From Pseudomonas sp. G.S.17 (GTDB lineage: Bacteria > Pseudomonadota > Gammaproteobacteria > Pseudomonadales > Pseudomonadaceae), in NCBI RefSeq assembly GCF_038096165.1, contig NZ_CP151076.1:5205501-5269500 (forward strand): a stretch of 64,000 bases of DNA, given 5' to 3'. Of this stretch, positions 1 to 64,000 are shown one piece after another; the stretch's first letter is position 1; every line of letters begins with the position of its first letter. The position numbers and the translations under genes are program-made. Below the pieces are notes generated by a model. That model did not search any database. It had not been told where the DNA came from and saw only the letters and a list, made by a program, of their open reading frames with translations.

Positions 1-946
1 AGGTTGTTCTCGTAACGAGATTGCCCAGTTGACAGGTCTCTCCGTTGTTTCAGTCACCCGCTGGTGCAAGCGCTTTCAAGAGCTGCGTCTACAAGGCCTA
101 GTGGATCTGCCCGGACGAGGTCGCAAGCCATCCCTATCGGCCGAAGCGTTGAAACGAACACTTGAGCAGGTCACTCAGCCGCGTATCGGTCAGCCTCGCT
201 GGAGCTGTCGAAGCATGGCGCGAGTCGCCGGCATTTCACCGGCCAGCGTCCAGCGCATATGGGCCGCCAACGATATAAAACCGCACCTGACACGTACCTT
301 CAAACTGTCCAAAGATCCAAACTTCGAAGAGAAGTTCTGGGACGTCATCGGGCTGTATCTGGATCCGCCGGATAAGGCATTGGTGCTTTGTTGCGATGAA
401 AAAAGCCAGGTTCAGGCTCTGGAGCGTACCCAGCCTGGACTGCCTTTGGGGATCGGTCATATCCGTACGCAATCGCACGATTATGTCCGCCATGGCACCG
501 TCACCTTGTTCACTGCGCTGGATTATCTTCAGGGGCGCTTGATCAGTTCCATAGAGCGCCAACACCGGCATCAGGAATGGCTGGAGTTTCTCAAGAAGAT
601 CAATCGAGAAACGCCCAAACAGCTCCAATTGCATCTGATCGTGGACAACTACGCCACGCATAAACACCCGAAAGTGAAGGCATGGCTTGAGAAGCACAAG
701 CGCTTCCACATGCACTTCACCCCGACCTCCAGCTCGTGGATGAACATGGTTGAGCGCTTCTTTCGCGATATCACGGTGTACCTGCGTGACGGCAGTTTCA
801 GCTCGGTTCGCGAACTGGAAAGCTCGATCACCACGTTCCTAGCACTGCGAAATGCGCAGCCGACTCGCTATGTCTGGAACGCCAAGGGGGAAGATATTTT
901 GAACAAGATACAGCGAGCCCGTGAGGCAATGGCCTCACAGGCATGA
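1..946 (+). CDS. IS630-family transposase, 5' end cut by window edge
   Basis: DDE transposase of the IS630/Tc1-mariner type. The frame is open to base 2, so the true start lies outside the window; the first in-window start (TTG at 29) falls inside the N-terminal helix-turn-helix region and is not the real start. Counting from that TTG, an HTH/winged-helix DNA-binding part occupies roughly residues 1-90, and the catalytic triad is read as D123 (CCDEKSQ), D206 (LIVDNYATH) and E242 (MNMVERFF), a D-35-E spacing normal for IS630. The catalytic core is intact to the stop, so the copy may be active. It ends 33 bp before the stop of the convergent transporter gene. The IS subgroup cannot be named from sequence alone. 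Confidence 0.93.
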   Translation, partial: GCSRNEIAQLTGLSVVSVTRWCKRFQELRLQGLVDLPGRGRKPSLSAEALKRTLEQVTQPRIGQPRWSCRSMARVAGISPASVQRIWAANDIKPHLTRTFKLSKDPNFEEKFWDVIGLYLDPPDKALVLCCDEKSQVQALERTQPGLPLGIGHIRTQSHDYVRHGTVTLFTALDYLQGRLISSIERQHRHQEWLEFLKKINRETPKQLQLHLIVDNYATHKHPKVKAWLEKHKRFHMHFTPTSSSWMNMVERFFRDITVYLRDGSFSSVRELESSITTFLALRNAQPTRYVWNAKGEDILNKIQRAREAMASQA

Positions 947-978
947 GGAGCTTTATTTTTGAGACAGCACACTAGACG
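947..978. mobile_element. putative right end of the IS630-type element
   Basis: Between the transposase stop and the stop of the transporter gene lie 32 bp that include TTTTTGAGACAGCACACTAG (the last base is shared with the next gene). IS630 elements insert at TA dinucleotides and end within a few tens of bases of the transposase stop, so the terminal repeat should lie here, next to the TA at about 972. The left end is outside the window, so the repeat cannot be matched. Confidence 0.4.
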
Positions 979-1920
979 CTAGATCCAGCCGCCCCACTGC
1001 AAAATAAAGATGCCGATATTGGTCGTCACCGCCGCTGCCAGGGTGGTGATAACAATGATCGCTGCCGCCAGCTCATGATTGCCATTGGCAGCACGGGCCA
1101 TGACGTAACTGGCCGCAGCGGTGGGGCTGCCGAAGTACAGAAACAGAATCCCCAGCTCCGCGCCGCGAAAACCGCACAGCCACGCCGCCAGCGTGCAGAT
1201 CACCGGCAGCGTGACCATTTTCATCATGCTGGCGCTGATCGCCAAGCTGCCACTTTTGCGTAGCGACGTCAGCGACAGCGTGCCGCCGATGCAGATCAGC
1301 GCCAGCGGCAAGGTCATCTGCGCCAGGTAATTACCCGATGTCTCGAACCAGTGCGGCAAGCCGATCTTGAAGTAAGCGAACGGCGCCGCCGCCAGCACGC
1401 TGATGATCAGCGGGTTACAGAGCACGCTTTTGAAGACGCTCCAGGGATCGGACTTGATCACCGGGCTGTACACCGCGAGCACGATGGTCGACAGCGCGTT
1501 GTAGAACAGAATCACCAGCGCGGCGAGGATTGCCCCCAGCGAAATGCCGTAATCGCCGTACATGCTGGCCGCCAGCGCGAGGCCGATGACGCCGTTGTTG
1601 CCGCGAAACGCGCCTTGCACGAAGATGCCGCGTTCTACCAGCGGCACCCGCCAGATCGCCCAGCCCCAGGCAAATGCGAAGCCGAACAGCGTAGCGGCGC
1701 TAAAAAATATCAGCAGCGATGGCTGCAAGGCCGCATGCAGATCCGCGTGGATAATCCCCAGGAACAGCAAGGCCGGCATGGTGACGTTAAACACCAGGCT
1801 CGACGCCGTCATGATGAAGCCGTCATCAATCCAGCCGATGCGCTTGAGGATCACGCCCAGAAACAACATGGCGAACACCGGCGCGGTGATGTTCAGGGTT
1901 TCGAGAAAAATGGAAAGCAT
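979..1920 (-). CDS. AEC-family (auxin efflux carrier/malate permease type) transporter
   Basis: A 313-residue inner-membrane protein made almost entirely of hydrophobic segments (about ten), with the AEC-family pattern of two five-helix halves. The N-terminal half has LFLGVILKRIGWID and FNVTMPALLF, where an N-x-x-x-P in a broken helix is typical of the family; the second half has PLALICIGGTLSL. AEC proteins move organic acids or other small anions; the substrate here cannot be told. The start is ATG at 1920. No neighbouring metabolic gene suggests a role, and an IS630-type element lies immediately beyond the stop without disrupting the reading frame. Confidence 0.88.
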   Translation of the reverse strand: MLSIFLETLNITAPVFAMLFLGVILKRIGWIDDGFIMTASSLVFNVTMPALLFLGIIHADLHAALQPSLLIFFSAATLFGFAFAWGWAIWRVPLVERGIFVQGAFRGNNGVIGLALAASMYGDYGISLGAILAALVILFYNALSTIVLAVYSPVIKSDPWSVFKSVLCNPLIISVLAAAPFAYFKIGLPHWFETSGNYLAQMTLPLALICIGGTLSLTSLRKSGSLAISASMMKMVTLPVICTLAAWLCGFRGAELGILFLYFGSPTAAASYVMARAANGNHELAAAIIVITTLAAAVTTNIGIFILQWGGWI

Positions 1921-2013
1921 GCCCAGAACCCTGTCCCGTCGTTAGGTAGCTAATGATAAGCCACCGATGACGCGAGTGTTACAGGGAATTGCCCATGACG
2001 GGCTCCAAATACT

Positions 2014-2105
2014 TGTGGGAGCAAGCTTGCTTGCGAAGACTATCTACCACTTCACAAAGAAGCGTTGGATGGACCAGGCGCTTCGCGAGCAAGCTCGCTC
2101 CCACA
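2014..2105. repeat. REP palindrome pair (REPIN-like)
   Basis: Two inverted REP arms, GTGGGAGCAAGCTTGCTTGC at the left and the complementary GCGAGCAAGCTCGCTCCCAC at the right, separated by about 50 bp. This is the commonest Pseudomonas REP family in the window. It lies between the transporter start and the phoD stop and could act as a transcript-end stabiliser for phoD. Confidence 0.85.
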
Positions 2106-2107
2106 GT

Positions 2108-3673
2108 TCAGGCCACTTCGGCGGCGGGCACCAGCTTCTTCTCGAACACCGAAACCCCGTCCAGATCGCGCAACGTCACGGTCAGCTCGGCGCTCTGGCC
2201 GTCGATGTTCACTTCGCCGAAGAACTGAAATCCGGCGAAGGGCGAGGTGTTTTGCGCCGGCGGGGCTTTCTGGAACACCAGCTCGGGGCCGAAGGTCTTG
2301 TCCAGCGGATTGGGCCCGAAGCTGCCGGCGTTCAACGGCCCGGCGACGAATTCCCAGAACGGGTCGAAATCCTGGAACACCGCTCGATCCGGTTGATAGT
2401 GGTGCGCCGCGCAGTAATGCACATCGGCGGTCAGCCACACGCAATCGCGGACCTTTTGCGCGCGCAGAAAACCCAGCAGCTCGGCGACTTCCAGTTCGCG
2501 GCCGGCTGCCGGGCCGTCGTTGCCGTTGGCGATGGCTTCCCAGCGCCCGACGCCCGGACTCACCTCGCCATCCGGCACGCCAAGGCCGATCGGCATATCG
2601 GCGGCAATCACCTTCCATTGCGCGCTGGAAGCCTTGAGTTCGGCCTTGAGCCAATCCAGTTGCTGGCGCCCGAGGAACGCGGTGTCCGGCCCCGGTTTCT
2701 CGTCGAGGTTGGCATCGTTGCCGCCGCGATAACTGCGCATATCCAGCACGAACACATCCAGCAGCGGGCCATAGCTGAGCTTGCGATAGATGCGCCCGCC
2801 GTTGTCGGCCTGCTGCAAGCGCATCGGCGCGTACTCAAGAAACGCCTGTCGCCCACGAGTGGCCAGCAGCCGAATATCCTTTTCCTTGTAGCGATCATCC
2901 AGTTGCTTGCTCGGCGACCAGTTGTTGGTGACTTCGTGATCGTCCCATTGCCAGATTTGCGGCACCTCGGCATTGAAGCGCCGCAGGTTGTCGTCCAGCA
3001 GGTTGTAGCGGTAAGCGCCGCGATATTCATCGAGGGTTTCCGCGACTTTGCTTTTCGCTTCGGTGGTGATGTTGCGCCAGATGCGCCCGCCTTCCGTGAC
3101 GACCTGCGCAGGAACCGGGCCATCGGCATAGATGGTGTCGCCGCTGTGAATGAAGAAGTCCGGCAAACGCAGACGCATGGCTTCGTAGATACGCATGCCG
3201 CCGATGTCCGGATTGATGCCGAAGCCTTGCCCGACCGTGTCGCCACTCCAGACGAAGCGCAAATCCCGGCGCTGTTGTGGCGCGCTGCGCAAATGGCCGA
3301 ACCAGGGTTCGCTGGTGACGCCGGACTGGGCGTCTTCGAATTGCACGCGGTAGAAAATCGCCTGATCGCTGGGCAATTCGCTGAGTTCGACGCGCGCCGT
3401 GAAGTCGGTGCGCTGATCCGCCAGGGCGGAAACCACCCGGCGGGGATTGGTGAACATGCTGCGCGTGTCCCACTCGACCACCATCCGCGCAGGCCGGTCG
3501 CTGCGGCTCCAGACCACGGCGCGGTCGCCCAGCAAGTCGCCGGACTGCACGCCATCGGTGATTTTCGGACGATCCTGAACCGCAGCGATGACCGCCGGGG
3601 CCAGGCCCGGCAGCAGCAAACCGGCGCCTGCGACCTGGATGATGCGACGACGGGTGAGATCGAACTGAGTCAT
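2108..3673 (-). CDS. phoD: PhoD-family alkaline phosphatase/phosphodiesterase, Tat-exported
   Basis: A 521-residue metallophosphoesterase of the PhoD family, acting in the periplasm or outside the cell on phosphate esters. The start is taken as ATG 3673 (MTQFDLTRRRIIQVAG) because an AAGGGG ribosome site precedes it and the twin-arginine motif TRRRII sits at residues 7-12, followed by a hydrophobic stretch ending near AVIAAV; a TTG nine codons upstream is less likely. An N-terminal PhoD domain (about 40-135) is followed by the metal-binding core with WSGDTVGQG, FIHSGDTIYADGP, WDDHEVTNNW and DMRSYRG, the usual metal and active-site blocks. Members are usually Ca2+/Fe3+ enzymes induced by phosphate starvation. 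No Pho box was recognised upstream. Confidence 0.93.
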   Translation of the reverse strand: MTQFDLTRRRIIQVAGAGLLLPGLAPAVIAAVQDRPKITDGVQSGDLLGDRAVVWSRSDRPARMVVEWDTRSMFTNPRRVVSALADQRTDFTARVELSELPSDQAIFYRVQFEDAQSGVTSEPWFGHLRSAPQQRRDLRFVWSGDTVGQGFGINPDIGGMRIYEAMRLRLPDFFIHSGDTIYADGPVPAQVVTEGGRIWRNITTEAKSKVAETLDEYRGAYRYNLLDDNLRRFNAEVPQIWQWDDHEVTNNWSPSKQLDDRYKEKDIRLLATRGRQAFLEYAPMRLQQADNGGRIYRKLSYGPLLDVFVLDMRSYRGGNDANLDEKPGPDTAFLGRQQLDWLKAELKASSAQWKVIAADMPIGLGVPDGEVSPGVGRWEAIANGNDGPAAGRELEVAELLGFLRAQKVRDCVWLTADVHYCAAHHYQPDRAVFQDFDPFWEFVAGPLNAGSFGPNPLDKTFGPELVFQKAPPAQNTSPFAGFQFFGEVNIDGQSAELTVTLRDLDGVSVFEKKLVPAAEVA

Positions 3674-3752
3674 GGCGGGCCCCTTGGGTGATTTAGCCAA
3701 AAGGGGAAAGCTAGCAGGGCAATGTTGGCTGAATGTGACAGCGATGATCCAG

Positions 3753-3895
3753 CCTCTTCGGGGACAAGTCCCCTGCTACCGGTTGTGCCGGGCTCGGTAG
3801 GACCGGACTTGTCCGGGAAGGCGGCGGGTTTGCTGAGGAAGATCTTCAGCGCTGTACCGGCCTCTTCGGGGACAAGTCCCCTCCTACCGGTTGTG
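3753..3895. repeat. composite repeat: two direct copies flanking an inverted element
   Basis: The 35-base unit starting CCTCTTCGGGGACAAGTCCC occurs at 3753-3787 and again at 3861-3895 with one mismatch; each contains the palindrome GGGGACAAGTCCCC. Between them at about 3795-3820 lies a related inverted element (GTAGGACCGGACTTGTCC). It fills the gap between phoD and fruA, transcribed from opposite ends of their operons. Confidence 0.8.
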
Positions 3896-3920
3896 TATGG
3901 CCTGGCATTGCATTCCCCGC

Positions 3921-5663
3921 TCACGCGCTAGCCGGCACAACCTCCATCTCCACCACTTCCGGCCGCTTGAGCAGCGCATACGCCACGCCGGTCAGCAGAC
4001 TGCCGGCCACAATCGCCAGCAGATACAGCAACGCGTGGTTGATCGCATTGGGGATCAGCATCACGAACAAACCACCGTGGGGCGCCATCAGTTTGCAGCC
4101 GAAATACATCGACAGCGCGCCGGTCAACGCACCACCGGCGATGCTCGCCGGAATCACCCGCAATGGATCTTTGGCGGCAAAAGGAATCGCGCCTTCGGAG
4201 ATGAAACACAAGCCCAGGACAAACGCCGCCTTGCCCGCCTCGCGTTCACTTTGGGCAAACTTGCGCCGCGCGATGAAGCTGGCGATGCCCATGCCAATCG
4301 GCGGCACCATGCCCGCCGCCATGGCCGCAGCCATCGGCGCGTAGCTTTGCGATGCCAGCAGGCCGACCGAAAACGCGTAGGACGCCTTATTGATCGGCCC
4401 GCCCAGATCGACGCACATCATGGCGCCGAGCACCACGCCGAGCAGAATCGCATTGGTGGTGCCCATGCTGTCGAGGAACTGCGTGAGGCTTTCCAGCAGC
4501 CCCGCCACTGGTTTGCCGACCACATAAATCATCACCAGCCCGGTGAACAGACTCGACAGCAACGGAATGATCAGAATCGGCTTGAGCGCTTCGACGCTGG
4601 CTGGCAAACGCGCATAACGATTGACTGCCCAGGCGCTGTAACCAGCGATGAAACCGGCCGCGATACCACCGATGAAACCCGCGCCCAGCGTGCTCGCCAG
4701 CAACCCGCCGATCATCCCCGGCGCGAGGCCTGGACGGTCGGCGATGGAGTAAGCGATGTATCCGGCCAGCAACGGCACCATCAACTTGAACGCCGCGTCG
4801 CCGCCAATCTGCATCAAGGCCGCCGCGAGGGTGCCTGGTTCCTTGAACGCGGTAATACCGAACACGAACGACAGGGCAATCAACAGACCACCGGCGACCA
4901 CCATCGGCAGCATGTACGAAACACCGGTCAGCAAATGCTTGTAGACGCCGGTTTTTTCCTGCTTGGCCGGGGCCTTGGCAGAGCCGACGGCGGATTCCAC
5001 CTGACCTTCGGCCAACGCCTTTTTCAGGGTCGCTTCGGCTTGCTTGAGGGCGATGCCGGTGCCGCAGCGATAAATCCGCTTGCCGGCAAAACGCTCGGTA
5101 TTGACCTCGATATCGGCGGCCAGCAATACCACGTCGGCATCGGCGATCACCTGATCGCCAAGCGGATTGCGCGCGCCCACCGAGCCCTGGGTTTCGACCT
5201 GCAGTTCATAACCCAGCCGCTTGGCTGCTTGTTGAATGGCTTCGGCAGCCATGAACGTATGCGCGACGCCGGTTGGACAGGCGGTTACCGCAACGATGCG
5301 CGGCACGCTGCTGGACAATGGCGCAGCGGCGGGCGAATTGACGTCGGCAGCAACATGAACCGCAGCCTGCTCGGACGCGCGATGCAGAAAGCCGTCGACA
5401 TCCTGCAACGCGTGGGCTGGAGTGTCCTGAAACACACGCTTGCCGACGAAGCGGCTGAGGTCGATGGCGCCGGTATTGACCACCAGCACCCAGTCGGCCG
5501 TTTCGATTTGCTCGGCGGTCAATTGTCGGTCGGGGTGGCGTGGGTCATGGACCTCGACGCTGGTGCTCCAACCCTGGCGCTGCGCGGCGGCATCCAGCAA
5601 ACGGGCGCTGAGGACGCTGCTGACCTTGCCGTTCGGGCAGGCCGTCACAATGGCTAACTTCAT
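3921..5663 (-). CDS. fruA: PTS fructose transporter subunit IIB'BC
   Basis: The membrane permease of the fructose phosphotransferase system, 580 residues; it imports fructose and phosphorylates it to fructose-1-phosphate. Order: IIB' domain (1-100, Cys9 in VTACPNG), active IIB domain (about 120-220, Cys129 in AVTACPTGVAHTFMA), then a IIC domain from about 240 to the end with multiple membrane spans and LGGPINKASYAF. Start ATG 5663 is chosen because AGAGGATT lies just upstream and the protein then begins MKLAIVTACP as in the family. It is third in fruB-fruK-fruA; its start is 13 bp after the fruK stop, so the three are one transcript. Confidence 0.97.
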   Translation of the reverse strand: MKLAIVTACPNGKVSSVLSARLLDAAAQRQGWSTSVEVHDPRHPDRQLTAEQIETADWVLVVNTGAIDLSRFVGKRVFQDTPAHALQDVDGFLHRASEQAAVHVAADVNSPAAAPLSSSVPRIVAVTACPTGVAHTFMAAEAIQQAAKRLGYELQVETQGSVGARNPLGDQVIADADVVLLAADIEVNTERFAGKRIYRCGTGIALKQAEATLKKALAEGQVESAVGSAKAPAKQEKTGVYKHLLTGVSYMLPMVVAGGLLIALSFVFGITAFKEPGTLAAALMQIGGDAAFKLMVPLLAGYIAYSIADRPGLAPGMIGGLLASTLGAGFIGGIAAGFIAGYSAWAVNRYARLPASVEALKPILIIPLLSSLFTGLVMIYVVGKPVAGLLESLTQFLDSMGTTNAILLGVVLGAMMCVDLGGPINKASYAFSVGLLASQSYAPMAAAMAAGMVPPIGMGIASFIARRKFAQSEREAGKAAFVLGLCFISEGAIPFAAKDPLRVIPASIAGGALTGALSMYFGCKLMAPHGGLFVMLIPNAINHALLYLLAIVAGSLLTGVAYALLKRPEVVEMEVVPASA

Positions 5664-5676
5664 CACAAATCCTCTC

Positions 5677-6618
5677 TTATTGTTCTGCCAGAGTGCGCAC
5701 GTTGACGCCGCTTTCAAGCCGTTTGAGTTGCGCCGCATCGTTGATGCCAAAGCCGATCTGGGTCACGGCCATGGCCGCAATCGCGGTGGCGGTGCGCAAG
5801 GTTTGTTGCGGCGAGTGGCCACTGAGCAGGCCGTGAACCATGCCCGCCAACAGCGAATCACCCGCGCCGACAGTGCTGGCCACAGTGACTTTCGGTGGCA
5901 AGGATTGCAGCGCGGTACTGGAGCTGAACCAATGCACACCTTCCGATCCCTGGGAAATCACCACATGCTCGATGCCCTTGGCGCGCAGGCCGGCAGCGGC
6001 TTCGGCCTGAGCCGCAATGGAGATGATCGGCGCATCCAGCGCGTCGGCCAGTTCTTCAGTGTTGGGCTTGATCAACCACGGGCCAGCCGCAAGCCCGGCG
6101 CGCAACGCCAGGCCGCTGCTGTCCAAGGCGATTTTCAGGCCCAGATCCTTCAGACGCACCAGCAGCTTGTGCAACCATTCCGGGCTGACACCGCGCGGCA
6201 GGCTGCCCGCGACCACTACCGCGTCGAAACCGGAAGCGATCTGCTCGACTCGCGCATACAACGCTTGCTGCGCCTCTTCGCTGACCATCGGGCCTGGGCC
6301 GTTCAAGTCGGTGATGCGCCCGCTGTGCTCGGCCAGCTTGATATTGCTGCGGGTTTCGCCGGGCACCCGGACAAATTCATCGACAAAACCACGACGGGCA
6401 AACAGCGCTTCGAAGGGTTGCTGATTATCAATGCCAAGAAATCCGGCGACGGTCAGTTGATGGCCCAGATCGGCCAGCACCTGCGCCACGTTCAAGCCCT
6501 TGCCCGCCGCGTGGGTGAGCATGGCTTCACTACGATTGACCTGCCCCAGCTGCAAAGGACCGAGCTGCACGGTCAGGTCCAGTGCCGGGTTCATGGTCAA
6601 GGTAAGAATTTTCGCCAT
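5677..6618 (-). CDS. fruK: 1-phosphofructokinase
   Basis: A 313-residue PfkB-family sugar kinase converting fructose-1-phosphate, the FruA product, to fructose-1,6-bisphosphate. It has the N-terminal TMNPALDLTV, the substrate-binding GKGLNVAQVLADLG and the C-terminal signature VGAGDSLLAGMVHG with the catalytic Asp of GAGD. Its ATG shares one base with the fruB stop (TAATG), indicating translational coupling. Length and order fit Pseudomonas fruBKA. Confidence 0.97.
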   Translation of the reverse strand: MAKILTLTMNPALDLTVQLGPLQLGQVNRSEAMLTHAAGKGLNVAQVLADLGHQLTVAGFLGIDNQQPFEALFARRGFVDEFVRVPGETRSNIKLAEHSGRITDLNGPGPMVSEEAQQALYARVEQIASGFDAVVVAGSLPRGVSPEWLHKLLVRLKDLGLKIALDSSGLALRAGLAAGPWLIKPNTEELADALDAPIISIAAQAEAAAGLRAKGIEHVVISQGSEGVHWFSSSTALQSLPPKVTVASTVGAGDSLLAGMVHGLLSGHSPQQTLRTATAIAAMAVTQIGFGINDAAQLKRLESGVNVRTLAEQ

Positions 6619-9485
6619 TACAAAGCCTCCACGAGCGCGCGAACTTCGCTGGCGCTGCCTAAGGTCAGCGCGGTTTGCGCCAGTTGTTGCGCGGCACTCA
6701 GGGTCAGTTCACGCACACCGGCTTTAACTTCGCCAATGCTGCGCGCCGAAACGCTCAACTCGTCGACCCCGAGCCCCACCAGCACCGGAACCGCCAACGG
6801 GTCAGCCGCCAGCTCGCCGCAGATGCCGACCCATTTGCCATGGGCATGGGCCGCGCGCACGGTGATGTCGATCAGTTGCAGCACGGCCGGGTGCAGGCCG
6901 TCAGCCTGAGCCGACAGCGTTGGGTGACCACGGTCGATGGCCATGGTGTATTGCGTCAGGTCGTTGGTGCCGACGCTGAAGAAATCCACCTCTTTGGCCA
7001 GAACCGGAGCCAGCAAGGCCGCCGACGGCACTTCGATCATGATGCCGATCTGCAAGTCAGCAACCGGAATTTCTTCCAGCAGGCGCAGGGTCATATCCCG
7101 CGCCTGACGCCATTCTTCAACGGTGCCGATCATGGGAAACATGATGCGCAGCGGGCGGTTGTCAGCGGCGCGCAGCAAGGCGCGCAATTGGCTTTCCATG
7201 ACGTCCGGACGTTGCAGGGTCAAGCGAATGCCGCGCACGCCGAGGAACGGGTTTTCTTCCTTGTCGATGGGCCAGTACGGCAGCGGCTTGTCACCGCCAA
7301 CGTCCAGCGTGCGCACCACCAGCGGCCGACCTTGCAGATCGTCGAGCACACGGCGATATTCGGCTTCCTGGGTTGCTTCATCCGGCGCCTGGGAATGGGC
7401 CATGAACAACAATTCGGTACGCAGCAGGCCGATGCCTTCCGCGCCTTGAGCGACAGCGGCTGGAGTACCGGCGCTGTCGCCGATGTTGGCGAAGACTTCA
7501 ACCGCATGACCGTCGCGGGTCACCGCCGGGTCCATGCGCTTTTCGGCAGCGGCTTGCAGACGTTGCTCGCGAGTATCGCGATCCTGGGCGGCGCGTTGCA
7601 GGGTGGCGGCATCCGGCGCGACGCTCAGGCGACCTTTCTGGCCGTCGAGCAGCAGCACCGTGCCCGGCTTGATCAGCAGCACGGAATCACCGGCACCAAC
7701 CAGCGCCGGAATGCCCAAGGCACGGGCGACGATTGCGCTGTGCGCCGTGGCACCGCCGCGCGCGGTGAGAATCCCCGCAACTTGCACCGGGTCCAGGCGC
7801 GCAACATCGGATGGCCCGACTTCATCCATCACCAGAATGTAGGGTTCGTCCGGCGCGACCAGGGTTTCAATGCCGCAAATCTGCGCCAGCACCCGACGAC
7901 CCACATCACGCAGATCCGCCGCCCGCTCGGCCAGCAACGCATCGTGCAACTGCTCCTGCTGCCGCGCGGCGCTATCGATCACACTGGCCCAGGCCGCTGC
8001 CGCGCTTTCACCCTGTTTCAGGCGCAAGGCGACTTCGTTGCTCAACTCAGGATCGTCGAGCATTTCCTGGTGGGTAATGAAAATCTCGCGAATGGCCTTG
8101 GCCTTGCTGCGCTGGATCAGGCCTTCGATGTCCTGACGCACTTCGGCCAGCGCGCTCTGCAAGCGCTGCTGTTCGATGGCAACCGACTCGCCCAGCAGCG
8201 GGTAATCAAATTCCTGCAACACCTGGATATGCGCCGGACCGATGGCAATGCCCGGCGATGCGGGCACGGCCTGCAACTGGCTACCGTCCAGCGGTGCGAC
8301 GACTGCTTTGCTGATCACTGCTTCAAGAGAAGCTGGCGCAGGGGACGATGCCGATGGCAGCGGCTCGACTTCCTCGCCGAGCCCTTCCAGCACGGCGGCC
8401 AGCAACGCGGGCAGAACGTCAGCGGCGATGCTCGGCTCGGCGATGAACTCCAGCACCTGACCACGGCGCGCGCCAAGGCTGAGCAGCTTGCTCAAGCTCT
8501 TCACCGACACCGCGCTTTCGCCGGTATCAACCACGCGGACGCGAATTTCGCCGTCGAAATTTTTCGCCAACTGCGCAAGGATCTTCGCCGGACGCGCGTG
8601 CAAACCATGAGCATTGGCCAGCGGCACGCGCTGGGTTGGCCATTCGGCTGGCAACTCGCCGCCCAGCGCTTCAAGCACCGCGCGACTGCTGGTGGCCTGG
8701 CCCAATTCATGGCCGCGACCTTCAATCAGCAGCGAGCACAGGCGTTCGAGCAAGGCCTGATGAGCTTCACCGAGGCTGGCCAGACAGAACAGACCGTTCA
8801 GCGGTTGGCCCAGATAGCGGATTGGCTTGTCTGGCGTGACAAAAGCCAGCCCCGGCCGCTTGACGGTTTGCTCGCTGTGCAGCCACCACAAGCCATCACC
8901 CAGAGGCAGCGCTTCGACTTGCTGCAGGACGGCAGCAAAACCATTGCTGACACAGTCGGCCTTGCGCAACAGCCGGGCGCCGCGCCAGACCAACTCTTCG
9001 AAATCGTCCGCCGAAACGCCCAGGCTGATCATCTGCGCATCCAGCGCCAGCTCTTGCGGCGCGCCTTGCAGCAGTTGCAGCAGCGCTTCGGGGGTTTGCG
9101 CCTGACGCAGGGCTTCGCCCAGGTCGGTTTCGCCCAGCGCACGGGTCAGCAATTGCAATAAACGCAGATGTTCGTCGGACTTGGCGGCGATACCAATGGC
9201 CAGGTACACAATGTGTCCGTCACCCCAATCCACCCCTTCGGGGAACTGCATCAGGCGCACGCCAGTGGCGAATACCTGATCGCGGGTTTCGGGCGTGCCG
9301 TGGGGAATCGCGATGCCCTGACCGAGAAAGGTCGAGCCTTGCAGTTCGCGGTTCTGCAAACCGGTCAGATAGCCGTCGGCAACCAGACCATCGGCGACCA
9401 GCAGATCAGCAAGCAATTGCAATGCGGCGGACTTATCCACAGCCGTCTGGGCCATGGAAATTTGCTCTACGGTAAGCTCGAGCAT
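6618..9485 (-). CDS. fruB: fructose PTS multiphosphoryl transfer protein (IIA-HPr-EI)
   Basis: A 955-residue cytoplasmic fusion carrying the whole soluble arm of the fructose PTS. IIA-Fru spans about 1-145 with the phosphorylated His62 in AIPHGTPE; HPr spans about 285-370 with His296 in GLHARPA; Enzyme I spans about 405-955 with His582 in RGGATAHSAI and the PEP-binding C-terminal barrel (MIEVPSAALL, GTNDLTQYT). Phosphate passes PEP to EI to HPr to IIA to FruA. First gene of fruBKA; the ATG at 9485 starts MLELTVEQIS. Expression is expected to depend on FruR, encoded divergently 345 bp away, and two Cra-like operators lie in that gap. Confidence 0.97.
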   Translation of the reverse strand: MLELTVEQISMAQTAVDKSAALQLLADLLVADGLVADGYLTGLQNRELQGSTFLGQGIAIPHGTPETRDQVFATGVRLMQFPEGVDWGDGHIVYLAIGIAAKSDEHLRLLQLLTRALGETDLGEALRQAQTPEALLQLLQGAPQELALDAQMISLGVSADDFEELVWRGARLLRKADCVSNGFAAVLQQVEALPLGDGLWWLHSEQTVKRPGLAFVTPDKPIRYLGQPLNGLFCLASLGEAHQALLERLCSLLIEGRGHELGQATSSRAVLEALGGELPAEWPTQRVPLANAHGLHARPAKILAQLAKNFDGEIRVRVVDTGESAVSVKSLSKLLSLGARRGQVLEFIAEPSIAADVLPALLAAVLEGLGEEVEPLPSASSPAPASLEAVISKAVVAPLDGSQLQAVPASPGIAIGPAHIQVLQEFDYPLLGESVAIEQQRLQSALAEVRQDIEGLIQRSKAKAIREIFITHQEMLDDPELSNEVALRLKQGESAAAAWASVIDSAARQQEQLHDALLAERAADLRDVGRRVLAQICGIETLVAPDEPYILVMDEVGPSDVARLDPVQVAGILTARGGATAHSAIVARALGIPALVGAGDSVLLIKPGTVLLLDGQKGRLSVAPDAATLQRAAQDRDTREQRLQAAAEKRMDPAVTRDGHAVEVFANIGDSAGTPAAVAQGAEGIGLLRTELLFMAHSQAPDEATQEAEYRRVLDDLQGRPLVVRTLDVGGDKPLPYWPIDKEENPFLGVRGIRLTLQRPDVMESQLRALLRAADNRPLRIMFPMIGTVEEWRQARDMTLRLLEEIPVADLQIGIMIEVPSAALLAPVLAKEVDFFSVGTNDLTQYTMAIDRGHPTLSAQADGLHPAVLQLIDITVRAAHAHGKWVGICGELAADPLAVPVLVGLGVDELSVSARSIGEVKAGVRELTLSAAQQLAQTALTLGSASEVRALVEAL

Positions 9486-9568
9486 GCCTAACTCCTGTGC
9501 AGCGCGGTAAAGCGCCTGGATTCTTGTTTTAAGAACGATCAGTAAAGGTTGATCGACAGCTTAGGTGA

Positions 9569-9580
9569 TGAAAACGATAA
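9569..9580. promoter_or_regulatory. putative FruR (Cra) operator, fruB-proximal
   Basis: TGAAAACGATAA resembles the Cra/FruR half-palindromic consensus (TGAAWCGWTTHA). It lies in the fruB-fruR divergent region about 85 bp from the fruB start, and a second partial match in inverse orientation (GCGTTTTCAG at 9591-9600) is close by. Binding is inferred. Confidence 0.5.
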
Positions 9581-9629
9581 CCATCTGACAGCGTTTTCAG
9601 CGTAACGACAGCAATTCAAAAAAATTTGC

Positions 9630-9641
9630 TGAATCGTTTAA
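9630..9641. promoter_or_regulatory. putative FruR (Cra) operator, fruR-proximal
   Basis: TGAATCGTTTAA matches the Cra/FruR palindromic consensus nearly perfectly. It sits in the middle of the fruB-fruR gap, 190 bp from the fruR TTG start and 145 bp from the fruB start, so it could control both directions. The effector is expected to be fructose-1-phosphate. Confidence 0.65.
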
Positions 9642-9830
9642 TCTACATTGCCCGGCACGTTACTTGATTATCCGCGCCGGTTGAAGCCCACTCGGTCCGA
9701 TGCTACGCGCCGAAGGCAAATAAATCTGAGCGTTTGGTATTGCCAACGGTCTGCTGTCAAGATCGGCCGCAATGGGCGAAAATCCCAGGACGCCGTTTTC
9801 AAGCGCTCAATAACAAAAGGAATTCCAGCG

Positions 9831-10826
9831 TTGAAACTCAGTGATATTGCGCGTCTGGCCGGGTGTTCCGTGACCACCGCCAGTTACGTGATCAACGGCA
9901 AGGCCGAACAGCAGCGCATCAGCAACGCCACCGTCGAGCGGGTCCGCGCCGTGGTCGAGGAGCATGGTTTCCGACCCAACCCGCAAGCCGCCGGGCTGCG
10001 CAGCCGCCACACGCGCACCTTGGGCTTTATCCTGCCGGACCTGGAAAACCCCAGTTTTGCGCGCATCGCCAAGCTGCTCGAGCAAGGCGCAAGGGCACAG
10101 GGCTACCAGTTGCTGATCGCCAGTTCCGACGACGATCCCATCAGCGAGCTGCAATTGTTGCAATTGTTTCGTGCGCGGCGCTGCGACGCGCTGTTCGTCG
10201 CCAGTTGCCTGCCCGCCAGCGATGACAGTTACCGCGAGCTGCAAAGCAAAGGCTTGCCGATCATTGCCATCGACCGGGAAATGGATGCGGCGCACTTCTG
10301 TTCGGTGGTCAGCGACGACCATGACGCCAGCCTGCGCCTGACCCACAGCCTGCTCGCGACACATCCCGCCCATATCGCCCTGATCGGCGCGCGCCCGGAG
10401 CTGATCATCAGCCGCGCCCGCGCCGACGGTTTCGAACACGCCCTGAACGGGTTTGCCGGAAAGGTCATGATCGAGCACGGCGAAGCGTTCAGTCGCCAAT
10501 GCGGCCAGCGCTTGATGAATGAGGTGCTGGAACGCCTGGGACATTTCCCGGACGCGCTGATCACCACGTCCTACGTCTTGTTGCAGGGGATATTCGACGT
10601 CTTGCAGAGCCACGCCGTGAATCCAGAGCAGTTTCATCTGGGGACATTCGGTGACACGCAACTGCTGGATTTCCTGCCGTTGCCGGTCAACGCCATGGCG
10701 CAACAGCATCAGGTCATCGCCAGCATGGCGCTGGAACTGGCCTTGGCCGCGATTGAAAAGGATCAATACGAACCGGGGGTTCACGCCATTGTGCGTACCT
10801 TCAAGCAACGTATTCACGAGGGCTGA
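9831..10826 (+). CDS. fruR: LacI-family fructose operon regulator (Cra/FruR)
   Basis: A 331-residue LacI/GalR-type regulator: an N-terminal helix-turn-helix (LSDIARLAGCSVTTASYVING, about 3-22), a linker, then a periplasmic-binding-protein-like sensor domain from about 60 (TLGFILPDLENPSFARI). The start is placed at TTG 9831 with AAAAGG ten bases upstream, because the conserved LacI N-terminus begins there; the in-frame extension upstream looks non-coding and overlaps the operators. Divergent from fruBKA, so it most likely controls that operon and itself. The stop is followed three bases later by the TTG of the TatD gene, so these two are probably co-transcribed. Confidence 0.93.
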   Translation: MKLSDIARLAGCSVTTASYVINGKAEQQRISNATVERVRAVVEEHGFRPNPQAAGLRSRHTRTLGFILPDLENPSFARIAKLLEQGARAQGYQLLIASSDDDPISELQLLQLFRARRCDALFVASCLPASDDSYRELQSKGLPIIAIDREMDAAHFCSVVSDDHDASLRLTHSLLATHPAHIALIGARPELIISRARADGFEHALNGFAGKVMIEHGEAFSRQCGQRLMNEVLERLGHFPDALITTSYVLLQGIFDVLQSHAVNPEQFHLGTFGDTQLLDFLPLPVNAMAQQHQVIASMALELALAAIEKDQYEPGVHAIVRTFKQRIHEG

Positions 10827-10829
10827 TCG

Positions 10830-11609
10830 TTGACGCTGATCGATACCCACACGCATCTGGATTTTCCGGACTTCGAAGCGGATCGCGCGACCATCCTCGC
10901 CAACTGCCAGAGATTGGATGTCGAGCGTTTGGTGGTGCTGGGGGTTTATCAGCGTAACTGGCAACGAGTCTGGGAGCTGACCCTGAGCGATCCGGCCCTG
11001 CACGCGGCGTTTGGCCTGCACCCGGTATACATCGACGAGCATCGCCCCGAACATCTGCTTGAACTGGGTGACTGGCTGTCTCGGCTGCAAGGGCATCCGC
11101 AATTGTGCGCCGTGGGTGAAATCGGCCTGGATTACTACATAGAGACGCTGGATCGTCAGGTTCAGCAGCAATTGTTCGACGCCCAACTGCAACTCGCCGT
11201 GGACTTCAATCTGCCCGCGCTGATTCATGTGCGGCGCAGCCATGCTGACGTGATCGCGAGTTTGAAGCGCTTCAAGCTCAAGCGCTGCGGGATCATTCAC
11301 GCCTTTGCCGGCAGTCGCGAAGAAGCGCGGGAGTACATCAAGCTGGGTTTCAAGCTCGGCCTGGGCGGGGCCGCGACCTGGCCGCAAGCCTTGCGCATGC
11401 ATCGGGTGATCGCCGAACTGCCACTGGACAGCGTGGTGCTGGAAACCGACTCACCCGACATGGCACCGGCGATGTTTCCCGGCCAACGCAATAGCCCGGA
11501 ACACCTGCCGCAGATTTGTGCGGCATTGGCCGAGCTGATGAATACTTCCGCCGAGCAACTGGCCGAAGCCAGCACGCGCAATGCACGGGAGTTGTTTGGT
11601 TGGGGGTAA
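10830..11609 (+). CDS. TatD-family metal-dependent hydrolase (DNase)
   Basis: A 259-residue amidohydrolase-fold protein with the TatD signatures: DTHTHLD (metal-binding HxH at the N-terminus), GEIGLDYY (metal-bridging Glu), LIHVRRSH, IIHAFAGS and LETDSPDM near the C-terminus with the catalytic Asp. TatD proteins act as 3'-5' exonucleases or related phosphodiesterases. It begins with TTG immediately after the fruR stop, with GAGGG overlapping the fruR end. The link to fruR looks positional only. Confidence 0.92.
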   Translation: MTLIDTHTHLDFPDFEADRATILANCQRLDVERLVVLGVYQRNWQRVWELTLSDPALHAAFGLHPVYIDEHRPEHLLELGDWLSRLQGHPQLCAVGEIGLDYYIETLDRQVQQQLFDAQLQLAVDFNLPALIHVRRSHADVIASLKRFKLKRCGIIHAFAGSREEAREYIKLGFKLGLGGAATWPQALRMHRVIAELPLDSVVLETDSPDMAPAMFPGQRNSPEHLPQICAALAELMNTSAEQLAEASTRNARELFGWG

Positions 11610-11677
11610 CCGTGTGTTGTCTGCACCGACATCTTCCCGGATAAATCCGGTCCCACTGGACGACCGTATTCCCACCT

Positions 11678-11767
11678 GTGGGAGCGAGCTTGCTCGCGAA
11701 TAGGCAAGTTCATCCGACACATTTTCAGCGGCTGTCACAGCGCCTTCGCAAGCAAGCTTGCTCCCAC
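11678..11767. repeat. REP palindrome pair
   Basis: GTGGGAGCGAGCTTGCTCGC and, inverted, GCAAGCAAGCTTGCTCCCAC about 50 bp apart. It lies between the convergent tatD-type gene and ampE, the usual position for Pseudomonas REPINs. Confidence 0.85.
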
Positions 11768-11785
11768 GGGACTTCAAGCAAACCC

Positions 11786-12622
11786 TCAGACAAACAACGT
11801 CCACAACGCAAAACCCGCATACCAGACAATCGCCGCGCGGATCAGCAGTTCCCAGAGCACATCCAGGCTGGTAACGCCTTCGGCGCCCATCGCCGGGGCG
11901 GGGACTTCGCTGGCGACGCAGCCGACTTTCGCGATCAGCTGAGCGGCGCTGATGTTCCAGTTGAGCAGCTCGTGCAGCATCACCCGGCTGACGGCGACGA
12001 AGTTGCCGACCAGAGCGAAGCTGGCCGCCAACAGGCGCACCGGCACCCAGTCGAAGGCATGCCGCAGTTGCCCGGCAGCGTCGCGCAAGGCCGGAGTCTT
12101 GCCGTTTTCAGCGGCCAGGGCCAATAGGCGATAGGCCAGTGCAGCCACCGGACCGAGCAGGAAATACCAGAAAATCACCGCGAAGAAGCTTTGATAGGCC
12201 TGCCACAACAGATAACCCTGAACACCTTCGAGCAGCTGTTCGCTGTTGTCGGCCTCGACCTGCATGTCACGCTCGGCCACCAGCACGGCGGCCTCTGCGT
12301 CACCGCGCCGACAGGCATCGCGAAACGGCCCGAGCGCAGCAATCAGATCGCCACGACCCAGGCTGTAAATCAGCACCAATAGATGCACCGGAAACGCCAG
12401 CCAGCCATTGAACACCGAACCGAGCACTACCAACATCAACGCCAGCAGCACAACCGGCAGTAACACCAGCACGCTGAGGATCAGCCAGGGCCGCGCGGCG
12501 AAACGCGGGTTCGTTTCAAGCCGGGACAGCTCGCTCAACCAAGGCCAGTCACGCTGCACGCGCTGACGCAGGGCGGAAAACTTTTCTATCCAGACAGCCA
12601 GCAGCAACACCAGGAAACTCAT
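11786..12622 (-). CDS. ampE: regulatory signalling modulator protein AmpE
   Basis: A 278-residue inner-membrane protein of the AmpE/CobD-like family, with hydrophobic segments near the N-terminus (MSFLVLLLAVW), at about 45-90, about 145-170 and at the C-terminus. AmpE is encoded with AmpD and is associated with sensing muropeptides in beta-lactamase induction, although its biochemical role is unclear. The ATG overlaps the ampD stop by one base (TAATG), so ampDE is an operon. Confidence 0.94.
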   Translation of the reverse strand: MSFLVLLLAVWIEKFSALRQRVQRDWPWLSELSRLETNPRFAARPWLILSVLVLLPVVLLALMLVVLGSVFNGWLAFPVHLLVLIYSLGRGDLIAALGPFRDACRRGDAEAAVLVAERDMQVEADNSEQLLEGVQGYLLWQAYQSFFAVIFWYFLLGPVAALAYRLLALAAENGKTPALRDAAGQLRHAFDWVPVRLLAASFALVGNFVAVSRVMLHELLNWNISAAQLIAKVGCVASEVPAPAMGAEGVTSLDVLWELLIRAAIVWYAGFALWTLFV

Positions 12623-13185
12623 TATTTACTCCTCACTTCGTCCAGCAGGGCCGACTGCAAGCGCGACCAGTCAAAAAAAGGCCCCGGATCCGTCTTGCGG
12701 CCGGGTGCAATGTCGCTGTGCCCGCAGATTCGCTCGCCGGTGATGGCCGGGAATGCGGCCTGCAACTGGCGGGTCAATTCAATCAGTGCAGCGTACTGCG
12801 CGTCTGTGAACGGTTGATCATCGGTGCCCTCAAGCTCGATGCCGATGGAGAAATCGTTGCAGGTGTCCCGTCCCTGAAAGCTCGACACACCCGCGTGCCA
12901 GGCCCGTTCCAGACAGGATACGAACTGAAAGACGTCGCCATCACGTTCAATCAGAAAATGCGCCGATACGCGTAAATCGGCAATGCCCGCGAAATAAGGA
13001 TGCTCGTTTACGTCCAGCTGATTCTGAAAAAAAGCCTGCACCTTGCCGGTCTTGAACCGGGCTGGGGGCAGGCTGATGTTGTGGATCACCAATAACGAGA
13101 TTTCATTCGCCGGGCGCGCGTTGAAATTGGGCGATGGGCAGTGCTGCACGCCTTGGCACCAACCGCTTGCGGGGTCCAGATGCAT
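12622..13185 (-). CDS. ampD: 1,6-anhydro-N-acetylmuramyl-L-alanine amidase AmpD
   Basis: A cytoplasmic zinc amidase of 187 residues (Amidase_2 fold) that removes the peptide from 1,6-anhydro-MurNAc-peptides in cell-wall recycling; its loss derepresses ampC in relatives. Expected zinc ligands are present: His35 (VIHNISLP), His156 and Asp166 (GHSDIAPGRKTDPG). The start is set at ATG 13185 (MHLDPASGW) because AAGGA precedes it and family members begin there; an in-frame start seven codons upstream is less likely. No ampC or ampR is in the window. Confidence 0.96.
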   Translation of the reverse strand: MHLDPASGWCQGVQHCPSPNFNARPANEISLLVIHNISLPPARFKTGKVQAFFQNQLDVNEHPYFAGIADLRVSAHFLIERDGDVFQFVSCLERAWHAGVSSFQGRDTCNDFSIGIELEGTDDQPFTDAQYAALIELTRQLQAAFPAITGERICGHSDIAPGRKTDPGPFFDWSRLQSALLDEVRSK

Positions 13186-13273
13186 GAGTGTTCCTTGAAC
13201 GGACAAATCGATAGCCGCAAGTATGCCCGCTGTGGGGGGTGTGGGGGAGTAAATTGGCCGCGCTAGCGCAGCC

Positions 13274-13326
13274 TGTAGGACCGGCTTTAGCCGGAAGGGC
13301 GTGCTCCCGGCTAAAGCCGGTCCTAC
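13274..13326. repeat. inverted repeat (GTAGGACCGGCTTTAGCCGG family)
   Basis: Two inverted arms, GTAGGACCGGCTTTAGCCGG and CCGGCTAAAGCCGGTCCTAC, only about 13 bp apart, upstream of ampD and downstream of the DUF1631 gene. A related pair occurs at 45360-45448 and a diverged one at 36990-37072. Confidence 0.85.
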
Positions 13327-13345
13327 GGTTGTCAGGCGACGTCGG

Positions 13346-15592
13346 TCAAACGCCCTTGAGCTTGCGCAGGTTGCCGATCACCGATTCCAGGGCGCGGTCG
13401 AACAGCAGCGCGTCGTCCAGCATGCGAATGGCGCCACGGCGGAATTCCACGGCCAGACCCATGCGGGTTTTTTCCAGGACTTTCATGCCCGTGCGGTTGA
13501 CGAACACATAGCGACCGCTCGGCTCGACGATTGCCGCCAGTTTGCAGCGCAAGCGGTGCTCTTCATCTTCCTGAATCTCGACCCAGCAACCCAGCCGCAA
13601 CTTGTCGACTTGCAGCAGGCCTGCGTCATCGTCCGGAAGGCGCAGAGCAGGCTCATTGAGAAATTGCTCGCCGGGCGCGATCAGCACGATTTCCTCAACC
13701 ACTTCGATCATCGACGGGCCGGGCATGCCCTCGCCTTCTGCGTCCGGAAGACCGCCTTCGACGGCCTCGTCCTGCATTTTCGAGAAATGCTGAAACGCCT
13801 GCACATGCAGCACTTCGAGCTGGCTGAAGAATTCGCTGGTGGCGAAAGGATCGAACGCCGCGCTGGCCAGGCCTTCACGTAGCGCCTTGAGCAAACCCGG
13901 CACCAGATCCAGCAAGCGCTGACGGGCTTCGGCTTCTTCGTGCAGCTCGACGCTCCAGATCAGATCGTCCATGGCCGTCAGACCCGCTGCCCATTCGGCA
14001 GACTCGTCGCCGTGCTTGAGACACATCAGCAGCAGCACTTTGCTCCAGGCTTCCTGCAGCAGGCGCACCACTACTTCCGGCAGAGTCTTGCCCATCAAAC
14101 GGTGGTTGAGTTCCTGCTGCACACGCTGACGCGCCAGTTCGGCACGAGCGCGACCTTCCTCGGCGTCACGGGTACGTTGTTCGAGCAGTTCACTGCGGCG
14201 TCGTTCATCGCTGGTAAACGCCAGGAAATCCACCAACAGCTCGGAGAAAATCGCCGGGTCGTCGACAAAATCGTTGAGCAAACGCTGCACGATTTGTTCG
14301 ACGCGCACATACAGCGAGTCGCGCTGGTAGTCGTCCCGTCCGCCCCAGCCAAGGGCTGCGGAGGCGATTTCATTGAGCAGCCGACGCGCAGGATGGCTGC
14401 CGCGACTGAAAAAGCTTTTGTCGATGACCGCGACTTTGAGCATCGGAATTTGCAGACGTCCGATCAACGCACGCAACGACGACGGCAGGTTGCGGTCATC
14501 GAGGATGAATTCGAAGAGCATGGCGATCAGATTGATCACGTCTTCGTCACCGCCGCCCACTACCCGAAACTTGCCGCTTTTCACGCTGACGCGGGTCAGC
14601 AATTGCTCAAGCTGATTGCGCAGATCGAAATCGTCATGGGCGTCCGGCGACGGCACGTATTGCTGCAGGTGCGACAGCAGGCGCAGCAGATCCTGACTGG
14701 AAATCGGACGGGCTTCGGCATTGGGCTCGTGACGCGGCGCAAGATTGCCGCGCACCTGCAACAGCAATTCCTGCAAGGCAGAAAAAACTTCCTGCACGCC
14801 TTTGTCGAGCTTGTCGGCAGCCTGGGCCAGATCAGGATCGGCCAGATCGCTGGCGCGAGCCTGGCGGGTTACGCGATCTGACGCGCGACGAGCCGGCAAG
14901 GCCTTGAGTTCGGGCAGCACGCCAGTGGCAATCAACAGCTGATTGGCTTCGGCATATAAATGATCGGCATCGGCCAGTACGTATTTTTCGAAGAGCTTGA
15001 GAATGATCAGCTTGACCTTGATCTCGACGCCCAGGCTGCGACCGGCCTGCAGGAAGAAATCGCAGAGCATTGCCGGGCCCATCGGGTTCGAGTTATCGCT
15101 CAACGGCTGGGTTATCAGCTGGTTCAGACGCGTCGTCAGCTGCCCAAGGGCAACGCCATCGCGACTCAGGACCTTGGCCACCATGGCATCTACGGCGACG
15201 GTTTTTTCCAGGTCGTCGTTGTGCACCAGGGCCAGCTTGTCAAAGGTCATGGCCCCCGGGAGCACCGGCTCGGTGATCTGATACTGACCAAGGCGCAGGA
15301 ACGCTTCGTAGAATTTGTCGAGAAAGGCCCGCTCGATGCTTTTGCGCTTGAGACGCAGGTCGCGCATGGCTTCAAAGAAGGTGTTCTGCTCGGTGTTGTT
15401 CTGCGCCCGATCCGCCATTTCGAAAAGCGTGTCGTCGGCGTTATCGAACAGCGCCTGCAAGGCTTCCTTGAGCTGCTGCGCAGCCTTGTCCCGGACCTGC
15501 AGGAGCACGACCGGCAAACGGGCAAGCGGCGAATTCGCGGCCAGTTCAGGGGTCGCTTTGTTCAACGGCACAACTTTCTCGTCGTTTTGCAT
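13346..15592 (-). CDS. DUF1631 family protein
   Basis: A 748-residue predicted cytoplasmic protein without signal peptide or membrane segments, rich in Leu, Glu and Gln, probably mostly helical. It matches the DUF1631 family found in Pseudomonas between ampD and nadC; a PilZ-like beta region may be present near the C-terminus (about 620-720), but this is not certain by eye. Start ATG 15592 follows GGGGG; a TTG one codon upstream is ignored. Function unknown. Being upstream of ampDE on the same strand, it could share their transcript, although about 160 bp with an inverted repeat intervene. Confidence 0.85.
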   Translation of the reverse strand: MQNDEKVVPLNKATPELAANSPLARLPVVLLQVRDKAAQQLKEALQALFDNADDTLFEMADRAQNNTEQNTFFEAMRDLRLKRKSIERAFLDKFYEAFLRLGQYQITEPVLPGAMTFDKLALVHNDDLEKTVAVDAMVAKVLSRDGVALGQLTTRLNQLITQPLSDNSNPMGPAMLCDFFLQAGRSLGVEIKVKLIILKLFEKYVLADADHLYAEANQLLIATGVLPELKALPARRASDRVTRQARASDLADPDLAQAADKLDKGVQEVFSALQELLLQVRGNLAPRHEPNAEARPISSQDLLRLLSHLQQYVPSPDAHDDFDLRNQLEQLLTRVSVKSGKFRVVGGGDEDVINLIAMLFEFILDDRNLPSSLRALIGRLQIPMLKVAVIDKSFFSRGSHPARRLLNEIASAALGWGGRDDYQRDSLYVRVEQIVQRLLNDFVDDPAIFSELLVDFLAFTSDERRRSELLEQRTRDAEEGRARAELARQRVQQELNHRLMGKTLPEVVVRLLQEAWSKVLLLMCLKHGDESAEWAAGLTAMDDLIWSVELHEEAEARQRLLDLVPGLLKALREGLASAAFDPFATSEFFSQLEVLHVQAFQHFSKMQDEAVEGGLPDAEGEGMPGPSMIEVVEEIVLIAPGEQFLNEPALRLPDDDAGLLQVDKLRLGCWVEIQEDEEHRLRCKLAAIVEPSGRYVFVNRTGMKVLEKTRMGLAVEFRRGAIRMLDDALLFDRALESVIGNLRKLKGV

Positions 15593-15936
15593 CAAGCCCC
15601 CTACCAGGAAACAGCCGCGATCTCTTCACAATCCGGGCTCAAAGCACCGTTTTTGCGGGGCATTACGTATGCGCTAAAGAAACGTCAAAGTCATGACGTC
15701 AAATACAAGTCGGATTATCTTTCAAATCATGTCCACGGCGCCAGCACTGGTTTACCGTTTTGAACAATTGATAGATTGACCGGTACAGCCATAGACCGCA
15801 GAAAAGCCATTCCATCGCAAAGGTTATAAAAAAACCGACCAACAGCACCTCTGGGCCGTTGAGCGGGGCCGTTCGATAGGTGGGTCGCAGGGAAAACCTG
15901 CCTTATACTCGCGCCACTTTGTTAGTGGAGTCCGAT
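15593..15936. other. intergenic, divergent promoter region DUF1631 / nadC
   Basis: A 344-bp gap holding no convincing gene. A repeated octamer ACGTCAAA occurs at 15682 and 15696, the second within a TGACGTCA palindrome, and A/T-rich stretches at 15705-15730 and 15825-15840 could hold the promoters for both genes. No specific regulator site was recognised. Confidence 0.4.
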
Positions 15937-16785
15937 ATGCCGAATTTACAACTCGCCGCCCTGACCACCGAAATCGAGGCCAATGTGCGCCGGGCGCTGC
16001 TGGAAGACGTCGGCAGTGGCGACATCACCGCTCAGCTGATTCCGGCGGAGCGTCTGGCGAAGGCCACGGTGATCTCCCGGGATGCGGCGGTCATCGCCGG
16101 TACGGCGTGGGTCGATGCCGTGTTCCGCCAACTGGACCCGCGTGTTGCGGTGCATTGGCAGGTGGTCGACGGTGATCGGGTCAAACCGGACCAGGTACTG
16201 TTTCATCTGGAAGGTCCGGCGCGCTCATTGCTGACGGGCGAACGCAGCGCGCTGAACTTCCTGCAAATGCTGTCGGGCGTGGCCACCAAGGCGCAGCATT
16301 ACGCCGATATGGTCGCTGACACTCAAGTCCAGCTGCTGGATACCCGCAAAACGCTACCCGGCCTGCGCCTGGCGCAGAAGTACGCGGTTACGTGCGGCGG
16401 CTGTCATAACCATCGCATTGGTTTGTTCGATGCGTTCCTGATCAAGGAAAACCACATCGCCGCCAGCGGCGGTATTGCCGAGGCCATCAGCGCCGCGCAC
16501 AAGATTGCGCCCGGCAAGCCGGTGGAAATCGAAGTGGAAAGCCTCAGCGAATTGCGTCAGGCACTGGATGCCGGTGCGGACATTGTCATGCTCGATGAGT
16601 TGAGCCTGGACGATATGCGCGAAGCGGTGACGATCAATGCCGGTCGCGCCAAACTCGAAGCCAGCGGCGGTATCAACGACCAGACATTGCGGGTCATCGC
16701 CGAAACCGGTGTGGATTACATCTCCATCGGCGCCCTGACCAAGGATGTGAAGGCCGTGGATCTATCGATGCGGTTGAGTCTTTAA
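15937..16785 (+). CDS. nadC: carboxylating nicotinate-nucleotide diphosphorylase (quinolinate phosphoribosyltransferase)
   Basis: A 282-residue enzyme converting quinolinate and PRPP to nicotinate mononucleotide in de novo NAD synthesis. Visible signatures: [18 protein letters not shown] (N-terminal/barrel junction), [17 protein letters not shown] (PRPP and quinolinate binding), [20 protein letters not shown] and the C-terminal EASGGIN and [11 protein letters not shown]. Start ATG 15937 with GTGGAG upstream gives the usual family length; in-frame sequence upstream is not conserved-looking. In P. aeruginosa the next gene is pilA; here a 12-kb polysaccharide locus follows. Confidence 0.97.
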
Positions 16786-16789
16786 ATCC

Positions 16790-16876
16790 GTTGGAGCGTG
16801 GCTTGCCCGCGAATTCAGACATTGCGGTGGTTCAGTTCCACCGCGTTATCTTTCTTCGCGGCAAGCCACGCTCAAC
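16790..16876. repeat. REP pair with an internal hairpin (GTTGGAGCG type)
   Basis: Outer arms GTTGGAGCGTGGCTTGCCC and the inverted GGCAAGCCACGCTCAAC enclose a third hairpin, GCGGTGG-TTCAGTT-CCACCGC (16824-16844). The same architecture occurs at 59212-59289, where the internal stem has changed on both sides. It starts five bases after the nadC stop and may act at the transcript end. Confidence 0.85.
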
Positions 16877-17283
16877 GCATATTCCGGGTTACGAACAATT
16901 AACACTGTGAAATCTCTATATATAGAAATCGTCTACATCGCGGGAAAGAACCAAACAACTCATTAATTTTATTTATCCACACCTCACAAATTGATTCGCG
17001 GTTTCAATATTAAAACCCGCCCATACCGTTTGTCACTGCACGACTCTGAACGGTTGCGCTTGTCTTGCATTCCGAATATTTAATAAAAGCGAAGTTATTG
17101 TTATTGCCAAAAGTTTTAGGCCTTAGATCTATCCGGGCAAAGTAAAGCTCGTGCGGTAGCCTACCCGTTATTCGGCAACTCCAGACTCTCCCCCCAGACA
17201 AGCTCGTCGTGGTGAACACTGCCGCGCAACCGGCGATAGCCTTTGCGCAGGGCGTGCTCGTGCGGCGCAAACGGATCCTGCAA
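16877..17283. other. AT-rich leader region of the exopolysaccharide operon
   Basis: About 400 bp upstream of the first exopolysaccharide gene, clearly more A/T-rich than its surroundings. It contains the perfect 12-bp palindrome TCTATATATAGA (16915-16926), runs such as TTAATTTTATTTATCC, and an ops-like element at 17152-17162. No convincing gene is present. A promoter is expected upstream of the ops-like element, for instance TTGTTA (17098) with TTAGAT (17123), but the 19-bp spacing is poor and this is a guess. Confidence 0.5.
17152..17162 (+). promoter_or_regulatory. ops-like (RfaH recruitment) element in leader
   Basis: TGCGGTAGCCT matches the ops consensus GGCGGTAGNNT at all fixed positions except the first, and is embedded in the small palindrome GGTAGCCTACC. 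It lies 122 bp upstream of the first gene of a long polysaccharide operon, the place where ops/JUMPstart elements act on RfaH-controlled operons. Function inferred; no rfaH is in the window. Confidence 0.45.
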
Positions 17284-18438
17284 ATGAAAAGGCAAAACTG
17301 GCTGGCCCTGCTTGTCCTTTCGCCCTTTCCGATGTCGGCCATGGCCGGTAAACCCCAGAGCATTGAAGTTGGTGGTTTCGAGTTCACGCCGACGCTGAAG
17401 GTAGGTGAACGGTATGACGATAACTTTCGCACACTCCACAACGGCACCTTGTCATCGTGGATTACTTCACTGCGCCCCACTTTCCTGCTGGAAGCGCAAA
17501 CTCGCAAAAGTGCTTATCAACTTGAATACGCCGTGGACAGCGAGACCTTTCACGATCACACCGACGCCAACCATGTGGACCAGCAGGTGGCACTTAGAAG
17601 CGTGCTGGAGGTCGATTCGCGCAACCGGTTGAAATGGGAACTGGGTTATAAGCGCGCCGAGGAAACAGTCGATACCGCCGACCCGCTGGAAAACGATAAG
17701 TACACCCTGAAGAACGCGCTGCTCGGTTACAGCTTCGGCACACAAAGCGGCATGAACCAGATTGATGTTTCGGCCGAATATGAGGAATTGCGTTATCGCA
17801 ACAGCGGCAATCTCAACGAAGACGAAGAACACGACACCCGCGCGTATGTCGCCACCTGGTATCACCGGCTTGGTGGACGCACCCGAGGATTGTTCGAATT
17901 GCGCCGCAGTGACTACGACTACGTAATGCCGGGCAGCCCGCGCAACAGCACCGGCAGCGCGGCACTGATCGGCTTCACCCGGGATGTCACGGCCAAAACC
18001 AGTGGCAGCTTGCGCGTCGGCTATGAACGCAAGGATTTCGACAGTGGCGCGGTCAGCGACCGCAGCAGCCCGACCTGGGAAGTCGGCCTGGCCTGGAAGC
18101 CACGCACCTACTCCACCTTCGAGTTGAACATGCGCAAGGCCTTCGATGAAGGTGACGACGGCGCCAGCACGGTCCATACCACCAGCACCCGTTTGAGCTG
18201 GACCCACAAATGGTCGGGCTGGATTTCCTCGAAGCTCGACTACCGTCACGCCGAACGCGAATACCTGGGCCTGAGCCGCGACGACACGCTGGACGCCTAT
18301 GGCGCGTCGCTGATCTACGCCGTCAACCGCTGGGCCGAAGTCAGCCTCGGTTATCGGCGCTGGCATAACGACTCCAACGTCGTCGACGAGCGCTACACGC
18401 GCAATGTCTACCTGCTGAACTTCGATTTGAGCCTTTGA
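17284..18438 (+). CDS. outer-membrane beta-barrel protein of the exopolysaccharide locus
   Basis: A 384-residue secreted protein: signal peptide MKRQNWLALLVL...SAMA cleaved near residue 20, then alternating amphipathic strands rich in Tyr, Arg and Asp and a terminal strand ending in Leu (YLLNFDLSL), typical of an outer-membrane barrel. It resembles the putative beta-barrel porin 2 (BBP2) family found in polysaccharide loci. The ATG at 17284 is preferred because the signal peptide begins there; the upstream GTG at 17209 is in frame but gives a non-secretory N-terminus. First gene of the locus, 42 bp before the short export protein. Probably the channel or adaptor for polymer exit. Confidence 0.8.
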   Translation: MKRQNWLALLVLSPFPMSAMAGKPQSIEVGGFEFTPTLKVGERYDDNFRTLHNGTLSSWITSLRPTFLLEAQTRKSAYQLEYAVDSETFHDHTDANHVDQQVALRSVLEVDSRNRLKWELGYKRAEETVDTADPLENDKYTLKNALLGYSFGTQSGMNQIDVSAEYEELRYRNSGNLNEDEEHDTRAYVATWYHRLGGRTRGLFELRRSDYDYVMPGSPRNSTGSAALIGFTRDVTAKTSGSLRVGYERKDFDSGAVSDRSSPTWEVGLAWKPRTYSTFELNMRKAFDEGDDGASTVHTTSTRLSWTHKWSGWISSKLDYRHAEREYLGLSRDDTLDAYGASLIYAVNRWAEVSLGYRRWHNDSNVVDERYTRNVYLLNFDLSL

Positions 18439-18480
18439 GCACCGATGTGCCTGGAGGGAAAGGGTCTGGAGGGGAATACC

Positions 18481-19008
18481 ATGTCTTTAGGTCAGTTCTG
18501 CCGCATTGCGCTTTTGCTCATCGTCAGCGGCCCGGTATTCGCCGCGCCGCAGTACAAACTCAACTCAGGCGACATTCTGCGCATCAATGTGTTTGGTGAA
18601 ACGGACCTCAGCTTCGCGGAAATGCGGCTTAACGATGCGGGCACCTTTTCCTACCCCTTCATCGGCGAGGTCAACGCCAAAGGCAAGACGCCGGCCGAAG
18701 TCGAGGCCCTGCTCACGAACAAACTCCAGGACGGCTATCTGGTCGCGCCCCGCGTCTCGGTCAGCGTGCTGGCTTATCGACCGTTCTACATCAGCGGCGA
18801 GGTGAAGTTGCCCGGCGGCTACCCATTCGAACCGGGCCTGACGCTGGATCGGGCGATTGCCCTGGCTGGCGGCCTGACCGAGCGCGCTTCGGACCGGCGT
18901 ATCTACATCGTGCGCGGTGCCGATACGCGGCGCAGCAGCCAGAAGGCGAGCCTGAACACGCTGGTCGAACCCGGCGACACCATCACCATCGAACAGGGGT
19001 TTTTCTGA
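18481..19008 (+). CDS. short polysaccharide export (OPX, Wza/GumB-like) protein
   Basis: A 175-residue exported protein: signal peptide with cleavage near VFA-APQ (about residue 21), a polysaccharide export domain (YKLNSGDILRINVFGETDL, about 25-105) and one SLBB-like segment (FYISGEVKLPGGYPF, about 112-160). It stops there and lacks the second SLBB domain and the C-terminal amphipathic helix that forms the outer-membrane pore of E. coli Wza (~380 residues). No lipobox Cys was seen at the signal end. Start ATG 18481 follows GGAGGGG. The next gene starts one base after the stop. It likely forms a periplasmic ring needing another outer-membrane component. Confidence 0.9.
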   Translation: MSLGQFCRIALLLIVSGPVFAAPQYKLNSGDILRINVFGETDLSFAEMRLNDAGTFSYPFIGEVNAKGKTPAEVEALLTNKLQDGYLVAPRVSVSVLAYRPFYISGEVKLPGGYPFEPGLTLDRAIALAGGLTERASDRRIYIVRGADTRRSSQKASLNTLVEPGDTITIEQGFF

Positions 19009-19009
19009 C

Positions 19010-21253
19010 ATGGACGAGGTGACTTCAAGCCGCCACGTGAGCAGCCCTGTAAGCAACTTCGGGCTGCCGCAGCGCTACGCCCCCATCGCCGACGACCGCG
19101 ACTTCATCGACTCGCGCAAGCTCGGCCTGATCCTCTGGACTCACAAATGGCGCATCGCCGCACTGGCGGCAGCCGCGACCCTGGCCGTCATGCTGATTCT
19201 GCACAACATCACGCCGGTCTATCGCGCCACGGCATCGCTGGTCATCGAGCCCAAGGGCGTAACGCTGATCACATTCCAGCAGCCAACTTACGATTCGCCA
19301 AACGCCGCCGTCGACTACCTGCAAACCCAGATCACGCTGATCCAGAGTCGCGCAGTGGCCGAGCGCGTGGTCCGCCAGTTGAACCTGACCGAACACCCCG
19401 AGTTCGATCCGCGCCAGCGCCTGCATCTGCTCCGGGAAGCGCGCGGGGAAATTGCCAGGCTTTATCCGGGCGCGTTTCCCGCCAGCTGGCTTGCCAGTCA
19501 CAGCATGACCCCGACCGAAGTGTTCGACGCCACAGTCCGGGAATTGATGGAACGCACCAGCGTCGGCGCCCAGGGCAAGAGTCAGCTGGTCAATATCAGC
19601 GTGAGCCTGGCCGACCGGGAAACCGCCGCGCTGGCGGCCAACGCGCTGGCCCACGGCTATCTCGACAGCCGGCTCGATGCGCAAATGAACGAGTCATTGA
19701 ACGCATCGAAATGGATGAACAGCCGGATGATCGAGTTGCGTACGCAACTGCAGGAGTCGGAAAACAAACTGCAACGCTATCGCGATGCCGAAGGCCTGGT
19801 GGACGTGGACGGCGTGGTCACCCTCAGCGCCAACGAGCTGTCGAAAACCAGTGACCGCATGATCGATGCGCGCCGCCAACGTGCCGAAGCGCAAAGCCAG
19901 TACGCGCAGGTGAAGGCGATGCTCGGCTCGAAAAGCCTGGCCAACCTGTCCAGCGTGCCAGCGGTGATCGGCAATCCGGTGATCCAGCAATTCCAGGCCA
20001 ACGAGGCGCAGGCCAGGGCCAAGGTCGACGAACTGTCGCGCCGCTACGGGGATCGCCATCCGAAAATGATCGCCGCGCGCTCGGACCTCGCGGCCGCTCA
20101 GGCGAGTCTGCGCGGTCAGGTCGATCAGGTCGTGGCGGGCCTTGAGCGCAATTACCAGCTGGCCCGCGCCAATGAAGAATCCTTGCGCTCATCGGTGGAT
20201 ACCAGCCGGGCGCAGATTCAGGACATTTCCCGCAAGGAATTCAAACTGCGCGAGCTGCAACGGGACGTGGACAGCAATCGCACCTTGTACGAAACCTTCG
20301 TGACGCGTCTGCGCGAGACCACGGCGACCGCTGATATCGGCGTCAGCAATGCGCGCATCGTCGACCCCGCGATTGTGCCCAGCGAACCCAGCGCGCCGAA
20401 GAAATCCCTGATCGCGTCAATAACTGCGCTGCTGGCGCTGGTGCTCGGCTGCGTGTTTTTCCTGCTGCGCGACACGCTGCACAATGGCTTCAAATCCGGC
20501 GACGACATCGCCAGGAAACTCAACCTGCCAGTACTTGGCCTGGTGCCACTGCTGCAGAAGAAAAGTCGCAGCAGTATTTCCCGGCAGTTCGAACGCAACG
20601 ACGACGCAGGCTTTACCGAAGCCATTCGCACCTTGCGCACCGCGATCATGCTCGGCGATACCCACAAACGCCGCGGCCTGTTGGTCATCACTTCGACGCT
20701 GCCCGGCGAAGGCAAGAGCGCCATTGCGGTCAATCTGGCGTTTGCGTTGGGCCAACTGGAACGGGTGCTGTTGATCGAGGCCGACCTGCGCCGCCCCAAT
20801 CTGGCGCGCAGTCTTGGCATGAACGCCGCGCAACCCGGCCTCGCTAGCCTGATTACCGGCCAGGCGAAAATAGACGCGTGCATCCACCGCGTCGGCCAGG
20901 TGGACATTCTCACTGCGGGCGAGGTGCCGCCCAACCCGCTGGAACTGCTGGCCTCAGCGAACTTCGGACGCTTCATCGAGTGGGCTCGGCAGCATTACGA
21001 CCGGATCATCCTCGACTCGCCGGCCAGTGATGCGGTCAGCGATGCAGCGGTGCTGTGTGCCATGGCCGACGCGGCGATCTACGTGATCAAGTCCGACAGC
21101 ACACCCGCGCCGCTGGTTCATCAGTGCATCGACCAACTTCTGCAAAACGGCGCTCCGCTGACCAGCGTGGTGCTCAATCAAATTACCCCGTTGAAAGGAC
21201 GCCAGGGATACAGCCAGCACTACCGTTATCTGCCTCGTGAAACTACCCAGTAA
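19010..21253 (+). CDS. polysaccharide co-polymerase with C-terminal BY-kinase (Wzc/GumC-like)
   Basis: A 747-residue inner-membrane chain-length regulator and tyrosine autokinase. Order: a short N-terminal cytoplasmic part, first membrane span (about 50-70, WRIAALAAAATLAVML), a Wzz-like periplasmic domain with coiled coil (about 80-460), second span (about 465-485), then a kinase with Walker A TLPGEGKSAI (about 563-572), Walker A' LLIEADLRRP (about 588) and Walker B ILDSPASD (about 667). The C-terminal tail has a small tyrosine cluster (YSQHYRYLP), the expected autophosphorylation sites. It controls polymer length with the polymerase and export protein. No matching phosphatase (Wzb) gene is in the locus. 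Confidence 0.94.
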   Translation: MDEVTSSRHVSSPVSNFGLPQRYAPIADDRDFIDSRKLGLILWTHKWRIAALAAAATLAVMLILHNITPVYRATASLVIEPKGVTLITFQQPTYDSPNAAVDYLQTQITLIQSRAVAERVVRQLNLTEHPEFDPRQRLHLLREARGEIARLYPGAFPASWLASHSMTPTEVFDATVRELMERTSVGAQGKSQLVNISVSLADRETAALAANALAHGYLDSRLDAQMNESLNASKWMNSRMIELRTQLQESENKLQRYRDAEGLVDVDGVVTLSANELSKTSDRMIDARRQRAEAQSQYAQVKAMLGSKSLANLSSVPAVIGNPVIQQFQANEAQARAKVDELSRRYGDRHPKMIAARSDLAAAQASLRGQVDQVVAGLERNYQLARANEESLRSSVDTSRAQIQDISRKEFKLRELQRDVDSNRTLYETFVTRLRETTATADIGVSNARIVDPAIVPSEPSAPKKSLIASITALLALVLGCVFFLLRDTLHNGFKSGDDIARKLNLPVLGLVPLLQKKSRSSISRQFERNDDAGFTEAIRTLRTAIMLGDTHKRRGLLVITSTLPGEGKSAIAVNLAFALGQLERVLLIEADLRRPNLARSLGMNAAQPGLASLITGQAKIDACIHRVGQVDILTAGEVPPNPLELLASANFGRFIEWARQHYDRIILDSPASDAVSDAAVLCAMADAAIYVIKSDSTPAPLVHQCIDQLLQNGAPLTSVVLNQITPLKGRQGYSQHYRYLPRETTQ

Positions 21254-21401
21254 GGCGTAATCGCGCGTCATGGGCCGCTGTCGTCTCGACGCGGCTGCGC
21301 ACGTTATCGCCTGCACATTCTGGCCGCTGCATGCGTTGTTTGACTCGCCGATGCCGAGGGCGAGCGACTGCGCGATGCCACCCATCGGGGAGATATCCAC
21401 C

Positions 21402-22787
21402 ATGCTTGCTCAACGCCTACATCCGTCGGTCAATCGACGCGGCCTGACTTTCTGGGTGCAATGGGTCTGCGCCATGGGCCTGACCGCGCTCGTGACCTGC
21501 GCGATCATATATCAGGACATCGGCGCGATTCCCTACGCCTATCGGGTGCTGATGATCGTCGGCGTGCTCGGTTCGGTGCCGATCTATAGCGCGCTGCATG
21601 TCTATCACAAGCGCTTCGGCTACCTGACGGGTTTGCTGCGTGTGCTCGGCGGCTGGCTGCTGCTGGTTACCGCGCTGTCAGTGCTGTCGCGGGTTTGCCT
21701 CGACGCTGGCGATCTGGATAACGGCTTGCTGTTCGAGGCCGCAATGGCGGGTTATCTGGCGCAATGCGCGACATACCTGCCCTTGCGGTATCTGGTCAGC
21801 CTGCACTCGCGCTGGCTGCGCAAGGAGCGAGTCTCGGTAATCATCGGCACATGCCCCATGGCCTACACCCTGGCGGCACAGCTGCGACAGCGGGTTCCGG
21901 TGCTCGGCCTGGTGGCGACCGAACCCGGCGTTTCCTCGATAAGCGGCCAGCCTCCGGTTCTCTGCGAACTGGCGCAGCTGCGCGATCTGGTTATCGGCGA
22001 TCACGTGCGGCGGGTGTATATCGCCCTGGCACTGAACATGATCACGCAGATTGAAACCATCTACCTGAGCCTGCTGGACCTCAATGTGGATGTGGTCTGG
22101 GTGCCGGATTTCGGCAGCATGCTGCTGCTCAATCAATCGGTTTCCCAGATCGAGCAGTTCCCGGCGATTTACCTCAACGAAACCCCGCGCAGCTCCCATC
22201 CCGCCGCCACCCTGGGCAAGGAAATGTTCGACCGCAGCCTGGCGCTGCTCGCCTTGCTGGTGCTGCTGCCGGTGATGTCGGCCATTGCCCTGGCGGTGAA
22301 GCTCTCGTCACGCGGCCCGGTGTTTTTCCGCCAGCCCCGGCATGGCTGCAACGGCGAAGTCATCCAGGTGTGGAAATTTCGCTCGATGCATGTGCATGAG
22401 GACAGCCACGTGCAACAGGCAACCCGCGACGATCCACGGATCACGCCGGTCGGCGCCTTCCTGCGCCGCACCTCGCTGGACGAACTGCCCCAGTTGATCA
22501 ATGTGCTGCGGGGCGAAATGGCCCTGGTCGGCCCGCGCCCCCACGCGATTGCTCATAACCAGTATTACGGCGCGCGAATCCTCGCTTACACCGCACGCCA
22601 CCGCATCAAGCCGGGTATCACCGGCCTGGCGCAGGTCAGCGGCTTTCGCGGCGAAACCGAAACCCTGGAAAAGATGCAAGAGCGTCTGGAAAAGGACCTG
22701 GACTACATCAATCACTGGTCGCTTTGGCTGGATATCAAAATCCTGCTCAAGACGCCGTTCACGCTGTTCTCGCGCAATATCTATTGA
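21402..22787 (+). CDS. undecaprenyl-phosphate sugar phosphotransferase (WcaJ-like, initiating enzyme)
   Basis: A 461-residue polyprenyl glycosylphosphotransferase that starts each repeat unit by moving sugar-1-phosphate (glucose in the WcaJ class) onto undecaprenyl phosphate. The N-terminal part has several membrane spans (about 15-110) and a nucleotide-binding-like domain (about 140-260); the catalytic C-terminus has FDRSLALLALLVLLPVM, KFRSMHV, RRTSLDELPQLINVLRGEM, GPRPH and KPGITGLAQVSG. ATG 21402 after GGGGAGA is chosen over in-frame starts from 21270, which give a poorer N-terminus. About 150 bp separate it from the kinase gene. Glucose specificity is inferred from the class. Confidence 0.92.
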   Translation: MLAQRLHPSVNRRGLTFWVQWVCAMGLTALVTCAIIYQDIGAIPYAYRVLMIVGVLGSVPIYSALHVYHKRFGYLTGLLRVLGGWLLLVTALSVLSRVCLDAGDLDNGLLFEAAMAGYLAQCATYLPLRYLVSLHSRWLRKERVSVIIGTCPMAYTLAAQLRQRVPVLGLVATEPGVSSISGQPPVLCELAQLRDLVIGDHVRRVYIALALNMITQIETIYLSLLDLNVDVVWVPDFGSMLLLNQSVSQIEQFPAIYLNETPRSSHPAATLGKEMFDRSLALLALLVLLPVMSAIALAVKLSSRGPVFFRQPRHGCNGEVIQVWKFRSMHVHEDSHVQQATRDDPRITPVGAFLRRTSLDELPQLINVLRGEMALVGPRPHAIAHNQYYGARILAYTARHRIKPGITGLAQVSGFRGETETLEKMQERLEKDLDYINHWSLWLDIKILLKTPFTLFSRNIY

Positions 22788-22800
22788 GATGGAGACGGAC

Positions 22801-24204
22801 ATGGCTGATCAGGAATCAGGCGGTGCCGTGTTGCCAGGCCGAGGCAGCGGCTGGCGCGGGCGATGGCAGCAGGCGGCCCGCGCGCGCCTGTTGCGCAACA
22901 TCGCTACGGCGGTGTCCGGCAGTGCCGGGGCGCAGGCGATCAACCTGGCGCTGATTCCCGTCATCATGCGCATCTACGGGCCGGAAGCGTTCGGCGTGGT
23001 CGGCACGTTCCAGAGCCTGACCATTATCCTGATTCCGGCGTGTGCGCTGACCTGGCCCATGGCGATTGTCCTGCCCAAAAGCGACGCCGACGCCCGAGGC
23101 CTGATCATACTTTCGCTGTGGGTGGCGCTGAGCATCGCGAGCGTGTCCGCACTGCTCCTGTATTTCCAGGGGCCAGCGATGGCCAGCGCGTTGGGCATCG
23201 ACATGCTGACGCCTTACCTGATGCTGCTGCCCATCGTGATGTTCAGCGCCGCCGTGCTGGAAATCACCCAGCAATGGTTATACCGAACTCAACGCTTCAG
23301 CCTTACCGCGCGCGGCGCAACCTTGCATGCGCTGGTCTATAACGCGACGCGCAGCCTCGCCGGACTCGTACAGGCCTCGGCCCCGGTATTGGTGGTGACC
23401 AGTGCGCTGTATTACGTGATCCACAGCGCATTGCTGTTGCTGGGCATGACCTTCAAGCCCACCGCAAACAACCTCGCCCCGACCAACCCGCCAACCTCCG
23501 TCAGCCTGACGAAACTGGCTGCGCAATATCGGGATTTCCCGCTATTTCGCGCGCCGCAGGTGCTGATCAATGCCCTTTCCGTGCACATGCCGACGCTGGT
23601 TCTGGCGGCGTCCTTCGGTGCCGTCTCGGCGGGATTTTTCGCCCTGTGCCTGCAAGTGCTGAGTATGCCAAGCAACTTTATCGGCAAGGCAGTCGGCAGC
23701 GTTTATTACCCACGAATCACCCAGGCGATTCACACCGATGAACCGGTTACCAGGCTGTTGGTGCGCGGCGTGGCCGGCATGGCGCTGGTGGGAATCGTGC
23801 CGTTCGCCACACTGGCGCTGGCCGGACCCTGGCTGTTCGGGCTGGTGTTCGGCGCGCAGTGGGCGGCCGCTGGCGAATATGCCCGCTGGCTGGCCCTGGC
23901 GGAGTTCGCCGGTTTCATCGCGGGCCCCTGCGCTGTGGCGATTCCGGCGCTGGCCCTGCAAAAACGCTTTCTGTTCTTCGAGATTGTCAGCACCACATTG
24001 CGGGTCGTGGCGGTCTTCGCTGGGGCACTGCTGTTCAAGAACGCCCTGGCGGTGGTGATGGCCTTCGCGGCGGCCAACACCGCAATCAACCTGAGCCTGA
24101 TCGTCGTCGTTCTGTTTGAGGCCCGGCGCTGGCATCAACGCCAGAACCGCCCGGCTCGCGATCTCTCGTCTGCGCAGGAGTCATCCGAACATGGCCATGG
24201 CTAA
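22801..24204 (+). CDS. polysaccharide flippase (Wzx-like, MATE/MVF fold)
   Basis: A 467-residue integral membrane protein with 12 or more hydrophobic segments and the N-terminal polysaccharide-biosynthesis/flippase pattern (SGSAGAQAINLALIPVIMRIYGP). It should translocate the lipid-linked repeat unit across the inner membrane. ATG 22801 has GGAGACGG upstream; an ATG four codons earlier (22789) is possible. The 3' end overlaps the glycosyltransferase start by 14 bp, showing tight coupling. Confidence 0.9.
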   Translation: MADQESGGAVLPGRGSGWRGRWQQAARARLLRNIATAVSGSAGAQAINLALIPVIMRIYGPEAFGVVGTFQSLTIILIPACALTWPMAIVLPKSDADARGLIILSLWVALSIASVSALLLYFQGPAMASALGIDMLTPYLMLLPIVMFSAAVLEITQQWLYRTQRFSLTARGATLHALVYNATRSLAGLVQASAPVLVVTSALYYVIHSALLLLGMTFKPTANNLAPTNPPTSVSLTKLAAQYRDFPLFRAPQVLINALSVHMPTLVLAASFGAVSAGFFALCLQVLSMPSNFIGKAVGSVYYPRITQAIHTDEPVTRLLVRGVAGMALVGIVPFATLALAGPWLFGLVFGAQWAAAGEYARWLALAEFAGFIAGPCAVAIPALALQKRFLFFEIVSTTLRVVAVFAGALLFKNALAVVMAFAAANTAINLSLIVVVLFEARRWHQRQNRPARDLSSAQESSEHGHG

Positions 24205-25138
24205 CGTATGCGCGCTGATCCTCAACTGGAACGGCGCTGAACAGACCATCAAATGCGTGAGATCGGTGGACGCTTACTGCGCGATTCCTCTCGTGGTGGT
24301 CGACAACCATTCCGAAGCACCGGATTACCAGCGCCTGACCGACTACTTCAGCACGCGAACCGATGGCGATACCTGGACCGGCACAGAAGAGCAGATCCGC
24401 GAGTACCCACACAAACACCGCACCTGCCTGATCAGGAATGCGGGCAACTACGGCTATGCCGGCGGCAACAACGTAGGCATCGATTACTTGTACCGCGCCG
24501 GCTACGACTATATCTGGCTGCTGAATAACGACATCACCGTTGAAGCAGACTCATTGCAAGCGCTGCTGTCGACCCTGGGCAGCGACGCCAATTGCGGGTT
24601 TTGCGCGTCGATTCTGGTCTATGCCGATCATCCGGAAATCGTCCAGTGTGTCGGCGGCGGGCAGCTTTATCCGTGGCTGGGCAAGGCCCGGTTGGTCGGC
24701 AAAAACCTTGGCCGCGACAAGCTGGGCCATCACCTTGGCAAACTGCCGAAACCTGATTACCTGATGGGCGCCTCGCTGCTGATCAAGCGCGAAGTCATCC
24801 AGCGCGTCGGCCTGATGGATGAACGCTATTTCATGTACTCCGAAGAAGTGGACTGGCAACGCCGCGCCGCCAGCCTGGGTTTTACCTGTCAGGTGGCGAC
24901 AGGCAGCTTCGCCCGCCACGGCGACAGCGCCAGCACCCAGAACCGCAGCCACATGTTTCATTACTATCGAAACCGCGCGGCCATCATGTACAACAAAAAA
25001 TTCCACTCAATGCCCTGCTACCTGTTTTCGGCGCTGGCTCTGACGGCCATCACGGCACTGCAAAACCGCCACAACCTGAAAAACATTCGGTATGGGATCA
25101 AGGGCATCGGCGAAGGTTTGGCGTTTTCGTGGCGTTGA
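24191..25138 (+). CDS. family 2 glycosyltransferase
   Basis: A 315-residue GT-A-fold transferase of the rhamnosyltransferase-like GT2 group (COG1216 type). Signatures: ALILNWNGAEQT at the N-terminus, VVDNHSE, RNAGNYGYAGGNN, WLLNNDITV (metal/nucleotide-sugar site) and MGASLLIKREV...GLMDERYFMYSEEVDW. A hydrophobic stretch near 285 may anchor it to the membrane. Start ATG 24191 has AGGAG upstream and lies inside the flippase 3' end. It should add one sugar to the lipid-linked intermediate; the donor cannot be told from sequence. Confidence 0.92.
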   Translation: MAMANVCALILNWNGAEQTIKCVRSVDAYCAIPLVVVDNHSEAPDYQRLTDYFSTRTDGDTWTGTEEQIREYPHKHRTCLIRNAGNYGYAGGNNVGIDYLYRAGYDYIWLLNNDITVEADSLQALLSTLGSDANCGFCASILVYADHPEIVQCVGGGQLYPWLGKARLVGKNLGRDKLGHHLGKLPKPDYLMGASLLIKREVIQRVGLMDERYFMYSEEVDWQRRAASLGFTCQVATGSFARHGDSASTQNRSHMFHYYRNRAAIMYNKKFHSMPCYLFSALALTAITALQNRHNLKNIRYGIKGIGEGLAFSWR

Positions 25139-26117
25139 ACAGCGCAGGTCTTGCTCCAACGAATTGCAGATTTCCTGTAGGAGGGAATTCATTGCCGAAA
25201 AGATATTCCAGCCGACGCATCTATCGCCTGATTTGACGCCTTCGCGGGCAAGCCTCGCTCCCACGGATCTCGTTCCAATTGGAATGGTTCGGTGTGCTTA
25301 AAAAGGATTTCGCGAAAGCATTAACACCACGCTATCGCCGCGAACACCCGCCCCGTTGGAGATTCTATGTTTGGGGGCAACCCACAGACGCCGCAGATGT
25401 ATTGTTTGTACCGACGGCTTCCCGGATAAATCCGGTCCCTCGGGATGACCGCATTCCACCTGTGGGAGCTAGCTTGCTAGCGAAGGCGATGTTTCAGACG
25501 CCGAAGATGTGTCGGGTTTACCGACCTTTTCGCGAGCAAGCTCACTCCCACGGATTGTGAGGTGGCGGACCTGAACACATGCTCGACTGTAGACCCGTTG
25601 GAGGCTTGCCCGCGATTCGGTACTCCGGTCGAAGTATCCGTCGCCTGATTTGACGCCTTCGCGGGCAAGCCTGCTCCCAAGGATCTCGTTCCAATTGGAA
25701 TGGTTCGGTGTGCTTAAAAAAGAATTTCGCAAAAGCATTAACACCACGCTATCCCCGCGAACACCCGCCCCGTTGGAGATTCTATGTTTGGGGGCAACCC
25801 ACAGACGCCGCAGATGTATTGTTTGTACCGACGGCTTCCCGGATAAATCCGGTCCCTCGGGATGACCGCATTCCACCTGTGGGAGCTAGCTTGCTAGCGA
25901 AGGCGATGTTTCAGACGCCGAAGATGTGTCGGGTTTACCGACCTTTTCGCGAGCAAGCTCGCTCCCACGGATTGTGAGGTGGCGGACCTGAACACATGCT
26001 CGACTGTAGACCCTTTGGAGGCTTGCCCGCGATTCGGTACTCCGGTCGAAGTATCCGTCGCCTGACCCGACGCCTTCGCGGGCAAGCCTCGCTCCCACGA
26101 ATTGAGAGACACACCCG
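25139..26117. other. 979-bp gap inside the exopolysaccharide locus
   Basis: No credible gene. The gap is filled by a tandem duplication of about 417 bp and several REP arms, which separate the front half of the locus (barrel to GT2) from the polymerase gene. Short open frames here are repeated with the duplication and have no start or composition support. Confidence 0.7.
25224..26100. repeat. 417-bp tandem direct duplication (2.1 copies) carrying REP arms
   Basis: Unit 1 is 25224-25640, unit 2 is 25641-26057, and a partial third copy runs 26058 to about 26100; each restarts at TCGCCTGA. The two full units differ at only a few positions (for example a one-base indel in GCAAGCCTCGCTCC, and CGCCGCG versus CCCCGCG). 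Each unit contains the REP pair GTGGGAGCTAGCTTGCTAGC ... GCGAGCAAGCTCRCTCCCAC and single GCGGGCAAGCC arms at its borders. The junction falls in a REP arm, which points to unequal recombination between repeats. Confidence 0.93.
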
Positions 26118-27404
26118 ATGATTCGCAAACTCTTTGCCTATCGCGCCTTGCTGTTCTTGCTGTTGTTGATGAACTCGGCGTGTCTGTTCCTGACTGACGA
26201 TAAAAAAGCCGGCATCCCGTATCTGCGGGAATTGTTTATCGTCGCCATCGTGCTCGGCGCTCTGGTTTTATTGCTGACCTGGAGCCGCGCCCAGCAGTCG
26301 CGCGCAGGCTTGTGGATTGTGATTTTCGGCCTGGTCCTGCCGCTGCTGTCGGCGCTGCTGGCGGCGCTGAACTTCGGCCAGCCTTTTGACTTTGGCTTGC
26401 TGGAAGAGCGCCGCAGCTTTCTTTATCTGCTGTTCTTCCCGATGCTGTTTTTGCTGATAAAAGCGCATCCCACCCAGGAGCAAATGGAGAAGTTCATGCT
26501 CTGCTGCGCCGTGGCCTGCGTGGTGGTGGGCTATCTGTATTACTGGGGCGTGTTGCTGGAAAACAACGACGTCAGTTTTACCGTTGATGAAAAGGATTAC
26601 GGGATCAACCCGTTGCGGCCCAATCGCCTCAGCATTGGCGCACCTTATGTCAGCGCCTGCGCCTTCATGCTGATGTATCGCCTGCAACGGTCCATGTCCT
26701 GGCTCGCTGTTGCACTACTGCTGCTGTTCGCCTCGTATCTCTGGCTGGTGATTCAGACGCGCAACATCATGCTGATCTGGGCGCTGGCGGGGATCTGGAT
26801 CTTTCGCAGCCGGGTCGGTTTGCTGGTCAAGCTCGGCATCCTGGCGAGCGCGGTGCTGCTGGCGGCTTTTTCCCTGGCACCGGATTTTTTCGCCGCGCAA
26901 CTGGGCAGGTTCGACGCGCTGTTGTTCGAGGCGCGAGAACCGGGCGTGCGCAATATCACGACGCAGATTGTGGTCGAGGAACTGGCGCGCAACGGCCTGA
27001 TCGGCATGGGCGCGCTGTCCCTGCAATGGCAAGGCGGTTTCTCGCGGCTGTACAACGGCTACTTCTATCTGTCGGATGTGGGCCTGCTCGGGGTCTATTA
27101 CCGGTTTGGTTTCCTGACTCCGGCTATCGCGCTGATTTACTACCTGGGCTTCTTTCGTTTCATGTCCTATTGCCGGAAAAAAGGCGATCTGCTCAATGCC
27201 TTGCAGCTGACATTCTGGTTCAACGGGATCAATTTTTTCTTCTCCAACACCATCATGTACGGCGGGGAAATCACCGGGCTGTCCATCGCCGCGTTCGTTT
27301 ATTACGCCCGGACGCAAGACTCGCCGGCAACGGCAACACCGAGGAACAACTGGCTGCCTGAAGATGCCCTGCGAACCCGGACCGTTGCGCGGGCAAAAAC
27401 CTAA
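26118..27404 (+). CDS. probable exopolysaccharide polymerase (Wzy-like, O-antigen ligase family fold)
   Basis: A 428-residue polytopic protein with about 11 hydrophobic segments and a large extracytoplasmic loop around 250-330, the layout of Wzy polymerases and O-antigen ligase-family proteins. It has no catalytic motif that can be recognised by eye, which is usual for Wzy. The context (flippase, co-polymerase, export protein) supports polymerase over ligase. Its stop overlaps the stop region of the convergent GH5 gene by three bases. It is separated from the upstream half of the locus by the tandem duplication, so it may have its own promoter. Confidence 0.8.
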   Translation: MIRKLFAYRALLFLLLLMNSACLFLTDDKKAGIPYLRELFIVAIVLGALVLLLTWSRAQQSRAGLWIVIFGLVLPLLSALLAALNFGQPFDFGLLEERRSFLYLLFFPMLFLLIKAHPTQEQMEKFMLCCAVACVVVGYLYYWGVLLENNDVSFTVDEKDYGINPLRPNRLSIGAPYVSACAFMLMYRLQRSMSWLAVALLLLFASYLWLVIQTRNIMLIWALAGIWIFRSRVGLLVKLGILASAVLLAAFSLAPDFFAAQLGRFDALLFEAREPGVRNITTQIVVEELARNGLIGMGALSLQWQGGFSRLYNGYFYLSDVGLLGVYYRFGFLTPAIALIYYLGFFRFMSYCRKKGDLLNALQLTFWFNGINFFFSNTIMYGGEITGLSIAAFVYYARTQDSPATATPRNNWLPEDALRTRTVARAKT

Positions 27405-28504
27405 CCCCGGGTCATCGTGCAGTGCGGCGCCACCAGATACTTCGCCAGCACTGGCCATTGCGGACGATCACGGCCGTTTACCGGTTCAATGGACAGCGCG
27501 TAATCGCCCCACGCCGAACCGGCCGACCAATACGCCAGCGGCACGCATTTTTCTTGCAGATAGGCCAGCAAACGATCCATGGCCTGCCCCCAGCGCGGGT
27601 CGTCCGCCGGGAACCCGGCTTCACCGATCTGGCCACGCTTGCCGTTTTTCTCCAGCCATTCGACAAACGGCCGGACGCGCTTCACGGCAATGTCCGGATC
27701 GAAGCGCTGCCCGAGGACTTTCTGATAGCGCCCGCTGGCGTCTTCATCGAAATACAGATGGGCGGAATAAATCAGATTGTTGGACGGGTCTTGCAGGTCC
27801 AGTAACGCATCGTTGTGATGCGGCCAGCGTGTCGCACTGGACCAGGAGCGCCCTTCGATAATGATCGGGCGGTGCCAGTCATTGGCGCGTATGGCGAAAA
27901 TCCCCGCCTGTGCCGCCTTGGGCCAATACTGGTCGGCCTCGTCATGGGGTTCGTTCATGATGTCGTAGGCGTACAGCGCCCGAAAATCCCGCCAGCGCAT
28001 CGACACCCGGTGCAACAGATCCCGATAAGCCTTGATCGGCACGTGCTTGCTGCCCAGCACTTCATTTTCATAACGCCCGAAGTTATGCACATCAAGCGTG
28101 ACCTTGATCCCGCGCCGCTCGGCCTGGATCAGCATTTTGTCGATCAGCGACGCATAGGTTTCATCCAGCTCGCCCCCCAGCTTGAGCTGCAAACGCTCCC
28201 AGCGCATGGGGAAGCGAATCGCGCGGATGCCTCTGGCCTGCCATTTATCGAAGTAATTCTCGTCCGGAAAAAAATAGTGCGTGCCGTTTTCTCCCGGCCA
28301 GACGCCCTCGGAAAACTCCGCACCCGAGACGTTGATCAAGACCATCGGCGCTTGCCTGGCGGTTTTTTGCGCATTGGCCCCGAAAGACAGCACCAGCAGC
28401 ACGACGACGAGCAGCAATTTGCCCGTCCAGTCGATGCCGCCGGGCGTTGTCATCGATGGCTTTTCAAGCGCCGCCACCACGGCTGAGTCCAGTGAATCGA
28501 GCAT
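27401..28504 (-). CDS. glycoside hydrolase family 5 (cellulase-like) in the exopolysaccharide locus
   Basis: A 367-residue exported GH5 (beta/alpha)8 glycosidase. An N-terminal hydrophobic segment at about 26-42 (LLLVVVLLVLSF) ending at ANAQ looks like a signal peptide or anchor with a long cytoplasmic lead; an alternative start at the internal ATG (MTTPGG) would give a standard signal peptide. The catalytic acid/base Glu is in AYDIMNEPHDE and the nucleophile Glu in GQIGEAGFP; VTLDVHNFGRY and YSAHLYFD are further GH5 blocks. It probably trims or cuts the polymer made by this locus. It runs antisense to the neighbours, tail-to-tail with wzy and divergent from the GT26 gene; AAGGGGG precedes ATG 28504. 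Confidence 0.9.
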   Translation of the reverse strand: MLDSLDSAVVAALEKPSMTTPGGIDWTGKLLLVVVLLVLSFGANAQKTARQAPMVLINVSGAEFSEGVWPGENGTHYFFPDENYFDKWQARGIRAIRFPMRWERLQLKLGGELDETYASLIDKMLIQAERRGIKVTLDVHNFGRYENEVLGSKHVPIKAYRDLLHRVSMRWRDFRALYAYDIMNEPHDEADQYWPKAAQAGIFAIRANDWHRPIIIEGRSWSSATRWPHHNDALLDLQDPSNNLIYSAHLYFDEDASGRYQKVLGQRFDPDIAVKRVRPFVEWLEKNGKRGQIGEAGFPADDPRWGQAMDRLLAYLQEKCVPLAYWSAGSAWGDYALSIEPVNGRDRPQWPVLAKYLVAPHCTMTRG

Positions 28505-28606
28505 ATGAGCTGACCCCCTTGTGTTGGTGCATCCAGGCAGATGCGTCAGGCAAATCCCCTTCGGAAAATCGCGTGAGCTACGGCGATCAAGCGCGAGGAG
28601 CACCTT

Positions 28607-29374
28607 ATGAAAGTATTCGGCATCGAGTTCTATCATCGCCAGCGAAAGGATCTCGTCCGCGAACTGACCGTGCTCAGCAGCAGGTCGTTTCGCTACGTCG
28701 TGACGCCAAACGTCGACCACGTGGTGATGCTGGAACACGACAAGGATTTGCGCAGGGCCTACAGCTACGCTGCGTATCGGCTATGCGACAGCCGCGTGCT
28801 TTTCCCGCTGTTGAATCGGCTGCACGCCGACATCGCTGAGGCGATTCCCGGCAGCACGCTGACTCGGGACATGATCCAGATTGCACAGGAGCGTGGCTGG
28901 ACAGTGACGGTCATCGGCTGTGAACAGGAAGTCATTGCCACGTTGCAGCAGATGAATCCCTCGATCACCTTCCGCCACTACAACCCGCCGATGGGCTTCA
29001 TCGACGATGCCCGGGAAATCCAGCGCGCCGTTGATTTCATCAATCAACATCCGGCGCGGATGGTGGTGTTTTCAGTGGGCTCGCCGCGCCAGGAAATACT
29101 CGCGATGCGTGTGCTCCAAGGTCGCGGGGCTGTAGGGATTGGCCTGTGCGTCGGCGCGTCACTGCTGTTTCTCTCAGGAAAAGTCAGGCGAGCACCGGAA
29201 TGGATGCAACGCCTGTCACTTGAATGGCTGCATCGTTTCATTCATGAGCCACGGCGGCTGGGCAAGCGTTACGTCAGGGATGCCTACCGGATCGTTCCCG
29301 TCATCATCAAAGAGATCAGGAGCGACACAGAGAAACCTTCGAATTCAGACAACGACCCGCGAGGCCTGTCGTAG
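28607..29374 (+). CDS. WecG/TagA/CpsF-family glycosyltransferase (GT26)
   Basis: A 255-residue cytoplasmic GT26 enzyme. Signatures: RYVVTPNVDHVVML with the conserved Asn-x-Asp, LTRDMI, VTVIGCEQEV, and the family GSPRQEI motif with GVGASLLFLSGKVRRAPEWM-type block near 185-205. GT26 enzymes add a sugar (often ManNAcA, ManNAc or GlcA) to a lipid-linked sugar. Start ATG 28607 follows GAGGAG. It is the last gene of the locus and divergent from the GH5 gene, with a 102-bp gap for both promoters. Confidence 0.93.
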   Translation: MKVFGIEFYHRQRKDLVRELTVLSSRSFRYVVTPNVDHVVMLEHDKDLRRAYSYAAYRLCDSRVLFPLLNRLHADIAEAIPGSTLTRDMIQIAQERGWTVTVIGCEQEVIATLQQMNPSITFRHYNPPMGFIDDAREIQRAVDFINQHPARMVVFSVGSPRQEILAMRVLQGRGAVGIGLCVGASLLFLSGKVRRAPEWMQRLSLEWLHRFIHEPRRLGKRYVRDAYRIVPVIIKEIRSDTEKPSNSDNDPRGLS

Positions 29375-29586
29375 AGCGCTGGCGCGCTGACTGCGTGAAA
29401 AGACCTGAAGCCAGTGTAGCCACAGATGGTTGTTTTGCAGGCCATGTAAGGCTCTGCTGACAAGTGGTTCTCGCTTCGTGGAGGAACAAGCGGACAGCGG
29501 CGACGAGCGGTGCTGTACTTACACGAATTTGTACTAAGTTCTACCGAAGACGTGCGCAGGTATTACGCCTTACTGGGGTCGCGGCA

Positions 29587-29880
29587 ATGAACGACAACCT
29601 GGATGAATCGCTGAAAACCCAACGACGACTTGAACTCCATATGGCATTGGAGGAGTTGGGGCAACCCGACGAAGTGTCGACCCGCATCTTCCGCATCGGC
29701 ATCTTTTGCGGACGCTTGCTGGAGCTTCAGCGTACCGGCGTATTCACCTTCGCCGAATACCAGGAATGGGCAAGCAATGCCTGTAGAGCGTTGGCCAATG
29801 GAGAATCGGCCGACCTGTCATTGCAGCTGGCCGAATGCATCTGGCTCCCCACCAACGAGACGTCATCTTCCAACAACTGA
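29587..29880 (+). CDS. small hypothetical protein
   Basis: A 97-residue acidic protein without signal or membrane segment, predicted mainly helical (RLELHMALEELGQPDE, GRLLELQRTGVFTFAEYQEWA). No family was recognised. Start ATG 29587 has GGGG eight bases upstream; the frame is open upstream to 29464 but that part looks random. It lies between the exopolysaccharide locus and tRNA-Thr, 50 bp before another small unknown gene, and the two may form an operon ending at the terminator at 30252. Confidence 0.6.
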   Translation: MNDNLDESLKTQRRLELHMALEELGQPDEVSTRIFRIGIFCGRLLELQRTGVFTFAEYQEWASNACRALANGESADLSLQLAECIWLPTNETSSSNN

Positions 29881-29930
29881 ACAGAACTGGTCTTACGTGC
29901 AGTCGGCCACGCCTGATAACGGACACCGCC

Positions 29931-30203
29931 ATGACTGCCAACTTCGTCTTCGACCCTGCTGCCACCTACGACGTAAAAGACCCCGATCAGAAAAACCCCG
30001 TCTGGCGTATCCAGGACCGGCGGGTCTATGCCTACCTCGAACACGACCCGCGCCGCGACTGGAGCGGCGACATCGGCATCCTCGTCCTCTGCCCACCCCG
30101 GCGACTGGTCGACCATGAAGGCCACGACATGGCTTTTATCGACGGACCGGACGTCCGTTGCGTCGATGGCCGGCATCTTGGGCTTTATCAGGTGAATGTT
30201 TGA
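29931..30203 (+). CDS. small hypothetical protein
   Basis: A 90-residue protein, probably beta-rich (FVFDPAATYDVKD, VWRIQDRRVYAYLEHD, GDIGILVLCPPRRLVDHEG). No recognised domain and no export signal. The start is set at ATG 29931; the ribosome site is weak (GGACACC), so an upstream start cannot be excluded. The next feature on its strand is the terminator at 30252-30281. Confidence 0.55.
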   Translation: MTANFVFDPAATYDVKDPDQKNPVWRIQDRRVYAYLEHDPRRDWSGDIGILVLCPPRRLVDHEGHDMAFIDGPDVRCVDGRHLGLYQVNV

Positions 30204-30251
30204 CGAGGAGGTTGTAGTGGACGTGATGCGTGATTGACGACCGCTATAACG

Positions 30252-30281
30252 CGAAAAGCCCCGCATGTGCGGGGCTTTTCG
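30252..30281. terminator. bidirectional intrinsic terminator
   Basis: CGAAAAGCCCCGCATGTGCGGGGCTTTTCG: a strong GC stem flanked by A and T runs on both sides. On the plus strand it ends the small hypothetical genes; on the minus strand it lies downstream of tRNA-Thr. Confidence 0.85.
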
Positions 30282-30331
30282 TTTGCGGCGGTGTAGGTAG
30301 GTGAAGCGTGAAACGGTGTAAATCGTGAAGC

Positions 30332-30408
30332 TGGTGCCGAAAACAGGAATCGAACCTGCGACCTTCGCGTTACGAGTGCGCTGCTCTACCGGGCTGAGCT
30401 ATTTCGGC
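30332..30408 (-). tRNA. tRNA-Thr (CGT anticodon)
   Basis: 77 nt including an encoded CCA. Minus-strand sequence begins GCCGAAATAGCTCAG, pairing GCCGAAA with TTTCGGC; the anticodon loop CTCGTAA gives CGT (Thr, codon ACG); the T arm contains GGTTCGATTCC. It sits 56 bp downstream of pilA on the same strand, the same neighbour as in P. aeruginosa, where accessory pilin genes are often inserted between the two; none are here. Confidence 0.95.
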
Positions 30409-30464
30409 TTCAGAGGGGTAAAGCTAGCATCGCTGTTCATCAGGTCAACGAACAGTCCTCACCA

Positions 30465-30872
30465 TTACTTACAGGAAGCAGGCATCCAGTTTGCTGGTGT
30501 GCCGACGCATGTCCAAGAGGCAATAGCGTTGGCGTTGGTTGCCGCTACTGTCGGAGTCAACGTAACCTTTACCGCTGCGGCGTTGATAGTGCCGTCTACT
30601 ACGATTGCACCGGTTGCTGCATCCACTGCAAGTGTTGTCGCATAGGTTGTCGGTACAAAATCAGTACCACAAGCAGCAAGGCCGGTGAAACCGTTGGTAG
30701 ACACAGCCTCAGTTACGCAAGTGCGCGCACCGCTCGCAGCAAGGATCAGCTCTGACGCTTTAGCGCGAGCGGTGTAGTCCTGATAAGCGGGCAACGCAAT
30801 CGCTGCCAAAATCCCGATAATCGCAATCACGATCATCAGTTCGATAAGGGTAAAGCCTTTTTGTGCCTTCAT
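30465..30872 (-). CDS. pilA: type IV major pilin
   Basis: A 135-residue type IVa pilin. A short leader MKAQKG is cleaved by PilD before Phe ([19 protein letters not shown]), with the conserved Glu5 of the mature protein; a hydrophobic helix follows, then a globular domain with a C-terminal disulfide loop between the Cys of SWTCVGT and the Cys of PASCK at the end. A further Cys pair (ARTCVTE, LAACGTD) may form a second disulfide. It ends in Lys, not Ser. It is divergent from pilBCD, with a sigma-54-type promoter upstream. Compared with ~150 residues in relatives it is slightly short but complete. Confidence 0.97.
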
Positions 30873-30918
30873 GGGTACTGCTCCGCTGCGTCAATAAGAT
30901 GTTGCCTGCAGCGATAAA

Positions 30919-30935
30919 AGCATAGGTCGTGCCAA
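30919..30935 (-). promoter_or_regulatory. sigma-54 (RpoN) promoter of pilA
   Basis: On the minus strand TTGGCACGACCTATGCT: a -24 TGGCACG and a -12 ATGCT with the correct four-base spacer, differing from the consensus TGGCACG-N4-TTGCW in one position. It is about 47 bp upstream of the pilA start. PilS-PilR, the normal activator pair for this promoter type, are encoded at 48697-51632. Confidence 0.85.
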
Positions 30936-31096
30936 CAAAATTTTTACACCATCTATTGCTCGCTTCGCGTCAATAGCAGTGTTTTCAGCGTGAGCTTCCA
31001 CGCACAAACTGACAAATTACGTCACATTGCCTCACATCATTGGCAGCAACGCCTGACTACGCTATAAACCACGCACTGTCTGTGTCTGGTGGTTTT

Positions 31097-32794
31097 ATGA
31101 GTGATGTCGTCCTCACCGGTTTGGCCAAACAATTGGTTGTCGCCGAGCTTCTGAATGAAAAAGCTGCGCAGCAGGCGTTTCAGCAAGCGCGCCGTGACAA
31201 GGTTTCCTTGGTCAGTTATCTGGTCCAGAACAAGCTGGTCAAGGCGCTTGTCCTCGCAGAAATGGCGTCCGATCAATTTGGTATCCCGTTTTTTGACCTG
31301 AGAAGCCTGGACAAGGACAGCCAGCCCAAAGGCTTGGTCAGCGAAAAACTCATTCGCCAGCATCAGGCCCTGCCTTTGTGGCGACGTGGCAACAAATTGT
31401 TCGTCGGAATTTCTGACCCCTCCAATCATCAAGCCATCACTGATATTCAATTCAATACCGGGCTCACTACCGAGGCCATTCTGGTCGAGGACGATAAGCT
31501 CAGCGACGCTATCGAGAAGTTTTTCGATTCCAATAGCGGGATGGGCGATCTGGCAGATGTCGACCTCGGCCTGGAAATCGAAACAGTTGATGACAGTAAA
31601 GAAAGCACTCTGTCCACCAAGGGCGATGCGGACGATGCGCCAGTGGTGCGGTTCGTCAACAAAATGTTGCTGGATGCCATCCGCCTCGGTTCATCTGACT
31701 TGCACTTTGAACCCTACGAAAAAATGTTCCGGGTGCGTTTGCGTACCGATGGCATCCTGCACGAAGTCGCCAGGCCGCCGATTCATCTCGCCAGCCGCAT
31801 CGCTGCGCGCCTGAAGGTTATGGCTAGCCTGGATATTTCCGAACGACGCAAGCCTCAGGACGGGCGGATCAAGCTGCGCATCTCGAAAACCAAAGCGATT
31901 GATTTCCGGGTCAATACCCTGCCGACGTTGTGGGGCGAAAAGATCGTAATGCGGATTCTTGATCCTACCAGTGCGCAGATGGGTATCGACGCGTTGGGTT
32001 ATGAACCAGATCAAAAAGAACTGTATCTGGAAGCATTGCGCCAGCCTCAGGGCATGATCCTCGTTACCGGCCCCACCGGTTCGGGTAAGACCGTATCGCT
32101 GTATACCGGCTTGAATATTCTCAACACCGTGGACATCAATATTTCCACGGCCGAAGACCCGGTCGAGATCAACCTTGAAGGCATAAACCAGGTCAACGTC
32201 AATCCGCGTCAAGGAATGGACTTTTCCCAAGCGCTGCGGGCCTTCCTGCGTCAGGATCCTGACGTGATCATGGTCGGCGAGATTCGTGACCTTGAAACCG
32301 CTGAAATTGCCATCAAGGCTTCGCAGACCGGTCACCTGGTATTGTCGACCCTGCACACCAACAGTGCTGCGGAAACGCTGACTCGCTTGCACCATATGGG
32401 CGTTGCGGCATTTAACATTGCCACGGCTATTAACCTGATCATTGCCCAGCGGTTGGCGCGCAAGTTGTGTCCGCATTGCAAGAAAGAAGCGGATATCCCC
32501 CGGGAAACCCTGATAAAGGAAGGTTTCCCGGTAGACCAGATTGGCAAATTCAAGATTTACGCGCCGGTTGGGTGTGATTTATGCAACGGCGGTTACAAAG
32601 GCCGCGTCGGGATCTATGAGGTGGTCAAGAAAACCCCGGCGCTGGAACGGATCATCATGGAAGAAGGCAACTCCCTGGATATTTCCATCCAGATGCGCAA
32701 AGACGGCTTCAATGACCTGCGCACATCGGGCCTGAGGAAGGCCATGCAAGGCATAACCAGCCTCGAAGAAGTCAACCGCGTGACCAAGGACTGA
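31097..32794 (+). CDS. pilB: type IV pilus assembly ATPase PilB
   Basis: A 565-residue hexameric extension ATPase. N-terminal MshEN-type region (about 1-170), then a PAS-like N2 domain and a RecA-like core with Walker A GPTGSGKT (about 325-332), an Asp box and Walker B (DPDVIMVGEIRD), a His box (STLHTNSA), and a C-terminal tetracysteine zinc site (CPHCK ... CDLCNGG). ATG 31097 (MSDVVLTGLAKQ) is chosen because it gives the family length; the 19 codons upstream lack conservation-like character. First gene of pilBCD. Confidence 0.97.
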   Translation: MSDVVLTGLAKQLVVAELLNEKAAQQAFQQARRDKVSLVSYLVQNKLVKALVLAEMASDQFGIPFFDLRSLDKDSQPKGLVSEKLIRQHQALPLWRRGNKLFVGISDPSNHQAITDIQFNTGLTTEAILVEDDKLSDAIEKFFDSNSGMGDLADVDLGLEIETVDDSKESTLSTKGDADDAPVVRFVNKMLLDAIRLGSSDLHFEPYEKMFRVRLRTDGILHEVARPPIHLASRIAARLKVMASLDISERRKPQDGRIKLRISKTKAIDFRVNTLPTLWGEKIVMRILDPTSAQMGIDALGYEPDQKELYLEALRQPQGMILVTGPTGSGKTVSLYTGLNILNTVDINISTAEDPVEINLEGINQVNVNPRQGMDFSQALRAFLRQDPDVIMVGEIRDLETAEIAIKASQTGHLVLSTLHTNSAAETLTRLHHMGVAAFNIATAINLIIAQRLARKLCPHCKKEADIPRETLIKEGFPVDQIGKFKIYAPVGCDLCNGGYKGRVGIYEVVKKTPALERIIMEEGNSLDISIQMRKDGFNDLRTSGLRKAMQGITSLEEVNRVTKD

Positions 32795-32796
32795 CC

Positions 32797-34014
32797 ATGG
32801 CCAGCAAAGCAGTAAAAGTCGGCACGTACACATGGGAAGGCACGGACAAGAAAGGCACGAAAATGACCGGCGAACTGACCGGGCATAATGTTGCCTTGAT
32901 TAAAGCGCAGTTGCGCAAACAAGGTATCAACCCGTTAAAAGTTCGCAAAAAATCCGTCTCGATCTTTGGCGAGGGGAAAAAAATAAAACCGTTGGACATC
33001 GCTTTTTTCTCACGGCAAATGGCGACGATGATGAAGGCCGGCGTGCCGTTGCTCCAGTCCTTCGACATCATCATTGAAGGCGCCGACAATCCGAACATGC
33101 GCAAGTTGATCAACGACGTCAAACAGGAAGTTGCTGCTGGCAATAGCTTCGCCACCGCGCTGAGGCAAAAGCCGCAATATTTCGATGAGTTGTATTGCAG
33201 CCTTGTAGATGCAGGTGAGCAGGCTGGTGCCTTGGAAACCCTGCTGGACCGAGTCGCTACTTATAAAGAAAAGACCGAAGCACTCAAGGCTAAGATCAAG
33301 AAAGCAATGACCTATCCGACTGCCGTATTGGTTGTTGCATTCATTGTTTCCGGTATCCTTCTGATTAAAGTTGTGCCGCAGTTTCAATCTGTGTTCTCGA
33401 GTTTTGGAGCAGAGTTACCAGCGTTTACCCAAATGGTCGTCAGCCTTTCCAATGTTGTTCAGGAATGGTGGCTAATAATTCTAGGCTTGATGGTTGCAGC
33501 TTTCTTTCTATTCAAACGCGGCTACAAGCAATCGGTAAAACTACGCGACAGTATTGATCGTGGATTGCTGAAAGTACCAGTAATCGGGCCTCTGCTCTTC
33601 AAGTCTGCAGTTGCCCGTTTTGCGCGGACCCTTGCGACTACATTCGCTGCGGGCGTGCCGCTGGTAGAAGCACTGGACTCCGTGGCGGGCGCAACGGGTA
33701 ATGTTGTATTCCGGAATGCTGTATTGAAAGTCCGCCAAGACGTTTCGACAGGTATGCAGCTCAACTTTTCAATGCGTTCCGTCGGCGTGTTCCCCAGCCT
33801 GGCGATACAAATGACCGCGATCGGTGAAGAGTCCGGTGCGCTGGATAACATGCTCGATAAGGTTGCCACTTACTATGAAGAGGAGGTGGATAACATGGTA
33901 GACAGCCTGACCAGCCTGATGGAACCCATGATAATGGCGGTCCTTGGGATCATAGTCGGCGGCCTGGTTATCGCCATGTACTTGCCTATCTTCCAGCTCG
34001 GAAACGTCGTCTAA
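32797..34014 (+). CDS. pilC: type IV pilus inner-membrane platform protein PilC
   Basis: A 405-residue GspF/PilC-type polytopic protein with two homologous cytoplasmic halves (FFSRQMATMMKAGVPLLQ and RFARTLATTFAAGVPLVEAL) and membrane spans near 175-195, 220-245 and 375-400. It couples PilB motion to pilin extraction. It starts three bases after the pilB stop and ends three bases before the pilD start. Confidence 0.97.
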   Translation: MASKAVKVGTYTWEGTDKKGTKMTGELTGHNVALIKAQLRKQGINPLKVRKKSVSIFGEGKKIKPLDIAFFSRQMATMMKAGVPLLQSFDIIIEGADNPNMRKLINDVKQEVAAGNSFATALRQKPQYFDELYCSLVDAGEQAGALETLLDRVATYKEKTEALKAKIKKAMTYPTAVLVVAFIVSGILLIKVVPQFQSVFSSFGAELPAFTQMVVSLSNVVQEWWLIILGLMVAAFFLFKRGYKQSVKLRDSIDRGLLKVPVIGPLLFKSAVARFARTLATTFAAGVPLVEALDSVAGATGNVVFRNAVLKVRQDVSTGMQLNFSMRSVGVFPSLAIQMTAIGEESGALDNMLDKVATYYEEEVDNMVDSLTSLMEPMIMAVLGIIVGGLVIAMYLPIFQLGNVV

Positions 34015-34016
34015 AC

Positions 34017-34889
34017 ATGTCCCTCCTCGACTTCCTGGCCACCGCCCCCCTCGCCTTCATCCTATCCACACTCATACTGGGCCTTTTAATCGGCAGCTTC
34101 CTCAACGTCCTGATCTACCGCCTGCCGAAAATGATGGAGCTGGACTGGAAAGCGCAGTCCCGGGAAATGCTGGGTCTTCCCGCTGAGCCTGCGGGCGAAA
34201 CGTTCAACCTGATCCTGCCGCATTCGCGCTGCCCGCATTGCGCGCATCAGATTCGCCCTTGGGAAAACCTGCCGGTGCTGAGTTATCTGTTGCTCGGCGG
34301 CAAGTGTTCGAGCTGCAAGGCGCCGATCAGCAAGCGTTACCCGTTGGTGGAGCTGGCGTGCGGTGTGTTGTCGGCATTTATCGCCTGGCATTTCGGCTTT
34401 GGCTGGCAGGCCGGGGCGATGCTGGTGTTGACCTGGGGCTTGCTGGCGATGAGCCTGATCGATGCCGACCATCAGTTGCTGCCGGATGCGCTGGTCATGC
34501 CGTTGCTGTGGCTGGGGCTGATCGTCAACTCGTTCGGGTTGTTCACCAGCCTGGGCGATGCGCTGTGGGGCGCGGTGGCGGGTTATCTGACGCTGTGGTC
34601 GGTGTTCTGGCTGTTCAAATTGGTCACCGGCAAGGAAGGCATGGGCCAGGGCGATTTCAAACTGCTGGCCATGCTCGGCGCCTGGGGCGGCTGGCAGATT
34701 TTGCCGCTGACCATCCTTTTGTCCTCGCTGGTGGGCGCGATTCTGGGCCTGATCATGCTGCGTATGCGCAACGTAGCGACCAGCACGCCGATCCCTTTTG
34801 GTCCTTATCTGGCCATCGCAGGCTGGATCGCTTTGCTCTGGGGTGGTCAAATAACCGCCTCTTATTTGCAGTTTGCCGGTTTCAAATGA
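34017..34889 (+). CDS. pilD: prepilin peptidase / N-methyltransferase PilD
   Basis: A 290-residue inner-membrane aspartic peptidase that cleaves and N-methylates PilA, the minor pilins and type II secretion pseudopilins. The cytoplasmic loop has a zinc-type double CxxC (Cys72/75 and Cys97/100), and the two catalytic aspartates are Asp149 ([12 protein letters not shown]) and Asp213 (GQGDFKLL). About eight membrane segments. Its stop overlaps the coaE start (ATGA). Confidence 0.97.
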
Positions 34890-35509
34890 CCAACAGCGTG
34901 ATCAAACCCTGGATTCTCGGCCTTACCGGCGGCATCGGTAGCGGCAAAAGCGCGGCAGCGCAGTGTTTTATCGGCCTTGGCGTTCACGTGGTGGACGCCG
35001 ATCACGCCGCGCGCTGGGTGGTCGAGCCGGGCCGGCCTGCTCTGGTTAAAATCGCCGAGCATTTCGGCCCCAGCGTGTTGCAAGCCGACGGCACCCTCAA
35101 TCGCAGCGCCCTGCGCGGTTTGATCTTCGAAGACGCCGAGCAGCGACGCTGGCTGGAAGCCCTGCTGCATCCGCTGATTGCCGAGGAAATTCAGCGCGAT
35201 CTGGCCAGTGCAACGTCGCCCTACGCGATTCTGGTTTCGCCGCTGTTGATCGAGTCAGGCCAGTACAAGCTGACCCAGCGCGTGCTGGTGATCGACGCGC
35301 CGCAACAGCTGCAAGTGCAGCGCACGATGTTGCGCGACAGTTCCAGCGAGGAGCAGGTCCAGGCGATTCTCAAGGTGCAGGCCAATCGTGAAGAGCGGCT
35401 GAAACATGCCGACGAGGTGTTGATCAACGACCGCGATCACGCCTGGCTGCAAAGCGAAGTCGAGCGGCTGCATCATTTCTATTTAACGTTGTCTGGAGGC
35501 CAGTCATGA
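34886..35509 (+). CDS. coaE: dephospho-CoA kinase
   Basis: A 207-residue P-loop kinase performing the last step of coenzyme A synthesis. Walker [15 protein letters not shown] at about 10-23, [14 protein letters not shown] and the lid/adenine regions ([18 protein letters not shown]) are present. ATG 34886 overlaps the pilD stop by four bases, so the longer in-frame extension upstream (inside pilD) is not used. Overlaps yacG by four bases. Confidence 0.96.
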
Positions 35510-35709
35510 GCCAAGCAAAAACCGTCGATTGCCCAACCTGCGGCGCACCTGTGGAATGGAGCGCCGCCAGCCCTTCCCGGCCGTTCTGTTCCGAGCGCTG
35601 CAAGCTGATCGACCTGGGCGCCTGGGCGTCGGAAGAACATGCGATCCCGGTCAGCCCGGATGCCGAAGACGAACTGTTTTCCGGTGATTTCCCCGAACGC
35701 GGCCATTGA
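35506..35709 (+). CDS. yacG: DNA gyrase inhibitor YacG
   Basis: A 67-residue zinc protein with CPTCGAP and FCSERCK giving the four Cys ligands; in E. coli it binds GyrB and blocks DNA binding. The conserved [14 protein letters not shown] stretch is intact and the acidic C-terminus is typical. ATGA overlap with coaE. Confidence 0.95.
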
Positions 35710-35731
35710 TCAAAGCGGCACCGAGCACCGC

Positions 35732-36427
35732 TCAGGTGTCGTCGCCTGAGCGCCCTTCATTCCAGGGCGCTGACAGGTAGCGGGTACGATTGAACGTCTC
35801 CAGCCATTCAGGGCTGAACACCACCAAAGCGCTGACGATCATGCCGTTGATGAAGGCTTCGGGGAAAATGATCAGCCACAGGTAGCCGATAAAATCCGAC
35901 AGCCAGATCGGCATTTCGAACAGCCCTTCAAACCACAACAGCCCCAACGCCAGCAACAGGCACAGCAACGCCGCCAACGCAGCCGCGAGAAATCCCGAGC
36001 AGAAGATGTACACGAACGGGCTTTTCGGTTGCGCTCGCTCGACGAGCATCGCGCAGGCTTCGGTGACCAATACCGGCAGCCCGATGAACAGCAGACCGTT
36101 GACGCCAAGTGCCGCCAGATCCTGTCGACCCAGCGCCACTAATCCCACCTGCGCCACTAGCGCGCCGAGAATCGCCAAAGGCCAATCCAGCAGCAGGGTC
36201 ACGGCGGTCATGCCGATGAAGTGATACGACACGCCGGTGTCGAAATCCCGCCGCACCAGCCAGAGCAAAAACAGCGCGAACACCGTGCCGAACAGCAGAT
36301 GCTGACGGCGGCTGTCGGTGAACAGCTCAACCCAGGGCGAACGCCAGATGGCCCAGCACAAGACCGGCACGTACAACAGCCAGGCTGTGGTCATGGTTTC
36401 CGCAGTCAGGACCAGCGCGCCGATCAT
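35732..36427 (-). CDS. energy-coupling factor permease-like membrane protein (CbiM family, orphan)
   Basis: A 231-residue inner-membrane protein with about seven hydrophobic segments, resembling the CbiM/PF01891 group, which forms the specificity part of Co/Ni ECF transporters in other bacteria (for instance SYHFIGMTAVTLLLDWPLA). No ATPase (CbiO) or CbiQ-like gene is nearby, so it is an orphan, and transport of a metal is only a family inference. Its ATG overlaps the stop of the upstream periplasmic gene (ATGA), indicating an operon with it. Confidence 0.7.
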   Translation of the reverse strand: MIGALVLTAETMTTAWLLYVPVLCWAIWRSPWVELFTDSRRQHLLFGTVFALFLLWLVRRDFDTGVSYHFIGMTAVTLLLDWPLAILGALVAQVGLVALGRQDLAALGVNGLLFIGLPVLVTEACAMLVERAQPKSPFVYIFCSGFLAAALAALLCLLLALGLLWFEGLFEMPIWLSDFIGYLWLIIFPEAFINGMIVSALVVFSPEWLETFNRTRYLSAPWNEGRSGDDT

Positions 36428-36891
36428 GGTTGTTCAAGTGCCTCCCGTAATTCGTCCGGACCGTTGAATTCCCGACGCTCCACCAGTTTGCCGTCCTTGA
36501 GTTGCAGCCATTGCACTTTGCTCGGATCGCCGCCGTAACCCGGTGCGATCAGCGCTTCGCGGTCCAGCGCCACGCGATAGGAGTAGACCTTGCGCATCTT
36601 GGGCACGGCGAAAAACTGGGTGATCAGCGCTGGCATGGGTTTGATATCGGCGATGAACACCGTGCGGCGCGCTTCGAGAAAGCCTTTGGGCTTGTCCTTG
36701 AGGGCCTTTTCCATGGTCTTGCCAGCGCTCATGCTGCTGGCGACCAGAATCGTCTGGGTTTTGTGTTGGTCCATCGCGTAAGGCTGGTCGAACTGGTCCA
36801 GCAGACTCCATGACGGCACAGGGTCGCCGATTTCAATGGCCTGCGCGGTCAACGGCAGCAAAATCAATAACAGGATTGGCCAGAGCTTCAA
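36424..36891 (-). CDS. periplasmic thioredoxin-like-fold protein (YtfJ-like?)
   Basis: A 155-residue secreted protein with a clear signal peptide (MKLWPILLLILLPLTAQA, cleavage near residue 18) and a short globular domain beginning IGDPVPSWSLLDQFDQPYAMD, as in thioredoxin-like/TlpA-type folds. It has no CxxC, so it is not an obvious redox enzyme. Related Pseudomonas proteins are often mislabelled FAD/FMN dehydrogenases; nothing in the sequence supports that. Co-directional and overlapping with the CbiM-like gene. Confidence 0.65.
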   Translation of the reverse strand: MKLWPILLLILLPLTAQAIEIGDPVPSWSLLDQFDQPYAMDQHKTQTILVASSMSAGKTMEKALKDKPKGFLEARRTVFIADIKPMPALITQFFAVPKMRKVYSYRVALDREALIAPGYGGDPSKVQWLQLKDGKLVERREFNGPDELREALEQP

Positions 36892-36989
36892 ACGTCGGTT
36901 CTCCCGGATCGGTTAAAGACACAGGATAGCCGAGATGGCCATCCTAAATCCGCTGGAGCGAACGGGCGGCGATCCGACTTACCCGCGAA

Positions 36990-37072
36990 TCGGCTGTAGG
37001 AGCGACCGTAGGAGCGACTTTAGTCGCGAGAACGCCAATCGCCCTCCCGGCTAAAGCCCGTCCTACAGTAAG
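36990..37072. repeat. mosaic REP-like inverted repeat
   Basis: GGCTGTAGGAGCGACCGTAGGAGCGAC, where TAGGAGCGAC is repeated in tandem, followed by TTTAGTCGCGAG and the inverted CCCGGCTAAAGCCCGTCCTAC. It combines arms of two families and lies between a minus-strand and a plus-strand gene. Confidence 0.7.
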
Positions 37073-37132
37073 TCGGGCCTGGCGACTAAACATCGTTTCA
37101 GTTATCGCGAATTGAACGCTAAGCTTGGGCCT

Positions 37133-37762
37133 ATGGATGACTCTGACTACCTTCGCCTGCTCACGATCCAGGCCGAACAAGCCAACGCGTTCCTCTCCAA
37201 TGCGCGAAAGTGGGAGCGTGAGCGATGGGTTTGTCAGCGCCTGCTGCAGGGCTTGAACATACCGCATCGCAATGAAGACTTCGCCGCCGCCGGGCAGGAG
37301 CCGCCGGATGTACTGTTTCGCGACGCCTGTTTCGAGGTGTTCTTCGTGCTTGATGAAGGCCGCCGCCTCAACGACGAGTGGCGCGAAGAACTGGCGCGCC
37401 GGCGTAGCGCGTTTTCCCTGAGCCAGCTGGTGCGGCGTGAAGCCAAGCCCAAGCGCATTCCCGCGCCGGAACTGCTGCAACGTCTAGGTCCAACCTTACG
37501 TAAAAAAGCCCACAATTATCGCGAACGCGGCCTGGATCTGGGCGAGCTGGACATCATCGCTTTCGCCAGTCTCAAGCGCGAAGTGCTGGATCTGAACAGT
37601 CATTTCCCACCGCCTACCGAATACCTGCGCCAAGGCTGGCGGTCGCTGTCGCTGGTCGGCCCCACCTTTGCCAGGGTGCTGTTTGCCCATCCCGGCGCAC
37701 CGGATTTTCTGCGGACCAATCTGGGTCGCAGTGTTGTCTTTGATGTTGGAATCAGTTTATGA
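37133..37762 (+). CDS. DUF1780 family protein
   Basis: A 209-residue cytoplasmic protein conserved in Pseudomonas (DUF1780, recently compared to PD-(D/E)XK-like proteins; activity not established here). It has many charged residues and a central part with DVLFRDACFEVFFVLDEG and LDIIAFASLKREVLDL. Start ATG 37133 is the first ATG after an unpromising upstream stretch. It overlaps the MOSC gene by four bases. Confidence 0.8.
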   Translation: MDDSDYLRLLTIQAEQANAFLSNARKWERERWVCQRLLQGLNIPHRNEDFAAAGQEPPDVLFRDACFEVFFVLDEGRRLNDEWREELARRRSAFSLSQLVRREAKPKRIPAPELLQRLGPTLRKKAHNYRERGLDLGELDIIAFASLKREVLDLNSHFPPPTEYLRQGWRSLSLVGPTFARVLFAHPGAPDFLRTNLGRSVVFDVGISL

Positions 37763-38268
37763 GCCCCCTGCAAGAACTGCTGGCTGATGTGCCCCAGCAA
37801 GGCCGCGTGCGCTGGATCGGCGTGCGTCCCGAATCCCGCGCCGAGATGATCGAGCTGGAGGCTGTGGAAGCGCGGCGCGAAGCGGGCCTGACCGGCGACC
37901 ATTCGCGCCCCGGCCCACGTAACGCGCGCCAGGTGACCTTGATCCAGTGGGAGCATCTGGCGGTGGTCGGCTCGCTGCTCGGGCGCGCTGCCGAGCAACC
38001 CATCGTGCCGCAGGATTTGCGGCGCAATCTGGTGATCAGCGGCATCAATCTGTTCAGCCTCAAAGGCCGACGCTTCAAGGTCGGTCAGGCTATTCTGGAA
38101 ACCACCGGTTGGTGCCAGCCCTGCGCCCGCCTGGAGCAACGGCTTGGGCATGGCACGTTTCAAGCGGTACGCGGGCATGGCGGCATCACCGCCCGGGTGA
38201 TCCAGAGCGGAATTATTCGCCTTGATGACTCATTGCGCGTCGAACCGCTGGATTTCATCGCCGACTAG
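37759..38268 (+). CDS. MOSC domain-containing protein
   Basis: A 169-residue protein with the MOSC core (C-terminal of molybdenum-cofactor sulfurase): RNLVISGINLFSLKGRRFKVG and the conserved Cys of TGWCQPCARLE, plus GHGGITARVI. Such stand-alone MOSC proteins are thought to use the Cys for sulfur or metal chemistry; no substrate is known. ATGA overlap with the DUF1780 gene indicates an operon. Confidence 0.85.
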   Translation: MSPLQELLADVPQQGRVRWIGVRPESRAEMIELEAVEARREAGLTGDHSRPGPRNARQVTLIQWEHLAVVGSLLGRAAEQPIVPQDLRRNLVISGINLFSLKGRRFKVGQAILETTGWCQPCARLEQRLGHGTFQAVRGHGGITARVIQSGIIRLDDSLRVEPLDFIAD

Positions 38269-38308
38269 CCGTTCTATCCAACGAGGCAACTTTTTACAGA
38301 GAGGCTTT

Positions 38309-38482
38309 ATGTCCAGCCGTCTGAACCCTGAAGACCAACAGCGTGTCGAAGAGTACCTGCAAGCTCCCCAGCATCAAGTCGAGCGCCGGCCTTTTCGGCC
38401 ATGGCTGCTCCTGATCGTGGTGGTAGTCGTTGTGGTTGGCCTGGGCCTGTTGAGCCGTTTGTTGAGCTATCTGACGCTATGA
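38309..38482 (+). CDS. DUF3094 small membrane protein
   Basis: 57 residues: a charged N-terminus (LNPEDQQRVEEYL) and one C-terminal membrane span (about 32-50, valine-rich). It matches the Pseudomonas DUF3094 group. A strong AGAGAGG site precedes ATG 38309; 40 bp after the MOSC gene and 69 bp before ndh. Function unknown. Confidence 0.75.
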   Translation: MSSRLNPEDQQRVEEYLQAPQHQVERRPFRPWLLLIVVVVVVVGLGLLSRLLSYLTL

Positions 38483-38551
38483 GCCGCCTTGTCGCGCTCG
38501 CGCAGACTCGCCCTCGCCCCTCGAATTCCTTGAACCTTATGAGATATCCCT

Positions 38552-39850
38552 ATGACCCATCGTATTGTCATCGTTGGCGGAGGCGCCGGCGGTCTGGAGC
38601 TGGCTACCCGTCTGGGTAAAACCCTGGGCAAGAATGGCACGGCCAGCGTCACGCTGGTGGATGCCAATCTGACCCACATCTGGAAACCGTTGCTGCACGA
38701 AGTGGCAGCGGGCTCGCTCAATTCCTATGAAGACGAGCTGAACTACGTGGCGCAAGCCAAGTGGAATCACTTCCAGTTCCAGCTCGGGCGCATGACCGGC
38801 CTGGATCGCGAGCAACGCCAGTTGCATCTGGCCGCGACGCTGGACGAAAACGGTCTGGAGCTGGTGCCCGCGCGCAGCCTGGACTACGACTCGCTGGTGA
38901 TCTCGGTCGGCAGCACCACCAACGATTTCAACACCCAGGGCGCGGCGGAACATTGCCTGTTCCTCGACACCCGCCTGCAAGCGGAAAAGTTTCACCAGCA
39001 ACTGCTCAATCAATACCTGCGCGCCCATGCTGGCCAAACCGACATCACCGAAGAAATCACCGTGGCCATTGTTGGCGCCGGTGCGACTGGGGTGGAGCTG
39101 GCGGCCGAGTTGCACAATGCGGCGCACGAACTGGCGGCTTACGGCCTGGGCCGCATCAAGCCGGAAAACCTGCGCATCACGCTAATCGAGGCAGGTCCTC
39201 GGGTACTGCCGGCGCTGCCTGAGCGAATCGGCGGTCCGGTTCACACCACGCTGGAGAAACTCGGCGTGACGGTCCTGACCAATGCGGCGGTCAGCGAAGT
39301 CACCGCCGACAGCCTGATCACCGCCAGCGGCCAGGTGATCCCGGCCACGCTGAAGGTCTGGGCGGCTGGCATCCGTGCGCCGGTTTTCCTGCATGAACTG
39401 GACGGCCTGGAGAGCAATCGCATCAACCAGCTGCAAGTGCGTACTACCTTGCAAACGACCCGCGACGACAATGTCTTCGCCTTCGGCGACTGCGCCGCCT
39501 GCCCGCAAAAAGGCTCGGACCGCAACGTCCCGCCCCGCGCCCAGGCGGCGCATCAACAGGCCTCGCTGCTGGTCAAATCCCTGCGCCTGCGGATCGAAGG
39601 CAAGCCGTTGCCGGACTATAAATACACCGATTACGGCTCGCTGATTTCGCTGTCGAAATTCTCCGCCGTGGGTAATTTGATGGGCAACCTGATGGGCAGC
39701 GTGATGCTCGAGGGCTGGCTGGCGCGGATGTTCTACATCTCGCTGTACCGCATGCATCAAATGGCGTTGTACGGCACCTTCCGCACCCTGATGCTGATGC
39801 TCGGTAGCCGCATCGGCAAAGGCACTGAACCGCGGATGAAGCTGCATTGA
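38552..39850 (+). CDS. ndh: type II NADH dehydrogenase (NAD(P)/FAD-dependent oxidoreductase)
   Basis: A 432-residue NDH-2 family enzyme transferring electrons from NADH to quinone without proton pumping. N-terminal FAD-binding GGGAGGLELATRLG, NADH-binding VAIVGAGATGVELAAEL (about 170-186), FAD-binding VFAFGDCAACP (about 310-320), and a C-terminal membrane-anchoring region (about 375-425). The length is right for NDH-2. Confidence 0.9.
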   Translation: MTHRIVIVGGGAGGLELATRLGKTLGKNGTASVTLVDANLTHIWKPLLHEVAAGSLNSYEDELNYVAQAKWNHFQFQLGRMTGLDREQRQLHLAATLDENGLELVPARSLDYDSLVISVGSTTNDFNTQGAAEHCLFLDTRLQAEKFHQQLLNQYLRAHAGQTDITEEITVAIVGAGATGVELAAELHNAAHELAAYGLGRIKPENLRITLIEAGPRVLPALPERIGGPVHTTLEKLGVTVLTNAAVSEVTADSLITASGQVIPATLKVWAAGIRAPVFLHELDGLESNRINQLQVRTTLQTTRDDNVFAFGDCAACPQKGSDRNVPPRAQAAHQQASLLVKSLRLRIEGKPLPDYKYTDYGSLISLSKFSAVGNLMGNLMGSVMLEGWLARMFYISLYRMHQMALYGTFRTLMLMLGSRIGKGTEPRMKLH

Positions 39851-39918
39851 TGTAACGTCACCCGCAAATACCCGGCCCGTTGGAGCGGCATTTCAACTTA
39901 GGTGGTTGTTGGTTCGTA

Positions 39919-41481
39919 ATGACGCTGCGCGCCATCCAATTGACAAGGCCAGTGGCGCAGACAATCATTCGCGTCACCTGCTTTTGGATGTCGGTGATGA
40001 TCGCTCCACCTGAAAAATTCTGGCATCGCCCTGGCTTGCTGTTCTGCGCGCTGCTCATGCTGATTCACTTCGCCAGCGTCAAACTGACCTTTTTTTGCGC
40101 AGTCACACCGGACAACGTAGTCGTCGTATGGCTCCCTAATGCTGTGTTGCTCGCGGCGTTGCTGCGGGTTCGCGGGCAGCGCGCGCCGCTGCTGGCCGCC
40201 ATCACCTTCAGTTCCGACGTGCTGGGCAATCTTGGCGTATTCAGCTGGTACGAAGCCGTGTTGCTCAGCGCCGTCAATCTCACCGAGGTCGTCGTCACGT
40301 ACCTGCTGATGAAACGCAGCGGTGCCTCCTCGCGCTTGCAGCGCCTGGAAGACCTGGTCAAGTTCGTCCTCGCCGGCCCGCTGACCGGAGCGCTGCTTGC
40401 CAGCCTGATGGCGGCGTTCGTGCTTCAGCAAGTCGGCGGCGCCACCAGCCACTACCTGACGCTGGTGCGTTTATGGTGGTTCGGCGATGCGCTGGGCCTG
40501 CTGATCTACACACCACTGCTGCTGGCCTTGACTCAGCCTGCACTGCAGAAAATTCGCCTGACGCGGTTCGACAAAGCCTTGCTGGTCTTGACCCTGGTCG
40601 TGGTGACCTCGGTCATCGTCGAACACTACGGCGGCAACGTCGACGAAATAACCGTCACACCGACCCTGCTGCTACCGGGCGCCGCCGTCATCGCCTTTCG
40701 TTTCGGTATCCGCCTGACCACCATTTTCGTCGCATTGGTGTCGCTGTCGATCACCATGATGATGACCATGGGGCTCAAGCCATTCGGCGGCCTGTCCATG
40801 CAGCTGGAAGTACTGCGCGCCCAAGAGTTTATTTTCACCCTGAGTCTGATCGGCATCGGCTTTTCCATTCTGCTCAAGGAAATGCAGGTGCGCGAACTTG
40901 AGCTGGAAGCTCGGGTGCGCAGCCGCACTCACGAACTGGAATTATCGAACCTGCAACTCGCCGCAATCAGCGCCACGGATGGCTTGACCGGCATTCCCAA
41001 CCGCCGCCAATTCGACGAAACCCTGAACACCGAGTGGAACCGCGCACGCCGCAACGACCAGAAGCTGATGCTGGCGATGCTCGACGTAGACTTGTTCAAG
41101 CAATACAACGACCGCTACGGCCACCAGGCCGGGGATGAGGTGCTGCGCCGGGTGGCGGCAGAGCTGACGGTGCATGTGCGGCGCAACGGCGACTTTGTGG
41201 CGCGCTACGGCGGAGAGGAGTTCGCCATCATCTTGCAGTCAACCAGTGAAGAACAAGCGCTGGCGTTCGCTGACACGATTTGCCGGGAGATCGAGCAATT
41301 GCAGGTGCCACACGACATGTCGCCATTCAAGAGTCTGACAGTGAGCGTGGGCGTAGCGGTGGTCGCTCCCGATGCGCAGTCGAACATCGCCGACTTACTG
41401 AAAGCCGCCGACACCGCGCTGTATCGCGCCAAGCAACAAGGGCGTAATCGGGTGGAGTTGGCGGCGCAAAGGGCTGGCTAA
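39919..41481 (+). CDS. MASE1-GGDEF diguanylate cyclase
   Basis: A ~520-residue inner-membrane sensor/cyclase. An N-terminal MASE1 domain of about eight spans ends near residue 320, a short coiled coil follows, then a GGDEF domain with intact active site RYGGEEF and inhibitory site RNGD five residues upstream (RxxD), so it should make c-di-GMP with product inhibition. The start is uncertain: ATG 39919 is chosen, but TTG 39880 and ATGs at 39988/39997 are possible; all keep both domains. The ligand of MASE1 is unknown. Confidence 0.88.
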   Translation: MTLRAIQLTRPVAQTIIRVTCFWMSVMIAPPEKFWHRPGLLFCALLMLIHFASVKLTFFCAVTPDNVVVVWLPNAVLLAALLRVRGQRAPLLAAITFSSDVLGNLGVFSWYEAVLLSAVNLTEVVVTYLLMKRSGASSRLQRLEDLVKFVLAGPLTGALLASLMAAFVLQQVGGATSHYLTLVRLWWFGDALGLLIYTPLLLALTQPALQKIRLTRFDKALLVLTLVVVTSVIVEHYGGNVDEITVTPTLLLPGAAVIAFRFGIRLTTIFVALVSLSITMMMTMGLKPFGGLSMQLEVLRAQEFIFTLSLIGIGFSILLKEMQVRELELEARVRSRTHELELSNLQLAAISATDGLTGIPNRRQFDETLNTEWNRARRNDQKLMLAMLDVDLFKQYNDRYGHQAGDEVLRRVAAELTVHVRRNGDFVARYGGEEFAIILQSTSEEQALAFADTICREIEQLQVPHDMSPFKSLTVSVGVAVVAPDAQSNIADLLKAADTALYRAKQQGRNRVELAAQRAG

Positions 41482-41501
41482 GCGAGTGATAGCGAGTTTG
41501 T

Positions 41502-41590
41502 GTGGGAGCGAGCTTGCTCGCGAAGCTTTTAATAAGGCTGAGAAAATGTGTCGGCCGAACTTGCGCCTTCGCGAGCAAGCTCGCTCCCAC
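41502..41590. repeat. REP palindrome pair
   Basis: GTGGGAGCGAGCTTGCTCGCG and the inverted CGCGAGCAAGCTCGCTCCCAC with a 47-bp spacer, just after the cyclase stop. Confidence 0.88.
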
Positions 41591-41603
41591 AAACACCAGA
41601 CGC

Positions 41604-41646
41604 AAAAAAGCCCGATTCAAGCGCAAGGCTTCAATCAGGCTTTTTT
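41604..41646. terminator. intrinsic terminator of the tRNA operon
   Basis: AAAAAAGCCCGATT ... AATCAGGCTTTTTT forms a stem with T run on the minus strand, eight bases beyond the CCA of the last tRNA. It could also end the plus-strand cyclase transcript. Confidence 0.7.
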
Positions 41647-41653
41647 GTGAATA

Positions 41654-41730
41654 TGGTCGGGGTAAGGGGATTCGAACTCCTGACATCCTGCTCCCAAAGC
41701 AGGCGCGCTACCGGACTGCGCTATACCCCG
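41654..41730 (-). tRNA. tRNA-Pro (TGG anticodon), copy 1
   Basis: 77 nt with encoded CCA. Minus strand CGGGGTATAGCGCAG; anticodon loop TTTGGGA gives TGG; T arm GAGTTCGAATCCCC. Identical to the copy at 41914-41990 over its whole length. Last in the tRNA operon. Confidence 0.97.
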
Positions 41731-41832
41731 TTTGAAACTTTTTAAAGACGCCTCAACCAGCCGTCTGCGATTTGATGCTAATGGCATCAGATCTATAAGA
41801 TTCGGCCCCAACATTACTGTTGAGGCCAAAAA

Positions 41833-41908
41833 TGGTGGGTCGTGTGGGATTCGAACCTACGACCAATTGGTTAAAAGCCAACTGCTCTACCAACTGAGCT
41901 AACGACCC
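41833..41908 (-). tRNA. tRNA-Lys (TTT anticodon)
   Basis: 76 nt with encoded CCA. Minus strand GGGTCGTTAGCTCAG; anticodon loop CTTTTAA gives TTT; T arm AGGTTCGAATCC; acceptor GGGTCGT pairs with ACGACCC. It lies between the two tRNA-Pro copies. Confidence 0.97.
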
Positions 41909-41913
41909 AAAAA

Positions 41914-41990
41914 TGGTCGGGGTAAGGGGATTCGAACTCCTGACATCCTGCTCCCAAAGCAGGCGCGCTACCGGACTGCGCTATACCCCG
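41914..41990 (-). tRNA. tRNA-Pro (TGG anticodon), copy 2
   Basis: 77 nt, identical to the first tRNA-Pro including CCA. It precedes tRNA-Lys by five bases in the transcript. Confidence 0.97.
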
Positions 41991-42011
41991 ATACAGCTAC
42001 ATAGTGAAATC

Positions 42012-42087
<76 letters not shown>

Positions 42088-42394
42088 ACTTATCGATTTC
42101 AGATGCAACTTCTACAACTTTACAACCTTGAACTAACGCGCTGTTAACGTGTTAATTCGTGCTCTTCGCTGTGTTTGCATCGCTGCGTTCACGTCTCTGA
42201 GGCGCGCTATTCTACAATTTTAAAAACAGGTGTCAACCCCCTAAATTGCTTTGAAGACAATGATTTGCGATTTTTTTTCAGATCGCCTTTGGAACAAGAC
42301 AAAACACGGGATTCTGCCCAATCAACCCTTGCAGCAATCAACAGCCGCCGCTTGCCAGCGATAAATCTTTGCAGGCAAGCGGTCTGGCTATTTA
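42088..42394. other. leader of the tRNA operon and clpB 3' region
   Basis: No gene. It holds the tRNA promoter at 42209-42236 with a ~120-base leader and, nearer clpB, an inverted repeat CCGCTTGCC (42348) / GGCAAGCGG (42374) that lacks a T run and could be a weak clpB transcript-end hairpin. Confidence 0.6.
42209..42236 (-). promoter_or_regulatory. sigma-70 promoter of the tRNA operon
   Basis: Minus strand TTGACA, 16-bp spacer, TAGAAT, followed directly by the GC-rich discriminator AGCGCGCC, the arrangement of strong stable-RNA promoters under stringent control. It lies about 120 bp upstream of tRNA-Asn. Confidence 0.85.
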
Positions 42395-44959
42395 TCAACC
42401 AAACACGATCTCGTCGTTTACCACGGTACCGGTGACGCTCGAACCAGGCAGCAAGCCGCCCGACAGGATCAACTGCGCCAACGGGTTTTCGATCCAGCGC
42501 TGGATCGCACGCTTCAACGGCCGTGCGCCATACACCGGGTCGTAGCCAACCGCGATCAACTTGTCCATAGCCTCAGGGCTCAGCTCAAGCGTCAGCTCGC
42601 GCTCGGTCAGACGCGCACGCAAACGACTCAGCTGAATATCGGTGATGCCGGCGATCTGATCGCGGGCCAGTGGCTCGAAGATCACCACTTCATCTATACG
42701 GTTGACGAACTCCGGCCGGAAGTGAGTGCTCACCGCATCCATTACCGCCGCGCGTTGCGCCTCACGATCACCCACCAGCTCCTGGATCTGTGCAGAGCCC
42801 AGGTTGGAGGTCATGACGATCACCGTGTTGCGGAAATCCACCGTGCGGCCGTGACTGTCGGTCAGGCGTCCGTCTTCTAGCACTTGCAGCAGGATGTTGA
42901 ACACATCCGGATGTGCCTTCTCGACTTCGTCCAGCAGGATCACCGAATAAGGCTTGCGACGTACCGCCTCGGTCAGATAACCGCCCTCTTCATAGCCGAC
43001 ATAGCCTGGCGGCGCACCGATCAGCCGCGCCACGGAATGTTTCTCCATGAACTCGGACATGTCGATTCGCACCATGGCCTCTTCGGTGTCGAAGAGGAAT
43101 TCCGCCAACGCCTTGCACAGCTCGGTTTTACCCACGCCGGTCGGGCCGAGGAACATGAACGAGCCGCTTGGGCGATTCGGGTCAGACAACCCGGCACGGG
43201 ACCGGCGCACGGCGTTGGAGACGGCTACTACCGCTTCGTCCTGACCGATCACGCGCTGGTGCAACAGGCTTTCCATTTTCAACAGCTTGTCGCGCTCGCC
43301 TTCGAGCATCTTCGCTACCGGAATACCGGTCCACTTCGACACAACTTCAGCGATTTCTTCTTCGGTCACTTTACTGCGCAGCAACTGGTTCTCTGGCTTG
43401 CCGTGCTGATCGACCATTTGCAGGCTGCGTTCCAGGTCCGGAATGATGCCGTACTGCAATTCAGCCATGCGGTTCAGATCGCCGCGCCGACGTGCCGCTT
43501 CCAGTTCCTGACGCGATTGCTCGATTTTCTGCTGGATCTGCGCGGAACCGGTGACTTCGGCTTTTTCCGACGTCCAGATTTCCTCGAGATCGGCGTACTC
43601 GCGTTCCAGGCGGACAATCTCTTCCTGAAGTTTTTCCAGGCGCTTGATCGCCGCTTCATCGTCTTCTTTCTTCAGCGCCTGGGATTCGACCTTGAGCTGA
43701 ATCAGGCGACGCTCAAGGCGATCGAGCACTTCGGGCTTGGAGTCGATTTCCATACGAATACGGCTGGCCGCTTCGTCGATAAGGTCGATGGCCTTGTCCG
43801 GCAACTGACGGTCGGTGATATAGCGATGGCTGAGCTTGGCCGCCGCGATGATCGCGCCGTCAGTAATGGCGACTTTATGGTGAACCTCATAGCGTTCTTT
43901 CAGGCCCCGCAGAATCGCGATGGTGTCTTCTTCGCTCGGCTCTTCCACCAGCACTTTCTGGAAGCGCCGCTCGAGGGCCGCATCCTTCTCTATATATTGG
44001 CGGTATTCGTTGAGCGTGGTCGCGCCCACGCAATGCAGCTCGCCACGGGCCAGGGCGGGCTTGAGCATGTTGCCCGCATCCATCGAGCCTTCGCCTTTAC
44101 CGGCGCCGACCATAGTGTGCAGTTCGTCGATGAACAGGATGATCTGCCCTTCCTGCTTGGACAGCTCGTTCAGCAGCGACTTCAGACGCTCTTCGAACTC
44201 ACCCCGGAACTTGGCGCCCGCGATCAGCGAACCCATGTCCAGCGACAGCAGGCGCTTGCCTTTGAGGCCGTCCGGCACTTCACCATTAATGATGCGTTGC
44301 GCCAGACCTTCGGCAATGGCGGTTTTACCCACGCCAGGCTCGCCGATCAATACCGGGTTGTTCTTGGTCCGGCGTTGCAGCACCTGGATCGTGCGACGAA
44401 TTTCATCATCGCGACCAATCACCGGATCAAGCTTGCCTTCTTCGGCGCGCTTGGTCAGGTCGACGGTGTATTTATCCAGAGCCTGACGCGACTCTTCGAC
44501 GTTGGCGTCGTTGACTGCCGCGCCGCCGCGCAAGTTGGTGATGGCATTTTCCAGGGCTTTCTTGCTGACACCCTGGCCGAGCAGCAATTTGCCGAGCTTG
44601 CTGTTCTCATCCATAGCGGCGAGCAGCACCAGCTCGCTGGAGATGAACTGGTCGCTTTTCTGCTGCGCCAGGCGATCGGCCTGATTCAGCAGGCGCGCCA
44701 GATCCTGGGACATGTTGACGTCGCCGGTGGGATTCTGGATTTTTGGCAGCTGGTCGAGCTCTTTGCTCAACTCCTTGCGCAGGCTGTTGACGTCAAAGCC
44801 GACCTGCATCAGCAATGGCTTGATGGTGCCGCCTTGCTGCTCAAGCAACGCCTGCATCAAATGTGCAGGCTCAATGGCCGGATGGTCGAGGCCGACCGCC
44901 AGTGATTGTGAATCAGATAACGCTAACTGTAATTTGCTGGTCAATCTATCGATACGCAT
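42395..44959 (-). CDS. clpB: ATP-dependent chaperone/disaggregase ClpB
   Basis: An 854-residue Hsp100 hexameric disaggregase that works with DnaK to recover aggregated proteins. N domain (1-145), AAA1 with Walker A GEPGVGKT (about 206), a coiled-coil M domain (about 400-525, rich in Glu/Arg/Leu) that marks ClpB against ClpA, AAA2 with Walker A GPTGVGKT (about 606), and a C-terminal D2 small domain. No sigma-32 promoter could be recognised in the 44 bp between its ATG and the mobile-like element at 45004-45271, so its promoter may lie in or beyond that element. Confidence 0.98.
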
Positions 44960-45003
44960 TTGTCACCTTCCTATATAAGCAGGCCGGAGCAATGAACACA
45001 CAC

Positions 45004-45271
45004 AGAGGGTCTGTTATCGTTTCAGCACGAGCCGCGTTGCTGGGCAAAATCTCGCCAGGCAAGGCGGAGGACGCAGGAAATGTTTTTCCCTTTTCAAGTC
45101 CTCCAACGCAGCATGGCGAGATTTTGCACGCAACCCAAAGGGCCGGGCCCGTTTTGCCGCGATGCTGCGTTTCTCGACGCTCATTTGAAAAACCAAACTT
45201 CGCGTCTCGCGCCTTGCCTCGCGGCAAAACGGGCTCCGGCGCGGCCGCGCTGAAACGATAACAGACCCTCT
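45004..45271. mobile_element. MITE-like nested palindromic element upstream of clpB
   Basis: A 268-bp non-coding element with perfect 23-bp terminal inverted repeats (left AGAGGGTCTGTTATCGTTTC at 45004, right complement ending at 45271). Inside are two further perfect inverted pairs: GCAAAATCTCGCCA (45044-45057) with TGGCGAGATTTTGC (45114-45127), and GCCCGTTTTGCCGCG (45147-45161) with CGCGGCAAAACGGGC (45220-45234). The whole can fold as a three-stem cruciform. No transposase is encoded, so it would depend on one elsewhere; no clear target duplication was seen. Confidence 0.75.
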
Positions 45272-45359
45272 AGAAAACCTGCTGGATACCCACTTAGATG
45301 CGGACGATTGTGCGAGATTCAAGCAGCATTTGATTGATGCAGGTCAGCATTACCTTCCC

Positions 45360-45448
45360 GTAGGACCGGCTTTAGCCGGGAGGGCTGCATTTATGACGAA
45401 ACAATGTAGCGCCTTTGCCGACATCCTCCCGGCTAAAGCTGGTCCTAC
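45360..45448. repeat. inverted repeat pair (GTAGGACCGGCTTTAGCCGG family)
   Basis: GTAGGACCGGCTTTAGCCGG and the inverted CCGGCTAAAGCTGGTCCTAC, 49 bp apart, with one mismatch compensated to a G-T pair. Same family as 13274-13326. It lies between the mobile-like element and pgeF, which ends at 45469. Confidence 0.85.
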
Positions 45449-45468
45449 AGGATTACATTCGCAAAAGA

Positions 45469-46197
45469 TCAGCCTCGATCAATCCAGATCAGCGAAGCAA
45501 AACGGCCGTTGCGAGCGCTTTGGCGGTAGGAATAGAAACGTGAATCGGTAAAGGTATCGAAACCGCCGCCATAAACAGCAGTAATTCCGTGGGCTGCAAG
45601 GCGCAAACGCGCCAGGGCGTAAATGTCGGCCATGAAGCGCCCGGGATTTTCGCTGGGTATAAAAGCTTCAGCGGTTTGCGGATGAGTGCTGATAAAGGCT
45701 TCGCGGACTTCCGCCCCGACTTCGAATGACGGCTGGCCGATAGCCGGACCGAGCCAGACCATGATTTGCGCGGGTGGCACATCCAGGCTGTCAGCGGTTG
45801 CTTCGAGAACCCCGGCCGCCAGCCCGCGCCATCCGGCATGGGCCGCAGCGACGCGTTTACCGTCAAGGGTACAAAACAAGGCAGGCAGGCAATCGGCGGT
45901 CATGATCGTGCAAGCGATGCCGGGAGTCGCCGTCCAGCTGGCGTCGGCTTCCATGACACGTGATGGATCCGCTTCAGCCACTGCAACGCCGTGGACCTGC
46001 TTCAACCACGCGGGACGAATATTCAACGTTGAGGTGAGGTGCAGACGATTGCTGGCGACGGCGGCCGGGCTGTCATCGACGTGATCGCCCAGATTCAGGC
46101 TATCGAACGGCGCCAGACTGACGCCGCCCTCGCGGGTCGTGACACAGGATTTGATTCCCGCAGGCGCGGGCCAGTCGGGAATCAACCAGTCACTCAC
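45469..46197 (-). CDS. pgeF: peptidoglycan editing factor (multicopper polyphenol oxidase family)
   Basis: A 242-residue YfiH/DUF152-type protein; PgeF removes wrongly incorporated amino acids from UDP-MurNAc precursors, and the family also shows oxidase or purine nucleosidase activities. The zinc site is intact: His69 (KQVHG), Cys103 (TADCLPA) and His120 (AAAHAGWRGL). GGFDTFTDSRFYSYR near the C-terminus is conserved in the family. Its ATG overlaps the rluD stop by four bases. Confidence 0.93.
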   Translation of the reverse strand: MSDWLIPDWPAPAGIKSCVTTREGGVSLAPFDSLNLGDHVDDSPAAVASNRLHLTSTLNIRPAWLKQVHGVAVAEADPSRVMEADASWTATPGIACTIMTADCLPALFCTLDGKRVAAAHAGWRGLAAGVLEATADSLDVPPAQIMVWLGPAIGQPSFEVGAEVREAFISTHPQTAEAFIPSENPGRFMADIYALARLRLAAHGITAVYGGGFDTFTDSRFYSYRQSARNGRFASLIWIDRG

Positions 46198-47156
46198 CCG
46201 ATGAACGCCTCGCGGTCTTGCTTGAGCAGCGACAGCAACCAGACGAAATCGTCAGGCAATGGCGATTCCCAGCTCATGCGCTTACCGGTCGTCGGATGAT
46301 CCAGTTCCAGGAAACGTGCGTGCAGGGCCTGGCGCGGGAAGCTTTTCAGCGACTCGACCATGGTCACGCTCGCCGCTGGCGGGATACGGAACCGACCACC
46401 GTAGGCAGGATCGCCAACCAACGGGTAGTTGACGTGCGCCATGTGTACGCGGATCTGGTGAGTACGACCGGTTTCCAGCTTGACCCGCACGTGCGTGTGG
46501 GAGCGGAAACGTTCGAGCACGCGGTAATGACTGACGGCTTGTTTACCGCCTTCCATGACTGCCATGCGCTGACGCTGCTGACCGTGACGGCCAATCGGCG
46601 CGTCGATCTTGCCGCCAGCCGTGACCACACCGATCACGATGCATTCATAGACGCGGCTGACTGTGCGGTTCTGCAGCTGAGTCACGAGCTGGGTCTGCGC
46701 CTGAATGGTCTTGGCGACCACCATCAGACCAGTGGTGTCTTTGTCCAGACGATGCACGATACCCGCACGCGGGACGTTGATGATGTCGGGGACGTGGTGC
46801 AGCAAAGCGTTCAGCAGTGTGCCATCGGCATGACCGGCGGCAGGGTGCACAACCAGCCCGGAAGGCTTGTTGATCACCAGGATTTGATCGTCCTCGTAGA
46901 CGATATCGAGCGCAATATCCTGCGCAACCCATTCACCTTGGGCTTCCTGTTCGGCAATGAGCTGCAAAACAGCGCCGCCATGCACGATGTCACGCGGACG
47001 CAAAACGTCCCCGTCCACTGTCAGGCGACCGTCTTTGATCCAGGCGGAGAGGCGCGAGCGCGAGTGCTCAGCGAATAATTGTGCGGCGACTTGATCGAGG
47101 CGTTGACCGCCCAAATCGGACGGCACCTCTGCGCGAAGTTCTATATTTTCGGACAT
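46194..47156 (-). CDS. rluD: 23S rRNA pseudouridine(1911/1915/1917) synthase
   Basis: A 320-residue RluA-family synthase with an N-terminal S4 RNA-binding domain (RLDQVAAQLFAEHSRSRLSAWI, about 19-65) and a catalytic domain with HRLDKDTTGL, catalytic Asp138. It modifies helix 69 of 23S rRNA. Divergent from bamD, as in other Pseudomonas, and co-transcribed with pgeF. Confidence 0.96.
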   Translation of the reverse strand: MSENIELRAEVPSDLGGQRLDQVAAQLFAEHSRSRLSAWIKDGRLTVDGDVLRPRDIVHGGAVLQLIAEQEAQGEWVAQDIALDIVYEDDQILVINKPSGLVVHPAAGHADGTLLNALLHHVPDIINVPRAGIVHRLDKDTTGLMVVAKTIQAQTQLVTQLQNRTVSRVYECIVIGVVTAGGKIDAPIGRHGQQRQRMAVMEGGKQAVSHYRVLERFRSHTHVRVKLETGRTHQIRVHMAHVNYPLVGDPAYGGRFRIPPAASVTMVESLKSFPRQALHARFLELDHPTTGKRMSWESPLPDDFVWLLSLLKQDREAFIG

Positions 47157-47223
47157 GGCCAGACTAGGTGGCGGCTAGCCTTTGGTTTCGGCAGCGCGCT
47201 TGTGGTTAAATACGGCGTCTTTT

Positions 47224-47244
47224 GCCCCGGGGGTTCCGCGGGGC
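47224..47244 (+). other. GC-rich hairpin in bamD upstream region
   Basis: GCCCCG ... CGGGGC (6-bp stem, 9-nt loop) lies about 60 bp upstream of the bamD ATG in the rluD-bamD divergent region, next to TTAAATACG, which may be a -10 element. A role in the bamD leader is possible but unproven. Confidence 0.3.
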
Positions 47245-47304
47245 GCCCATCATAACAGGACGGTCACGCCCAAGACAGCGACCGTTATAGGGACGCAAGC
47301 CGCC

Positions 47305-48321
47305 ATGCAAGTGAAACACCTGCTGCTGATAGCCATCCTCGCACTCACCGCTGCCTGTTCGTCGAAGGAAGTGATCGACGAAAACCTGAGTGAAGTCGAG
47401 CTGTACCAGCAGGCGCAGGCCGATCTGGGTAATAACAGCTATAGCACTGCTACCGACAAGCTCAAGGCACTGGAATCGCGCTATCCGTTCGGTCGCTACG
47501 CCGATCAGGCTCAGCTCGAACTCATCTACTCGAACTACAAGAGTGGTGAACCGGAAGCTGCGAAATCGGCTGCCGAGCGTTTCATTCGCCTGCATCCGCA
47601 GCATCCGAACGTGGACTACGCCTATTACATGAAAGGCCTGACCTCTTTCGATCAGGATGTCGGCCTGCTGGCGCGCTTCCTGCCGCTGGACCAGACCAAA
47701 CGTGACCCGGGCGCGGCACGCGACTCGTTCAACGAGTTCGCCCAGCTGACCAGTCGGTTCCCGAACAGCCGTTATTCGCCGGATGCCAAGCAGCGCATGA
47801 TTTATCTGCGCAACCTGCTGGCCGCCTACGAAATCCACGTAGCCGACTACTACCTGACGCGTCAGGCCTATGTCGCTTCGGCGAACCGCGGCCGTTACGT
47901 GATCGAAAACTTTCAGGAAACCCCATCGGTGGGCGACGGCCTTGCAGTCATGGTCGAGTCCTATCAGCGTCTGCACCTGGACGACCTGGCGGCTACCAGC
48001 CTTGAAGTGCTCAAGACCAACTACCCGAACCACCCGCAACTGGTGGACGGTCAGTTTGTGCCGCGTGAAGCCGAAGCCGATAACCGTTCGTGGCTGTCCA
48101 AGGCAACTCTGGGCCTGATCGAAAGCAGCCCGCCGCTGCCACCGGGTCAGACTCGCGCCAACCAGGACGTGATCAAACAGTATCAAGATGCCAAGGAAGC
48201 GATCCCTCGCGAGCTTCTGCCTGAAAACCAGGACGAAATCGACGAACAGGAACATGAAGCGGAAGGCAATAACAACAACCGCTCATGGTTCAGCTACATG
48301 ACGCTGGGCGTCTTTGACTGA
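47305..48321 (+). CDS. bamD: outer-membrane assembly lipoprotein BamD
   Basis: A 338-residue lipoprotein of the BAM complex that folds outer-membrane proteins. Signal with lipobox LTAACSS, lipidated Cys18, then TPR repeats (about 30-260: [45 protein letters not shown]). The C-terminal ~80 residues are acidic and longer than in E. coli BamD (~245), as in other pseudomonads. ATG 47305 is taken because the lipoprotein signal begins there; the in-frame sequence upstream is promoter region. Confidence 0.96.
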
Positions 48322-48334
48322 TTCATCTGCGTAT

Positions 48335-48363
48335 AAAAAAGAGACCTTCGGGTCTTTTTTTTT
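48335..48363 (+). terminator. intrinsic terminator after bamD
   Basis: AAAAAAGAGACCTTCGGGTC followed by a run of eight or more T: stem GACC-TTCG-GGTC with extended A/T pairs, 14 bp after the bamD stop. Confidence 0.9.
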
Positions 48364-48467
48364 GACTTGCTGGAGCGGGGCCGGTGTCTGATCGCCGCTG
48401 ACATACAAGGAGCGCAACAGACGTTCCTTCGCTACACTGCGAAATCTCAATCACCAAGCTGGTAGTC

Positions 48468-48707
48468 ATGATTCGCTTAATTATGTGGGTTGCGCTGATC
48501 GCGGCAATCGTATGGTTCATCAAGCGTCTGCTTAACCCTCCCGCAAAGAAAACCAGGGCACAAGCGCCCGAAGTTGCCGCTGCGCCCATGGTTCGTTGTG
48601 CGCAATGCGGTGTTCACCTGCCTCGCGACCGCGCCTTGAGTCAGGATCAGCAATGGTATTGCAGCGAGGCGCATCGGCTAGAAGGCCCTGCCGCACGTGA
48701 TCGCTGA
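48468..48707 (+). CDS. PP0621-family small membrane protein with CxxC
   Basis: 79 residues: one N-terminal membrane span (MIRLIMWVALIAAIVWFIK), then a short cytoplasmic zinc-finger-like part with RCAQCGVHL and WYCSEAHR. It matches the Pseudomonas PP0621 family. The 3' end overlaps the GTG start of pilS by 11 bp, so it may be co-expressed with pilSR. Function unknown. Confidence 0.8.
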   Translation: MIRLIMWVALIAAIVWFIKRLLNPPAKKTRAQAPEVAAAPMVRCAQCGVHLPRDRALSQDQQWYCSEAHRLEGPAARDR

Positions 48708-50289
48708 GGCTCTTTCCCTCGGTAGTCCACAAGCCCAACGGATTCTGCGGCTGTACCATCTGTATCGACTGACCATTGGCATCATGCTGGTCCTGTTGAT
48801 CTCCAGCGGCATGGACACCGAGCTGCTGGAGTTCGTCAATCCGAGCCTGTTTCGGGCCGGTTGCTGGCTGTATCTGGTGTTCAACATCCTGGTCGTGGTG
48901 CTGCTGGATCGGCCGGGCCACAAGGCGCAGCTTTTCGCCCTGGCCATGGCCGACGCCATCATGCTCTCCGGATTGTTTTATGCCGCAGGCGGCCCACCCA
49001 GCGGCATCGGCAACCTGTTGATTGCATCGGTGGCGATCAGCAACGTTCTGTTGCGCGGACGCACCGGTGTGGTGATCGCGGCCGTCTCGGCCATTGGCAT
49101 CATTTACCTGACGTTCTACATCAGTTTCAGCAGCCCTTCCGCCGCCAGCCATTACGTGCAGGCCGGCTCGCTGGGCGCCCTGTGCTTTGCTGCTGCCCTG
49201 ATGGTGCAAGCGCTGACTCGCCGACTGCACATCAGCGAAGTGCTGGCCGAACAGCGCGCAACCGACGTCCACAACCTGGAAGAACTCAATGCGCTGATTC
49301 TGCAGCGCATGCGCACCGGCATTCTGGTTCTGGACGCCCGTCGCCAGGTAGTGCTGGCCAACCAGAGCGCGTTGATCCTCCTGGGCCATGAAAACCTGCT
49401 GGGCGAGACCATCGACAGTTATTCCCCGCAACTGGTCACACGCTTTCGCCAATGGTTGATCAATCCGGTTCTGGTGCCGCAGAGCATCTCCACTTCTGCC
49501 ATCGGGCCAATCCTGCGACCGACATTCGTCGCGCTCAATCGGGGCGAGCAGCGCCAGACCCTGATTTTTCTCGAAGACCTTTCGCAGATTTCCCAACAGG
49601 CACAACAACTCAAGCTGGCCGCGCTGGGTCGCCTGACTGCCGGGATTGCCCATGAAATCCGCAATCCGCTGGGCGCCATCAGCCACGCGGCGCAACTGCT
49701 GCATGAGTCCGAAGCGCTGGAAGGTGGCGACCGACGCCTGAATCAGATCATTCAGGACCAGTCGTTACGCATGAACCGGGTCATTGAAAACGTGCTGCAA
49801 CTGTCGCGACGTCGCCAGGCTGAACCGCAAATGCTTGATCTCAAGGCCTGGCTCGAACAGTTCGTCGCCGAGGCGCACAGCAGCGAAGCGCCCAACCAGA
49901 CCATTCATCTGGACATTGCAGCCGCGCCACTGGTCACCCGCATGGACCCGGAGCAGCTCACTCAGGTATTGAGCAATCTGCTGCAAAACGGCTTGCGCTA
50001 CAGTGGTAAGCAGCATGCACACGCGCAGGTCTGGCTTCGGCTGTTTCAGGACCCGCGCAGCGAATTGCCGGTACTGGAAGTGCTCGACGACGGCCCCGGC
50101 GTAGCTGACGAACATTTGAGCAAGCTTTTCGAGCCGTTCTACACCACCGAAAGCAAGGGCACCGGCCTGGGCCTTTATCTTTCGAGAGAGCTTTGCGAGA
50201 GCAATCAGGCACAGCTGGACTACACATTTCGGGAAGGTGGCGGCAGTTGCCTGCGCATCACCTTCGCTCACCCGTTGAAGTTGAGTTGA
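48697..50289 (+). CDS. pilS: sensor histidine kinase PilS
   Basis: A 530-residue inner-membrane kinase controlling pilA with PilR. Six N-terminal membrane spans (about 22-175), a PAS-like region (about 195-300), a HisKA domain with phospho-accepting His319 (GIAHEIRNPLG), and an ATPase domain with LSNLLQNGLRYSG, DDGPGV and FEPFYTTESKGTGLGLYLS. GTG start at 48697 inside the preceding small gene. In P. aeruginosa PilS reads excess PilA in the membrane; the same spans are present here. Confidence 0.96.
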   Translation: MIAEALSLGSPQAQRILRLYHLYRLTIGIMLVLLISSGMDTELLEFVNPSLFRAGCWLYLVFNILVVVLLDRPGHKAQLFALAMADAIMLSGLFYAAGGPPSGIGNLLIASVAISNVLLRGRTGVVIAAVSAIGIIYLTFYISFSSPSAASHYVQAGSLGALCFAAALMVQALTRRLHISEVLAEQRATDVHNLEELNALILQRMRTGILVLDARRQVVLANQSALILLGHENLLGETIDSYSPQLVTRFRQWLINPVLVPQSISTSAIGPILRPTFVALNRGEQRQTLIFLEDLSQISQQAQQLKLAALGRLTAGIAHEIRNPLGAISHAAQLLHESEALEGGDRRLNQIIQDQSLRMNRVIENVLQLSRRRQAEPQMLDLKAWLEQFVAEAHSSEAPNQTIHLDIAAAPLVTRMDPEQLTQVLSNLLQNGLRYSGKQHAHAQVWLRLFQDPRSELPVLEVLDDGPGVADEHLSKLFEPFYTTESKGTGLGLYLSRELCESNQAQLDYTFREGGGSCLRITFAHPLKLS

Positions 50290-50291
50290 CC

Positions 50292-51632
50292 ATGATCCAG
50301 CGACAAAAAATTCTGATCGTCGATGATGAACCAGACATTCGCGAACTCCTGGAAATCACCCTTGGCCGGATGAAGCTCGATACCCGCAGCGCCCGCAACG
50401 TCAAGGAAGCTCATGACTGGCTGGCACGCGAAGCCTTCGATTTGTGCCTGACCGACATGCGCCTGCCGGACGGCAACGGCCTGGAACTGGTTCAGCACAT
50501 CCAGCAGCGTCATGCGCAAGTGCCGGTGGCGATGATCACTGCCCACGGCAACCTCGACACCGCGATTCACGCGCTCAAGGCCGGGGCGTTCGACTTCCTG
50601 ACCAAACCCGTGGACCTGGGCCGCCTTCGTGAGCTGGTAAGCAGCGCCCTGCGCCTGCAAGCGCCCAGCCAAAGCGAGCGCAGCATAGACCGCCGCCTGC
50701 TGGGGGATTCGCCGCCCATTCGCGCCCTGCGCCTGCAAATCGACAAGCTGGCCCGCAGCCAGGCGCCGATCTATATCAGCGGCGAGTCCGGCAGCGGCAA
50801 GGAACTGGTGGCGCGGCTGATTCATGAACAGGGGCCGCGCATTGAACGGCCATTTATTCCGGTCAACTGTGGGGCCATTCCGACCGAGCTGATGGAAAGC
50901 GAGTTCTTCGGCCACCGCAAAGGCAGTTTCAGCGGCGCCCACGAGGACAAGCCAGGACTGTTTCAGGCAGCAAACGGCGGTACGTTATTTCTCGATGAAG
51001 TCGCAGATTTGCCGCTGGCGATGCAGGTAAAACTCCTGCGCTCGATTCAGGAAAAATCCGTGCGCAGCATCGGCGATCAGCAGGAACAGGTGGTGGATGT
51101 GCGAATCCTGTGTGCAACCCACAAGGATTTGAACGCGGAAGTGGCGGCTGGACGTTTCCGGCAGGATTTGTATTACCGCCTCAATGTCATCGAACTCGCT
51201 GTGCCGCCGTTGCGGGAACGTCGCGAAGATCTTGATCAACTGACGGCACATGTCCTACAGCGCCTGGCGAACGGTTCGGGGCAAGCTGCCGCACGTCTTG
51301 AACCCCAGGCGTTGTCGGCGCTGAAAAGCTATCGATTTCCGGGGAACGTGCGTGAACTGGAGAACATTCTGGAGCGCGCCTACACCCTGTGCGAAAACCA
51401 CCGCATCGACATCGGCGACCTGCGCCTTGCCCAAACCGCCGGACCGCTTGAACAGGATGAACACAACCTCGCCGACATCGACAACCTGGAGGACTATCTG
51501 GAAAACATCGAACGCAAGATCATCCTCCAGGCGCTGGAAGAAACCCGCTGGAACCGCACGGCTGCGGCGCAGCGCCTGAACCTGACGTTTCGGTCGATGC
51601 GCTATCGGTTGAAGAAGTTGGGGCTGGAATAG
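50292..51632 (+). CDS. pilR: sigma-54-dependent response regulator PilR
   Basis: A 446-residue NtrC-type activator. Receiver domain (1-120, phospho-Asp55 in LTDMRLPDG), AAA+ domain with Walker A GESGSGK (164-170), L1 loop GSFSGA (211-216) where most relatives have GAFTGA or GSFTGA, and a Fis-type C-terminal HTH (RTAAAQRLNLTFRSMRYRLKKL). It should activate the sigma-54 promoter of pilA. It starts three bases after pilS. Confidence 0.97.
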   Translation: MIQRQKILIVDDEPDIRELLEITLGRMKLDTRSARNVKEAHDWLAREAFDLCLTDMRLPDGNGLELVQHIQQRHAQVPVAMITAHGNLDTAIHALKAGAFDFLTKPVDLGRLRELVSSALRLQAPSQSERSIDRRLLGDSPPIRALRLQIDKLARSQAPIYISGESGSGKELVARLIHEQGPRIERPFIPVNCGAIPTELMESEFFGHRKGSFSGAHEDKPGLFQAANGGTLFLDEVADLPLAMQVKLLRSIQEKSVRSIGDQQEQVVDVRILCATHKDLNAEVAAGRFRQDLYYRLNVIELAVPPLRERREDLDQLTAHVLQRLANGSGQAAARLEPQALSALKSYRFPGNVRELENILERAYTLCENHRIDIGDLRLAQTAGPLEQDEHNLADIDNLEDYLENIERKIILQALEETRWNRTAAAQRLNLTFRSMRYRLKKLGLE

Positions 51633-51642
51633 AGCCTAAAAC

Positions 51643-51731
51643 TGTTGGAGCGAGGCTTGCCCGCGAATCGGTATTCCAGTCGACATATCCATCGTCTGAA
51701 ATGACGCCTTCGCGAGCAAGCTCGCTCCCAC
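51643..51731. repeat. mixed-type REP pair after pilR
   Basis: Left arm GTTGGAGCGAGGCTTGCCCG (one family), right arm CGCGAGCAAGCTCGCTCCCAC (the other), 46 bp apart, a hybrid of the two commonest REP types here. It lies between the convergent pilR and thiO genes. Confidence 0.8.
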
Positions 51732-51736
51732 AGGTC

Positions 51737-52843
51737 TTAATTACCGACAACCCTGCCCTGCGGCGCATAGGGCGCGGCATCGATCACCGGTTCGTGTCCC
51801 AGCAACAAATCGGCCAACAGCTGACACGACGCGGGTGCCAGAACCAGTCCATTGCGGTAATGACCGCAGTTTAGCCACAGCCCGTCAAACCCGGTCATCG
51901 GGCCGATATACGGAATGCCCTCGGGCGAGCCGGGACGCAATCCGGCCCAATGGCCCACGACCTGCGCATCGGCCAGCGCCGGGATCAGTTCGATGGCCGA
52001 AGCCTTGAGACTTTCCAGCGCGGCATCGGTGGGCGTCTTGTCGAAGCCTTCGTGCTCCAGCGTGCTGCCCACCAGAATATGCCCGTCACGACGCGGGATC
52101 GCGTAGCGCCCTTTGGCCAGCACCATGCTCGACAGGAAATCCGCTGCGCACTTGTAGAGGATCATCTGGCCTTTGACCGGCTCTACCGGCAAATCCAGGC
52201 CAAGTGTCTTGAGCAACTCACCACTCCAGGCACCGGCAGCCAGAACGACCTGATCGGCAAGAATATCGCCAGACGCGGTACTCACGCCCAGAATTCGATC
52301 ACCATCCCGAACAAAGCCACTGACCTGACACTGCTCACGAATGGTGACATTCGGCAGCGCCAGCAAGGCCGCCGTCAGCGACTTCACCAGCCGCGGATTA
52401 CGCACGTTGGCGACGTTGGCCATGTAAATCGCGCTCGAATAGCCTTCGCCGAGCACAGGCACAGCGTCATGCACAGCAGAGACTTCAACGGCGCTCAACG
52501 GGCGATTGTTTTGCGCAGCCCAATCCAGCGCCTGCTGCTCGTCATCCAGATCCAGCCAGTACAACCCCGTGGTATGCACCTCAGGATCTATACCGGTCCG
52601 CACAAACAATCGCTCGGCCAACTGCGGATAGAAATCCTGCGACCAATGCGCCAGCGCCGTCACCGCAGGGCTGTAGCGCCACGGATAAAGCGGCGAAACA
52701 ATCCCGCCACCGGCCCATGAAGACTCCTGGCCGACATTGGAACGATCCAGCAGAACGACACTTTCCACCTCGGCAGCGAGGTTGAGCGCCGTCAACAACC
52801 CAATGACCCCGCCGCCGACAATCACAACGTGTTGCTTGGACAT
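51737..52843 (-). CDS. thiO: glycine oxidase ThiO
   Basis: A 368-residue FAD flavoprotein of the DAO family oxidising glycine to iminoglycine for thiazole (thiamine) synthesis. N-terminal dinucleotide fold VIVGGGVIGLLTALNLA, and C-terminal WAGLRPGSPEGIPYIGP and NCGHYRNGLVLAPA, which contain the substrate-arginine and FAD-contact regions of the family. The position next to pilR is conserved in Pseudomonas, without an obvious functional link. Confidence 0.92.
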   Translation of the reverse strand: MSKQHVVIVGGGVIGLLTALNLAAEVESVVLLDRSNVGQESSWAGGGIVSPLYPWRYSPAVTALAHWSQDFYPQLAERLFVRTGIDPEVHTTGLYWLDLDDEQQALDWAAQNNRPLSAVEVSAVHDAVPVLGEGYSSAIYMANVANVRNPRLVKSLTAALLALPNVTIREQCQVSGFVRDGDRILGVSTASGDILADQVVLAAGAWSGELLKTLGLDLPVEPVKGQMILYKCAADFLSSMVLAKGRYAIPRRDGHILVGSTLEHEGFDKTPTDAALESLKASAIELIPALADAQVVGHWAGLRPGSPEGIPYIGPMTGFDGLWLNCGHYRNGLVLAPASCQLLADLLLGHEPVIDAAPYAPQGRVVGN

Positions 52844-52869
52844 CTTGTTCTCTATGTCAAAAGTAGAAG

Positions 52870-53301
52870 TCAGCGGCTCCAGCAGTCTTTGCTGGTTGTG
52901 CCGTTGGCAAGGCCGGTATTGCCAGTGACTCCTAACTGATTAAGGGTAAACACGCCGCATTTGTCGTTCCTCATTACTGAGGTTGCGACTGGGGTTGCGG
53001 TCATGGCAAACGATTGGGCAGCCCGCCCCGGAACAATTGTGTAAAACCCATTACCGGCCGGAATGGTCAGCGTCATAGCGGGATTACCCCCAGCCGCGGC
53101 AACATCTGTGTACTGACCGGTTCGCGAATAAAAACGCTCAAGGGCCTGAGCCTGCTCCGACAACAAGCTGGCTATCTCAGCCCGATGGGTACGCCGCACG
53201 TACTCCGTGTAACTGGGGTAAGCAACTGCCGCCAGAATACCGACAATCGCCACGACGATCATGAGCTCGATCAAGGTAAAGCCTTTGGCTATCTTTCGCA
53301 T
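52870..53301 (-). CDS. pilE: type IV minor pilin PilE
   Basis: A 143-residue type IV pilin-like protein. Leader MRKIAKG is cleaved before Phe ([19 protein letters not shown]); after the helix come [20 protein letters not shown] and a Cys pair near the C-terminus (NDKCGVF, SKDCWSR) likely forming the D-region disulfide. ATG 53301 is chosen as the start giving a normal six- to seven-residue leader. Last gene of the minor-pilin operon, 13 bp after pilY1. Confidence 0.93.
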
Positions 53302-53314
53302 AAAACTGCCTTCC

Positions 53315-56300
53315 CTACTGAATTTGTCGCCACATGATTCTCCTGTTACTCGTACCACCTAACTCAAGGTTCGGATTGGTGCCTGAGCCGCCCGAACCCG
53401 TACCAGTGCTTCCACCAAGGACCAGCAACTGATTGCCATCAGAACCGGTACTCAACGCAGCCGCCAAGAACGGCACGCCATCACTGATAGTGAAACCGCT
53501 TGATTTAGCGTCACTGGCATTTATCGCACCGTCGCCATTGGTATCGAGCACTGCGTAATTCAACATCTTGCCGTTGATTGCATCAATGTCCACCAGTCGA
53601 CCTGAGCCCGCGCTGGAGCAAGGGTCAGTAGTATCAACCGAAGCGGTAGTGAACAATACCCGGCCATACGTAAGCTGGGCGGGATAGATGACCCGCTCTC
53701 CAGTAGCCACGTTGTTGTAGATCAACGGCAAGAAATACCCTTTTTTGCTCGAGTAACTGACATCTGTCTCGCTTGTCGTGAAGTACTGGGCGGACGAACC
53801 CGCGAACGCCCCCGTAATGGATTGGGCTTGAAGATCGCTCTCGTGATAGTTGGCTGTCGTGGAGTCGGTATCCCGGACCGCGTAGAAAGTCTGTAGCGCG
53901 GTACTGGTTTTATCCGCAACCTCATTTAGCTTGCCGGTTCCGAAATAAACCATTTTGCCGCCACTCGGGTGGTTACCAACTACCGGCTGCGCAGTAATCG
54001 GCTGGTTAACACCGCGAGGAGCCGTAAACAGTGGAGAGCCGCCAAACCCGATCGTCCAGCTTGCAACGTTGGTACTAGTGAAATCGAATTTCCACATCTG
54101 CCCTTTCAAATCGCCGCCATAAGCGTACTGGATAACGCTCTGAGCATTAACGCGCAACCTCACTGATGACAGCCCGTTGTTGCCTGTGGAGTCGACCACG
54201 ATTTCCTTGATCAATGAGCCGTCGGCGATGTTCACCACAAACAGGGATGCGGCGCCGGACGTGCTGCCATAGCCGTTGGAAATGAATGCAGCCCAACGCC
54301 CGTCAGGCAGCTGCGCGACCTCCGGTTTGGCATAGGCATAGCCCATGTTGGTGTAGCCGGTGGTCGAATTCGTGATATTCCACAACGCGCTTATGGAGTT
54401 GCTTCCCGAAGCATCGAACAGTTGCAACGCATAGAAGCCCTTTCCACCGGCCCCCACACCGCCCAAGGCCAAAGTCTTCCACGCTGTACCAACCCGAGCA
54501 TCGACAACTGCTACCTGCCCATCCACAAGAAACTTGTGCGATACCCCATTGATGTAGCTGGTGCTGGCGATATAACGCAGGTTCGGCAGTACCGTGGAAG
54601 GCATGAACGCATAACGTCTAACACCATTAACGGGGTTGATGACATTCACAAACCCGTCGTTGGCGTTCACGACCAGGTTGGCGGACATGCTCGCTATTTT
54701 GGTATCAAGATACGCCGTATAACTGTTATCTGCAGCGGGATCGGACGCTGTTTTGGCGGAGGGAGAAGCAAAAGCCAGCGGGGAATTTATGATATCCCCC
54801 AGTAAAGCAGTTCGCACTTTCAAACCGGCCTTATTAGTGCCTTTACTCCATTCAACCAAGTCCGCACCCGTGATAAGCGTCGGCAAATTCAAATTAAGCG
54901 TGGCCTGCTGCGCCGACGAAAAATTAGGGTAACTCAGAGCCACAGCAACATTGGTCGCGGTATTCCACGATTGATAAGTCGCCGTCGCACCCGGCACGAT
55001 GGTGTCATCTGTCGACCAGTTAGGCGTTGTTTTATTTACGGTACCATTTGCGTTAAAAGCCAGAGACTTAATGGTGCCGCGCCAATCTGTTGGATCATAC
55101 TGGGTTTGATAGTACGCGCTGCTGCTCGACAAAATAGAAGAGTTTGACGCCCCGCCGCCGCCCGTACCCGCTCTTGAGGTGATGTCATTAAGCGCCGCCG
55201 ATAACGCGGCATTCAAGCCAGCGCTGTCAGTCGCCTGGTAATAAATCCCGTTCCCGTAACTGGCGGCTTTTGACAGCATTGCGTTCGCGGCGGTGAAGCC
55301 TACCGTGTAGGTAAACAGATTCTGTTTGGTAAAATCGGCGGCGTCCCAGCTTTTGCCGGCAGCATCAGTGCCGCCAGAACGTAGATCTATGTCGTATGCG
55401 AATTTGGCAATGTCATCGAGATAGAGCGTATCGCCTTCTCCGTCGCCGTTAAGGTTGTCGCCGTCATCAGCGCTGTTGCCGTCCCAATTGGGCAATCGAG
55501 AACCACCCAACGGATCATTGCTCGGAAACGTTCGGTCATAAGTTGGCAAGCCGTCGGTAATGACCACGCTGTAATTTTTCTGACAACGATATTGGATGGG
55601 ACTGGTATAGGTGGTCGGCGTGGAGTTGTAGTAGGGAGATATTCCTCGAAAATATCGGGTAACCTCATAGTAAGTCTCTGCCAATGGGGTGTTCGCAATG
55701 GCCCCAAGATTATTGATGGCGGCAATAAGATCCGTGTAGTTTTTATCAGCACTGGTTTGGGGGGTATTGGTTGTCACAGATAAATCGGAAATCGATCTGG
55801 CAATATTGCCGCCCGGCCCGGAATTGTTTGATGTTGGAGGGTTGAATGTCGCCAGACCAATTCGAAGATTACGGTTACTGGTAACCAGCGCCGTAGAAAC
55901 CGTACGGGCAACATTGATGCGGTAGTCATTCGGGACCGATGTGTCGATCGTGTAGTCTTTTTTAGACAAGGTCGTCGACGCTAACAAGTAGCCGATATAA
56001 TTGACGGTATAGCGAGTATTACCGCTACCCACCGGGTCTGGCAGCTTCAAACAAACGACACCTGCCGGAGTGTATTTGTAGAACCCGAGATACCCGGTCG
56101 AACACCCTCCTCGCTTCAAACTACTAATAAAAAGATTGGTATTATCCATGTCCAGCGCGCTAACAGATCCGCAACCACTGTCAGAATTACAGGCATAAAC
56201 CTGCGTCTGCACGACTGCAGGATTATAGCCCGTCGCCCAGATAATATTATTCATACTCCCTGAGTCATCAACGAGGAGCATCACATTTGGCGTGACCGAC

Positions 56301-56437
56301 CCGGCAGTCAGTAACGGGGAGTCCGAGGGAGTAAAGGCGTAAGCGGATGAGGCAGTACCAAATCCCAACAAGGCTCCTGCGAAGAGTTTCGACAACCAGA
56401 TCAGCAATGAGCCGGGGGATTTAATAAAGCCTGGCAT
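53315..56437 (-). CDS. pilY1: pilus tip adhesin PilY1
   Basis: A 1040-residue secreted adhesin capping type IV pili. Signal peptide at 1-34 (ending SSAYA), N-terminal von Willebrand A-type domain with MIDAS DDSGSM (57-62), acidic Asp-rich loops around 315-340, and a C-terminal seven-bladed beta-propeller (about 530-1020) with the calcium loop DTNGDGAIN (about 960-970), which in P. aeruginosa controls twitching. Start ATG 56437 has GGAGAG upstream and overlaps the pilX end by 17 bp. No pilY2 follows; pilE comes next. Confidence 0.95.
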
Positions 56438-56948
56438 AAATACTCTCCACCACTGTACGCGAACCACCCTGGGAACCGACCAAACCTACACCGGTTATTC
56501 TATAAAGTGTCCATGGAAGACTTTCATCCAACCCAAAACTTGCATTGACCGGATCCTTCGTTGTCCCGATCTTCTGAACACCATAAAGTCCCCCTGCGGT
56601 AGCAACCCATGTCACTCCGGAAGTCACATTCAAACCAGCGGCGGCGACCGTAGCGGCCTCTGTGGGTGGCGCGCACTTGATTACACTGGCGCATGCAGAG
56701 ATGGTGTAAGCGGGCCTCTGTACCTCAACCTCGGCTACGCGAAGGGCCGCTTCTGCAAACTGAAAAGACTGATTACGCAACTGCACACTGCCGGACATTT
56801 TTTCCTGAAGCGTTGCGTTTTGCATGGATGAAATGCCGACCAGTGTCAATAGCAGCAGGAAGATCAGGCTGACTACCAGCACCATGCCTCGCTGAGAAAC
56901 ACTGCACGGGCCCTGACAACAAAAGCCACGTTTATCAATAGTCGGCAT
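56421..56948 (-). CDS. pilX: type IV minor pilin PilX
   Basis: A 175-residue PilX-type minor pilin. The cleavage site is QRGMVLVVSLIFLLLLTLVG with Met at +1, after an unusually long ~21-residue leader containing two Cys; it lacks Glu5 (Val-Ser in place), as PilX proteins do. C-terminal part with paired Cys (SACASVIKCA). The ATG directly follows the pilW stop without a gap. Confidence 0.9.
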   Translation of the reverse strand: MPTIDKRGFCCQGPCSVSQRGMVLVVSLIFLLLLTLVGISSMQNATLQEKMSGSVQLRNQSFQFAEAALRVAEVEVQRPAYTISACASVIKCAPPTEAATVAAAGLNVTSGVTWVATAGGLYGVQKIGTTKDPVNASFGLDESLPWTLYRITGVGLVGSQGGSRTVVESIYARLY

Positions 56949-57641
56949 CTATTTAAGCCTGTTCCGTAGAGCTGCCACGACGCTGAACCGCTGCGCACTG
57001 ACCTTGCCAGCCGGATCACTGAGCGTGAGCGCAATGTTCACGCTTCGTATAAGCGCTGGGTCGGGGGGATTAGCGGAGTAACTGGTAACCGCATTGTCAG
57101 AAGCATTATTGGCCAGGCCAAATAGCAGGTTAAATGCGGTCACGTTGCTAACCAAAGGCTGATTGCCCAAGGTGATTTGAGCATTTGCGAATCTGTACAC
57201 CAGCCTTCTGATCGGAAATGCCAACTGACCACTTGTGGGAGTACTGACGCCCGAGTAAGCGGTCGCGGATGACTTGCAGTCAGAACGTATTGTCCAATTT
57301 GGCACCGTGCCCGTGGTGCTACTGGCAGCGCTAATTAACGTCAATGTACCGGTGGCGCTGTCCCAACTGATCGGTGTGGTCTGAGCGGCTCTGAAATCAC
57401 TGTTTATGCTGGAGTCGAGCACCGTTTGCAGGCAGCCGAACATTCCAACCATGCGAATTTCCTGGACCATTTTACTCAGTACAAATCGCGCATCTTCCTG
57501 CATGATTGAAGATGCATTTTGACTGACATAGGTAGTCTTCGCGCTCACAAAAATCTGCGTCACGCCCAAGAGAATCACCAACCCCAAAACCAGGGATATC
57601 ATGATTTCAATCAGTCCGAACCCTGCCGACCGATTTTTCAT
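56949..57641 (-). CDS. pilW: type IV minor pilin PilW
   Basis: A 230-residue minor pilin with leader MKNRSAG and helix FGLIEIMISLVLGLVILLG, Glu5 present, then PilW-type EDARFVLSKMVQEIRMVGMFGC and a second Cys at IRSDCKSS. It forms the priming complex with PilV, PilX, FimU and PilY1. Translation is coupled to pilV through an ATGA overlap. Confidence 0.92.
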   Translation of the reverse strand: MKNRSAGFGLIEIMISLVLGLVILLGVTQIFVSAKTTYVSQNASSIMQEDARFVLSKMVQEIRMVGMFGCLQTVLDSSINSDFRAAQTTPISWDSATGTLTLISAASSTTGTVPNWTIRSDCKSSATAYSGVSTPTSGQLAFPIRRLVYRFANAQITLGNQPLVSNVTAFNLLFGLANNASDNAVTSYSANPPDPALIRSVNIALTLSDPAGKVSAQRFSVVAALRNRLK

Positions 57642-58081
57642 GGGCCAACCTGACTGGTCAGTGTGAACACTTGCAGCGTATTGGCAGCATTGGCAGCCCG
57701 CGAGTCATTCCAGGTAATAGTGATAGTCACCACCCTTTGCAACACTCCAATTGTTGCGTTGGCGCCGACCCCGCCCAGATTAGTAACGTTGGTTCCAAAA
57801 TCGAAAAGGTCCTGCGTCCTTGGCACTGCAAGGTTTCCAGCAGTCGGAGCAGCTGCGAGGGAAGCGAGTCGGTAATCAGCGCTTGGATTCGCCCTGATCC
57901 GGTCCATCATGTCGTAGGCAACAAAACTCGCCTGAGTGCCGATTCGCGAACTGTCGGTGTATTTGAGCGCATTGAGCTGAATCGCCGCTGCGCCCAGCAT
58001 GCCGATGGCCAGGATCAGCACTGACACCAGCACTTCAATCAGCGTCATCCCTGTTTGCGTACTGCTACTGCCTTTCTTCAT
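57638..58081 (-). CDS. pilV: type IV minor pilin PilV
   Basis: A 147-residue minor pilin: leader ending QTG, helix MTLIEVLVSVLILAIGML with Glu5, and the PilV-type AYDMMDRIRANP. ATG 58081 overlaps the fimU stop (ATGA); an upstream in-frame start would place the leader too far away. Part of fimU-pilVWXY1E. Confidence 0.93.
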   Translation of the reverse strand: MKKGSSSTQTGMTLIEVLVSVLILAIGMLGAAAIQLNALKYTDSSRIGTQASFVAYDMMDRIRANPSADYRLASLAAAPTAGNLAVPRTQDLFDFGTNVTNLGGVGANATIGVLQRVVTITITWNDSRAANAANTLQVFTLTSQVGP

Positions 58082-58548
58082 ATGCAGCTTCCGCCTAAAA
58101 CTATTCGTCCATTCAGGCAAACATTTATCGTTCTGGTAATGGTGCCCGATGTGTAGGTCATTACTACGGGTGCTGCAAACCCATTGAGCGCCCCCAGATT
58201 GTTGAATTCGATTACTGAAACCCCTCCCGTATTGACCAGCGCCCCGCTGGTCATCGCAGCGGTTCGACGTAAAGCAGTCGCCGCAGTTGGAGAAGCAGAC
58301 AGCACCACCATCAGATCGGTGTTCCAGGCAGCCCCCGCCACCGGCAACACCTGCGTGCTTACACCACGGTTTATCGCCTCCAGCCGAGCAAAGTTGAGCG
58401 CCCGCTGCAACGTAGTCACTTCGGCATCCGCTTTTGAGTTCTGGATGACACTGGTAAAACTGGGAATCGCAATCGCCGCCAGAATACCCACCAAGGACAC
58501 AGTGACTAACAATTCGATCAGGCTGAAGCCCTTGGCGCGGTGGCTCAT
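58078..58548 (-). CDS. fimU: GspH/FimT-family minor pilin FimU
   Basis: A 156-residue prepilin with leader MSHRAKG and FSLIELLVTVSLVGILAAIA, GspH-like ALNFARLEAINRGV, and a C-terminal pair of Cys (NVCLNGR, GGSCI). First gene of the minus-strand minor-pilin operon; its promoter must lie in the 132-bp gap to the divergent fimT. Confidence 0.92.
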   Translation of the reverse strand: MSHRAKGFSLIELLVTVSLVGILAAIAIPSFTSVIQNSKADAEVTTLQRALNFARLEAINRGVSTQVLPVAGAAWNTDLMVVLSASPTAATALRRTAAMTSGALVNTGGVSVIEFNNLGALNGFAAPVVMTYTSGTITRTINVCLNGRIVLGGSCI

Positions 58549-58680
58549 TGAGTGTCTCCTAGACGTTACAACTATAGGGCAGCGGCTGCGTCCTGAAGTT
58601 GACTGAAGGATATACGGTTGTTTAGTCAGGACGAATGCCCGGATGGCGTTCAGGTGAAGTATTTTCAGGGAGGAATGCTC

Positions 58681-59181
58681 ATGAAGCAGGCAGGTTTCAC
58701 GCTTGTCGAGTTGATGGTGACGCTGGTGCTGCTGGCGGTGATTTCGCTCGTGGCGTTACCGGCGCTTGGGGAAATGGTCGATGCGCAGCGGCGGCAGGAC
58801 GCGGCGCAGCAGTTGGCCAGCGGCATACGCACGGCCCGCACCGAAGCGATCCTGCGTAATCAGGTCGTCACCATCCACAGCATCGACGCTGACTGGAGCA
58901 ATGGCTGGCGAATCATTGCGGATAAGGATGGCAAGGGGCCTGACGACGACGATCCGGTGCTTGTGGAGCGAGCGGCCAGTGGGAAAGTCAGGGTTGTTGG
59001 AAATACACACCTGGCGAGCCGTATCAGTTTCAATGGCCTGGGCGCACTCAATGGATTGTTCAACGGAACGTTGTCTGTTTGCCTGAAAGAGAAACCCGTG
59101 AGTCGTTATCAGGTTGTATTGGCGTTGACGGGCCGGGTCACAATCAAGAATGAGGAGAAGCCTGAGGCGTTATGTGGGTAA
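58681..59181 (+). CDS. fimT: GspH/FimT-family prepilin
   Basis: A 166-residue prepilin: leader MKQAG, helix FTLVELMVTLVLLAVISLVA with Glu5, and ASGIRTARTEAILRNQVV and FNGLGALNG as in FimU/FimT. ATG 58681 has GGGAGGA at the best distance; the ATG at 58675 is too close. Divergent from fimU. FimT homologues bind DNA for uptake in some bacteria; a cluster of Lys/Arg near the C-terminus (VTIKNEEK) is modest, so that role is uncertain. Confidence 0.9.
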   Translation: MKQAGFTLVELMVTLVLLAVISLVALPALGEMVDAQRRQDAAQQLASGIRTARTEAILRNQVVTIHSIDADWSNGWRIIADKDGKGPDDDDPVLVERAASGKVRVVGNTHLASRISFNGLGALNGLFNGTLSVCLKEKPVSRYQVVLALTGRVTIKNEEKPEALCG

Positions 59182-59211
59182 CGCAAATGGGCTCGGGCGC
59201 TGTTGGAGCGA

Positions 59212-59289
59212 GGCTTGCCCGCGAATCAGGCGGCGCGGTAGAACAGACCTACCGCGTTATCGTTCTTCGCGGGCAAGCCTCGCTCCAAC
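59212..59289. repeat. REP pair with an internal hairpin (GTTGGAGCG type)
   Basis: GTTGGAGCGAGGCTTGCCCG and the inverted CGGGCAAGCCTCGCTCCAAC enclose the hairpin GCGGTAG-AACAGAC-CTACCGC (59235-59255). The same plan is seen at 16790-16876. It lies between convergent fimT and ispH. Confidence 0.88.
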
Positions 59290-59308
59290 AAAATAAATCA
59301 CTCTCGCA

Positions 59309-60256
59309 TCACAACAACGATTTGACCCGCAATTCCTTGGGCATCGAGAAGATGACGTTCTCGGCGCGGCCGGCCAGCTCGTCTGCGCCGGTGGCGCCCC
59401 AGGCGTGGAGCTGCTGGATTACGCCGCGCACCAGAACTTCGGGGGCTGAAGCGCCAGCGGTAATGCCGATGCGCTCGACACCGTCGAACCAGCTGCGCTG
59501 CATGTCTTCGGCGCCGTCGATCAGGTAGGCCGGGGTCGCCATGCGTTCGGCGAGTTCGCGCAAACGGTTGGAGTTGGAGCTGTTCGGGCTGCCGACCACC
59601 AACACCACATCGCATTCGTCAGCCAGCAACTTGACCGCATCCTGGCGGTTTTGCGTGGCATAGCAGATATCGTCCTTGCGTGGCCCGCCGATGGCCGGGA
59701 AACGGCTGCGCAATGCGTCGATGACCCGGCTAGTGTCGTCCATGGACAAGGTCGTCTGAGTCACGAACGCCAGGGATTCAGGGTTGCGCACTTGCAGGTT
59801 GGCGACGTCCTGTTCGTCTTCCACCAGATAGATCGCGCCGCCATTGCTGGCGTCGTATTGACCCATGGTGCCTTCGACTTCGGGATGGCCCTGGTGGCCG
59901 ATGAGGATGCACTCACGACCGTCGCGGCTGTAACGCGCCACTTCGATGTGCACCTTGGTCACCAGCGGGCACGTCGCGTCGAATACTTTCAAGCCACGCC
60001 CGGCGGCTTCAGTGCGAACTGCCTGAGAAACACCGTGGGCGCTGAAAATCACGATGACGTCATCCGGCACCTGATCCAGCTCTTCGACGAAGATCGCACC
60101 ACGTGCGCGCAGGTCTTCGACGACAAATTTGTTATGAACCACTTCATGGCGCACATAGATCGGCGGACCAAACACTTCCAGGGCACGATTGACGATTTCG
60201 ATCGCACGGTCCACTCCAGCGCAGAAGCCGCGGGGGTTGGCGAGTTTGATTTGCAT
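59309..60256 (-). CDS. ispH: 4-hydroxy-3-methylbut-2-enyl diphosphate reductase
   Basis: A 315-residue iron-sulfur enzyme for the last step of the MEP isoprenoid pathway. The three cluster Cys are visible: Cys12 ([11 protein letters not shown]), one in [12 protein letters not shown] (about 96) and one in [11 protein letters not shown] (about 197); [11 protein letters not shown] and ITAGASAPE are substrate-site blocks. Last gene of the ileS-lspA-fkpB-ispH set. Confidence 0.97.
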
Positions 60257-60283
60257 AGCGTGCCTCGTGTCTACGTGCGGAAC

Positions 60284-60303
60284 AGCCCGACCGGAGTCGG
60301 GCT
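60284..60303 (-). other. hairpin between fkpB and ispH
   Basis: AGCCCGAC-CGGA-GTCGGGCT: an 8-bp stem with a four-base loop in the 71-bp gap. It has no T run, so it is more likely a processing or attenuating element than a full terminator. Confidence 0.4.
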
Positions 60304-60327
60304 GACTTTCTAACCCAGCGTCAGGCC

Positions 60328-60795
60328 TCAGAGCGCCTTGACCTCGAAAATCTCGACTTCGAAGTTCAGGGTCTTGCCCGCCAACGGGTGGTTGAAGTCG
60401 ATGGTCACTTGCTCATCATCGAATACCTTCACCACGCCCGGCAGCTCAGTATTGGCCGCATCGTTGAAGATCACCAGCAGGCCTTCAGACAAATCCATGT
60501 CCTTGAACTGCGAACGCGGGATGATCTGGACGTTTTGCGGGTTTGGCTGACCAAAGGCGTTTTCCGGCAGGACCTGCACGGTGCGCTTGTCGCCAGCCTT
60601 GAAGCCGAACAACGCGGCTTCAAAGCCGGGCAACAGGTTGCCATCACCGACCTTGAACGTGGCCGGGGCCTTGTCAAAGGTGCTGTCTACCGTATCGCCG
60701 TTTTCCAGACGCAAGGCAAAATGCAGGGTGACTTCGGTGTTCTGACCGATGCGTTGCGCTTTCGCGGCGCTGTCGGCCAATAACTGTTCAGTCAT
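60328..60795 (-). CDS. fkpB: FKBP-type peptidyl-prolyl isomerase (SlpA/FkpB type)
   Basis: A 155-residue FKBP/SlyD-type prolyl isomerase and chaperone: [51 protein letters not shown], and the inserted flap domain with [16 protein letters not shown]. It lacks the His-rich tail of SlyD. ATG 60795 overlaps the lspA stop by eight bases; in-frame sequence upstream belongs to lspA. Confidence 0.94.
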
Positions 60796-61294
60796 TAACG
60801 GGCTCTCCGGTTTTCTTGCTCTTGAACATATCCAGCGCCAGCATGATTGCACCGACGGTGATCGCACTGTCGGCAACATTGAACGCCGGGAAGCGGTATT
60901 CGTTGCGCCAGTGTACAAAGATGAAATCGATCACATGGCCCAGCGCGATGCGGTCATAGAGGTTGCCCAGAGCGCCCCCCAAAACCAGCGCCAGCGCCAC
61001 GGCGAGCCAGGTTTCATCCCGGCCCAGGCGTTTAAGCCAGACCACCAGCACCGCACTGACCACGACCGCGATCAGGGCGAACAGCCAGCGTTGCCAGCCC
61101 GAACTGTCGGCCAGAAAGCTGAATGCCGCGCCCGTGTTGTAGGCCAGGGTCCAGCTGAAGTAGTCCGGAATCACGATGATCTGTTGATACAGGCTCAGCG
61201 TGTTTTCGAAGTAATACTTGCTGGCCTGGTCGATGACCAGGACCAGCACACTCAGCCAGAGCCAGGCCAGACGGCCGAAACCTGCCTTAGGCAT
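60788..61294 (-). CDS. lspA: lipoprotein signal peptidase (SPase II)
   Basis: A 168-residue inner-membrane aspartic peptidase with four spans and both catalytic aspartates in [15 protein letters not shown] and FNVADSAIT. It cleaves lipoprotein signal peptides such as the one on BamD in this window. ATG 61294 ([12 protein letters not shown]) overlaps the ileS stop by eight bases; a start five codons upstream is less likely. Confidence 0.96.
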
Positions 61295-64000
61295 AGTGAC
61301 GAACCTCACCCGAACCGCTGATATTGTCGACGCAACGACCGCAGATTTCCGGATGCTCTGGATCTACGCCAACGTCAGCGCGGTGATGCCAGCAACGGGC
61401 GCACTTCGGATGGCCTGACTTGACCACTTTCAGCTTCAGACCAGCAACCTCGGTGACCACCGCATCGGCAGGCGCATCAAGCAACGGCGCGACGCTGGCA
61501 GTCGATGTGATCAGCACGAAGCGCAGTTCGTTGCCGAGTCTGGCCAGGTCCGCAACCAGCGAATCCTGGGCATACAAGGTCACTTCAGCTTGCAGGTTGC
61601 CACCAATGGCCTTGGCTGCCCGCAGGTTTTCCATTTCCTTGTTGACCGCGACTTTGACTTCCATGATCCGCTCCCAGTAGGCGCGGTCCAGTTCGAAGTC
61701 AGCCGGCATTTCGCTCAGGCCTTCGTACCAGGTGTTGAGCATCACGGATTCGTTACGCTCGCCCGGCAGGTACTGCCACAGCTCGTCGGCGGTGAACGCC
61801 AGGATCGGCGCGATCCAGCGCACCAGCGCCTCGGAGATGTGGAACAGCGCGGTCTGGCATGAGCGCCGTGCCGTGCTGTCGGCCGCCGTGGTGTACTGAC
61901 GGTCCTTGATGATGTCCAGATAGAAGCCGCCCAGCTCCTGCACGCAGAAGTTGTGGACCTTCGAGTAGACGTTCCAGAAACGGTATTCGCCGTAGTGCTC
62001 TTGCAGTTCGCGTTGCAGCAGCGCAGCGCGATCCACGGCCCAGCGATCCAGCGCGAGCATTTCTTCGGCGGGCAGGATATCGGTCGCCGGGTTGAAGCCG
62101 GTCAGGTTCGAGAGCATGAACCGTGCAGTGTTGCGGATCCGCCGATAGGCGTCTGCGCTGCGCTGCAGGATCTGATCGGACACCGCCATCTCGCCGGAGT
62201 AGTCAGTTGCGGAAACCCACAGACGCATGATGTCGGCGCCCAGGGAATCGTTGACCTTCTGCGGCGCAACCACGTTGTTCAACGACTTGGACATCTTGCG
62301 ACCGTTTTCGTCGACGACGAAACCGTGGGTCAGCAATTCGCGATACGGAGCGTGGTCGTCCAGCATGCAACCGGTCAGCAAGGACGAGTGGAACCAGCCA
62401 CGGTGTTGGTCCGAGCCTTCCAGGTACAGATCGGCGCGCGGACCAGTCTCGTGGCCCATCGGGTGCGAACCGCGCAGGACATGCCAATGCGTGGTGCCGG
62501 AATCGAACCAGACGTCCAGGGTGTCGGAGATCTTGTCGTACTTCGACGCTTCATCACCGAGCAACTCGGCGGCATCCAGCTTGAACCAGGCTTCGATGCC
62601 TTCCTGCTCGACACGCAGGGCAACCTCTTCCATCAGCTCGACGGTACGCGGGTGCAGCTCGCCGCTTTCCTTGTGCAGGAAGAACGGGATCGGCACGCCC
62701 CAGTTGCGCTGACGCGAGATGCACCAGTCAGGACGATTGGCGATCATCGAGTGCAGGCGCGCCTGGCCCCAGGCCGGTACGAACTGGGTGTCTTCGATGG
62801 CTTTGACGGCACGCTCGCGCAAGGTTTCGCCGGTTTCCGGCTGCTTGTCCATGCCCACGAACCACTGCGCCGTAGCGCGGTAGATCAGCGGCGATTTGTG
62901 GCGCCAGCAGTGCATGTAGCTGTGCGTGATGGTTTCGGTGTCCATCAGACTGCCGACTTCGGCCAGCTTGTCGATGATGTTCTGGTTGGCCTTGAAGATG
63001 AACTGGCCACCGAAGAATTCCAGCGACTCGACATACACGCCGTTGCTCTGCACCGGGCTGATGATGTCGTCGTTGGTCAGGCCGTAGCTCTTGCTGATCA
63101 CGAAGTCGTCGACGCCATAAGCGGGCGAACAGTGAACAACGCCAGTACCGGCGCCCAACTCGACGTAGTCAGCCAGATACACCGGCGACAGGCGATCATA
63201 GAACGGGTGACGGAAGTTGATCAGCTCAAGCTCGGCACCGGTCGTGGTGGCGATCACTGTGCCTTGCAGCTTGTAGCGCGCCAGACACGACTCGACCAGC
63301 TCCGAAGCCAGCACCAGCAACTTGTCACCGACATCGACCAGCGAGTATTCGAACTCGGGGTGAACGTTCAGCGCCTGGTTGGCAGGAATGGTCCACGGGG
63401 TGGTGGTCCAGATGACGATGGATGCAGGTTTGCTCAACGAAGGCAGGCCAAAGGCCGCAGCCAGTTTGGCTTCATCGGCAATCGGGAAAGCCACGTCGAT
63501 GGTCGAAGACTTTTTGTCCTGATATTCGACTTCCGCTTCAGCCAGCGCCGAACCGCAATCGAAACACCAGTTCACTGGCTTGAGGCCCTTGAACACGAAA
63601 CCGCCCTTGACCATTTCCGCCAGCGCACGGATTTCTCCGGCTTCGTTGGCGAAGTCCATGGTGCGGTACGGATTGTCCCAGTCGCCCAGCACGCCCAGGC
63701 GGATGAACTCGGCTTTCTGGCCTTCGATTTGCTCGGCCGCGTAGGCGCGGCACAACTCGCGAGTCTTGTCCGCAGGCAGGTTCTTGCCGTGGGTGACTTC
63801 GACCTTGTGCTCGATCGGCAAGCCATGGCAGTCCCAACCCGGAACATAAGGCGCGTCGAAACCCGAAAGGGTTTTCGAGCGGATGATCATGTCCTTGAGA
63901 ATCTTGTTTACGGCGTGACCGATGTGAATATTGCCGTTGGCGTAAGGAGGGCCGTCGTGCAGGACGAACTTTGGACGATCCTTGCCAATTTCGCGCAGCT
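61287..64000 (-). CDS. ileS: isoleucyl-tRNA synthetase, N-terminus cut by window edge
   Basis: Class I aminoacyl-tRNA synthetase, here ~904 residues of an expected ~940. The frame is open to the window end, starting ..[32 protein letters not shown], so the HIGH signature is present and only about the first 35-40 residues are missing. KMSKS is present in [10 protein letters not shown]. An editing domain lies between them, and a C-terminal zinc finger with CARCWHHR and CGRCVDN is complete, so this is the type with a terminal zinc site. Followed by lspA with overlap. Confidence 0.97.

Follow-up and report, generated by a model that had tools for sequence, protein, structure and literature searches.

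Organization of the locus

The window, the whole 64,000-nucleotide stretch of Pseudomonas sp. G.S.17 (contig NZ_CP151076.1) that was analysed, holds a putative sugar-polymer locus in which the gene for a predicted outer-membrane beta-barrel is directly followed by the gene for a short OPX export protein (Table 1). The initial annotation had placed this pair at 17284..19008, just ahead of a BY-kinase gene, and both the interval and the gene order are exact. The barrel gene runs from an ATG at 17284 to a stop codon at 18436-18438, 42 nt separate this stop from the OPX ATG at 18481, which is preceded by GGAGGGG, and the kinase ATG at 19010 lies 1 nt past the OPX stop codon (19006-19008). A scan of 16700-19100 returned one promoter-like site, on the minus strand (0.9 expected), and no promoter for the barrel gene, together with five terminator-like sites (3.1 expected), including a plus-strand site at 16823-16845 behind nadC.

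Beyond its match in Table 1, the PCP with a BY-kinase domain matches TIGR01005 (E 3.6e-92), yet under the cut-off of that model, and by hydropathy its residues 49-67 and 467-485 form two hydrophobic segments, with ~399 residues between them. The start of the WcaJ-like transferase was inferred from a relative; its open reading frame opens at 21270 and the TIGR03023 match is given from 21372. The probable Wzy polymerase had no match in Pfam or NCBIfam, and the glycosidase encoded antisense inside the locus may have a role in trimming the polymer. The locus is flanked on one side by nadC and on the other by a tRNA-Thr gene, then pilA- and pilB-like genes (named by eye), a setting that spans 15937-16785 to 30332-30872.

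Table 1. Features of the polymer locus, in positions of the window
Feature	Position	Strand	Details
nadC, flanking the locus on one side	15937-16785		
Outer-membrane beta-barrel (predicted), BBP2_2, VpsM/EpsL/Wzp-like	17284..18438	+	384 aa
Short OPX, class 3 (D1D2)	18481..19008	+	175 aa
Poly_export (D1) domain of OPX	18544..18768	+	PF02563, residues 22-96, E 2.6e-22
Single SLBB (D2) domain of OPX	18784..18987	+	PF10531/PF22461, E 2.8e-13
C-terminal Gly-Phe-Phe of OPX	18997..19005	+	Invariant in relatives
PCP with BY-kinase domain, Wzc-like	19010..21253	+	747 aa; TIGR01007, 127.7 bits, above cut-off of 108.05
Putative initiating undecaprenyl-phosphate sugar transferase, WcaJ-like	21402..22787	+	TIGR03023, 410.9 bits, barely above cut-off of 410.75
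Wzx-like flippase, approximate start	22801..24204	+	PF13440
GT2 glycosyltransferase	24197..25138	+	PF00535
Probable Wzy polymerase	26118..27404	+	Many hydrophobic segments; role inferred from context
GH5 (cellulase-family) glycosidase, antisense inside the locus	27401..28501	-	PF00150, E 1.6e-36
WecG/TagA/CpsF-type glycosyltransferase	28607..29374	+	PF03808, E 1.9e-37

The barrel and the short OPX

The gene directly before the OPX had been described as encoding a signal-peptide-bearing, BBP2-like barrel, and this identification stands, with a match to Pfam PF10082 (BBP2_2, putative beta-barrel porin 2) over residues 23-379 (E 3.1e-34), a likely signal peptide at residues 1-21, and 18 strands, each of at least 13 residues, in the predicted structure (pTM 0.81 for the barrel alone). 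The signal peptides of both the barrel and the OPX were read from the sequence without a prediction program. Based on the modelled fold and the signal peptide, the barrel probably sits in the outer membrane. Its closest structural relative by VIA-align is AlgE, with OccK/OprD porins scoring nearly equally; Foldseek ranks two other barrel entries ahead of AlgE, and a viral fold library returned mostly porins and other barrels. No PDB chain matched the barrel by sequence, even with E values of up to 1 admitted.

The OPX has the composition originally proposed for it, a signal peptide, an export domain, and one SLBB domain in 175 residues, and what had been called an SLBB-like segment is an SLBB match above the Pfam cut-off, extending over residues 102-146 or 102-169 depending on which of two SLBB models is used. 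No domain beyond PF02563 and this SLBB was found with Pfam. The second SLBB and the membrane-spanning C-terminal helix that mark class 1 (Wza) proteins are absent by Pfam and structure model, as the initial annotation had claimed; in the model of a barrel-OPX fusion (see below) the final element of the OPX is a strand at residues 167-172, with neither a C-terminal helix nor a membrane-crossing part. The chain ends in a Gly-Phe-Phe that is invariant in a 77-row alignment and in 124 of 124 OPX drawn from two overlapping locus sets. The likely signal peptide (residues 1-21) is of type I, without a cysteine at the cut and without a lipobox, so the OPX would have no lipid tether to the outer membrane; the single lipobox pattern among the 124 relatives belongs to an overextended start (L102). 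By sequence, the closest solved chain is 9n9a.

Distribution and conservation of the pair

Among 298 Pseudomonas genomes, drawn by the search tool, the barrel was matched in 44. The OPX query had some match in 253 and a close match (E < 1e-50) in 44, identical to the 44 of the barrel, and no genome of the 298 had the barrel without a close OPX. The adjacency that the initial annotation proposed to check across Pseudomonas is strict, with the two genes same-strand neighbours in 44/44 genomes. In the stretches fetched around the pair (13.5-20 kb), the kinase was matched in 43/44 (exception G182) and the transferase in 43/44 (exception G023), all four genes occurring together in 42/44, while all of the remaining sugar genes of the window were matched in only 7/44, the window's genome counted, and the GH5 gene in 9/44. 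These counts indicate a nearly constant set of barrel, OPX, kinase, and transferase, accompanied by other sugar genes that vary. Only two of the 44 pair-bearing genomes, the window's and G022, have nadC beside the pair, which suggests that the locus has changed position.

A scan of named genomes, in which 80 loci were kept of 109 confirmed, extended the pair to Pseudomonas, Stutzerimonas, Halopseudomonas, Denitrificimonas, Serpens, and an unplaced Pseudomonadaceae bin, where 80/80 loci have the OPX gene behind the barrel gene and in the same orientation; the 44-genome and 80-locus sets overlap, and their counts are not independent. Two loci depart in detail from the common form: G182 (L063) has the barrel and OPX, yet no kinase gene between the OPX and the transferase, and the barrel gene of G235 (Pseudomonas sp. 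LS-2; L059, L108) is divided between two frames close to its 3' end, through either a sequencing error or a real change.

The genome of the window has two PF02563 matches. The other OPX, at about 2.143 Mb (G000:C1) and 3 Mb away, is lipoprotein-like with two SLBB domains, Wza-like by domain content, and sits in a separate sugar-polymer locus (L004 9446-18965, about 2.14 Mb). That locus also holds a transferase, several glycosyltransferases, a PslG-like glycosidase, and an RfaH-like gene (named by eye). Among the other 43 pair-bearing genomes, 35 have a second PF02563 match (E up to 0.001), and at the same threshold none was found in the remaining eight (G001, G023, G120, G147, G164, G166, G229, and G266), several of which are drafts, with completeness of 99-100. 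The lack of a second match in these eight species makes a Wza acting in trans unlikely there.

Short OPX in a wider sample

PF02563 was searched for in 150 Pseudomonadota genomes, at least 129 of which had a match, and the best 80 listed places outside Pseudomonas, from 70 genomes, were taken as a first sample. Among these best 80 there were 46 short OPX (44 of 151-173 residues and two of 225-228, from domain start to end), seven of 183-187 residues with other tails, and 27 longer proteins. Within the best 80 listed, a same-strand PF10082 gene was present within 4 kb of 20/46 short OPX, compared to 0/34 of the others (Fisher p 2e-6), and directly upstream within 1 kb of 13/46 short OPX. This split by barrel neighbour repeats the one in section 11 of PMC9601211. 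As 26/46 short OPX of this set had no PF10082 gene within 4 kb, a barrel of this family does not accompany short OPX in general, and other partners or distant genes must take part there.

The last residue was aromatic in 44/46 short OPX and 9/34 others of the best 80 listed. An ending of Phe-Phe or Phe-Trp occurred in 13/13 first-sample OPX with the barrel directly upstream, compared to 4/33 other short OPX (by identity clusters, 5/5 vs 0/5 at 50%, 6/6 vs 1/15 at 60%, and 10/10 vs 4/19 at 70%). The ending was noticed post hoc among the 46 short OPX, and fresh genomes, none of them in the first sample, were therefore examined: 20/23 OPX behind the barrel had it, compared to 1/24 short control OPX. 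The fresh barrel set comprised 28 of 29 loci (L312, already seen, was excluded), of which four had no OPX match and one no stop in reach, leaving 23 counted, with three exceptions; the position of the OPX behind the barrel was judged from strand and position. The controls came from the 30 PF02563 loci with the highest scores beyond the first sample, none with a PF10082 gene seen by eye within 1 kb upstream; 24 of these held a short OPX, and 5/24 had no aromatic end, which weakens the wider aromatic-end rule. In loci L318-L347 and L209-L288, the usual ending is Trp-Phe, Leu-Phe, Arg-Phe, or a similar pair for short OPX that lack an upstream PF10082 gene, and Phe-Phe or Phe-Trp for those with one directly upstream. 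Several short OPX without an upstream barrel have a downstream PF10082 match instead.

The two ending groups also differ in OPX subfamily, and for this reason the Phe-Phe/Phe-Trp ending was not kept as a functional finding; it may be a family mark rather than a docking device, the counts being without tree-aware correction. A docking tip at the OPX C-terminus is considered rather doubtful. In that reading, short OPX with the barrel directly upstream would stop shortly after the final SLBB strand, and their Phe-Phe or Phe-Trp end would lie on the side of the ring that faces the outer membrane and insert into the periplasmic rim of the matching barrel, as a substitute for the helices of Wza. If true, this would account for the way in which a ring lacking a membrane anchor locates its barrel. 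The word 'aromatic' is absent from the main texts of PMC9601211 and PMC9603273, in which 'phenylalanine' appears once, as a cross-linker, and no paper in the literature listings searched for such a motif carried a motif term.

Possible contact between barrel and OPX

A read-through 1:1 barrel-OPX fusion was folded using an alignment of 96 rows, 33 of them paired (the chain of the window and 32 in-frame fused loci). Both domains were well folded (mean pLDDT 85) with no confident relative placement (pTM 0.62). Distance correlations were calculated for the 55 of 80 named loci with all four genes matched. Beyond kinase and transferase, the barrel-OPX partial r was 0.20, with 0/2000 permutations as high; the partial r was 0.51 for barrel-kinase, 0.44 for barrel-transferase, and 0.48 for OPX-kinase. 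The weak barrel-OPX value beside higher values for the barrel with kinase and transferase suggests shared inheritance rather than specific contact, and for the WzpB-WzaB pair PMC9603273 likewise reports no evolutionary coupling. As the fusion gave no confident pose and there is little correlation specific to barrel and OPX, the docking of the OPX under the barrel is proposed here by analogy with EpsX and EpsY of Myxococcus xanthus.

Relation to known systems

Exits made of a short OPX and a barrel were described in other bacteria in 2022 (PMC9601211, PMC9603273). The initial annotation had cited Myxococcus as the precedent; such pairs are indeed described there, but their spread was underrated, as they had already been reported as widespread, with section 11 of PMC9601211 counting 453 of 1,230 short OPX with a coupled barrel and without a C-terminal helix, and barrel-coupled short OPX occurring in 10 phyla. 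Since the arrangement was reported in 2022, the Pseudomonas pair is a well-conserved further example and not a new system. It was not described in the titles and abstract openings searched, and may appear in the supplements to the two 2022 papers.

As described in PMC9601211 and PMC9603273, the M. xanthus pairs EpsY/EpsX (WzaX/WzpX), WzaS/WzpS (ExoA/ExoB), and WzaB/WzpB have in common with the pair of the window a short D1D2 OPX without an outer-membrane helix beside an 18-strand barrel, as well as a PCP partner and the Wzx/Wzy pathway. AlgE is reported as the closest structural relative of EpsX, as for the barrel of the window, a likeness of fold and not of barrel sequence. The myxobacterial OPX are, but for one, predicted lipoproteins according to PMC9601211, whereas a type I signal, without a lipid anchor, is seen in the OPX of the window. 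PMC9601211 also names VpsN/VpsM of Vibrio cholerae as a short OPX/barrel couple. Two relatives found in the searches are annotated by JGI as VpsN (P0133) and VpsM (P0070), a likeness to V. cholerae by name only.

For the EpsE/EpsF/EpsG/EpsL set (XrtB/PEP-CTERM type), the NCBIfam matches of the OPX to EpsE (TIGR03028, 96.2 bits against a curated cut-off of 262.65), of the kinase to EpsF/EpsG, and of the barrel to EpsL (TIGR03014, 29.1 bits against 275) all fall below curated cut-offs. In that set the EpsL gene follows the PCP and kinase genes; in the locus of the window PCP and kinase are fused, unlike EpsF/EpsG. Wza of Escherichia coli, a class 1 OPX, shares the Poly_export and SLBB domains and a similar pathway, but spans the outer membrane with C-terminal helices of its own, which the OPX of the window lacks. 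PelB/PelC of Pseudomonas likewise pairs a barrel with a ring in the periplasm, within a synthase-dependent pathway and without an OPX domain; its entry 9h80 (PelBC) stands at rank 42 of the structure-entry listing.

A probable composite exit and its alternatives

The pair very probably serves a polysaccharide pathway of Wzx/Wzy type as its composite OPX/beta-barrel exit, and the two-part outer-membrane exit proposed in the initial annotation is supported: of three observations it had named as contrary, two were looked for, and the model has no pore-forming C-terminal helix and the Wza-like OPX of the genome has its own distant locus. In such a pathway, the WcaJ-like transferase would start the sugar chain, Wzx would flip it, and Wzy would polymerise it, with length controlled by the BY-kinase PCP. 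The polymer would cross a ring that the short OPX forms in the periplasm, with D1 facing the PCP and D2 the outer membrane, and exit through the 18-strand barrel, which would stand in for the C-terminal helix barrel of Wza.

Four models for the meeting of OPX and barrel are set out in PMC9603273, and under model 4 the same parts would work by another mechanism, the OPX forming no ring docked under the barrel and instead binding polymer at the PCP and carrying it to the barrel. The OPX without a lipid tether, the fusion without a confident pose, and OPX distances that track the kinase more than the barrel are all consistent with such shuttling, which nevertheless appears unlikely given the invariant OPX C-terminus and the report in PMC9601211 that M. 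xanthus EpsX and EpsY are mutually stabilising and interact in pulldowns. It is a good deal less probable that the barrel has some other surface task, as a Wzi-like polymer binder or a nutrient porin, with polymer leaving elsewhere, since the barrel was never found without a close OPX in 298 genomes, the modelled OPX has no membrane-crossing part, and no other OPX was found in eight genomes.

Exit in trans through the Wza-like OPX at about 2.143 Mb could draw on the presence of that protein in the genome of the window and of at least one other PF02563 match in 35/43 pair-bearing relatives, yet it is very improbable, as that protein belongs to a separate polymer locus and 8/43 relatives gave no second match. 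The missing second SLBB and C-terminal helix might also mark the OPX as a decayed, truncated Wza, for which there is scarcely any likelihood; this was ruled out by the short form and C-terminus having been kept in 124 examined relatives, with the last three residues invariant.

Implications for the Pseudomonadaceae

An outline answer to how polymer crosses the outer membrane with a non-spanning OPX was given in 2022. Three points are specific to this family: the OPX has no lipid anchor, its C-terminal tip is invariant, and the set of four genes is almost constant. The Pseudomonadaceae set is suited to the question of how OPX and barrel meet: the two genes were neighbours at each locus examined, the OPX lacks a lipid anchor and is the sole OPX found in several species, and the invariant tip can be removed. 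Such an exit is carried by 44 of the 298 Pseudomonas genomes searched.
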